Source: a virus. Taken from it: a DNA stretch of 31,617 nucleotides. Shown here one piece after another: positions 1-31,617 of the stretch. The stretch covers positions 1-31,617 of the IMG/VR virus record IMGVR_UViG_3300049916_000204; one strand, 5' to 3'. The notes beneath the pieces were generated by a model, which was given only the letters and a program-made list of their open reading frames with translations, was not told where the DNA came from and made no database searches. The position numbers and the translations under genes are program-made. Position 1 is the first letter of the stretch. Every line of letters starts with the position of its first letter.

Positions 1-82
1 TTATTTCTTCTTTTTTAACTCGTACCACTTTTGGGCTGTGTAGCCAATAGTAACCAACAATAAAAGTATCTTTAGACTATCT
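1..82. repeat. Left copy of the terminal direct repeat
   Basis: Bases 1-82 are identical to bases 31536-31617. The repeat encodes the C-terminal 26 codons of the small membrane protein at 1-156. An exact overlap like this is what a circular assembly leaves at its two ends, so the true unit is about 31,535 bp. A genuine short terminal repeat is possible but less likely. Confidence 0.95.
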
Positions 83-156
83 TCTAATATATCCATTGTA
101 CTAACTGTAATAGCTGATAAGTTGATTGCGTAAAGTTTAAACGAGTTTAAGTCCAT
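1..156 (-). CDS. Small single-helix membrane protein, holin-like
   Basis: A 51-aa protein starting MDLNSFKLYAINL and ending in a lysine run (YELKKKK). One hydrophobic stretch at about residues 27-43 (LKILLLLVTIGYT) is followed by a basic tail, which predicts a single-pass protein with its positive end in the cytoplasm. It begins two bases after the stop of the 133-aa gene upstream. On the circular map it lies just before the M15 peptidase and the holin, so a role in lysis (holin or accessory holin) is a reasonable inference. Small membrane proteins of this shape are common beside flavobacterial phage lysis genes. The gene is complete here; the other end of the contig repeats its 3' part. No catalytic or binding motif is visible. 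Confidence 0.8.
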   Translation of the reverse strand: MDLNSFKLYAINLSAITVSTMDILEDSLKILLLLVTIGYTAQKWYELKKKK

Positions 157-158
157 AA

Positions 159-560
159 CTAATTGCTATAAGACCACCCTGCAAAAGTGTGGACACCGTT
201 ACCTTCTTCTATTTCTATTTCTTTAGAAGACCAACCATAAGGGTAGTCAATCTCTGTTACAGCAGGAGTAATTACGTTACCTTCTTCGTCAAGTACAGCA
301 GCTTCTGTTTCTTCTGTAATCTCTGAAGCGTTCCATAGTACATCAACAGAATACTTGTCAGCAAGTACAGGCGCAGTTAGTTCTTCGCCTTCTTCGTCAT
401 AAGTACCTTGTTCTACTACTACGTTTCCTAGCTTAACAACCGTATGGCTGTGCGAAGGGTGTTCGTTACCTTCCTCATCTTCTGTATGTGGTAAAGCAGC
501 TATTCTTGTTTCTGCTTGTTCAGCATCAGAAAATTCATACTTCTTAAATAAATATTTCAT
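159..560 (-). CDS. Conserved acidic phage protein of unknown function
   Basis: A 133-aa, strongly acidic protein (starts MKYLFKKYEFSD, ends TFAGWSYSN) with repeated EEG turns at DEEGNE, DEEGEE and DEEGNV. It has no signal peptide or membrane segment. The repeated short acidic turns and beta-prone stretches suggest a small beta-rich protein. It lies between the three fibre genes and the lysis module, where flavobacterial phages often carry a similar unnamed protein; a fibre accessory or chaperone role is only a guess from position. Its leader contains two AAAAGTTA repeats just before the ATG, a pattern related to the leaders of three virion genes in this genome. The 117-bp gap upstream (561-677) shows no gene. 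Confidence 0.8.
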   Translation of the reverse strand: MKYLFKKYEFSDAEQAETRIAALPHTEDEEGNEHPSHSHTVVKLGNVVVEQGTYDEEGEELTAPVLADKYSVDVLWNASEITEETEAAVLDEEGNVITPAVTEIDYPYGWSSKEIEIEEGNGVHTFAGWSYSN

Positions 561-677
561 TTTATATTAACTTTTAGTTATAACTTTTGGTGTTTATATG
601 TATAGTTTTTTTTACTTTCTTATCTTATGTTCTTTCTTATGTAAAGATTACTCTCGTTTTTATTATAGGTGTATTTG

Positions 678-1925
678 TTACGTTGTTAATGCTTGTAATT
701 CGCTATCGCTTAATGCTGTGTTGTAATATCTTATATCTTTTACGTTTCCGTAGAAATCATTAGCTGAATCACCTCTATCAAAAGCCAATTCTACAATTCC
801 TAACAAAGCAGTTGTTACTGTACCAGTAGTTCCTACTTGCAAACCATTCACAAAAACTTTAAATGTATTGGATGTATAAGAACAAGCTATTTTGTTGAAA
901 TTCTCAATAAAAACTCCTGAAGCGTCTCTTGTTATATTACCTCCTCCACTAACAAATTCACCCCTTATTTTTCCAGATACAAAAGCTATCAAAAGTCTAT
1001 CTGATAAAGAACTGTCTGAAATTGTAAGAACAGAAGTGCCTTGAGTTTCATCTAAAGCTGCAATCTCTGCATATAAAACTCCCTCACTATCATTAAACAC
1101 ATTTGAGTTACCTGCACCATTACAACTTTCCGCACTCCTTGTAGCAGTACTTCCTGATGTTGGTATATACGATGTAGCGTAACTGCCTTCTTCTAATTGT
1201 GCTCCCCAAGCGTATGTTTTTGATGTGCCTATTTCTAATTTTTCGGATGAACCATTATAGTTTCTTAATCGAAAAGTAAAGTCAGCATTTCCGTCATAAT
1301 TATAAGTCAATATGATTCTATACCAACCGTTACCATAATCTTGTACTGATGTACTGTCTGCATCAGCACCACTTATTCTACTTAAAGTTTCTGTTGCAAA
1401 AGTAAATTTATACAAAGAACTTGTAGCAAAACCATCTATGTCAACACCAGTAACTATAACGTGAATATATGGTGCTTCATATTGCTTTAAAAAGACAGAA
1501 ACTGTGGCAGTACCGCTTGATGTTGCATTTATAGTACCTAAATTATATTGAGGAAAATTTGCAGTACCGTTGCCTGAAGTAGTGTATGCACCTGCTACTC
1601 CATAAGGGTTGTTAATTGAAGTATCTAAAATAGGTATTTGAGAATTATTCCGACCCCATTCGTCTGCTTTTTCACTATAAGTAACAGTATTCGTTCTACT
1701 CGGCTCTAATAACAAATGCCCTTTAGTGTTGTTTAGAAAGTCAATACGTGGCTCGTCTACGCCTACTGTTTCGATTAAACCATCTTTGTTTACAACAGTT
1801 GCTGTTGATGCCCTGTCAAAAGTAAAAGGTAGTGGCTTAAAATTACCGTTCTCGTCATTATAGGCAAGAGCAGTTTCTTTTCCTACTGCCCATTCTCCGT
1901 TTCCAAATTTAAATGTATTTGCCAT
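678..1925 (-). CDS. Lectin-like tail fibre or receptor-binding protein, paralogue 3
   Basis: A 415-aa protein, last of three tandem paralogues. Layout: an N-terminal module of about 85 residues ending in LLLEPSRTN and TYSE; a jelly-roll-like module to about residue 250 ending EEGSYATSYIPTSGSTATR; and a C-terminal LamG/concanavalin-A-like domain from about 275 to 410, with FKVFVNGLQVGT and a final DIRYYNTALSDSELQAL. Modules of this kind bind glycans in phage fibres, so host-surface binding is the likely role. Its start overlaps the previous paralogue's stop by one base (TAATG), implying translational coupling. The linking motifs are nearly identical among the three copies while the domain surfaces differ. 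Which virion part carries it (tail tip or capsid) cannot be told from sequence. Confidence 0.85.
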   Translation of the reverse strand: MANTFKFGNGEWAVGKETALAYNDENGNFKPLPFTFDRASTATVVNKDGLIETVGVDEPRIDFLNNTKGHLLLEPSRTNTVTYSEKADEWGRNNSQIPILDTSINNPYGVAGAYTTSGNGTANFPQYNLGTINATSSGTATVSVFLKQYEAPYIHVIVTGVDIDGFATSSLYKFTFATETLSRISGADADSTSVQDYGNGWYRIILTYNYDGNADFTFRLRNYNGSSEKLEIGTSKTYAWGAQLEEGSYATSYIPTSGSTATRSAESCNGAGNSNVFNDSEGVLYAEIAALDETQGTSVLTISDSSLSDRLLIAFVSGKIRGEFVSGGGNITRDASGVFIENFNKIACSYTSNTFKVFVNGLQVGTTGTVTTALLGIVELAFDRGDSANDFYGNVKDIRYYNTALSDSELQALTT

Positions 1926-3136
1926 TACTTAATTGTTAAATTTAATTCGTTAGCCATATTTGTAAATGATGTGTAGCTTGTTAGTGCTTCAAGTTCGGCA
2001 TCTGTTAAAGCTGTATCGTAGTAACCAATTTCTTTTACTTTACCATAGAAAGGTAAAGCATTTGAAATACCATTATCAAAAGCCAATTCTGTTAAAGTTC
2101 CATCAGTAAAAGTACTACCACCTAAATCTGTTTTTAATTTAAAGCCATTTACATATAAATTAAAGTCGTTCTCTTTATATTTTACTGATATTTTTGAATA
2201 TATAGTTTCATCATCTAAAGTAACAATTGCAATAAATTGACTTGAACCATTAACAGTAACATTGCATCTAAGTGAGTTAGATGAACTTTGATACCTTATG
2301 TAAACATTATTACTTGATGTTCCTAAAAGTATATATCTATTAGTTAAATCATTAGCCAGAGCCGCTGTATTAACAAACAACACTCCTTCGCTGTCATTAA
2401 ATACTTGCTCGTTTCCTGCTCCGTTAGCTACGTCTGCTGCTCTTGGAACGGTTGAACCTGAAGTGGGAATGTAACTTGTGGCATAGCTTCCTTGCTCAAT
2501 CATAGCACCCCAGATGTAAATTTGACAGTTAGGGTCTCCAGTTATTAAAAATCTTGTAACAGTATCATTAGCAGTAGCGGTAACAACTACTCTTTGCCAA
2601 ATATCAGTTGCTGTAAAAGAGGTTTCATTTATATTAGCATCTAAATACGCTATTGACATAAACCCCGTATTAACTTGACCAGTAACCGATTTTACATAAA
2701 CAGAAAAAGTATATTCTGAACCAATAGTAGTAGATTGTTGATACCAAAGTTTTCTTGTTGTAATAGACCCAGAAGATACAGTAAGTTTGTCCGCTGTTAA
2801 TGTATTGCTTGGGGATGTTTCAACATTAGAGTTGATAACTTGATTACCAGATTCTTTATTCCAACTTGCATTACTAAAATCTTCTGAATAAGTAATTAAA
2901 TTAGTCCTACTCGGTTCTAAAAGCGCAACACCATTTGAACTGTCTGTATAGTCAATTCTTAATTTATCCTTTCCTACGACTTCTATTAACCCTTGTTTGT
3001 TTACCCTTGTGGCAATACTGTCCCTTGTTACGCTGAAAGGTGTCGGTTTATAGTTATCGTTTTGGTCGTTATAAGCCATAGACGAACCTGTCTTGGTTGC
3101 CCATATACCTGCTCCGTAGTTAAATGTCTTTGCCAT
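1925..3136 (-). CDS. Lectin-like tail fibre or receptor-binding protein, paralogue 2
   Basis: A 403-aa middle member of the fibre trio. The N-terminal module (FNYGAGIWATKTGSSMAY, then VNKQGLIEVVGKDKLRIDY) closely parallels that of paralogue 3, and the LLEPSRTNLITYSEDFSNA link follows. The central module runs to EQGSYATSYIPTSGSTVPR, and the C-terminal LamG-like domain includes FNLYVNGFKLKTD and VKEIGYYDTALTDAELEAL. It carries a further tail, TSYTSFTNMANELNLTIK, that paralogue 3 lacks. One-base TAATG overlaps join it to both neighbours. The shared frame with divergent central regions fits tandem duplication followed by divergence for different receptors. No collagen-like or trimerising coiled coil is visible, so oligomerisation is unknown. 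Confidence 0.85.
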   Translation of the reverse strand: MAKTFNYGAGIWATKTGSSMAYNDQNDNYKPTPFSVTRDSIATRVNKQGLIEVVGKDKLRIDYTDSSNGVALLEPSRTNLITYSEDFSNASWNKESGNQVINSNVETSPSNTLTADKLTVSSGSITTRKLWYQQSTTIGSEYTFSVYVKSVTGQVNTGFMSIAYLDANINETSFTATDIWQRVVVTATANDTVTRFLITGDPNCQIYIWGAMIEQGSYATSYIPTSGSTVPRAADVANGAGNEQVFNDSEGVLFVNTAALANDLTNRYILLGTSSNNVYIRYQSSSNSLRCNVTVNGSSQFIAIVTLDDETIYSKISVKYKENDFNLYVNGFKLKTDLGGSTFTDGTLTELAFDNGISNALPFYGKVKEIGYYDTALTDAELEALTSYTSFTNMANELNLTIK

Positions 3137-4413
3137 TATTCTATTGTATAAAGTTGTTCTGTTGCCATTTCGTTAAAGCTACTGTAACTTGTAAGTGCTT
3201 CTAATTCGCTGTCTGATAATGCTTCGTTAAAAGTCATTAGTTGTTTGGTTTTACCATAAAACGGAAGTGAACCTCCATAATTATCAAAATCATATACCTG
3301 CAAACCAACTAACATTGTAGCAGAAGTTTCCGTAGCTACTTCAAAACCATTTACCCAAAGCGCACAATCATTTAATTTATATTTAACTGCAACCTTATTA
3401 AATAAAGTTGAGTCGGCAACAACAAATCTCATATCTGCTTGTTCGCCAGAACCATTTGTAATATAACCTTGTATTTGATTTGACGTTGCGTGTAAATTCA
3501 TCATAACTCTATCTGATGAACTATTATCACTTAAAGCAGACTGTCTGTTAGTACCATCATCAGCCAAAGCTGCTATGTTACCATACAAAACCCCTTCACT
3601 ATCGTTAAAGGTTGCTTCTGCGCCATTGGCTGCATCTGCTGAACGAGTTACTGTTGAACCTCTTGTTGGTATGTAGGATGTTGCATAGCTTCCTGCTTCT
3701 AACTGTGCGCCCCAAATGTAAACACCACTTGTTCCGTTGCCTGTATAAGAAAAAGAACCATCTCCATCTGCTAAATATATTTGATTTTGTAAATTAGTAC
3801 TAACACTATTTACAGTCATAGAACACCTAAACCAACCGTTACCAATATTATCTATTGATGAACTATCTGGAGCGGAACTTCTAAAACCACCTATGTTACC
3901 GTTTTTTACGTCAAAATATCTCCCTTTAGATGAAAACCCATCCCATAATAAAATCCAATCTCTTTCGTCAGCTTTAACAAAAATACTTATTGTATTGTTA
4001 CCTGTTGTAACAGTATGCGATGTTCTTATAAATTGGTTTGAACTTGTTCCTTCAACTAATTTAAAAGCGTTATCATTTCCATCTGGAGAAACAAAACCAC
4101 TTGTTACACTTGCACCACTCTTTGTCCAAGAAGCATCACTAAAATCCTCACTATAAGTAATTAAATTAGTTCTACTCGGCTCTAAAAGTAAAGTGGGACA
4201 GTCCTGTACAACACCGTCTAATAAAGGGTAGTTAAGTCTTGGTACTCCTATTGCTACGGTTTCTATAAGTCCGTCTTTGTTTACTCGTGTCGCAGTTGAA
4301 CTTCTTGTAAAATCGAAATCCCCATCAGCGTTATTAGGCAGTACATTATATAACGTACCACTCTTTACTCCGCTTGGGATATGTACTAAACTTGCCTTGT
4401 CGTAAATACTCAT
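3136..4413 (-). CDS. Lectin-like tail fibre or receptor-binding protein, paralogue 1
   Basis: A 425-aa first-transcribed member of the fibre trio. Its N terminus differs from the other two (MSIYDKASLVHIPSGVKSG) but converges at RSSTATRVNKDGLIETV and LLLEPSRTNLITYSEDFSDA. The central module contains NTISIFVKADERDWILLWDG and IYLADGDGSFSYTGNG and ends EAGSYATSYIPTRGSTVTR. The C-terminal LamG-like domain has CALWVNGFEVATE and ends FNEALSDSELEALTSYSSF. The distinct N terminus may be the one that attaches to the virion, with the other two variants added or exchanged, but that is inference. The central module resembles a segment inside the distal tail protein at 15127-16803. It overlaps the 64-aa gene upstream by four bases (ATGA). 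Confidence 0.87.
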   Translation of the reverse strand: MSIYDKASLVHIPSGVKSGTLYNVLPNNADGDFDFTRSSTATRVNKDGLIETVAIGVPRLNYPLLDGVVQDCPTLLLEPSRTNLITYSEDFSDASWTKSGASVTSGFVSPDGNDNAFKLVEGTSSNQFIRTSHTVTTGNNTISIFVKADERDWILLWDGFSSKGRYFDVKNGNIGGFRSSAPDSSSIDNIGNGWFRCSMTVNSVSTNLQNQIYLADGDGSFSYTGNGTSGVYIWGAQLEAGSYATSYIPTRGSTVTRSADAANGAEATFNDSEGVLYGNIAALADDGTNRQSALSDNSSSDRVMMNLHATSNQIQGYITNGSGEQADMRFVVADSTLFNKVAVKYKLNDCALWVNGFEVATETSATMLVGLQVYDFDNYGGSLPFYGKTKQLMTFNEALSDSELEALTSYSSFNEMATEQLYTIE

Positions 4414-4604
4414 TGTACTGAATTATTAAATGTTTCTACTAAACAGGCTTGTGCTTCCATAGTACCACCTGTGTCATCTACTCTTTTGTATAAATCATTT
4501 GCATCGCCTACAATACTAACAAATGGATATTGTCCTACCCAGCTTTCGTTATATATCGTTCCGAAGCCTATGTTGTTTATTACTTTTCCCCAACCTGTTG
4601 CCAT
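4410..4604 (-). CDS. Small conserved virion-region protein
   Basis: A 64-aa protein (starts MATGWGKVINNIGFGTIY). Its C-terminal half, LYKRVDDTGGTMEAQACLVE, is a version of a motif also found in the 146-aa protein at 6516-6956 and the distal tail protein at 15127-16803 (YEQRV-x2-DGG-x2-E-x3-CL). The shared motif and the ATGA coupling to the first fibre gene suggest a small structural or fibre-attachment protein. No membrane segment is present. Its function is not known to me. Confidence 0.75.
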   Translation of the reverse strand: MATGWGKVINNIGFGTIYNESWVGQYPFVSIVGDANDLYKRVDDTGGTMEAQACLVETFNNSVQ

Positions 4605-4607
4605 TTC

Positions 4608-4742
4608 TTATTTGTTTTCTCTATATTGTTTATAACAGATAGCCAATGCTTGATCCTTATCATATTCATTTGTTATTTGAATAATACATCTTTGGATGAA
4701 ATCCCTTTGCTTCTCTCCTGATTTTGGTCTTGGTATTGGCAT
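4608..4742 (-). CDS. 44-aa conserved phage protein (PxPxxGE...RC...CY type)
   Basis: A 44-aa ORF starting MPIPRPKSGEKQRDFIQRC, with QALAICYKQY near the end. This matches a small family I recognise from Bacteroidota phages: a proline-rich N terminus, GEK-x2-(D)F-x2-RC, then a Q-x-LA-x-CY motif, usually located near portal and protease genes. Two cysteines (residues 19 and 36) are in the conserved positions. Three bases separate it from the 64-aa gene downstream. The family function is unknown to me; the same motif is sometimes fused to prohead proteases, which hints at a link to capsid maturation. About 50 bp of featureless DNA separate it from the adaptor gene upstream. Confidence 0.75.
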   Translation of the reverse strand: MPIPRPKSGEKQRDFIQRCIIQITNEYDKDQALAICYKQYRENK

Positions 4743-4794
4743 CTACTTAAGAACTGTTTTAGTTTAATTATGTTTTTTTGTTTTGGCTTATATC

Positions 4795-5307
4795 TCATAA
4801 TACCCATCCATTGAAATTATCAGATTTGTCAGGATACATTCCGTCTTGACTAGAATCATTGTATTCAGGATAGCTACTGCTATTATCAATTATATAATCT
4901 AAAAACCGTCTAGTATAGAACTGAGCTTTACTCTTTGAGTTCTCAACTAGGTAATGTATCTCTTCCATCGAAAGAGTCTCTGAAGACTCGCTTCGATGTT
5001 TATAAACACCTCCGTTACTTACTTGGTAAGACGCAAACATATAATAGTCTGACTGAGCAAACCATATAAGCATCGGTGTTATATAGTCGTTCAGGAGTGT
5101 CTTGTAGGCTGCATTCGCAGGGTTGTCTATAGTGCCACCAGTAATCAAAGTAGATATCTTATCATATAGACTTGTACCCAGATAATTCTGAATGTGAATA
5201 TCCTGGCTTACCTCGATGAACTGAATAAACTTATCAGCATCTACAGTCCCTCCTACAAGGGATTTTCTCCTTAAGTCGTTAGTCGTTATGAACAGTGCTT
5301 TCGCCAT
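4795..5307 (-). CDS. Head-tail adaptor-like protein (DUF6712 type)
   Basis: A 170-aa, mostly helical soluble protein. DADKFIQFIEVSQDIHIQNY followed by LGTSLYDKI and the central KTLLNDYITPMLIWFAQSDY are characteristic of the DUF6712 family of Bacteroidota phages, as is the later SSETLSMEEIHYLVENSK. Its length and helical content fit a connector protein of the gp6 type that docks under the portal, and it directly follows the portal gene. It overlaps the portal 3' end by 29 bases in another frame, so translation is probably coupled. The adaptor role is inferred from family and position, not from a catalytic motif. Confidence 0.8.
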   Translation of the reverse strand: MAKALFITTNDLRRKSLVGGTVDADKFIQFIEVSQDIHIQNYLGTSLYDKISTLITGGTIDNPANAAYKTLLNDYITPMLIWFAQSDYYMFASYQVSNGGVYKHRSESSETLSMEEIHYLVENSKSKAQFYTRRFLDYIIDNSSSYPEYNDSSQDGMYPDKSDNFNGWVL

Positions 5308-6514
5308 CTTCTTTCTTTTTAAATAGTGATTTTACTCGGTCCATTGCAGACAACTTTTCACCTGTCTCCTCTTCACGTTTAATCTTAGTTTCAATGTTAT
5401 CCAACTGAGTGAACTCAATAGGCTGCAGAGTAACAAAGTATAGGTTTAAGTCAATTTGGTTAAACTCCAACATAGTCTTCAAACACTCTATAATCTTTTC
5501 TTGGAATGGGCGTATAACAATGTTATCCATAAGGACAGAAGCCGTTCTAAGCTCCTCTGCATTATTACCAAACCCTGTATTATCTTTTATACCAAGAAGT
5601 ATCGGAGAAACAACTCTGTGACCGAGCATAATTTTCTCACGAGCCTCATCAGCAAGGAACTGATACTGTGCGTGTGCATCTGGGAGGTGTATAGGCTCTA
5701 TGTCAGCTTGACGATCTGGGTCTTCATTGAACGCTAAAATGAACTTACCTGAGTTAGACGTCCCTCCGAATTTATCTTGGATTTTGCTTTCAATTAGTTG
5801 TTGAGCCTCCTCATCAGGAACTCCGTTGTTGAAGTTGATTAAGAGTGATGGCTGTAGGCCATTAAGAATATTGTTTATGTGGTAGTTAGATACCTCTTCT
5901 TCTAGTGAGCAGTATTGTAAACATCCGTGATAGTCTACAGGAGCATAGTAATAAAACCCTGGTCTATACGGTTTAATGATATAAAGTTCTCTAAGCTCAT
6001 TACCTTTTCCATTGTTAAACGTAGGGATTCTCTTTGGGTTGTCGGATGGCTTATATTCACTCCACTTAGGGTGATAATAATATGCTCTTATTTTCCCTTC
6101 GTCCGCTTTTTCTGCTCTTAGCGTTTCCATAGGGAAATGCGTAAGAGAAGTAATTCTAGTCTTGCTTTTATTGTAAACGACCTGAACAGCACCTTGGCCA
6201 AGTAATTTGTAATCGTTGACTATCTTTTTTACCTCTTCGTCTTTCAATATCATTTTGAAACGAGCAAACATCTCAGGCTTTTCTTCGCTGTCTGTTGCGC
6301 TCAATCCTCTTCCGTAAATCATATCTACAATACCATTGATACAGCAAGAGTTTGTTGGACTGCTTAGATAATTATCGATCAAGTCACCAAAGTAATTGTT
6401 GTCCTGTCCGTAGGTTACCCAATCATTTCTGTAGTCCTCCTTAATTTCGGGAATAGTATAGCCCTGTAGGTTTACTACTCTGATTGTTCCTGTTGGTTTA
6501 TTTTTTCTAGGCAT
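5279..6514 (-). CDS. Portal protein
   Basis: A 411-aa protein with the features of the portal family in this phage group: an N-terminal NDWVTYGQDNNYFGDLIDNY segment, NSCCINGIVDMIYGRGLS, a central ELYIIKPYRPGFYYYAPVDY strand region, a crown helix region with DEAREKIMLGHRVVSPILLG and NTGFGNNAEELRTASVLMDN, and a basic, acidic-ended C terminus (KSLFKKKEDGESTVHND). Portals form the dodecameric ring at one capsid vertex through which the terminase pumps DNA. It is short for a portal but within the usual range for flavobacterial siphophages. It is preceded by an AT-rich leader and overlaps the adaptor gene by 29 bases. Unlike many phages, it lies downstream of capsid and tail-tube genes and far from the terminase. 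Confidence 0.88.
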   Translation of the reverse strand: MPRKNKPTGTIRVVNLQGYTIPEIKEDYRNDWVTYGQDNNYFGDLIDNYLSSPTNSCCINGIVDMIYGRGLSATDSEEKPEMFARFKMILKDEEVKKIVNDYKLLGQGAVQVVYNKSKTRITSLTHFPMETLRAEKADEGKIRAYYYHPKWSEYKPSDNPKRIPTFNNGKGNELRELYIIKPYRPGFYYYAPVDYHGCLQYCSLEEEVSNYHINNILNGLQPSLLINFNNGVPDEEAQQLIESKIQDKFGGTSNSGKFILAFNEDPDRQADIEPIHLPDAHAQYQFLADEAREKIMLGHRVVSPILLGIKDNTGFGNNAEELRTASVLMDNIVIRPFQEKIIECLKTMLEFNQIDLNLYFVTLQPIEFTQLDNIETKIKREEETGEKLSAMDRVKSLFKKKEDGESTVHND

Positions 6515-6515
6515 A

Positions 6516-6956
6516 TTATATTATTATATATTTTTCTCCAGTAGGAGCAGCACTATGCTCTGTATATTTACCTGTGTTCAGTGTATGTTTTTGTGTTTTA
6601 TTCGTCTGTGACGTAACATAAACCTTATCCCTAAACAACAATGTAGAGTTTTGTCTTAGCTCCATAAAATAAATACTACCTTCAGAAAGTATTGAGAATG
6701 TACAAAAAACACTCAAATAATTACCATCAACAATTGATAGTAGTTCTGTAAGGGTTTCCGTTTCACCAGTTCCATCTTTTGTAATAACTAAATTAAGATT
6801 ACTAATGTCTTCAAAATAATCATAAAGACAATTAGACGCCTCTACCAATCCACCATCTGATTCTACTCTTTGCTCATACTTCTCGGCATCAGATACGTAA
6901 TTTCTCGGTATGATCTTAATTATTTGCTCATCAGTAGATGGAAGTAATACTTTCAT
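6516..6956 (-). CDS. Structural-region protein with YEQRV-DGG motif
   Basis: A 146-aa protein starting MKVLLPSTDEQIIKIIPRNY. YEQRVESDGGLVEASNCLYD near residue 27 is almost the same as YEQRVLADGGTLEISRCLDD in the 558-aa tail protein at 15127-16803. The remainder is beta-rich (SVFCTFSILSEGSIYFMELR). It lies two bases upstream of the portal start and after an intrinsic terminator, so it may open a transcription unit with portal and fibre genes. Its leader, AAGTTATATATATATG, is shared with the starts at 18512 and (one variant) 10825. Likely a small virion or neck component; specific role unknown. Confidence 0.78.
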   Translation of the reverse strand: MKVLLPSTDEQIIKIIPRNYVSDAEKYEQRVESDGGLVEASNCLYDYFEDISNLNLVITKDGTGETETLTELLSIVDGNYLSVFCTFSILSEGSIYFMELRQNSTLLFRDKVYVTSQTNKTQKHTLNTGKYTEHSAAPTGEKYIII

Positions 6957-6990
6957 ATATATATAACTTAAAGATGTATTATTTGTTTAC

Positions 6991-7017
6991 AAAAAAGCCC
7001 CACCATAAAGGTGAGGC
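6991..7017 (-). terminator. Intrinsic terminator downstream of the tail tube gene
   Basis: On the minus strand GCCUCACC - UUUAU - GGUGGGGC forms an 8-bp stem with one G-U wobble, directly followed by six U residues. It lies about 25 bp beyond the stop of the gene at 7044-7592. Confidence 0.85.
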
Positions 7018-7021
7018 CTAT

Positions 7022-7047
7022 TGCGTTTAAGAACCTACTATGTTTAA
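7022..7047 (-). repeat. Two copies of the TTAAACGCA-type 9-mer
   Basis: An exact TTAAACGCA (7022-7030) and a variant TTAAACATA (7039-7047), each followed by AGTAGG or ATAGG, lie between the tail tube stop codon and its terminator. The TAA stop of that gene is part of the variant copy. The pair belongs to a genome-wide dispersed set. Confidence 0.75.
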
Positions 7048-7592
7048 GAGTTAGTTCCTTCAGTTACAGTTACAGTAGCACTTGACATTCCTGCGTATGG
7101 GTCAGCAGCCGTTGGGCTATCAACAAAGTTAGCAGGCTTAGTTTCCTGTGCAGTAAACGTAAGAGTATATCCACTTAGGTCTCCCATTGCAGCACCTGTT
7201 ACGATTGTACCACCTGATACATCAGCACCGTGTTCTAAACCTACAACCATTACGTTTCCGTTATAGTCTTCTACAGCAATATGAGGACGGCCAGCAGCTA
7301 AGATTTTAATCTCTTTGTGGTCTTCCTTACTTAGTTTGTGTAGGGTTAGATTTAGTGTTTGCTCATAAAAAGAAGTTCCATTCTCACGAGAAGCATTGAT
7401 AGTTTGCTCAAGAGAAGAGTTTCCTTTTACGTCATATTTGAAGGCAGTGAAAGTTCCTGACATATCGGTAATCTCATCGTCTGTTTGTGAAACAGTTCCA
7501 AAGTCGCCGAAATCAGTAAAGTAAACGGCTTTTATACCACCTACTACGTCTTTGCAGGGTTCTTTTCTACCTCTAGTTAAATCACAAGCCAT
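7044..7592 (-). CDS. Major tail (tube) protein
   Basis: A 182-aa protein starting MACDLTRGRKEPCKDVVGG. The segments TFTAFKYDVKGNSSLEQTIN, SRENGTSFYEQTLNLTLHKL and GLEHGADVSGGTIVTGAAMG are hallmarks of a protein found after the capsid gene in flavobacterial siphophages. It is all-beta in prediction, as expected for tail-tube or gpV-like subunits that polymerise around the tape measure. Isolation by terminators on both sides (7608-7647 upstream, 6991-7017 downstream) suits independent high-level expression. Its identity as tube rather than a minor tail or capsid decoration protein is inferred from size, position and beta content. Confidence 0.75.
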   Translation of the reverse strand: MACDLTRGRKEPCKDVVGGIKAVYFTDFGDFGTVSQTDDEITDMSGTFTAFKYDVKGNSSLEQTINASRENGTSFYEQTLNLTLHKLSKEDHKEIKILAAGRPHIAVEDYNGNVMVVGLEHGADVSGGTIVTGAAMGDLSGYTLTFTAQETKPANFVDSPTAADPYAGMSSATVTVTEGTNS

Positions 7593-7607
7593 AATTATTT
7601 AAGTATT

Positions 7608-7647
7608 AAAAAAGGGCAGGTAGGCTCTAAGGCTTACCTACCCTTTT
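7608..7647 (-). terminator. Intrinsic terminator between capsid and tail tube genes
   Basis: On the minus strand AAAAGGGUAGGU pairs with the downstream ACCUGCCCUUUU through one wobble, extended by a few inner pairs, and the arm runs into UUUUUU. It sits between the major capsid stop (7668) and the tail tube start (7592), so some transcripts should end after the capsid gene. Confidence 0.85.
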
Positions 7648-7667
7648 CAGATTAATGTTTCAGTTTA

Positions 7668-8588
7668 TTAAGAATAAAGAACGATATCAGAACCGATTCC
7701 GAACTGTACACCTGCAGTATAGCGCATAACTACACGAACATTTTGTGAACCATCGATATCAGCCATATCAATCAACTTAACTTCGTTTCTGTCATCTAAT
7801 AGACCTGTTCCGAAGAATAAGTTAGATTTCTGAGCTGCAACAGCAGTGTTGTCAGCAAGTCCTTTAGCTACAACTACATTGATACCTTCGAAAGAAAGTT
7901 GACCACCGTTGTACCACTGAGAACCTTTGTTATCTGTACCTGCACCACCGATAGTAGCAACGAATCCACCAAGCGCACGAACGTAAGCTCTTGCGATGTT
8001 AGAAGATACATATAAAGTTAAGTCTTCTTTTCCGTAAACAGCAGTTGGGATAGCATCAACGATAGCACCTAATTGTGCGATTACGTTAGATGAAGTAACA
8101 GTTGCAGCAGTAACGTCTACAACAGTTCCGTCAGCAGCAAGTAGAGTTTCAAAACCATCGAAAGACCCTTCTCCAGCAGAACCACTCCAGATAGAAGTTT
8201 CAGTTGCTTTAGCAACTTCAGCAGCTACTTGTCCGATTACGAAATCAGAGAATAATGGAGGTAGGTTATCAAAAGCAGAATAACCCATCTGAGCAGCTTC
8301 CCAGTCAGAGTGTAATTCTTTTTTACAGATTTGTAGGTTTACTTGCAATTCAGCAGGAGTAAGTACTTTCTCCGTTAGAGTCATTGCAGATGTGCTTGCG
8401 TCAAAATCGCAGTCCGCAGAACGAACTAGATCAGTAAAAGCACCTACTTTCATAGCTGCCTTGTACTTTACGTTAGGCAGAATAGTAATAGTACCTTGGT
8501 CTAAGGTATCAGCAGATAAAAGTGCAGCAGCTAAATACTTGCCAGCAAATTCGCCTGCGTATGAACTAGTAATAGTTGGATTTGGCAT
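7668..8588 (-). CDS. Major capsid protein (HK97-fold family)
   Basis: A 306-aa protein of the size expected for a mature HK97-fold subunit. Recognisable parts are the early LPNVKYKAAMKVGAFTDLVR strand/loop region, LQVNLQICKKELHSDWEAAQ (spine-helix region), AKATETSIWSGSAGEG, the A-domain-like YGKEDLTLYVSSNIARAYVR and the closing VRVVMRYTAGVQFGIGSDIV. It forms the icosahedral shell. No N-terminal delta domain is apparent; the separate acidic gene upstream (8600-9079) probably supplies scaffolding. It starts 11 bp after that gene and ends before a strong terminator. The ATG is preceded by an A-rich leader (AAAATAAAATAAA) without a Shine-Dalgarno site. Confidence 0.88.
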   Translation of the reverse strand: MPNPTITSSYAGEFAGKYLAAALLSADTLDQGTITILPNVKYKAAMKVGAFTDLVRSADCDFDASTSAMTLTEKVLTPAELQVNLQICKKELHSDWEAAQMGYSAFDNLPPLFSDFVIGQVAAEVAKATETSIWSGSAGEGSFDGFETLLAADGTVVDVTAATVTSSNVIAQLGAIVDAIPTAVYGKEDLTLYVSSNIARAYVRALGGFVATIGGAGTDNKGSQWYNGGQLSFEGINVVVAKGLADNTAVAAQKSNLFFGTGLLDDRNEVKLIDMADIDGSQNVRVVMRYTAGVQFGIGSDIVLYS

Positions 8589-8599
8589 TTTATTTTATT

Positions 8600-9079
8600 T
8601 TAGTTGTTTGTTATTTTTGACATTACTCTGTCAAGGGTTGATTTACTTCTATTTTGTGCAAATAGGTGTGTTGGTTTTTTAGACACCTCTGCTTCTGGAC
8701 TGTGAGATAATGGCTCTACAGCAGGCTCTTGATTTGATAGTTCAGTTGGAACTTCCAATTCTTCTTCCTTTTGTGCAGTAAGCTCTTCAATCATACCTTT
8801 TACTTCAGCCATAGCTTTAGCAAGGTCTTCTTTAGTAACGTACATATCCATTTTATCTTCTTCTTCCATCACTTCTTCAGTTTCTTCTAGCTCTTCAGTC
8901 ATTTCAACTTCTTCAGTTTCTTTAACTTCTTCAGCAGCATCAACTTGGATGTCTTTGGCTTCCTCAGACAATTCTACTTGGTCCTCAACTACAGGAGTTT
9001 GCTCTTCAGCAGTCTCTTCTTTAGTTTCAGTACTAAGTAAAACGTTTTTGAAACGCTCTACAATTTCGTTAGCTTTCAT
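8600..9079 (-). CDS. Probable capsid scaffolding protein
   Basis: A 159-aa protein starting MKANEIVERFKNVLLSTE. It is dominated by an acidic, helical region (roughly residues 15-75, rich in EE and TEE repeats), followed by the coiled-coil-like DMYVTKEDLAKAMAEVKGMI and a basic C terminus (KKPTHLFAQNRSKSTLDRVM). An acidic coiled-coil body with a basic tail that contacts the capsid is typical of scaffolds, and it lies immediately upstream of the capsid gene and downstream of the protease. I chose the ATG at 9079; the frame stays open for eight codons upstream, but only with a TTG start. Scaffold identity is inferred from composition and order. Confidence 0.75.
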   Translation of the reverse strand: MKANEIVERFKNVLLSTETKEETAEEQTPVVEDQVELSEEAKDIQVDAAEEVKETEEVEMTEELEETEEVMEEEDKMDMYVTKEDLAKAMAEVKGMIEELTAQKEEELEVPTELSNQEPAVEPLSHSPEAEVSKKPTHLFAQNRSKSTLDRVMSKITNN

Positions 9080-9149
9080 ATACGAATTAATAAGGTTAAA
9101 CAATAATTAACTAACTATTTAACTCAAAGACTATATGTTTGTTGTATTT

Positions 9150-9302
9150 TTAATTGGTTCCGCTAGTAGGACCTATGCCTTGCGCCTGTAGTGATCCGTC
9201 ACAGCATTTTTTACTGTAACGTTTGCCGTCTTTACATAAACATCCTCTGCGTCCGCCCGTTGGGCTACTATTTGATGGGGTAACGAATTTCTTTCTGGTC
9301 AT
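9150..9302 (-). CDS. 50-aa cysteine-rich conserved phage protein
   Basis: A 50-aa ORF starting MTRKKFVTPSNSSPTGGRRG, followed by CLCKDGKRYSKKCCDGSLQA and QGIGPTSGTN. The GRRGCLC-x(n)-KCCDGS-x2-AQGIG pattern matches a short family I recognise from flavobacterial phages, always in the structural region. Four cysteines in CxC and CC pairs could bind zinc or be disulphide-bonded. Its start overlaps the protease stop by four bases (ATGA), strong evidence of a coupled gene. Function unknown. Confidence 0.78.
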   Translation of the reverse strand: MTRKKFVTPSNSSPTGGRRGCLCKDGKRYSKKCCDGSLQAQGIGPTSGTN

Positions 9303-10825
9303 TTTGAAGATTTAGGGTGTTTCTTTGGTAATAAATCGTAATCTGTAGTATATTTTGCATTCTCAGGACGACCATTCTTTACTAAGTACATAAATGCATT
9401 CACTCTTGCGTGCGCCCATTGAGATGCTGACTTAACATTTGGAGAATGGGAAGTATTGAACGCCCCTAAACCTCTCTGAAATACAGAAGATAATACTCCT
9501 ACAGTCACTCCGTAGCCTAGTTTCTCTTTGTACTTCTCGTTAAACTCGTCTGCTTTCTTTTGTAGGGATGCACGGTCTTTTTGGGAGACCTTAGCACCCG
9601 TCTTTCCAGATGCATCACCTTTTGCGGACCCCTCACCCTTTGGTCTAGGGTTCGGAGTGTCCGATTTGGGAGCTTTAGGAGATCTTTTTATGCTACCTTT
9701 TGGTCCCACTTCTGCTAGATTGTGCTTTTCACAGGGCATATACCAGGTTTTGCCCTCAAATTCGTGTTCGTGATATCCCTCACATCCGATATCCTCAGCA
9801 GCTTTCTCTGCAAGTTCTTTCGTTGCGTATGCAAGCCTGTCATCTATTACAGCGGTGTTCTCATCAATAACCATAGATGCAAACTCACCTCTTCTGAACT
9901 GTCTCATCTTACGTATAGCCCAATTAACGCCTTCAGTACCTCCCCAGCCTAGCCAAGCAACATATCCCTTATCTTTCCAAGGCGTTCCTCTTAAGTCTGG
10001 GTCTATAGTAGCATTTCTACGGTGTCTGTTGAATGAAGCCATCCTAGCAATTGTTGAACGGCTGATTTTTTGGCCCTTAGCGAGCTGATTGGCTCTTCGC
10101 CAGCCCACCCTAGTCATTCCCTTAACCTCATCACGACCATAACGTAAACGCCAATTAAGTACTTTCTGTGCATTTTCTCTTGCTGCCTTAGGATAATCAT
10201 CATAAGTACGTAATTCAACGTCTAAAGCCTCTGTAAGCTCTTCTATGAGTGATAATGCCTCTAGTTCTTCATCTCCATACTCAGGAAGTTGCTCTTGCGG
10301 ACGCTCCATAGCGTCAGCAAAGTGTCCTTCTATGCTGAAGCCTTTTACTTTGCCTGTTTTAACGTAATCTGACCATACTGAGTCGTCATATACCTTCATA
10401 GAGACCATCCAAGTGCCATTAGGCAGGTCAAAGCCGTATTTTCTTGACTTATCTTGATTTGTGTCGTCTATAATCCAAGATTCTACTACAGATAAGCCAT
10501 CTAAGTCTCCATCGTGTTCTAAGGTAGCGTTATTCTGATATCCTTTAGTCAGGAAAAGCTCTGAGGCTTTTCTGACGGTATCTTCAGAGAAATAAATATA
10601 GTATTCATCATCTCCGCTTCTTCGATATATCTTTTTGTTGGGAATTAGAGCAGGACCCATAAGAATCTTCTTCTCTTGATCTACTTCTGCTAGTTTCACC
10701 TCTTGTGAGCTAAGCATAATGAAGTCTTCTTGTATTGCAGGGTCGTCTACGATTGAAATGGCGTCTATTCCACTGATTTCGTTTTCCTCGTCAATGATAA
10801 GCTCGATTACTTTTATTTCTTCCAT
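9299..10825 (-). CDS. XkdF-like prohead protease with extra C-terminal domains
   Basis: A 508-aa multidomain protein. Residues about 55-170 match the XkdF-like prohead serine protease group: GPALIPNKKIYR, YYIYFSEDTVRKASELFL, NNATLEHD (likely catalytic His104), TWMVSMKVYDDSVW and VKGFSIEGHF (likely Ser164). Proteases of this type cleave scaffold and capsid during maturation. Residues about 208-310 form a second module (YPKAARENAQKVLNWR, then TRVGWRRANQLAKGQKIS, RMASFNRHRR, WLGWGGTEGVNWA) that I know as a recurrent insertion in phage virion proteins. From about 405, QKDRASLQKKADEF through VFQRGLGAFNTSHSP and SQWAHARVNAFMYLVKNGRP resembles DUF5824. A basic, proline-rich linker at about 360-405 joins the last two. 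The roles of the added domains are unknown. Confidence 0.82.
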   Translation of the reverse strand: MEEIKVIELIIDEENEISGIDAISIVDDPAIQEDFIMLSSQEVKLAEVDQEKKILMGPALIPNKKIYRRSGDDEYYIYFSEDTVRKASELFLTKGYQNNATLEHDGDLDGLSVVESWIIDDTNQDKSRKYGFDLPNGTWMVSMKVYDDSVWSDYVKTGKVKGFSIEGHFADAMERPQEQLPEYGDEELEALSLIEELTEALDVELRTYDDYPKAARENAQKVLNWRLRYGRDEVKGMTRVGWRRANQLAKGQKISRSTIARMASFNRHRRNATIDPDLRGTPWKDKGYVAWLGWGGTEGVNWAIRKMRQFRRGEFASMVIDENTAVIDDRLAYATKELAEKAAEDIGCEGYHEHEFEGKTWYMPCEKHNLAEVGPKGSIKRSPKAPKSDTPNPRPKGEGSAKGDASGKTGAKVSQKDRASLQKKADEFNEKYKEKLGYGVTVGVLSSVFQRGLGAFNTSHSPNVKSASQWAHARVNAFMYLVKNGRPENAKYTTDYDLLPKKHPKSSK

Positions 10826-10857
10826 ATATAAATAACTTATTAAGTTGCTTTTTGTTC

Positions 10858-12594
10858 TTATCCTATTGATGCGGTAGTTGTTATATTTCTATCAAGTTCT
10901 TGTTGCGTTGATATATCTTTACCAACTACAAATGCTTTTACTGGTTTTGCTTGTTGACCAGCAACAGTTTGTGCTAACTGAGATGTTTCAGATGCACCTA
11001 CCACATTGAAGTCTGGAGCTTCAATTGTTCTACCAGAACCTGCACCGCCACTTCCTGCTGCACCGCCACCTGCGTTTAAGGATGATGGTACGAATTTTTG
11101 TCTAGCTATCATAGCTACGTTGGCTAATCCAGCAGCAAGAGCTATAGCTTGAGATATTTGCGCTCTCACTGGAGAAGTAGGATCGCCAATTATAAGTTGA
11201 GAACCATAAGCTAAAACACCAGTTCTATATGTTTCTGATAAGGCACTAGCTATGTTTAAAGCTTTTTGTACTTTAAAAGCTCTTTCCGCAATTTTATCTC
11301 TTTTTTTCTGTAGATTAAATTCGTTTCGTTCTATCTGATTGTTTATACTTTCTTTTTCTGAAGCAGATAGATTTTCGTTTCTAAGCCTTTCGTTTAACTG
11401 ATTATTTATCAATGCCGTCTTTCTTTCTTCTCTACTTATATCTGCCTCAAATGCAGCATCTGCTGCTGTTTGAATACCTTGAGTTAATTCATCAAATAAA
11501 TTAATGATATCCTCACCAGACAACTTTCTCAATTCAGCTCTTTTACGAGCTTCATCATCAATAAAACCAGTTAGTCTAACCTCAGCTTTTAGTTCTGCAT
11601 CACCAATAGGCGCAAGACCCTCTGGTGTTAGATTACTTTCAAAAGCCTCTATCTGCGCCCTTTGTCTTAAAAAATCTCTTTTAGCTACTAAGGTTCTATA
11701 TTCTTCTGATTCTAGATATGCTTCTTCTAAGACAGCACTTTCCTTTTGTGTATCTATAAATAAATCAAGTTGTGCTTGAGCTAGTTCTAAAGGAGTCATA
11801 GTACCGAGTATTCCAGCTACTATTATATCAATTCTTCTTTTTTCTAGAGCTTTTGCTACGTCTCCAGCAGTTTCATTTTGCTGTAATAATGTCTCAAGGT
11901 ATCCTTCTTCACTTAGTTTAGTCTCATCTATTTGTTTACCCAATTCTTTAAGAGTTTGTACCCTTGCTTTAACTTCTGCTCTACCCCTAATTTGTGTTCT
12001 TACATTATCAGAACTTAATTTAGCTAGAGCAGTTTGTAATCCTATTATATTTTCTTCAACTTCACCTGTTTCTTTAAACGCCTTGTTGTTTTCTTCTAGT
12101 GATTCTGTTAAATCATCTACTGATTTCGTTAACTTTTTGGTAGCTTCATTTGCTTGGTCAGTTCCCTTTATAAACCCTATTATTTCCTTTTGGTAGGCTT
12201 GTAATAGAGCAATTACAACTTGAAAAGCTAAAATAAATCCTAGAGGACCAGTAAGTTGTTTTCCAAGAAGTTTAAATGCATTACCAGCACCTTCTGTTTT
12301 AGATATGAGTGTAACAAATAAAGTAGACAACTGAGACAAGTTGTTCGTTACCGCAGTAATACCAAACGGTAAATCCGATATAAATCTACCAGTCTCAACA
12401 AGAGTTGCTCCAGCAAGACCAGAAGACGATATTAAGTCTTGATTTGCTTTTACATTTTTCTTTGTAGCTGATGTTGTTTTGTTAAGACCCTTATCCAGTT
12501 GACTTAAAGCAACTTTCATCCCATTAACTTCCGCTACTGCCTGCCCCTTGTCTAGGGTTATTTTTATTATATATTCTCCTTGTCCTTGCGCCAT
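10858..12594 (-). CDS. Tail tape measure protein
   Basis: A 578-aa protein: an N-terminal soluble part, hydrophobic segments near residues 110-145 (GPLGFILAFQVVIALLQAYQ), a long charged coiled-coil region (about 150-430) rich in repeated K/E/L patterns such as NNQLNERLRNENLSASEKES, and a glycine-rich C-terminal linker (AGGGAAGSGGAGSGR). These are the usual parts of a tape measure, which sets tail length and is ejected into the host with the DNA. At about 1.5 angstrom per helical residue it would specify a tail of roughly 85 nm. The last coding exact copy of the dispersed 9-mer TTAAACGCA in the virion half falls inside it (11071-11079, read S-L-N-A). Its start overlaps the 51-aa gene upstream by 28 bases. 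Confidence 0.83.
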   Translation of the reverse strand: MAQGQGEYIIKITLDKGQAVAEVNGMKVALSQLDKGLNKTTSATKKNVKANQDLISSSGLAGATLVETGRFISDLPFGITAVTNNLSQLSTLFVTLISKTEGAGNAFKLLGKQLTGPLGFILAFQVVIALLQAYQKEIIGFIKGTDQANEATKKLTKSVDDLTESLEENNKAFKETGEVEENIIGLQTALAKLSSDNVRTQIRGRAEVKARVQTLKELGKQIDETKLSEEGYLETLLQQNETAGDVAKALEKRRIDIIVAGILGTMTPLELAQAQLDLFIDTQKESAVLEEAYLESEEYRTLVAKRDFLRQRAQIEAFESNLTPEGLAPIGDAELKAEVRLTGFIDDEARKRAELRKLSGEDIINLFDELTQGIQTAADAAFEADISREERKTALINNQLNERLRNENLSASEKESINNQIERNEFNLQKKRDKIAERAFKVQKALNIASALSETYRTGVLAYGSQLIIGDPTSPVRAQISQAIALAAGLANVAMIARQKFVPSSLNAGGGAAGSGGAGSGRTIEAPDFNVVGASETSQLAQTVAGQQAKPVKAFVVGKDISTQQELDRNITTTASIG

Positions 12595-12722
12595 CTTTTT
12601 CTTTTATTAATTGATTCTTTTAATGTTCTTGGTGCTTGATACTTTCCTTTGGCGATGTCGATGTAAGGAGACACGCCATAGTAATCATTTAACTTCAATA
12701 AGTCTAAAATGTCTTTTATCAT
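12567..12722 (-). CDS. 51-aa basic protein between tail genes
   Basis: A 51-aa ORF starting MIKDILDLLKLNDYYGVSPY, then IDIAKGKYQAPRTLKESINK and a basic end (RKRWRKDKENI). It starts in an ATGA overlap with the 802-aa tail gene, which supports it being translated, and its 3' end runs 28 bases into the tape measure gene in another frame. A short amphipathic N-terminal helix and a strongly basic C terminus are visible. I do not recognise the function; position suggests a tail component or assembly factor. Confidence 0.68.
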   Translation of the reverse strand: MIKDILDLLKLNDYYGVSPYIDIAKGKYQAPRTLKESINKRKRWRKDKENI

Positions 12723-15127
12723 AATACGTTTAATAATTCTAGTTTAGATTCGCCTGTTTTTAGGTTAGTATCTATTGAGTTTATAGTAAATACTTTATCT
12801 CCAATCTGAAACCTATCATTTAGATTATAGGTAAGTAATATGCTATTAGGTAAATTTGCTGTTAGCTTAAATATCCTTTTCTTTGCATTAAAAGCATCTT
12901 CTATGTATGTTTTATAAAAGTTCTTGAATAAGGAATTAGATTGACCACCATAATCGGTAAAGCTCCATTCATCAACTTCATTATCAAAGTTCAATGTATA
13001 TTCTGGGGCTTTATATATAATGTAATCTTCTCCGCTAACAAATATATCGTCAGCTAAAGAAAGTGTGGTGTCGCTATCAACAGCAGTTATTTTAGTTAAT
13101 GTAGTATCATCAGTATTCTTTACAAAATAGTTATCGTAATTACCATCGCTATTTTGGGTAATGCTTGTAGTAAATGTCTTACCACTATCTACAAGTTTAC
13201 CACTTGATGTTGACGTTGTAGTTCCGTTCTCGGTATATTCATCTATATCGTTAGTCCCAGTTTCGTTTGTATTAGAAGGTTTCCAGTAGTTTAGTAATTC
13301 ATCGTGAGTAGTGCCATTAAAGTTTATACCCTCATCTTCCGTAATGTTTGTTATTCTAATACCATAAAAAAGCATTGGTGCTGTAAGAACAGGTTCGTAA
13401 TTAGCGGATGGTTGACCTGTCTTTGGGTTTTCTATTGGCTTAAAGTTTTCTCCTGCTGAATACCCCCATTGTATTTGAGTTTTACCTATACCAGATGAGT
13501 TCTCATCAATCAATCGCTCAAACTTAAAATGCTCAAACGGAACGCTAACTTTGTATGGCTTACCTCTATCTACTCCTGATGGCATAAACTCTTCGTTTCC
13601 GAACTCATCATTAAATGTTTCCTTATGTTGCTTCATTAGAAGCGTCTTACCTTCCTTGTATTCAAAGTCTATTTCGCTAAATGGTATGGTGGATTCAATA
13701 TCCGTTTCAGATGAATGAATATATTTGGTTATGTCGAATATCGTGAGTGAATCATAAAAGTCATCAAGAGTTAACACTTTAATCTTACCATAATTAGTAT
13801 CATTTCTATCTTGCTCTATAAATGCTGTAAGGTTGAATAGACTAAATAGTCCAGTCAAAAAATCTATTATTTTCATCTTTGGCATTTGGTCAGACACGAT
13901 TATAGATGAAACTATGCTTTGCTGAGGACAAGTATAATCTCCTCTATCATTTAAACCAGAACCAGTAACTTCTGTTTTTAAGAATGGTTCAAAGACAAGC
14001 ACCTGTTTTGATTTGACTCTAAAAGTTACTACTGGTGTAATAATATCTAATAAATCTGCTACGGTCTCTGTGTGTATAAGTGCGTTTATTCCTTTTACTC
14101 CTGATACAGTAGATACAACCGTTCCATCTATAAGCATCTCTATATCATATTCAATATCAAGATTAGAAGCAGGACTGCTATCGGGAGTGATTGTTAACGT
14201 TGATTTAACACTTGCTTGTGGATAAGGAAAATATTGCTGAAAGTTTAGTGATAGGTTTTGTTCGTTAGATGGATCTATATCCCAAACATCGTCTGTGGTT
14301 GCATCGTGTTGCCAATCTCCAAGAACCCTAGTAGATTCTCCGCTATCACCACCCAAAATACCTTTTGTTTTGCTTAACCAAAGATATAAGTTGCTTACGG
14401 CAGTACTCTCAAAGAAGTTATTAGCAGAACCAGACGCAAATGTTAATCCGTAAGAAGATTTTGCCTCAATAGCGTCAATTATATCAGTTACCTTTATAGC
14501 TGGTTTTAAGTCATCAAATGTTAGTGCAACAGCTTCGCTTACAGTCCCGTTATTGTAAGATAAATCCCCTATAATAGTATCGGAACTATGACTATGGTCG
14601 GAGTTAAAGTATAGTCTTTTAGTGTGCGTTATAAGAGGATATATTATTGAATCGGAGAAATAGCCAGTAGTGAGACCAGTCTCTACTGCATCTGAATCAT
14701 AATCGTGGTCAAATGCCGATAAGTCAAGAACACTCAGCTCATCATCTCCTAATGCATCCTTTAAATTTACGGTGTCTCCAAAGAATGTTACGTTATAGGC
14801 TAAGGGAGAATTATCCTTCATTTTAACACCATTAAGTAACACTTTCCCTTGCCTAAAAGGCATATAGTTAATTTCCAATACAGCATCAACTTTTTTCCTT
14901 GCATCAAACGCACCTTCTGATATGTGATAGTTATAGAAGTGTCTGAATATCTTATTATTCTTCTTCGATGCTGGAAGTGTAAATGACTGAGAGAAGTCAG
15001 TAAATACCTTAGATATATCTCGTATGTCCTGTATTTTTGATGTTACTGATATTGTTTCATCTTCAAACAGGTCAACCGATTGAAAATTACCATCAGTATC
15101 TTTTATATATAATAATACTCTATTCAT
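12719..15127 (-). CDS. Large distal tail structural protein with inserted module
   Basis: An 802-aa protein, the largest here. The N-terminal part (residues about 1-120: IQDIRDISKVFTDFSQSFTL, PASKKNNKIFRHFYNY, RQGKVLLNGVKM) is a conserved feature of a tail-tip or baseplate-like protein family in Bacteroidota siphophages. A middle region (MPKMKIIDFLTGLFSLFNLT) is followed by beta-rich domains. Residues about 630-708 (SGKLVDSGKTF, TKITAVDSDTTLSL, DIFVSGEDYII) look like an inserted beta module found in many unrelated phage proteins, after which the ancestral sequence resumes at YTLNFDNEVDEW. It sits in an unbroken tail operon, coupled by a one-base overlap to the gene upstream and ATGA downstream. 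A hub or tip role is inferred from size and order. Confidence 0.75.
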   Translation of the reverse strand: MNRVLLYIKDTDGNFQSVDLFEDETISVTSKIQDIRDISKVFTDFSQSFTLPASKKNNKIFRHFYNYHISEGAFDARKKVDAVLEINYMPFRQGKVLLNGVKMKDNSPLAYNVTFFGDTVNLKDALGDDELSVLDLSAFDHDYDSDAVETGLTTGYFSDSIIYPLITHTKRLYFNSDHSHSSDTIIGDLSYNNGTVSEAVALTFDDLKPAIKVTDIIDAIEAKSSYGLTFASGSANNFFESTAVSNLYLWLSKTKGILGGDSGESTRVLGDWQHDATTDDVWDIDPSNEQNLSLNFQQYFPYPQASVKSTLTITPDSSPASNLDIEYDIEMLIDGTVVSTVSGVKGINALIHTETVADLLDIITPVVTFRVKSKQVLVFEPFLKTEVTGSGLNDRGDYTCPQQSIVSSIIVSDQMPKMKIIDFLTGLFSLFNLTAFIEQDRNDTNYGKIKVLTLDDFYDSLTIFDITKYIHSSETDIESTIPFSEIDFEYKEGKTLLMKQHKETFNDEFGNEEFMPSGVDRGKPYKVSVPFEHFKFERLIDENSSGIGKTQIQWGYSAGENFKPIENPKTGQPSANYEPVLTAPMLFYGIRITNITEDEGINFNGTTHDELLNYWKPSNTNETGTNDIDEYTENGTTTSTSSGKLVDSGKTFTTSITQNSDGNYDNYFVKNTDDTTLTKITAVDSDTTLSLADDIFVSGEDYIIYKAPEYTLNFDNEVDEWSFTDYGGQSNSLFKNFYKTYIEDAFNAKKRIFKLTANLPNSILLTYNLNDRFQIGDKVFTINSIDTNLKTGESKLELLNVL

Positions 15128-16803
15128 TATCTGATATTATTTATCTTATCAAACGCCATATCAAATCCTATCGTGTATTGGATTAATCTATCATTAACAC
15201 TTGTCTTGTAAGTTATAGATTTAGTTGAAGGAACAATTGGTAATACAAGTTGTTCGTTATCTATAATTCGAGTCATCCAAGTTTTTTCAGAAATCATCAA
15301 CTGTTCTATAACCTCATTATAATCCTCATTCAAGTAATCTGTATTTAAAACTATCTTGTCATTTGCGTTTGTGTGGAATAACTGATTTTGGTGTTGACTA
15401 GTATTGTAAGATAATGTGTCTTGATTAAATACGGAGCGTTTGAAACTTTCTGATTTAACATTAGTAGACTCAATAGACTTAAGAGTGAAGAATATATCTT
15501 GCAACGCACCAAACTTATTTACAAATGTTACTTTTATTGGCTCATATTTTGAACATTCAAGTGTCTTAATCTTGATTACCTCCGTACTTGTATCTGAGCT
15601 TACGTAAAGCTCATCTACAATACCTATATCAACACTACTTAAAAAGTCATCTAAACATCTGCTAATCTCTAAAGTACCACCGTCAGCTAATACCCTTTGC
15701 TCGTATGTATCTACATTATCGCTTCCAGATACAGATATATAATCTATTTGAAATTTATTGTTTGCTATATCATTAATATCATCAGATGGAGATATTGTTT
15801 CAGACCTTTTTGTTACCCCCTGATATCTATAAGCAACACTTGTTGTGTTTCTTGTATATATAGGCACTCTAACATTGTAGTCATCTAATCTAAATATAGT
15901 TTTGTTGGATTGCAACAAAGTTTCTTTTCTTTTGTGTTTAGCTGTTGTTTCTTCAAGTCTTGGAAAACAAACCTTAATAGCATTTCCTGTTGCTGAAGTA
16001 AGAATACCGTCTGAATCTGCTAAATATATATAAACATTTTTTGGGTCTGCTGGGGGTCCAATTACATCTAAATCTACTTCACATTTATAGAAAGACCCAT
16101 AACGAGATATTCTCGCATCTAAAACACCACCTTCTCGGGCATTATATATTGTTCCTATCGTTCCATTATTAATATTAAAAAAAACATAATTATTATCACT
16201 CGCATAGTTTTGTCGAAGCACAATGAAGTCAGAGTTTGTTTGCGTATCAGCATAAACACTAAAAGTTAATTTACCTGTCTTTGTGAAGCTATCAGAAATA
16301 AAAGAATCTCCTGTTGATGTTGCTTCAAGGAATGAAGCGTCATCGAAAATATCAAACAAGCCTGGGTCTACATTTTCTTCTACAAGCATACCTACCTTAA
16401 ACCAAGAATTTAAACGACTTATGTTGTCAAGTAAATTGCTCTGTACGTTTGCTCCTTGTTCAAAATATGTATAACCATCTACACCAAGCAATAAGTCTTG
16501 GTCAGAATATAAAAGAGAATTAGATTGGTCTTTTAATTCTATTTCGTAGTTTACCCAAATAGCTTGGTCAATATAATTACCGTTAAATTCTATATCCAAG
16601 TAATCTCTTACAAGTTCTGATATTTCAAATACCACATAGTCCTTTCCTGACAATGTAGATTTAGAAATCGTATATTTAAGATCTGATGATGTTTTGTCTT
16701 TGAAATCACCCTCTATAATATATAGTTTCAATACAGCAGTTGATAAATCAGTATCTTCTGCTTTTATATAAAACGGACTTCTTGTGTTTATTATTTTTGC
16801 CAT
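15127..16803 (-). CDS. Distal tail protein carrying an internal lectin-like module
   Basis: A 558-aa protein. Residues 1-120 (INTRSPFYIKAEDTDLSTAV, ISELVRDYLDIEFNGNYIDQ, GVDGYTYFEQGAN) and 297-558 (LLQSNKTIFRLDDYNVRVPI, TYEQRVLADGGTLEISRCLD, EKTWMTRIIDNEQLVLPIVP) match a tail family that in relatives, as I remember them, is continuous across this joint. Between them residues about 150-285 resemble the jelly-roll module of the fibre proteins: SFTKTGKLTFSVYADT, VFFNINNGTIGTI, YGSFYKCEVDL, NVYIYLADSDGILTSATGN. The interpretation is a carbohydrate-binding-like domain inserted into a tail protein. TAATG overlaps join it to both neighbours. The exact tail location is unknown. Confidence 0.75.
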   Translation of the reverse strand: MAKIINTRSPFYIKAEDTDLSTAVLKLYIIEGDFKDKTSSDLKYTISKSTLSGKDYVVFEISELVRDYLDIEFNGNYIDQAIWVNYEIELKDQSNSLLYSDQDLLLGVDGYTYFEQGANVQSNLLDNISRLNSWFKVGMLVEENVDPGLFDIFDDASFLEATSTGDSFISDSFTKTGKLTFSVYADTQTNSDFIVLRQNYASDNNYVFFNINNGTIGTIYNAREGGVLDARISRYGSFYKCEVDLDVIGPPADPKNVYIYLADSDGILTSATGNAIKVCFPRLEETTAKHKRKETLLQSNKTIFRLDDYNVRVPIYTRNTTSVAYRYQGVTKRSETISPSDDINDIANNKFQIDYISVSGSDNVDTYEQRVLADGGTLEISRCLDDFLSSVDIGIVDELYVSSDTSTEVIKIKTLECSKYEPIKVTFVNKFGALQDIFFTLKSIESTNVKSESFKRSVFNQDTLSYNTSQHQNQLFHTNANDKIVLNTDYLNEDYNEVIEQLMISEKTWMTRIIDNEQLVLPIVPSTKSITYKTSVNDRLIQYTIGFDMAFDKINNIR

Positions 16804-17273
16804 TACTTAAGATTTGGTATTTCTTTCTCTAATTGTTCTTCTAAGTCTAGTAGATAAGCGTCTCCTAATTCTTTTGTTATCATACTTTCTGCGTTTAAGA
16901 ATGCCTTTGCTACATAGTTTATTCCTGGGTATCCTTCATTAGCTATTTTTCGACCTATTATATATGTAAGGTCTTTTATCTTTAAAGGTCTTTTCATACC
17001 CCTGCCTTTATATGGTCCGTTTCCGAACTTTATCCTTATCCAGTTTTGTAGTTTATTTACATTTGGAAATCTACCAGGTCTTCTACCTAGGTCTACATTT
17101 TCAGCATACTCGGCATCATTGAATATTTTTAATTCATCTTCAGATACTAAACCTAAAAAAGAATCTCTAAGTTCTCCACTAGCAACTTTCCTTTTAGATA
17201 CGATTTCACTAATCATACCATCAATGAGTTCATTGGATATCTTCAGAAGCGTGCCTTGTACCCTTTGTCCCAT
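16803..17273 (-). CDS. HK97 gp10-like neck / tail completion protein
   Basis: A 156-aa basic protein starting MGQRVQGTLLKISNELIDGM. Features typical of the HK97 gp10-like group are SGELRDSFLGLVSEDELKIF, then NDAEYAENVDLGRRPGRFPN and KLQNWIRIKFG. Members connect the head to the tail or cap the tube. I chose the ATG at 17273, which forms a TAATG overlap with the upstream gene; two extra codons are available only from a TTG. An exact copy of the dispersed 9-mer lies at 16890-16898, read L-N-A. It is followed immediately by the large tail genes, consistent with a neck position. Confidence 0.78.
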   Translation of the reverse strand: MGQRVQGTLLKISNELIDGMISEIVSKRKVASGELRDSFLGLVSEDELKIFNDAEYAENVDLGRRPGRFPNVNKLQNWIRIKFGNGPYKGRGMKRPLKIKDLTYIIGRKIANEGYPGINYVAKAFLNAESMITKELGDAYLLDLEEQLEKEIPNLK

Positions 17274-17734
17274 TAGCAAATACTTACATCGTTATTAGGG
17301 AATGATACAACTACATCTACAGACCATCCAGCAAGCTGATTCTCAAATCTATCTAGGAATGGTTGTGCAGAAACATTGGATTCTATTTGGAATAGCTCAG
17401 AGAAACCGCTTCCCCTTCTCAGGTCTGACACTAAGATGTTGGCTTCCGCCAACAGAGTGTTTAGGATATCTTGGAGGTTGTTGTTACCGTAAAATTCATC
17501 TTCTGTGCTTGGGTCCCTGTTGTCGTCTACTATATCTAAGAGTATTAGATTTATTGTCAGTTCCAGCTTATGCTCTAAGAAAGTCACGTTGCCCATCCCA
17601 ATATGGGCTAACGGGAATATAGTTGTCTTATTAAGGTCAACTTCAAATAAGTCTCCAAACGATACGGTCTGTATGTTAGGGGATGTTCTTAGTTTACTTT
17701 TTATTTTCTCTAATACTTGATAAGCTGCTCTCAT
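17273..17734 (-). CDS. Tail terminator-like / neck protein
   Basis: A 153-aa protein starting MRAAYQVLEKIKSKLRTSPN. The stretch VSFGDLFEVDLNKTTIFPLA followed by HIGMGNVTFLEHKLELTINL and, near the end, RFENQLAGWSVDVVVSFPNN is a conserved pattern in flavobacterial siphophages. The mixed alpha/beta layout and size resemble tail terminator proteins that cap the tube and join it to the head. Its ATG overlaps the TAA of the -1 frame of the upstream tail chaperone (TAATG at 17734), which supports expression of that alternative frame. Terminator function is inferred from size, fold pattern and neighbours. Confidence 0.75.
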   Translation of the reverse strand: MRAAYQVLEKIKSKLRTSPNIQTVSFGDLFEVDLNKTTIFPLAHIGMGNVTFLEHKLELTINLILLDIVDDNRDPSTEDEFYGNNNLQDILNTLLAEANILVSDLRRGSGFSELFQIESNVSAQPFLDRFENQLAGWSVDVVVSFPNNDVSIC

Positions 17735-17994
17735 TATTTATATGCTTTCTTAATTCTTTCTGCTTCTAATTCATTTTTCTCTTTCTCGAACTCCAGCCAC
17801 ATCATACACTGATGGACGTTAAGTTTCGTAATTGACTCAAATTTTCCGACATCTCCTCTAGCAAGAGCATATATCGATTGGTACCATCCCCATTTTTTTC
17901 CGAAAGATTCTTCGGAGTTTGGTGTACCATCTGAACTAACTCCTCCTGTAAAGAGCGGGTTATAATTGTCAATAATTCCTTCCCTAAATGATAA
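17734..17994 (-). CDS. -1 frameshift extension of the tail assembly chaperone
   Basis: An open frame of 86 codons plus stop that has no ATG, GTG or TTG near its beginning and overlaps the 3' part of the chaperone gene in the -1 frame. It reads LSFREGIIDNYNPLFTGGVS, then FGKKWGWYQSIYALARGDVG, KFESITKLNVHQCMMWLEFE and KEKNELEAERIKKAYK. The strings KWGWYQSIYALA-x-GD and ITKLNVH-x-C look like conserved protein sequence, and the TAA overlaps the next gene's ATG. It is reached by a -1 shift at nine T residues (17993-18001; codons GTT TTT TTT TAT), giving a 259-aa fusion of 173 + 86 residues. This parallels the gpG/gpGT arrangement of lambda-like phages. Confidence 0.75.
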   Translation of the reverse strand, partial: LSFREGIIDNYNPLFTGGVSSDGTPNSEESFGKKWGWYQSIYALARGDVGKFESITKLNVHQCMMWLEFEKEKNELEAERIKKAYK

Positions 17995-18512
17995 AAAAAA
18001 ACCATCGCCCCAAGAGACACAGTTATAGGCGAGTCTTTCATTAAGTCTGAGTACTTGTCAGAACCCTCATACTTCTCTATTTCATAAAACTCTTTCTTTC
18101 CGGCCACTATAGGTCTATACAGAATCGCCATAGCCTTATGCATAGTATCCCAATTAGAGATATATTTTTCTAGGTCTATGTATTCACCTAAAGACATTTC
18201 GTCCATATTCGGCATAAAACCGAACTCAGTGGTATTCCCTTTCGGATCAGTCATAGTAAACCTTGTCTGTAGCTTGGGCTTCTCAGCCAACATTTTCAGA
18301 ACGTGAGTAACCACACTATCTAATTGATTAATCGGTAACTCATAAACCTCCTTGAGGGTTACACCACAGAATATCTCAAGTATCTTAGCTCGGATAAAAT
18401 CCTCTGCTAATTCTCCTTCTGCATCTTGTACTATCTTGGCGTACTTTTGATATTTCCACAGTTGAATATCTGCCTGCGTTGCAGGAACTTTAAGCTTTAT
18501 TTCCTTACTCAT
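17802..18512 (-). CDS. Tail assembly chaperone (zero-frame product)
   Basis: A 236-aa protein starting MSKEIKLKVPATQADIQLWK. The N-terminal 170 residues (EDFIRAKILEIFCGVTLKEV, LQTRFTMTDPKGNTTEFGFM, MSLGEYIDLEKYISNWDTMH, AMAILYRPIVAGKKEFYEIE) form a helical body of the tail-chaperone type, the protein that binds the tape measure before the tube polymerises. At residues 171-173 (V-F-F) it meets a nine-T run where a -1 shift opens a different C terminus. The zero-frame tail, HLGKELLTIITRSLQEELVQ to the stop, is also protein-like. The gene starts the main virion operon after a 570-bp gap and carries the AAGTTATATATATATG leader. Confidence 0.8.
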   Translation of the reverse strand: MSKEIKLKVPATQADIQLWKYQKYAKIVQDAEGELAEDFIRAKILEIFCGVTLKEVYELPINQLDSVVTHVLKMLAEKPKLQTRFTMTDPKGNTTEFGFMPNMDEMSLGEYIDLEKYISNWDTMHKAMAILYRPIVAGKKEFYEIEKYEGSDKYSDLMKDSPITVSLGAMVFFYHLGKELLTIITRSLQEELVQMVHQTPKNLSEKNGDGTNRYMLLLEEMSENLSQLRNLTSISV

Positions 18513-18618
18513 ATATATATAACTTAGTTAGTGTGTATTTGTACCACAAGGCAATTTGTTATAAATATAACAAAATAATAAACAAAAACGTACAACAAAT
18601 CCAAAAAAAAACAGTTAC
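18513..18618 (-). other. AT-rich leader of the tail operon
   Basis: About 100 bp, mostly A and T, separate the tail chaperone ATG from the decayed gene remnant. I see no ORF and no clear TTTG/TAnnTTTG pair here. A weak candidate (TCTG, 18 bp, TAAATTTG at 18744-18773) lies further upstream, within the remnant. The operon may depend on a phage sigma factor whose promoter form I cannot recognise. Confidence 0.4.
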
Positions 18619-18889
18619 TTATACGTAGTATCCGTGGCTACGGTCAAAGACGTAGACGCGGAACGCCACTGAGCGATACAAAAGTATATATGATATCGTA
18701 TCTTACCGTATAAGGTGGTCTTGGGGTAACTCTATTCTTTTCTCAAATTTAGTATAATACATATACATACAGATGTCTACGTCCGCATTTGGGGATGCTA
18801 CCGTAAACATCCATTTAGCAGTGGGCTTAAGTCACTTCTATTTCGGTTGATTTGATTAAAGGTGGGTACTTACCCCCATCACTATTCAT
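18619..18889 (-). pseudogene. Decayed or frameshifted coding remnant
   Basis: Read on the minus strand, the ORF opens MNSDGGKYPPLIKSTEIEV. With a one-base skip at the ACT TAA it would continue LKPTAKWMFTVASPNADVDI, CMYMYYTKFEKRIELPQDHL, then meet one TAA and go on in the same frame as DTISYILLYRSVAFRVYVFD and RSHGYYV to a final TAA at 18619. The joined reading is protein-like (aromatic-rich, alternating strands) with one frameshift and one internal stop in 271 bp. I do not recognise the family. It could also be chance open frame, or two short genes. Confidence 0.35.
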
Positions 18890-18947
18890 TTTACGTCAAT
18901 ACAACTTTATTCCGAAATATCCAAATATTTCTGTACTTAATTATTGG

Positions 18948-18980
18948 CTTTATTTAAAAACATATTCGTATCTTTGCACA
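18948..18980 (+). promoter_or_regulatory. Weak candidate plus-strand promoter
   Basis: TTGG, 21 bp, TATCTTTG on the plus strand fits the Bacteroidota TTTG / TAnnTTTG form with one mismatch in the upstream box. It would be the only plus-strand promoter seen. No plus-strand gene follows; a transcript would run antisense into the 19.1-kb terminator and cassette. Could be fortuitous. Confidence 0.25.
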
Positions 18981-19083
18981 TTTTTTTAGGGGTAATAGAG
19001 AAAATTGATAGGGAAGAAGAGGCGGCATAAACCCAATTAATACCTATTTTTGATCTTCAGCTACTTACATTTTTTTAGTGCTA

Positions 19084-19108
19084 TAAAAAAAGCCCCTAAA
19101 TAGGGGCT
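19084..19108 (-). terminator. Intrinsic terminator of the micropeptide cassette
   Basis: On the minus strand AGCCCC - UAUUUA - GGGGCU forms a perfect 6-bp stem followed by seven U residues. It lies about 25 bp after the stop of the 60-aa gene at 19133-19315 and closes the transcription unit that begins at the promoter at 19542-19571. Confidence 0.9.
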
Positions 19109-19132
19109 AATGCTGTTATATGTTTGGTGCTA

Positions 19133-19315
19133 TTAGTCTGGTATGGTCACCAGGCCGGTGCCTATCTTAATTTGTCCGATAACGTTGCAAATAGCGTCTT
19201 GATCGTCCAGGCTCAGGCCGTCACGGTTTAGCTTTTCAATAAGAGCATCGCAAATTAACTGTTGGTTCTTTGTTAACCCGCCCCGCTTTAAATTGTGGAA
19301 TAATATATTTTGCAT
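19133..19315 (-). CDS. 60-aa protein of unknown function, last gene of the micropeptide cassette
   Basis: A 60-aa soluble protein starting MQNILFHNLKRGGLTKNQQL, then ICDALIEKLNRDGLSLDDQD and AICNVIGQIKIGTGLVTIPD. It appears helical, with two helix-loop segments and no clear DNA-binding motif. It follows two single-helix micropeptides by 12 bp and is followed directly by an intrinsic terminator, so it is co-transcribed with them from the promoter at 19542-19571. The C-terminal third is uncharged and glycine-containing. I do not recognise the family. Its base composition is less AT-rich than its neighbours. Confidence 0.7.
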   Translation of the reverse strand: MQNILFHNLKRGGLTKNQQLICDALIEKLNRDGLSLDDQDAICNVIGQIKIGTGLVTIPD

Positions 19316-19327
19316 TTTGTTTTATTT

Positions 19328-19408
19328 TTAGAGTGATCCAATATATAGGGCGGCCATAAAGATTAGGCCGCCTAATATAAACAAAGATACATTTTTAATT
19401 GTTTCCAT
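19328..19408 (-). CDS. 26-aa single-helix membrane micropeptide B
   Basis: A 26-codon ORF reading METIKNVSLFILGGLIFMAA LYIGSL. After seven polar or short residues the rest is one hydrophobic helix, so this is a predicted membrane micropeptide. Its start TIKNVSLFI resembles TIEKVSLII of micropeptide A directly upstream (two bases between that stop and this ATG), so the two look like diverged duplicates. Both ATGs follow nearly the same leader (AATATAATTATG / ATATATAATTATGG). The tight spacing, matching leaders and shared start motif argue for real genes. Possible roles are holin-like, superinfection exclusion or a small membrane toxin; none is shown. Confidence 0.6.
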   Translation of the reverse strand: METIKNVSLFILGGLIFMAALYIGSL

Positions 19409-19410
19409 AA

Positions 19411-19512
19411 TTATATATTTAATAAAATTACTATAGCACCGCCAAAAGTTACGGCGGCGTAAATTGCTGCAATGATTAAAGATACTTTTTCAATTGTGTT
19501 TTGTGGTCTCAT
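19411..19512 (-). CDS. 33-aa single-helix membrane micropeptide A
   Basis: A 33-codon ORF starting MRPQNTIEKVSLIIAAIYAA and ending VTFGGAIVILLNI. Residues about 11-32 form one hydrophobic helix with small residues (A, G) on one face, suited to helix packing or oligomerisation. It is the first gene of a compact unit: promoter at 19542-19571, then this ORF, micropeptide B, a 60-aa protein and a terminator. The predicted leader is about 23 bases, AT-rich and without a Shine-Dalgarno site. Homology to B is visible at TI-x2-VSL-x-I. I know no named family for it. Confidence 0.62.
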   Translation of the reverse strand: MRPQNTIEKVSLIIAAIYAAVTFGGAIVILLNI

Positions 19513-19541
19513 AATTATATTATTTTTATTTTTGTATACTA

Positions 19542-19571
19542 CAAATATACAGCTTTTTTACCGTTATCAAA
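19542..19571 (-). promoter_or_regulatory. Host-like promoter of the micropeptide cassette
   Basis: On the minus strand TTTG (19571-19568), 18 bp, TATATTTG (19549-19542) matches the Bacteroidota -33/-7 consensus in every defined base. It is 30 bp upstream of micropeptide A and has the same 18-bp spacing as the promoter at 29364-29393. Confidence 0.75.
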
Positions 19572-19596
19572 ACTTTTTAAACTATTTATATTTTGT

Positions 19597-19791
19597 CTAA
19601 ATAGTTTTATATTTCTTGTCAAGCCTGTTGACACAATAGTCAAGAAGTACCGAGCGCATACCATTAGCACCGCAGTCTAAAATATAATATATCTCTTGTT
19701 CTAATATATATCTATCTTTGATGCTTGCAAGCTCAGAGGCTAATTTAATAAGGTCATTGTCTGTTATGTTTTCTATATTTTCGTATGTCAT
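19597..19791 (-). CDS. 64-aa protein of unknown function
   Basis: A 64-aa protein starting MTYENIENITDNDLIKLASE, then LASIKDRYILEQEIYYILDC and a basic end (NRLDKKYKTI). It is acidic at the start and mostly helical by composition, with two cysteines (DCGANG and DYCVNR). It begins six bases after the GP88-family gene stop and so probably shares its transcript, which would continue into or past the cassette promoter. No membrane segment or recognised motif is present. Confidence 0.7.
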   Translation of the reverse strand: MTYENIENITDNDLIKLASELASIKDRYILEQEIYYILDCGANGMRSVLLDYCVNRLDKKYKTI

Positions 19792-19797
19792 AATATA

Positions 19798-20553
19798 TTA
19801 ATTTAAAATTGTGAAACCTGTTTGATCTTTGCGCGCCGCGCCTTTAGCCTTTAGCCCTAAAATTACGCCGTTATATTTGAGCATCTGTAGGTCTGACTTA
19901 TCGCCGTCCACCACATCAGTAGACCACCACCGTTTTGGCAGCTCATTAAAAACCGCCGCGACATTTATCCCGTGCTTTATTGCTAGCTCAGTTTTGACGG
20001 CGTTATCTTCCGCCCGTGAAAATGTCACTGTGTAATTTGGGTGACCTTTGTACCTTATAGCGCGCTGTATATTTTTGGTATAGTCATAAAATACAGCGTG
20101 CGGTTGTAGTGTCTCAATATCCAGAAACCCGTATTTTTTCAACATATATATAAAATCTATGTCACTAGTACCGTTTAAACGAAAAGCAACTTTGTAACCG
20201 CCCCTCTTAGCTTTTGCAGTCTCTTGTGTAATTTCATTAGTTAATTTATTTAAAAAAGCTAATTTGTTTTTGATGAATAGCTCAGTTTTATTAACGCGCG
20301 CTTTTATTACATTTGAAAATGCACCGCGACCGGCTGAAACCAAGCAAGCAGCCGCGCAACCTTTGGACGCGTGCGGGCATAGGTTACGCCCTTCGCTGTT
20401 TTGGTTGTATGGCATCAAATAAAGTATAAAAGTCTTAATTTCATTCTTTGCTGTTTTGGCATTCGTGCTGCCTGGTGAAAGTAATTTTTTTGGCATATTA
20501 GGTACGGCCATCGAAACGGCATCCCATACATTAGATTCAAATTTAGTAGACAT
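19798..20553 (-). CDS. GP88-family phage protein
   Basis: A 251-aa protein starting MSTKFESNVWDAVSMAVPNM. The cysteine motif CPHASKGCAAACLVSAGRG (C59, C66, C70) followed by ARVNKTELFIKNKLAFLNKL and, in the middle, VAFRLNGTSDIDF is the signature of the Gene product 88 family found in many phages, whose biochemical role is unknown. The clustered cysteines could hold a metal or iron-sulphur site. I chose the ATG at 20553: it has an AT-rich leader (TAAAAATAAAAATATG), while the ATG ten codons upstream (20583) lies inside a TATGTTTG promoter box. The gene is directly under a regulatory region with phased TTAACATT repeats. Confidence 0.8.
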   Translation of the reverse strand: MSTKFESNVWDAVSMAVPNMPKKLLSPGSTNAKTAKNEIKTFILYLMPYNQNSEGRNLCPHASKGCAAACLVSAGRGAFSNVIKARVNKTELFIKNKLAFLNKLTNEITQETAKAKRGGYKVAFRLNGTSDIDFIYMLKKYGFLDIETLQPHAVFYDYTKNIQRAIRYKGHPNYTVTFSRAEDNAVKTELAIKHGINVAAVFNELPKRWWSTDVVDGDKSDLQMLKYNGVILGLKAKGAARKDQTGFTILN

Positions 20554-20576
20554 ATTTTTATTTTTATAATTCCCTA

Positions 20577-20646
20577 CAAACATAAGGCGTCCAATGTAGC
20601 TTAATGTTAACTCAATGTTAAGAAACGCGCGCCCAATGTTAAGAAA
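20577..20646 (-). promoter_or_regulatory. Promoter B: TATGTTTG box with phased TTAACATT repeats
   Basis: On the minus strand a TATGTTTG box (20584-20577) is preceded by TTAACATT copies at 20610-20603, 20621-20614 and 20642-20635. The nearest two are 11 bp apart and the third 21 bp further, so all lie on one helical face. The first T of the nearest copy is 26 bp upstream of the box, exactly as in the region at 21722-21777. The -33 position holds the end of a repeat rather than TTTG, suggesting activator-dependent transcription of the GP88 gene. Confidence 0.65.
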
Positions 20647-20661
20647 TTGTAAATAAGAAAA

Positions 20662-20738
20662 GCAGTAGACCTACTGCGTTTAACGATAGACCTACTGCGT
20701 TTAAGAACCTACTGCGTTTAAGAACCTACTGCGTTTAA
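20662..20738 (-). repeat. Four-copy array of the 13-mer TTAAACGCAGTAG (candidate iterons)
   Basis: Exact copies lie at 20671-20683, 20692-20704, 20709-20721 and 20726-20738 (plus-strand ctactgcgtttaa), spaced 21, 17 and 17 bp. The leftmost copy is part of a perfect inverted repeat, gcagtag-ac-ctactgc (20662-20677). An A/T-only-rich tract (20739-20785) borders the array on its right. Tandem sites beside an AT-rich tract are a common layout for replication origins. Confidence 0.85.
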
Positions 20739-20775
20739 GAATTATTTTTTTTCTAAAGCACTTAAGAAAATTTTT

Positions 20776-21060
20776 TCAAATATACATCGCATCGTAATCG
20801 TGAATCGATTCCCAATATTTTACTGAGTTCTTATAACTTCCTGTTGATCCTGTTGCAACTTCATCACGTGAAGGGATGTAATTACCATACGCATCCTTGT
20901 GGCTTTGCTTGGGTAGCATACAAGCTCCAGAGCTTAGTAGCTCCACCGCTTTCCTTCCCATAGTACCTTCCAGGTGCCATACTGATCCGTTATCTATTAG
21001 GCGTTGAATATTATCAACGCCATTCTCCTTTTGCAGTTTTCTAATTTTCTGATAGTTCAT
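20776..21060 (-). CDS. Conserved phage protein of unknown function, 94 aa
   Basis: A 94-aa protein starting MNYQKIRKLQKENGVDNIQR. The segment LIDNGSVWHLEGTMGRKAVE, then LLSSGACMLPKQSHKDAYGN and YIPSRDEVATGSTGSYKNS, is a pattern I recognise from unnamed small phage proteins in several host phyla. It is soluble and mixed alpha/beta, with conserved W, G and P positions that suggest a folded domain rather than a linker. It overlaps the 73-aa gene upstream by 20 bases and ends before the four-copy 13-mer array. Function unknown. Confidence 0.75.
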   Translation of the reverse strand: MNYQKIRKLQKENGVDNIQRLIDNGSVWHLEGTMGRKAVELLSSGACMLPKQSHKDAYGNYIPSRDEVATGSTGSYKNSVKYWESIHDYDAMYI

Positions 21061-21262
21061 TTTTTATCCTTTCTCTAATGTTAACTAAAATCAAATCGCT
21101 CATTTCATTGCGCTGCTTTATCGTTGTGCTTAATACAGCATCTATCCAGCCAAAAAAATCAGTAGCATCAAAAGTTACTGTTTTTTCGCCCTGAGATATA
21201 TGAACCTCTCCATCGCTACCCCAAACTGTATCTACCATACCTATATATGTATTATTATCCAT
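21041..21262 (-). CDS. 73-aa protein of unknown function
   Basis: A 73-aa protein starting MDNNTYIGMVDTVWGSDGEV, with HISQGEKTVTFDATDFFGWI and a helical end (NEMSDLILVNIRERIKNEL). I chose the ATG at 21262, two bases after the upstream gene's stop; an ATG nine codons earlier (21289) would overlap that gene by 26 bases. A beta-rich first half and helical second half are visible. It belongs to a four-gene run (21697 to 20776) with tight overlaps that starts below promoter A. Not recognised. Confidence 0.7.
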   Translation of the reverse strand: MDNNTYIGMVDTVWGSDGEVHISQGEKTVTFDATDFFGWIDAVLSTTIKQRNEMSDLILVNIRERIKNELSEN

Positions 21263-21263
21263 C

Positions 21264-21551
21264 TTATAAAAATTTAATTGTTTTACCATTTACTTTTGCT
21301 TCTATGAGCGTGTTTAAATTAATCATCTTAAATGATTGCTTCTGCATATCATATACGACCATTAATCCTCTTGATGCCGGATCAAAGGACATACCTTTGC
21401 CCGTCACACCTTTTTTAACTGCTCTTCTGCAGTTAATAGTTCTAATAGTACCATCCTTCTTTTCGAATGTAGCACTGAAGATTTTACCACCTTTAGTGGC
21501 TTCTTTTAGTTTATCCACCTTTGTTTGTGGTGCTGTTAATATCCAAGTCAT
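21264..21551 (-). CDS. SH3-barrel (WYL_2-like) protein
   Basis: A 95-aa protein starting MTWILTAPQTKVDKLKEATK. FEKKDGTIRTINCRRAVKKG, then GMSFDPASRGLMVVYDMQKQ and SFKMINLNTLIEAKVNGKTI, fits the small SH3 beta-barrel group related to the WYL_2 domain common in phages of Bacteroidota and others: KDG-x-x-R-x-(L/I)N, YDM-x-K and a closing strand. Such barrels may bind nucleic acid or small ligands, but the role here is unknown. Its ATG overlaps the preceding TAA by one base (TAATG). Confidence 0.75.
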   Translation of the reverse strand: MTWILTAPQTKVDKLKEATKGGKIFSATFEKKDGTIRTINCRRAVKKGVTGKGMSFDPASRGLMVVYDMQKQSFKMINLNTLIEAKVNGKTIKFL

Positions 21552-21697
21552 TATATAGTGATTTTAAATGTTATACCATCTTTTGTTATATTAGGGGATT
21601 CTGTCGCGAGCTTCGCAAGCTCCGCGGTTATCTTAGCATCTTGTGGGCTGAATCCCTTAGCCTCAAGAATTTGCTTTAGTGTCGGTTTTTTAGACAT
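21551..21697 (-). CDS. 48-aa protein of unknown function under promoter A
   Basis: A 48-aa ORF starting MSKKPTLKQILEAKGFSPQD, then AKITAELAKLATESPNITKD and GITFKITI. The first 30 residues are a likely helix pair and the end a short strand. It is the first gene below promoter A (box at 21722-21729) and is coupled to the WYL_2-like gene by TAATG. The amphipathic KQILEAKGF and AELAKLA helices could mediate protein contacts. It is not recognised as a named family. Confidence 0.7.
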   Translation of the reverse strand: MSKKPTLKQILEAKGFSPQDAKITAELAKLATESPNITKDGITFKITI

Positions 21698-21721
21698 ATC
21701 TTTTGTTTTAAGATTATGGTA

Positions 21722-21777
21722 CAAACATACAAAGCCCTGGAGAATCTAATGTTAAGCTAACGTTAAGAAATGGTTAA
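21722..21777 (-). promoter_or_regulatory. Promoter A: TATGTTTG box with phased TTAAC repeats
   Basis: On the minus strand a TATGTTTG box (21729-21722) is preceded by TTAACATT (21755-21748), TTAACGTT (21766-21759) and TTAACCAT (21777-21770), each 11 bp apart. The nearest repeat begins 26 bp upstream of the box, the same spacing as promoter B. The ATG of the first gene is 25 bp below the box. Confidence 0.65.
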
Positions 21778-21810
21778 GTGTCGGATGTGTCGGATGTGTC
21801 GGATGTGTCG
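21778..21810. repeat. Tandem 9-bp repeat, about 3.7 copies
   Basis: The unit gtgtcggat is repeated three times perfectly from 21778 to 21804, followed by a partial gtgtcg. It sits directly between the TTAAC repeats of promoter A and two 13-mer copies. It may be a binding array or simple slippage. Confidence 0.85.
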
Positions 21811-21816
21811 CTTACC

Positions 21817-21875
21817 CTACTGCGTTTAAGAGTAACCCTACTGCGTTTAACGATAAATCCCCCAAGATGGGGGAT
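21817..21875 (-). repeat. Two 13-mer copies plus a C-stem hairpin
   Basis: Exact TTAAACGCAGTAG copies (plus-strand 21817-21829 and 21838-21850) are 21 bp apart. Just upstream in transcription is a perfect hairpin ATCCCCC-ATCTT-GGGGGAT (21857-21875), followed only by TTTATC, so it is at best a weak terminator after the large terminase gene (stop at 21953). Confidence 0.75.
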
Positions 21876-21952
21876 ATTACCTACAAGAATAATAAAAATG
21901 AAAAAACTAATACTTGTCTCTCGACAGAACAAATATACAAAAATATTTTAAA

Positions 21953-23164
21953 CTACCTAATAGTATAAGAACCTTTTGTGCGATTTACTAGAACGTACTG
22001 AGCAGCGTAGCGGATGGCATCAATACAGTGGTTCCATTTATCTACAGGCTTTGTCTGACCCTTAGTAGCCCATACGTAGTTATTAAGCTCTTTAATCAGC
22101 TCTGTGGAGTCAGGATCAACTATTAAGTCATAATCCTGGAGTAGTGCTATTCCCGACAAGATAGACCCACTGCGTTTAACGGTCGGGGTAATGTTACATC
22201 CCTTCAGCTTAATCTCCTTAATCAGTCGTGGTTCTGCAGAGTCCGACACTATGAGGTGCGGACCTGCATAACGAATATTAAAGTCTGCTATTTGCGTAGT
22301 AGACATCCCTGTCCTAGCATACATTACCTTAAGGAATATACGTTTATTGCCTTTGTCGATGGCTAGCTTCACAAGTGTAGTGGGGTCAACAGAGAAACCG
22401 AAATCCTGTCCGAAGATAGTCTCATAGTTATCGTTAAACTCTCCTACCCTCCAATTGGTAAATATAACACCCTCTTGCTTTTCCATCCATCCACCAAGTA
22501 TCTGGTGTGTGTACTTCTCAGGTCTACGTCTTCTAATCTCTGCTATCTGATTCAGGAACGACTGCGACAGGTTATCAGTGTTATCTAAGTATGTCGTATG
22601 TATATATGTAATCCCTGACTTAATACCGTTGAAGCCCTCGGGAATGTCTCTGTTGGCGTAGAAACGCCCCCAGATCCAGTGTTCTTTAGTGGTTGGGTTA
22701 AGTATCAGTATAACTCTATTGGGTTTAGTCTTGACTCTAACAGACTGATCAATCTTATCGAATGTGTCCTCGTCTATCAGTTCTTCAGCCTCATCTAGGA
22801 CAAAGGTGGTTATTGCGTTTAACGATTTGAGTGATGCTGTCTGATTCCCTGAGGCGGTGCGTATCCCTTTAAACATAATCGATGAGCCTGTCTTTACGTT
22901 TGTTATCTCGTCCTTCGTTATGCGAAAGTCCTCGACAACTCCCATAAGCTCCAGCTTCTCAATGAACTCAGGAATAATCGATGAAGATGCAGATACCATC
23001 GTGTACCGTGTAAATAGTACCTTGTGTCCTTTCTCGTAAGTTAGGAGCAACAGGAACACGTTAACAGCAAAAGACTTACCAGACCCTCGACCACCTGTGG
23101 TGATAAAGTATCTGGAGTCATTGCCAAACGATTTATACTTCGGGTTCAGATTCGGTACCTTCAT
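21953..23164 (-). CDS. terL: Terminase large subunit (PBSX / Terminase_3-like)
   Basis: A 403-aa DNA-packaging motor. The N-terminal ATPase has Walker A GGRGSGKS (residues 24-31), Walker B FVLDEAEEL (121-129) and a coupling motif LNPTTKEHWIW (155-165). The C-terminal RNase-H-fold nuclease shows D254 (GQDFGF), D308 (IVSDSAEP) and D382 (NHCIDAIRY), the expected metal ligands. It cuts concatemers and pumps DNA through the portal. It overlaps the small-subunit gene by 32 bases. Two exact 9-mer copies fall in the coding sequence, in different reading frames: V-K-R-S at 22171-22179 and L-N-A at 22814-22822. Its distance from portal and capsid genes is notable. Confidence 0.95.
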   Translation of the reverse strand: MKVPNLNPKYKSFGNDSRYFITTGGRGSGKSFAVNVFLLLLTYEKGHKVLFTRYTMVSASSSIIPEFIEKLELMGVVEDFRITKDEITNVKTGSSIMFKGIRTASGNQTASLKSLNAITTFVLDEAEELIDEDTFDKIDQSVRVKTKPNRVILILNPTTKEHWIWGRFYANRDIPEGFNGIKSGITYIHTTYLDNTDNLSQSFLNQIAEIRRRRPEKYTHQILGGWMEKQEGVIFTNWRVGEFNDNYETIFGQDFGFSVDPTTLVKLAIDKGNKRIFLKVMYARTGMSTTQIADFNIRYAGPHLIVSDSAEPRLIKEIKLKGCNITPTVKRSGSILSGIALLQDYDLIVDPDSTELIKELNNYVWATKGQTKPVDKWNHCIDAIRYAAQYVLVNRTKGSYTIR

Positions 23165-23555
23165 CTTCAGGTGTAATGTCGATTATGTCTTCTATCTCTT
23201 TTGGCTTCTCTGAGCCTGTAAAGATGTTTACGATGGAGAAGTCTATGTCCTTTGCTTGGGACAGCGCATCAGGATTATCCATTGCTTTACCGTATACGTA
23301 CTCAATAACCATCTTACGGTCGTACTGCGAGTCTTGTGCTTTTTCCGCAACCATCTTCCAGAAGTTAGCCTCAGACCCATAAACCTCTTCTATCGCATTG
23401 GTAGCAAGTATCTTTGACCTGTTCTTCTTAGCCTTGTTTATATTGGCCGGAGTAGCCATAGTCTTCCGAACAAGTGCATCGCCACGCTTCGCACCGTTGC
23501 CCTTCCGACCATCGGTCTTCTTCATATACTTACGCTCAGGCTTCTTTCTTGGCAT
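23133..23555 (-). CDS. terS: Probable terminase small subunit
   Basis: A 140-aa protein starting MPRKKPERKYMKKTDGRKGN. The N terminus is highly basic and may bind DNA; ATPANINKAKKNRSKILATN and YGSEANFWKMVAEKAQDSQY form a helical core, and the end is acidic (IDITPEDEGTESEPEV), a shape seen in small terminase subunits that hand DNA to TerL. It is immediately upstream of, and overlaps, terL. I chose the ATG at 23555, since the earlier in-frame start would lie deep in the upstream gene. No clear helix-turn-helix is visible, so the call rests on position and charge. Confidence 0.6.
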   Translation of the reverse strand: MPRKKPERKYMKKTDGRKGNGAKRGDALVRKTMATPANINKAKKNRSKILATNAIEEVYGSEANFWKMVAEKAQDSQYDRKMVIEYVYGKAMDNPDALSQAKDIDFSIVNIFTGSEKPKEIEDIIDITPEDEGTESEPEV

Positions 23556-23751
23556 ATATTTTATCGTATAATTCCCATATAGCATCATACCATTCAGTTT
23601 TGCTATATATCTTTTCTCCCAGTTTAGTCTGACCTTTATACTCTATTTGTATACGGTAATCCAATCCTTCAGGGATTGGGTATATCTTATAGCCTTTATT
23701 GAAACAGTAACTTTGAGCTTCCATATTCCTAGAAGCTTCCAGTCGTTTCAT
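23536..23751 (-). CDS. 71-aa protein of unknown function
   Basis: A 71-aa basic protein starting MKRLEASRNMEAQSYCFNKG, then YKIYPIPEGLDYRIQIEYKG and a helical end (TEWYDAIWELYDKIYAKKEA). The layout (helix, beta hairpin, helix) suggests a compact alpha/beta domain; YRIQIEYKG and the conserved KTEWYDAIWELY look like a small phage family I cannot name. The ATG at 23751 leaves a 23-base overlap with the DnaA-like gene; an upstream TTG is possible. It may cooperate with the terminase or replication genes on either side. Confidence 0.68.
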   Translation of the reverse strand: MKRLEASRNMEAQSYCFNKGYKIYPIPEGLDYRIQIEYKGQTKLGEKIYSKTEWYDAIWELYDKIYAKKEA

Positions 23752-24310
23752 AAGAGCCGATAATTTCCGTTTTTTGGTTCCTCGGTTCAATTGCAAATCC
23801 TTTTAACATTACACCTATTCTAAATTCAGCATCATCAAGTTTGTCACTTGGTATCTTAAGTAACAGGTCTACAAGACGCTCAATGTCTTTACGATAAGGT
23901 CTGACGTTACTTAATTGTAACTGAAGGTCAGTTATTTTGTTTTTCAGATCATCTATCTCTAAGTCTCTTTTATCTACACTTTCATAAACATCTCCCAGAC
24001 TACCGAACACCTCAACACAAGTATCGTACATCTTCTTGTTTAATGGAGATAAAAGTATATCCTCGTTAAAGTTATTCATAGCGTGCAGTACTGTAGCGTG
24101 GTTCTTATTCATATACTTGGCTACGTAATTCTTAGCACCTATCCTAACACCAGACCTACACAAGTATTCGTGTGTTATCTTATAGAATATAGAACGAGCC
24201 ATAACATTCTTATGGTCTCTTACTTTGCTTCTAAGGTCTCTGCCTGTAACTGTTTTTACTATCTTCTCTATCCTTGATACTTCTGATGCTATCTCACTGT
24301 TTATCGTCAT
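23729..24310 (-). CDS. DnaA-domain-IV-like DNA-binding protein
   Basis: A 193-aa protein starting MTINSEIASEVSRIEKIVKT. Residues about 13-82 follow the DnaA C-terminal DNA-binding domain: IEKIVKTVTGRDLRSKVR, then NVMARSIFYKITHEY and VAKYMNKNHATVLHAMNNF, where NHATVLHA mirrors the DHTTVLHA signature that contacts the DnaA box. The rest is a coiled coil (KRDLEIDDLKNKITDLQLQL). It lacks the AAA+ ATPase domain, so it cannot melt DNA by itself as DnaA does. It may recruit replication proteins, act as a regulator, or compete with host DnaA. The dispersed TTAAACGCA sites are candidate targets (inference). It overlaps its neighbours on both sides. Confidence 0.78.
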   Translation of the reverse strand: MTINSEIASEVSRIEKIVKTVTGRDLRSKVRDHKNVMARSIFYKITHEYLCRSGVRIGAKNYVAKYMNKNHATVLHAMNNFNEDILLSPLNKKMYDTCVEVFGSLGDVYESVDKRDLEIDDLKNKITDLQLQLSNVRPYRKDIERLVDLLLKIPSDKLDDAEFRIGVMLKGFAIEPRNQKTEIIGSYETTGSF

Positions 24311-24584
24311 CTTCTTCTTTGTTTAAATAATTTGTTAATGTTAATGTAGTACACAATTGGCACGCCAATAGTATTCCTTCACACTCTTCGTATGCCTCCA
24401 ACTCTTCGAACAGGTCAACGCTTATATATAGTTCCTTTAGTGGAACACCAGCAATTATATCGTGGCAAGTTAGGATAAAGTATTCTTCTACTATGGTACT
24501 TCTAAAATCCCACTCCTTCAATATAGTTGCTAATTGCTTCGCCAACCTTTTGTTTGCCCTGCTGTATGTCATCTGAAGTTGCAT
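24294..24584 (-). CDS. Acidic protein of unknown function, 96 aa
   Basis: A 96-aa protein starting MQLQMTYSRANKRLAKQLAT, then ILKEWDFRSTIVEEYFILTC and an acidic end (TNYLNKEEDDDKQ). It is largely helical, with four cysteines in the second half (HD..., EECEGILLACQLC). The first ATG overlaps the exonuclease gene by 83 bases, which is long for this genome, so a downstream non-ATG start (TTG near 24521, giving KEWDFRSTIV) is possible. Not recognised; it sits between a RecE-like nuclease and a DnaA-like protein, so a role in replication is plausible. Confidence 0.6.
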   Translation of the reverse strand: MQLQMTYSRANKRLAKQLATILKEWDFRSTIVEEYFILTCHDIIAGVPLKELYISVDLFEELEAYEECEGILLACQLCTTLTLTNYLNKEEDDDKQ

Positions 24585-25245
24585 CGTATGTTTTTACCTT
24601 TAGTGTTTTTTTGTCTACTATTACAAATGTAAAGCTTTTTTTCTTAAATATGGTCATATAAATGTATGCTTGTGCATCATATCCGTAAAAGTCCATATTG
24701 TAATGCCAAGAATCTATATCGGATGTCGTCTTAAGGTCGACAATCCGATCACCATTCAGGCAGTCTGCTTTCGCTCTGAAGGGGAGTCCATCAACGTATC
24801 CGATTCCTGGCAACTCATATTCACCTCCTGTAAATAATTCATTTGCTGTTGGGTTGTCCAGAACAGCATCAACAATGCTTTGCGCCCATACTTTCTCCTT
24901 AGATAGCATAATCTCTTTACCTTCCAAAGAAGAGTCTTTAACAGCTTCTTTATAGCCTTTGTTACGCCTAGTAGCCACATCAACAAAATGGTAATAGTCA
25001 TCTAGTTTATCTTTTTCTAATAGTGAAACGTGAATAAGCCTACCCTCTCTGAGTGGCTTCATATTACTGTCCAAAGGTTCTCGGTTGCCTAAGTAACTGT
25101 CTATTCCCTCTAGTAGCTTCTTGCAGGACGATGAGGACAGGGATGCTTTATTAAGGTACCCGTAGTAGAACTCATTATCGTACATCTTACTGACTATATC
25201 ATCTATAGCCCAGTCAGTGCCATCAAGCAGTCTTATCGTCTCCAT
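24502..25245 (-). CDS. RecE-like 5'-3' exonuclease (PD-(D/E)XK, ExoVIII type)
   Basis: A 247-aa nuclease. Characteristic pieces are LREGRLIHVSLLEKDKL (His72), FRAKADCLNGDRIVDLKTTS (D161, D170, K172 forming the D...DLK metal site) and YGYDAQAYIYMTIF (the Q-x-x-x-Y motif), in the order expected for RecE/Cas4-like exonucleases. It would resect double-stranded ends to give 3' tails for the Erf annealing protein encoded at 28793-29359, making a phage single-strand annealing system. It is shorter than E. coli RecE because only the nuclease domain is present. Overlaps with genes on both sides place it in the replication operon. Confidence 0.85.
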   Translation of the reverse strand: METIRLLDGTDWAIDDIVSKMYDNEFYYGYLNKASLSSSSCKKLLEGIDSYLGNREPLDSNMKPLREGRLIHVSLLEKDKLDDYYHFVDVATRRNKGYKEAVKDSSLEGKEIMLSKEKVWAQSIVDAVLDNPTANELFTGGEYELPGIGYVDGLPFRAKADCLNGDRIVDLKTTSDIDSWHYNMDFYGYDAQAYIYMTIFKKKSFTFVIVDKKTLKVKTYDATSDDIQQGKQKVGEAISNYIEGVGF

Positions 25246-25369
25246 CTGTTCTGGCTTTAGTATTTTCTTGCACCATTCTATATATATCTACAACCATTGA
25301 CTGCAACTGTGCAACATTGCCCTCTAGTTGTTTAAGCTTCTGAGCTTGAGTAATTCGTTTAGCTTTCAT
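25223..25369 (-). CDS. 48-aa coiled-coil protein
   Basis: A 48-aa ORF starting MKAKRITQAQKLKQLEGNVA, then QLQSMVVDIYRMVQENTKAR. Heptad-like spacing of hydrophobic residues predicts one coiled-coil helix. It overlaps the DUF5664-like gene by 11 bases and the exonuclease by 23, consistent with a coupled small gene. No further motif is visible; an oligomerising partner of a neighbour is possible. Confidence 0.65.
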   Translation of the reverse strand: MKAKRITQAQKLKQLEGNVAQLQSMVVDIYRMVQENTKARTDGDDKTA

Positions 25370-25709
25370 TCTCTATTTCTTTTTGCAGATTAGCCAATGC
25401 TCTCCAAGCCACTTTGGCTGAGTGCCTTACACCATCTGTATCTATTGTTCCTGCATCGATGAGGTGACGCATTAAAGCGTCTAACTCATCTCCAGACTTA
25501 CTTCTATCCCAAGCCAATGGCTTATCAGGATTATGCTGTTGCTGTCCTGCATAACTGCATTTAGCTACTTCTTTTATAGCATCTGGAAAGTAATTAATTA
25601 CTCCGGAATAAACAGGTATCTTTTTTCTATCTTCTTTTGGAGGGTTTACGTAGTCACTGTAATCTGACACATATCCTCCTCCGTAAAATGCTTTTTTAGG
25701 ATCATTCAT
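25359..25709 (-). CDS. dATP/dGTP diphosphohydrolase N-terminal-like protein (DUF5664)
   Basis: A 116-aa protein starting MNDPKKAFYGGGYVSDYSDY. IPVYSGVINYFPDAIKEVAK, then CSYAGQQQHNPDKPLAWDRS and GDELDALMRHLIDAGTIDTD with RHSAKVAWRALANLQKEIE match a domain known as DUF5664 or the N-terminal part of phage dATP/dGTP pyrophosphohydrolases. In full-length relatives it is linked to nucleotide pool remodelling; here it stands alone. The conserved H, D and R residues (QQQHNP, RHLIDAG) are present. Enzymatic activity of the isolated domain is uncertain. It is joined by ATGA to the nuclease-like gene upstream. Confidence 0.78.
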   Translation of the reverse strand: MNDPKKAFYGGGYVSDYSDYVNPPKEDRKKIPVYSGVINYFPDAIKEVAKCSYAGQQQHNPDKPLAWDRSKSGDELDALMRHLIDAGTIDTDGVRHSAKVAWRALANLQKEIENES

Positions 25710-26101
25710 AATATTGTCGCTTCTTTTATATCTAAGTATGCCACTTCCTTCTCTACTCTAGCCCCATTAGCGAACTCAGTAGTAGCTGGATTTCTTCTGT
25801 TGATTTCCCAGTCAGGCTCAATCCAAAATAGATTAAATATGAACACGCCACTTGGAGTGCTACAAATATACATAGGTATGTCAAGGTTATCCTCACAAAT
25901 TTTAATAATCGCATCAAATTTCTTTTTTTCAATAAGTAGTGTGTCATAATGTTTCTTTCTGCATTTAAGTTCTATACGTTGTCTGCCCTTTGGCGAATAA
26001 CAATCCCATCGACTCATCTGTGTTTTAGCCTTGACAAGGTCGGGATACTTACTGCGTTTAAGGAAGTCGAACAAGTCGGCTTCGTTATTTATAGGTTCCA
26101 T
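25706..26101 (-). CDS. PD-(D/E)XK nuclease-like protein
   Basis: A 131-aa protein. The core SRWDCYSPKGRQRIELKCRK with KHYDTLLIEKKKFDAIIKIC gives D33, E44 and K46 in the D-x(n)-E-x-K arrangement of restriction-like nucleases, and the strand/helix order afterwards fits that fold. A final part (PMYICSTPSGVFIFNLFWIE) is hydrophobic strand. Likely a structure-specific or host-DNA nuclease; target unknown. It contains an exact 9-mer copy at 26053-26061, read L-K-R-S. It overlaps neighbours on both sides and is one of three PD-(D/E)XK-type genes in the window. Confidence 0.72.
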   Translation of the reverse strand: MEPINNEADLFDFLKRSKYPDLVKAKTQMSRWDCYSPKGRQRIELKCRKKHYDTLLIEKKKFDAIIKICEDNLDIPMYICSTPSGVFIFNLFWIEPDWEINRRNPATTEFANGARVEKEVAYLDIKEATIL

Positions 26102-26504
26102 ATAATATTTTCAATGGTTTAAATATACTGTTTATAAAACAAGAATTACAATTTGTGGGCTTTCTATTCTCTCTAAAAACCCTATTGTACACCTTAATCA
26201 TTTGCTCTACTTGTTCGGCATCTAATCTTCCAACTCCGCTTTCAATTATCTCACTAACAAAATCATACTCGTGTTCAAGTAAGCACTCAGGCTTCTTGTA
26301 TCTGAACTTCTTATTGAGAACCTCCTTACGATGGTCACAACCGCAATCTTCTCCAGCTAAGAACTTTACAGCCTTCTTTATTCCTGTGGCTGTGGTTATC
26401 TTCTCTATGGTATCACCCAGCCCTTTTGGGGCTGAGTCATACTTAGCTTTCCACTGCTTATATGCTTTAGTTCGTTTATCCTTTGGTGCTTCTGGTGTAC
26501 TCAT
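26085..26504 (-). CDS. Conserved phage protein with CxC and CxxC zinc-type motifs
   Basis: A 139-aa basic protein. KGLGDTIEKITTATGIKKAV, then FLAGEDCGCDHRKEVLNKKF and KPECLLEHEYDFVSE, and a late YNRVFRENRKPTNCNSCF, form a pattern I recognise from flavobacterial phages next to the sigma-factor gene. C54, C56 and C119, C122 could form a zinc site. The fold is unknown. The ATG overlaps the sigma factor's TGA (ATGA), so the two are probably co-translated and may act together in transcription control. Confidence 0.75.
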   Translation of the reverse strand: MSTPEAPKDKRTKAYKQWKAKYDSAPKGLGDTIEKITTATGIKKAVKFLAGEDCGCDHRKEVLNKKFRYKKPECLLEHEYDFVSEIIESGVGRLDAEQVEQMIKVYNRVFRENRKPTNCNSCFINSIFKPLKILYGTYK

Positions 26505-27061
26505 ATCTTATCGTAATCTTGATTGAAAAAGTCTTCTATGTCCTCACCGAACTTTTCTTCAATAATTTTTCTGTAGTTCTTGCAAGAGTTATATATGCTC
26601 GTAAGTGAAATCTTTGTATCGCCAGCAATGTCTCTAAGAGATTGAGGAGTGTAATAGTATAACCTGAATAACTTCTGGTCATACCAATGCCAGGTGGAAA
26701 CCTCCTCATCAATGGCTTTAAATATCGTAAGGTATGCCTCCTCCATACTGTCATTCTCCTCTCTCTCTTCTGGAATTTCCGCAAGAGCCGAAAGGATACT
26801 GATGTTTTCAACATCTGAGTAGTCTTTACTGATTTCTGCTTTTTGACCTTTTTTAGAGTCATAGAACAGGTTACGTAAAGTGATATATATAAAGTAAGAA
26901 TTGACCTCACCATCTTTTATTATTTTTTCAGGTTTATCTAAATACTTGTTCAGTCTCAAATACATATCCTGCACAATATCATTTGCCAGGTGTATATCCT
27001 TACAGATAGACATAGCCATTGAAATCCACTCCTTATGCCTCTTAGTCAGTATCTCCCACAT
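26501..27061 (-). CDS. Sigma-70-family transcription factor
   Basis: A 186-aa protein of ECF-like size. Region 2 is visible at residues about 8-75 (HKEWISMAMSICKDIHLAND, IVQDMYLRLNKYL, YFIYITLRNLFYDSKKG) and region 4 at about 135-175, with a helix-turn-helix (SLRDIAGDTKISLTSIYNSC). An acidic linker joins them. It probably redirects host RNA polymerase to phage promoters, perhaps those of the virion operons that lack host-like TAnnTTTG boxes. It overlaps the 55-aa membrane gene upstream by 20 bases and is coupled to the next gene. Confidence 0.8.
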   Translation of the reverse strand: MWEILTKRHKEWISMAMSICKDIHLANDIVQDMYLRLNKYLDKPEKIIKDGEVNSYFIYITLRNLFYDSKKGQKAEISKDYSDVENISILSALAEIPEEREENDSMEEAYLTIFKAIDEEVSTWHWYDQKLFRLYYYTPQSLRDIAGDTKISLTSIYNSCKNYRKIIEEKFGEDIEDFFNQDYDKI

Positions 27062-27209
27062 AGTATATAAAGGTTATTCCAAATACAAAAAAAAGAAGCT
27101 GGATCATAATATAGTCCCCAACTTCTTCAAAGGCTTCGTCCATCGCTTGATCCTTAAAGTTAACTCCAACGACACAACCGTAAATAGGAAAAAATGATAT
27201 CCCGAACAT
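27042..27209 (-). CDS. 55-aa membrane protein
   Basis: A 55-aa ORF starting MFGISFFPIYGCVVGVNFKD, then QAMDEAFEEVGDYIMIQLLF and FVFGITFIYYVGDTD. Two hydrophobic segments (residues about 3-17 and 36-51) flank a charged middle, typical of a small family I recognise from flavobacterial phages (MF-x-I-x-x-FP start, charged centre, LG-x-x-GV-like helix end). It overlaps the sigma factor start by 20 bases. Role unknown; it may insert in the inner membrane. Confidence 0.72.
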   Translation of the reverse strand: MFGISFFPIYGCVVGVNFKDQAMDEAFEEVGDYIMIQLLFFVFGITFIYYVGDTD

Positions 27210-27225
27210 AGTTAAATTGTTTGAG

Positions 27226-27645
27226 CTAATATAGTAATTTTATTTCAATATAATCACTTTCTCCGTAAAATTTTCTTAAATCTCTTACCTCAACGATATT
27301 TTGATCTTGCTCGAATATAGTTCCTTCCAAAGCATCTATGAATGCTTTGTTCAGGTTGTCTAGTAAGTCTGGCTTAGTAGCCTTTGGCATACCTACTATT
27401 CTGCGTTTAAGAGCTGTGGACTTAGTGAATGCAAAACAATAATGCAGATGCTCCACTATAATCGGAGTACCTGCTCTTATTATCTCAAACTCATCTCCTA
27501 CTTGAAACATTGCGCTGTGAGCTATGTCTTTTTTAAAGTCAAGTATTTTCTTTGGTGTGTAAGCAATACCGTTTCTCCCCCTTCTGAAGGATTGGTGCGG
27601 TGTTGGTTTTATATCAAAATGAAGTGTCAATTCTGAGTATGTCAT
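27226..27645 (-). CDS. RusA-family Holliday junction resolvase
   Basis: A 139-aa protein starting MTYSELTLHFDIKPTPHQSF. The active-site region KPDLLDNLNKAFIDALEGTI with FEQDQNIVEVRD matches RusA (in E. coli D70, D72 and D91): here D93, D96 and D114 are candidates. The first pair is spaced D-x-x-D instead of D-x-D, a small variation. It resolves recombination or replication junctions before packaging. An exact 9-mer copy lies at 27402-27410, read L-K-R-R. It overlaps the ATPase gene by 32 bases. Confidence 0.85.
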   Translation of the reverse strand: MTYSELTLHFDIKPTPHQSFRRGRNGIAYTPKKILDFKKDIAHSAMFQVGDEFEIIRAGTPIIVEHLHYCFAFTKSTALKRRIVGMPKATKPDLLDNLNKAFIDALEGTIFEQDQNIVEVRDLRKFYGESDYIEIKLLY

Positions 27646-28432
27646 CGATTTTATCTATAATTCGTGGAGTGCCTTGCCTATCTACCTCAAAGCTAAATTG
27701 CTCAAAGGGGTAGGACCTACTGCGTTTACATATAACGTCAACTATGTCTTCGTTATCTTCCTTAAGTTTAAGTTGTATCTGTGTCTCTGTTTTCTTCTCT
27801 AAGAATGAACCTAAGTGTCCTGTGGGTTTGTCGCTATTAAAGTTGCTATGGATAACTACCATAATATGAACGTTGTACTCCTCGCTCCATCTCATTATCT
27901 CCTGGACTATAGCTGCTGATTCCTTGATGTCGTTAACATCTAGTACTAGGTCAGCAACACCATCGATAATAACAAGACCCGTTTCATCTTGATACTTATC
28001 TAAGTACCAATCAATAAACTTTACCCTTTCATTTGCAGGCAATGTCCTCATTGCATACGGATCATAATCCAGGCCATCGTATTTAGATATATCCAGAACT
28101 CTGCGGAATACCTTTTGAGCGTGGAATATACCTTGCTCAGTATCGAAGTGAACTAGCTTAAGGTCTTCTCTGTGACCTCTTATTGCGCCTGTGCAGTCCG
28201 TTTTACCGGACAAGTAGGCTCCTGCAATCATTGATATAAAGAAAGTCTTCTTACTTTTTGGTGGTGCTTGTACAAAGCTGAAGTTTCCATAGGTTCCTAT
28301 GGGTGTTGGATATGTGTCGTCTTTTGATTTGTATGTGCCATAGCTAACAGCTATTGGCGGGTACTCAACCTCTGCGTATGGGTTTACCGATAATTCTGTC
28401 CTTAATTGTTCGTATCTTTCGTCTAATGTCAT
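27614..28432 (-). CDS. RecA-fold ATPase, RepA/DnaB-helicase-like
   Basis: A 272-aa protein of the AAA_25 / RepA-like group. The P-loop is degenerate: FVQAPPKSKKTFF (residues 56-63) lacks the usual GxxxxGK glycines but keeps K and T. The catalytic Glu is likely E99 (VHFDTEQG), Walker B is GLVIIDGVADL (152-162), and VVIHSNFNSDKPTGHLGSFL (192-211) is a typical sensor/DNA-loop region. It could be the replicative helicase or loader. It begins just after an intrinsic terminator, and a variant 9-mer (GTAAACGCA) lies at 27721-27729, read C-K-R-S. The KSKKT form of the P-loop is one I have seen in Bacteroidota mobile elements. Confidence 0.78.
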   Translation of the reverse strand: MTLDERYEQLRTELSVNPYAEVEYPPIAVSYGTYKSKDDTYPTPIGTYGNFSFVQAPPKSKKTFFISMIAGAYLSGKTDCTGAIRGHREDLKLVHFDTEQGIFHAQKVFRRVLDISKYDGLDYDPYAMRTLPANERVKFIDWYLDKYQDETGLVIIDGVADLVLDVNDIKESAAIVQEIMRWSEEYNVHIMVVIHSNFNSDKPTGHLGSFLEKKTETQIQLKLKEDNEDIVDVICKRSRSYPFEQFSFEVDRQGTPRIIDKIDDILRIDTSF

Positions 28433-28452
28433 CTCTCTTAAAATTAGTGGTT

Positions 28453-28483
28453 AAAAAAGGGTGAGGTTTTAAGCCCACCCTTT
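28453..28483 (-). terminator. Intrinsic terminator after the SSB-like gene
   Basis: On the minus strand AAAGGGUG (8 bp) pairs perfectly with CACCCUUU around a short loop containing GG/CC pairs, and the arm runs into UUUUUU. It separates the annealing/SSB genes from the ATPase gene, whose ATG is 21 bp further, so promoter-less genes below rely on read-through or another start. Confidence 0.9.
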
Positions 28484-28505
28484 AAGTAAAACAAAAGAGA
28501 CAACA

Positions 28506-28790
28506 CTAGAACTCTAAACTAGAGTCAAGGGTTTCGGTTTCGGCTGGAGCTAAATCTCTAGCCGTTTTTATATTTCCATCAGTCCAGACAACTTTGCCGT
28601 TTCCGATATAGGATTTTTTGGTTTTAGCTTCACGCTCCTCTTTTGATTGAGCGTAGAAGACGGATGCATTCTGACCGTATTCAGACAATTCATCACGAGT
28701 TGCTACGGTTAGATTAAGGTATTGACCTTTATTTAGTTTACTTTTATCGATTTTCTTTACATCGATTGAGATTTCAGTTAATGCTGCCAT
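28506..28790 (-). CDS. SSB-like small protein
   Basis: A 94-aa protein starting MAALTEISIDVKKIDKSKLN. The pattern KGQYLNLTVATRDELSEYGQ, then NASVFYAQSKEEREAKTKKS and YIGNGKVVWTDG, is a conserved small family beside Erf genes in Bacteroidota phages. Beta-rich, with an acidic end (AETETLDSSLEF) reminiscent of the SSB tail that ends in DDDxPF. A single-strand DNA-binding role is inferred from these features and from its place between the annealing protein and a helicase-like ATPase. It is three bases from the Erf gene. Confidence 0.62.
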   Translation of the reverse strand: MAALTEISIDVKKIDKSKLNKGQYLNLTVATRDELSEYGQNASVFYAQSKEEREAKTKKSYIGNGKVVWTDGNIKTARDLAPAETETLDSSLEF

Positions 28791-28792
28791 AT

Positions 28793-29359
28793 TTATTTAT
28801 TTACAAGTTTAATTTTCGCTGCATCTGAAATATTGTATTTCATCTGCACCTTTTCTATGTTACCTCCATTATCCATATAGTTCTTTACTTTATCGAACTC
28901 AGGGGTATTCGGTTTAAGAATAGCTTTCTTTGTATCAACCTTTTGTGGTTGAGCAGTAGCTGTCTTTCCGTGTGTGTTAGTCGCATCTGCATCTTTGGTG
29001 TCATCAATTAAGAATAAACCGTTTAACGCATACTTGCGAGCGTATGAAGAAGAAGATCCAAACGACTGGGCAATATCCATTCCCTTTCTGTTTGGGTCAA
29101 CCCCAGCCTGTGCAGATACAGATACAGTGTCCTTGCCATCCGTTATAGAAGCCGTAGCTACTATATGAGGGATTGCGCCTTCACCTACAAAAATATCTGA
29201 TACAGTCAGAACAATTCCTTGCTCTGCGAGAAGCGGTTTGACAGCCTCTAGGATGTCTTCACAGCTTCGGTAGTTATACTTACCAAAGTTATTCCTTTGG
29301 TTCTTCGGTGCTTTCAGTCTCCCCTGAATAGCAACCAACTTATTTACTAGCGTAGTCAT
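28793..29359 (-). CDS. erf: Erf-family single-strand annealing protein
   Basis: A 188-aa recombination protein. NKLVAIQGRLKAPKNQRNNF, then GKYNYRSCEDILEAVKPLLA and SFGSSSSYARKYALNGLFLI with DDTKDADA are clear ERF-family signatures. It anneals complementary single strands and should work with the RecE-like exonuclease at 24502-25245 and the SSB-like protein downstream. A short, basic C-terminal extension follows the core. Its ATG is only four bases below a consensus promoter box (29364-29371), so the mRNA may be nearly leaderless. Confidence 0.9.
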   Translation of the reverse strand: MTTLVNKLVAIQGRLKAPKNQRNNFGKYNYRSCEDILEAVKPLLAEQGIVLTVSDIFVGEGAIPHIVATASITDGKDTVSVSAQAGVDPNRKGMDIAQSFGSSSSYARKYALNGLFLIDDTKDADATNTHGKTATAQPQKVDTKKAILKPNTPEFDKVKNYMDNGGNIEKVQMKYNISDAAKIKLVNK

Positions 29360-29363
29360 ACTG

Positions 29364-29393
29364 CAAATATATACATTATTTTTGATTTACAAA
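29364..29393 (-). promoter_or_regulatory. Host-like promoter of the erf operon
   Basis: On the minus strand TTTG (29393-29390), 18 bp, TATATTTG (29371-29364) matches the Bacteroidota consensus fully. The box ends four bases before the erf ATG, so initiation about seven bases downstream of the box would fall at or just after the start codon. The upstream box overlaps the end of the previous gene. Confidence 0.72.
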
Positions 29394-29764
29394 ATAATAT
29401 CAAAGTTATTGAAGTTCTCTTTGTATTTATTTTTTACGCATAATCTAAATGCCTTCTGACCGTTGTTAGGCAGTATAAAGAAACCTTTGTGTTTTTCGTG
29501 CCATACAGCAAAAAAATCAACCTCCTCCTTAGAATAATATTTTTTACCTGATTTTATTTCAATCTGAGGAGTCTTCTGTTTGTCAGAAGTATATCTGTTA
29601 TCTGACATATATTTAACTTGAAATTTATACATCAAATTATCTTTTTCTAATATACAATCATAAGGAGAAGAACCCAATAAAGGCATAGAAACATTAAAAC
29701 CGCTCTCCATAGCCTTTGTTACAAACTTGTATTCCGCAAAACAACCTTTTTGATTTATGTCCAT
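29387..29764 (-). CDS. PD-(D/E)XK endonuclease-like protein
   Basis: A 125-aa protein starting MDINQKGCFAEYKFVTKAME. A conserved Glu (E11) in the first helix, SSPYDCILE (D36) and KFQVKYMSD (Q49-x-K51) give the E...D...(E/Q)xK layout of the PD-(D/E)XK group that includes group-I-intron-type and resolvase-like enzymes. Later, YYSKEEVDFFAVWHEKHKGF is the typical next strand pair. The E-to-Q change in the third motif is also seen in active members of this superfamily. Junction cleavage or homing are both possible; no intron is nearby. It overlaps the erf promoter by a few bases. Confidence 0.78.
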   Translation of the reverse strand: MDINQKGCFAEYKFVTKAMESGFNVSMPLLGSSPYDCILEKDNLMYKFQVKYMSDNRYTSDKQKTPQIEIKSGKKYYSKEEVDFFAVWHEKHKGFFILPNNGQKAFRLCVKNKYKENFNNFDIIL

Positions 29765-29774
29765 ATGTGCGATA

Positions 29775-30020
29775 TTAAGAGTTTATCTCCTCATACTCCT
29801 CACACTTAAAAGACAACATACCGATTTTTATATCACTTTCGTGGCACTCCTGTTTGAGGCTTTTAATCAGCGTATTATTCTCTCTGCATTCCAAGTGTAA
29901 ACTAGCTACATATATGGCTATCTCATTCAGTGATTGCACGACCTGAGGGTCGTGGTCTTTTAGGGTCTGTGATATTAAGTCAAAATTATTATAAAAGTTT
30001 ATTTCGTGTATTGCATCCAT
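29775..30020 (-). CDS. 81-aa coiled-coil protein
   Basis: An 81-aa acidic protein starting MDAIHEINFYNNFDLISQTL, then KDHDPQVVQSLNEIAIYVAS and LHLECRENNTLIKSLKQECH. The second half has heptad-like hydrophobic spacing that predicts a coiled coil, with four cysteines. It is the first gene after a 130-bp, almost pure A/T region and may be the first early gene. A weak promoter-like pair (TTAG, 19 bp, TATATTAG) is visible in its leader. Function unknown. Confidence 0.7.
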   Translation of the reverse strand: MDAIHEINFYNNFDLISQTLKDHDPQVVQSLNEIAIYVASLHLECRENNTLIKSLKQECHESDIKIGMLSFKCEEYEEINS

Positions 30021-30048
30021 ATCTTTTTGTTTTATGGTGCTAATATAT

Positions 30049-30175
30049 AAAACTTTTTTTAAATACCTAATGTAATATTATTACATACAATTTATTTGTA
30101 TGTAATAGTATATATAATATATAATATAATATTAATATATAATATAATAATAAAGTATAATATATAATATAATAT
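30049..30175. other. Extreme A/T-rich region with an 11-bp inverted repeat
   Basis: Nearly all bases are A or T, with repeated taatata units over 30107-30175. At 30080-30106 lies a perfect inverted repeat attacatacaa - tttat - ttgtatgtaat. No gene fits. It separates the lysis operon (ending at 30209) from the early genes (starting at 30020). It could be an origin unwinding region, an operator, or a weakly bounded promoter region. Confidence 0.7.
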
Positions 30176-30176
30176 A

Positions 30177-30206
30177 GGGCATAGCCCCCTTAAAAGGGGC
30201 TAGCCC
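30177..30206 (-). terminator. Terminator-like hairpin at the end of the lysis operon
   Basis: A 7-bp stem UAGCCCC / GGGGCUA is extended by GGGC / GCCC, giving 11 pairs. It follows the stop at 30209 at once. The downstream U-run is poor (UAUAUUAUAU), so termination may be partial or work in both directions. Confidence 0.65.
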
Positions 30207-30208
30207 AC

Positions 30209-30610
30209 TTATTTTATGCTTCTTTCGTGTATTATTTCAAATGGAAATATGGAATCAGCCTTCATATCATCGTTATCTACGTAGATATAATTGTTGTGTA
30301 TTCCTATACGGGTAAAACCTGCCTCAAGAAGAGCTGTTATTATCCGGTATCTTTTGTATGTGTGTTTGCATTGTATTACGGCTGCTCTGCCGATCAAGTG
30401 TGATGAATGCTCAAGTTCGTTTATACTGCCTCTGCATCCGTAACAGACAAACCCTTTAAGTATTTTGAACTTTAACTCAGCTAAATCCCTTGCTTCGTCC
30501 AACATCCTTAGGAAATGCCTATCCATATTTTTAAAGCCTGTAGAGTGCTTACTGCACCACTGACAGTCAAATTCTTCGTATTCGAAGTTTTTAAGCTCGT
30601 GTATACCCAC
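30209..30610 (-). CDS. M15-peptidase-like paralogue lacking zinc ligands
   Basis: A 133-aa protein (GTG start) similar along its length to the M15 peptidase at 31151-31507: RHFLRMLDEARDLAELKFKI aligns with the helix region, HSSHLIGRAAVIQCKHTYKR with the first metal motif, and FTRIGIHNNYIYVDNDD with the last. H71 is kept, but the aspartate seven residues later is V78, the final His is Y110, and the substrate Arg in GFR is V. It should be catalytically dead. CQWC (16-19) and CYGC (56-59) may hold a structural zinc. Possible roles: cell-wall binding or regulation of lysis. The GTG lies inside a dispersed 13-mer copy; the exact start is uncertain. Confidence 0.75.
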   Translation of the reverse strand: MGIHELKNFEYEEFDCQWCSKHSTGFKNMDRHFLRMLDEARDLAELKFKILKGFVCYGCRGSINELEHSSHLIGRAAVIQCKHTYKRYRIITALLEAGFTRIGIHNNYIYVDNDDMKADSIFPFEIIHERSIK

Positions 30611-30640
30611 TGCGTTTAAGAATTAACCTACTGCGTTTAA
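30611..30640 (-). repeat. Two dispersed 9-mer copies at the start of the M15 paralogue
   Basis: TTAAACGCA at 30611-30619 and 30632-30640, 21 bp apart, occupy most of the 33-bp gap between the 41-aa gene and the M15 paralogue. The GTG start codon of the paralogue follows the nearest copy within one base, so factor binding or RNA features here could affect its translation. Confidence 0.8.
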
Positions 30641-30643
30641 TGA

Positions 30644-30769
30644 TTAACGCCCTTGTCCTCTATAAGCCTTCTTGTGTCCTCTTTTGCCTGGTGATGCATT
30701 TTTAGAATGCACACCTGGTCTTTTCGTTCTTGCACCTCCCCTGTAGAGACTATCTATCTTCTTTGCCAC
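30644..30769 (-). CDS. 41-aa highly basic conserved protein
   Basis: A 41-aa ORF with a GTG start: VAKKIDSLYRGGARTKRPGV, then HSKNASPGKRGHKKAYRGQG R. The pattern DSLYRGGAR-x-KRPGVHSK-x(n)-Y-x-GQGR is one I recognise from small basic phage proteins in Bacteroidota. The overlap with the holin gene (20 bases) and the match to this pattern support the GTG start. Nucleic-acid binding is plausible from charge. Function unknown. Confidence 0.7.
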   Translation of the reverse strand: MAKKIDSLYRGGARTKRPGVHSKNASPGKRGHKKAYRGQGR

Positions 30770-31151
30770 TCTTCTTATTCTTTTCCCAAGTTCTACCCAC
30801 GAAATAAGCCCCATAAACCGTTATAAGTAAACTCTGGAATATTGGAACGTATTGCTCCTGTACTTTAAATCCTCCTATGTTACCATCCGTAAAAGCCAAT
30901 AGTGTAAACATAACCGTTAAAAACACAAGTACAAGAGGACGTATGTTCTTTGACAAGAACGAGTCCGATTGCATATCATACTTCCAACGTGACGTAACTT
31001 GGTCCTGCGCTTCCTTGTCAGCCTGCTCAAGCAGCTCCTGAAGCCTTCTCTTGGCTTCTAAGCGTTCTTCGTCACTCGTGTGGAGGTTATCTATTACTTT
31101 ACCAATATCCTTCAGTAAACCGCCTGTAATGGCTTGGAGTATCTTTTTCAT
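30750..31151 (-). CDS. Holin (class with coiled-coil N terminus and two helices)
   Basis: A 133-aa protein starting MKKILQAITGGLLKDIGKVI. An N-terminal helical part (DNLHTSDEERLEAKRRLQEL) is followed by two membrane helices, at about 72-89 (KNIRPLVLVFLTVMFTLLAF) and 99-120 (VPIFQSLLITVYGAYFVGRT), and a basic tail (WEKNKKSGKEDR). This matches the Bacteroidota phage holin family in which RPLVLVFL and YGAYF-x-GR are conserved. It would open the inner membrane at the end of infection. I chose the ATG at 31151, which overlaps the peptidase stop (TAATG); an upstream GTG would add four residues. Confidence 0.82.
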   Translation of the reverse strand: MKKILQAITGGLLKDIGKVIDNLHTSDEERLEAKRRLQELLEQADKEAQDQVTSRWKYDMQSDSFLSKNIRPLVLVFLTVMFTLLAFTDGNIGGFKVQEQYVPIFQSLLITVYGAYFVGRTWEKNKKSGKEDR

Positions 31152-31507
31152 TAGTAAGTCCACATTACACCAATAGACTTATCAGGATCTATGTCAGCGT
31201 GTATAAAAGTCTTTGCAACTCCTATTCTGCTAAACCCTACGTCTAAAAGGCAGTTAATTAAATCAAATCTGTCTGTGCTATTTTTACAAGCTATGTCTAC
31301 TGCAAGTCCTTTAAGATGGCTGCTTGTTTCTACTCCTCCTACTTTTTCATTGTGTGTAGGTGTTCTAAACCCACTATTTATGTGTATGGGTTTGTCGAAC
31401 TTATCTCTTACCTCGTCTAGCATCTCAAGCAAAGTCTTATCCATTAGCTGACCACTACCTTGTACGTCAGGACTATCGAACTCTGAATAGTTAAAGTGTT
31501 TTAACAT
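31151..31507 (-). CDS. M15A-like peptidoglycan peptidase (endolysin)
   Basis: A 118-aa protein starting MLKHFNYSEFDSPDVQGSGQ. The active-site layout of M15 D,D/L,D-carboxypeptidase-like endolysins is intact: GFRTPTHN (Arg48), TSSHLKGLAVDIACK (H64 and D71) and FIHADID (H103), giving the H-x6-D...H zinc site. It should cleave peptide cross-links in the host wall. I chose the ATG at 31507; earlier codons in frame offer only TTG. It directly precedes the holin (TAATG) and lies 28 bp after the small membrane gene across the contig junction, forming a compact lysis module. Confidence 0.88.
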   Translation of the reverse strand: MLKHFNYSEFDSPDVQGSGQLMDKTLLEMLDEVRDKFDKPIHINSGFRTPTHNEKVGGVETSSHLKGLAVDIACKNSTDRFDLINCLLDVGFSRIGVAKTFIHADIDPDKSIGVMWTY

Positions 31508-31535
31508 AAACCGCAATGCATACAAATATCACACA

Positions 31536-31617
31536 TTATTTCTTCTTTTTTAACTCGTACCACTTTTGGGCTGTGTAGCCAATAGTAACCAACAATAAAA
31601 GTATCTTTAGACTATCT
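31536..31617. repeat. Right copy of the terminal direct repeat
   Basis: Identical to bases 1-82 and containing the 3' end of the small membrane protein gene encoded at 1-156. It most likely marks where a circular or circularly permuted genome was cut by assembly. Confidence 0.95.

Follow-up and report, generated by a model that had tools for sequence, protein, structure and literature searches.

When PhoB-type regulators act as class II activators, 11-bp direct repeats replace the −35 element, as in the pho box of E. coli and the PhoP TTAACA repeats of B. subtilis. Phages can make use of such sites. Host PhoB controls pstS of cyanophage P-SSM2 and genes of S-PM2d, for which expression and binding have been shown, and the PhoB-bound promoters of S-PM2d include those of DNA polymerase and UvsX (PMC10976474). 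The cyanobacterial Pho box is PyTTAAPyPyT/A (PMC10976474). In the Bacteroidetes, primary-sigma promoters consist of TTTG at −33 and TAnnTTTG at −7 (PMC7366714, PMC9723704), the latter occupying positions −12 to −5 in flavobacteria (PMC9723704), and in Bacteroides fragilis, PhoB binds to the promoter of pst (PMC3547664).

We analysed a viral DNA of 31.6 kb (IMG/VR record IMGVR_UViG_3300049916_000204; its 31,617 nt are the window hereafter), in which all main genes, including those for terminase, portal, tail, an ERF-like annealing protein and a small sigma-factor-like protein, lie on the minus strand. Its terminase is 53% identical to that of Nonlabens phage P12024L/S, cultured members of its family are Inhavirus-like, and IMG/VR has at least about 50 contigs with terminases at least 81% identical to it and many more near 60%. 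The entry 'Shigella phage Henu10' (OQ791282.1) gives a terminase match of the same identity and length as Riemerella anatipestifer phages, and its host label may be wrong. To judge from the promoters described below, accessory genes of marine Bacteroidota phages appear to be driven in blocks from promoters with a site for host PhoB.

Anatomy and conservation of promoters P1 and P2

P1 is the region above the gene at 21697 and P2 that above the gene at 20553, both read on the minus strand. These regions and the next promoter slot, P3, contain the following features.

21857–21875, minus strand: hairpin resembling a terminator where the terminase operon ends, from a consensus scan only
21817–21850, minus strand: TTAAACGCAGTAG array above P1, separating it from the terminase gene; the two exact copies (21850 and 21829) are 21 bp apart
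21748–21777, minus strand: putative Pho box of P1, TTAACCATTTC TTAACGTTAGC TTAACATT, 11-bp direct repeats conserved in relatives
21722–21729, minus strand: −7 box of P1, TATGTTTG
21554–21697, minus strand: 48-aa gene that opens the P1 cassette, without a family match (family F4)
20671–20738, minus strand: TTAAACGCAGTAG array above P2; four exact copies (20738, 20721, 20704, 20683) in steps of 17, 17 and 21 bp
20662–20677, minus strand: terminator-like hairpin formed from the last P2 array copy (GCAGTAG-GT-CTACTGC), followed by TTTTCTT
20603–20642, minus strand: putative Pho box of P2, with TTAACATT starting at 20642, 20621 and 20610; conserved in relatives
20577–20584, minus strand: −7 box of P2, TATGTTTG
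19798–20553, minus strand: P2 gene, GP88 family (PF17338, phrog_1617)
19542–19549, minus strand: −7 box of the P3 slot, TATATTTG, in a TTTG-type promoter

Reading the minus strand anew, we recovered the order given in a preliminary description of this DNA: at both regions, TTAAACGCAGTAG copies are followed by TTAAC repeats and then by TATGTTTG, with the nearest TTAAC starting exactly 26 bp above the box and TTTC just before the distal TTAAC of the pair. The 11-bp phase that it reported applies to every step in P1, where TTAACCA, TTAACGTT and TTAACATT start at 21777, 21766 and 21755, but in P2 only to the second step, the outermost TTAACATT lying 21 bp from the next. As in Pho promoters, at least two half-sites stand in 11-bp phase over −35/−33, the −33/−35 element is weak or missing and the distance from repeat to box is fixed; there is no TTTG at −33, the repeats standing there instead, and TAnnTTTG at −7 is that of Bacteroidota primary-sigma promoters. 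Transcripts are predicted to start about 5 nt below each box, near 21717 in P1 and near 20572 in P2, which is some 20 and 19 nt, respectively, upstream of the ATG codons at 21697 and 20553. The longest open reading frame of the P2 gene (19798–20583, minus strand) begins with an ATG at 20583, inside the TATGTTTG box and upstream of where the transcript is predicted to begin; 20553 is the most likely start of the GP88 protein. Between the array and the putative Pho box of P1, the short tandem repeat CGACACATC(C) runs in steps of about 10 bp (21778–21814, minus strand), and other short repeats (GACAAACTT...) take its place in relatives.

The pattern TTAAC-N6-TTAAC-N21-TAnnTTTG occurs at exactly two places in the window, P1 and P2; with two mismatches allowed, shuffled sequences contained 0.13 matches on average and none of 100 reached two. 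TATGTTTG by itself is not rare in the window (five sites versus two expected). The arrangement, whose absence from close relatives the preliminary description would have taken as a refutation, is conserved there: dozens of related phages have it at homologous sites, on the gene strand every time, with P1 immediately downstream of the terminase gene, P2 some 1.2–2 kb on and P3 further on. The proximal TTAAC lies 26 bp from TAnnTTTG in 36 distinct promoters of relatives, and the repeat step is 11 bp in 35, with none on the opposite strand. Pho-type promoters, as we call those with TTAAC repeats, are also common in other members of the family; 64 of 86 other contigs share proteins with the window.

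One slot can carry either promoter form. P1 of close relatives is of the TTAAC type in 25 distinct cases and of the TTTG type in one (TTTG-N20-TATATTTG), and in the clade with about 60% terminase identity all nine distinct members have the TTTG form; P3 has the TTTG form in the window (at 19549) and the repeat form in five relatives. Repeat and TTTG thus take each other's place at a single position, as expected of an activator-dependent promoter, which supports the earlier suggestion of an activator-type promoter whose repeats replace the TTTG at −33.

The genes behind a given promoter vary among relatives, and family F6 (MATRCTIKI...) lies behind P1 in some and behind P2 in others while array and promoter stay in place, indicating that the slots are retained and their cargo is exchanged. 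A Pfam and PHROGs scan found no phosphate-acquisition gene (pstS, phoA) among 86 downstream phage proteins, which include ERF annealing proteins, WYL_2, GP88, NADAR, YqaJ and DUF3127, as well as methylases, an exonuclease and a nucleotide diphosphohydrolase domain. For these proteins we therefore rejected phosphate genes as the cargo of the Pho-type promoters, and with them a cyanophage-style phosphate-metabolism (auxiliary metabolic gene) cassette, in which a phosphate-acquisition gene lies under the Pho box.

The TTAAACGCAGTAG element

With up to three mismatches, TTAAACGCAGTAG has 34 matches in the window versus 12.1 expected, and no shuffle reached 34. Across 760 kb of relatives, the gene strand carries 223 exact and 223 one-mismatch copies and the other strand none (446:0). 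The place homologous to the P1 array holds two to six copies in relatives, and clusters of this size generally stand at operon ends, immediately before the following promoter, whichever its type. Tandem clusters were found in at least 116 viral contigs and in no bacterial genome among about 85,000 genomes scanned; the cluster-bearing phages examined in full all belong to one family, one member of which lacks TTAAACGCAGTAG, yet has a Pho-type promoter. The spacing between neighbouring TTAAACGCAGT copies is, with few exceptions, an odd number (17, 19, 21, 23, 25 or 27); these values are not multiples of 10.5, and helical phasing was rejected for the array on that ground.

Copies within coding sequence (at most one mismatch) mostly encode KRS, and one of them lies in the terminase gene.

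22167–22179, minus strand: terminase-gene copy, TTAAACGCAGTGGGTCTAT

Among 28 distinct terminase genes, no stretch of nucleotides stays invariant over a greater length than this copy (19 nt, the next being 11), whereas 298 of 336 conserved codons vary synonymously elsewhere in the same genes, indicating that selection acts on the nucleotides of TTAAACGCAGTAG.

Several candidate roles were discarded. As a host Chi-like or other host-wide signal, TTAAACGCAGTAG is not over-represented and near chance for a 13-mer, with a copy in 26 versus about 11 control copies in 199 Flavobacteriaceae genomes, and the wider genome scan gave no tandem clusters. The window has no Rfam match to a known RNA family, and a conserved RNA structure of the arrays was rejected, their folds being not clearly better than shuffles (z −1.85, −1.43 and +1.82). 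A strict pattern for an array-copy hairpin with a TTTT terminator did not recover it as a repeated feature in relatives. A DnaA-C-like protein as sole reader of the arrays was also rejected, since it is not detectable in several array-bearing phages. We conclude that TTAAACGCAGTAG is a separate element, specific to the phage family and not part of the Pho promoter as such; the candidates for its role are a binding site for a phage protein, a recombination site or an RNA-level signal at operon ends.

The arrays might serve as recombination sites, or as shared homology, by which ERF and a RusA-like resolvase move cassettes between slots, a possibility that we consider less likely than not. Cassette exchange would account for the like design of P1 and P2 and is compatible with Pho control of the promoters; the occurrence of F6 under both promoters, the single orientation of all copies and the presence of ERF and RusA-like genes in most family members agree with it, but it leaves unexplained why the terminase-gene copy is the longest invariant run. 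It is improbable that the whole three-part region is one composite unit, with TTAAACGCAGTAG as an upstream activating site for the same promoter. The preliminary description had presented the three parts as one design, and arrays of two to six copies do lie directly above nearly every P1, P2 and P3 promoter of close relatives. However, arrays precede TTTG-type promoters equally, their distance to the Pho box varies, single copies are scattered elsewhere in the genome, inside genes and always on the coding strand, and Pho-type promoters of related phages occur without any copy, so the three parts do not form one unit and TTAAACGCAGTAG is not specific to this promoter class.

The TTAAC repeats at host phosphate genes

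We scanned about 85,000 bacterial and archaeal genomes, one per species (84,980 species), for TTAACRTT-N3-TTAACRTT-N17..19-TAnnTTTG, obtaining 103 stretches; among the 80 matches listed, nearly all are from Bacteroidota. For 75 of the matches listed we examined the first downstream gene, which was a phosphate gene in 28: DUF47/PhoU-like (11), PiT (8), Na/Pi cotransporter (4), phosphate-selective porin O/P (4) and PstS-like (1). The spacer served as an internal control, with phosphate genes behind 11 of 14 N17, 16 of 42 N18 and 0 of 24 N19 matches listed (Fisher p ~6e-6). Over half of the matches listed precede genes without a known phosphate role, and some of the TonB receptors behind matches would fit low-phosphate regulons (PMC8115612). 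At eight Mucilaginibacter loci, Pho-type promoters lie directly above outer-membrane receptors with a carboxypeptidase-regulatory-like domain, candidate phosphate-regulon receptors (cf. Fjoh_3841, PMC8115612). The strict pattern occurs in 2 of 199 Flavobacteriaceae genomes, too rarely to be informative there, suggesting that host sites are more degenerate than phage sites.

In the converse test, we searched roughly 4 kb upstream of pstC in each of 18 Flavobacteriales genomes with a weight matrix built from 37 phage promoters only. The top-scoring site lay directly above pstS in 15 of the 18; TTTAC/TTAAC units stood there in 11-bp phase, mostly with the same 26-bp register to the −7 box. At 3% each, 15 such placements would arise by chance with a probability of about 1e-20. 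This is stronger evidence than the genome scan. A converse test based on Porin_O_P was no more than weakly positive and suggestive, and the pstS test was used in its place. The same site thus stands at pstS, PiT and porin genes, which are canonical Pho genes in the host phylum, and the TTAAC half-site of the phages is nearly that of the cyanobacterial Pho box.

The genome scan, the pstS test, the binding of B. fragilis PhoB to pst (PMC3547664) and the cyanobacterial box argue that the repeats are Pho boxes read by host PhoB. P1 and P2 are very probably promoters activated by this phosphate-starvation regulator of the host, with the repeats as the Bacteroidota Pho box. The preliminary description had called the class phage-specific and without a named system, with a phage sigma factor or DnaA-like protein as possible regulator; the element precedes host phosphate-acquisition genes across the Bacteroidota and points instead to host PhoB, and the reading as a phage-specific activator is probably wrong.

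The window does encode two proteins that could act as such a regulator.

26501–27061: small sigma factor-like gene
23729–24310, minus strand: gene a little upstream of that for the terminase, encoding a protein whose DNA-binding domain resembles the DnaA C terminus

That one of these, or another phage-encoded regulator, binds the TTAAC repeats of a phage-only promoter class is highly improbable. A sigma-70-region-2 protein is encoded by almost all family members, and the near-perfect repeats of the phage promoters are better than the host copies; against this, the element precedes host phosphate genes with the same spacing in genomes of several orders, the −7 box is the ordinary primary-sigma TAnnTTTG, and the DnaA-C-like protein is divergent or undetectable in several family members. 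OmpR-family regulators share direct-repeat sites of 10–11 bp, and another host member of the family with an 11-bp TTAAC-type repeat site may read the element in some taxa, given the many listed matches before non-phosphate genes, but the strong concentration of matches at phosphate genes of five unrelated families, and at pstS promoters in the converse test, makes it most improbable that such a regulator, and not PhoB, is the activator.

Under host PhoB control, the phosphorylated protein, the OmpR-family response regulator of PhoBR, would bind the TTAACATT repeats as tandem dimers from about −60 to −28 and recruit RNA polymerase, whose primary sigma factor would contact TAnnTTTG (−12 to −5); contact with PhoB~P would replace the missing TTTG at −33. 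Each promoter would start a small exchangeable accessory block (GP88, WYL_2-like, small unknowns), with the terminator-like hairpin and the TTAAACGCAGTAG array insulating it from the operon before, and expression of the cassette genes would rise when the host is short of phosphate, either already or as a result of infection.

Implications and comparison with known systems

We tentatively put forward a joint reading, plausible though short of probable as a whole: family-wide control by host phosphate starvation over exchangeable non-phosphate cassettes in Bacteroidota phages, together with a strand-locked 13-bp element, YYCTTAAACGCAGTRGG, that would mark operon borders, be kept at nucleotide level even inside the terminase gene and be read by a phage factor. 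If host PhoB controls the promoters, the cassette genes should switch on in phosphate-short infected cells, providing a testable link from ocean phosphate status to gene expression in marine Bacteroidota phages, which in the literature found is documented so far for cyanophages. The results also offer a usable Bacteroidota Pho-box consensus, TTAACATT-N3-TTAACATT-N17/18-TAnnTTTG (N18 in the phage promoters), and in the strand-locked TTAAACGCAGTAG a clean problem with many natural variants to test.

Like the class II sites of E. coli and B. subtilis, P1 and P2 have direct repeats in 11-bp phase over −35/−33, but the half-site sequence and the primary-sigma promoter consensus differ. With Bacteroidetes primary-sigma promoters they have the −7 box in common, and the TTTG form fills the same phage slot in some relatives; P1 and P2 differ from these in their repeats and in the lack of TTTG at −33. 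The Bacteroidota Pho regulon, described for low-phosphate genes of F. johnsoniae (PMC8115612) and PhoB of B. fragilis (PMC3547664), concerns chromosomal genes and shares the predicted site and activator, judging from pstS, PiT, Na/Pi and porin promoters. We found no Pho-box consensus in the available text of these two accounts, nor a published one for Bacteroidota in the openly accessible literature, although one in a subscription journal could have been missed.

As read here, P1 and P2 share with the cyanophage promoters a host Pho box (TTAA-C type half-site) by which phage genes answer to phosphate stress of the host, and the cargo of P1 and P2 resembles the S-PM2d case, with its non-phosphate genes, more than the pstS case. 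The cyanophage systems involve cyanobacterial hosts and myoviruses, whereas P1 and P2 belong to Bacteroidota-type siphophages with a Bacteroidota −7 box and are further set apart by near-perfect repeats, a fixed 26-bp spacing and accessory cassettes. What is new relative to the cyanophage cases is the host phylum and that the genes driven are mostly not phosphate genes.
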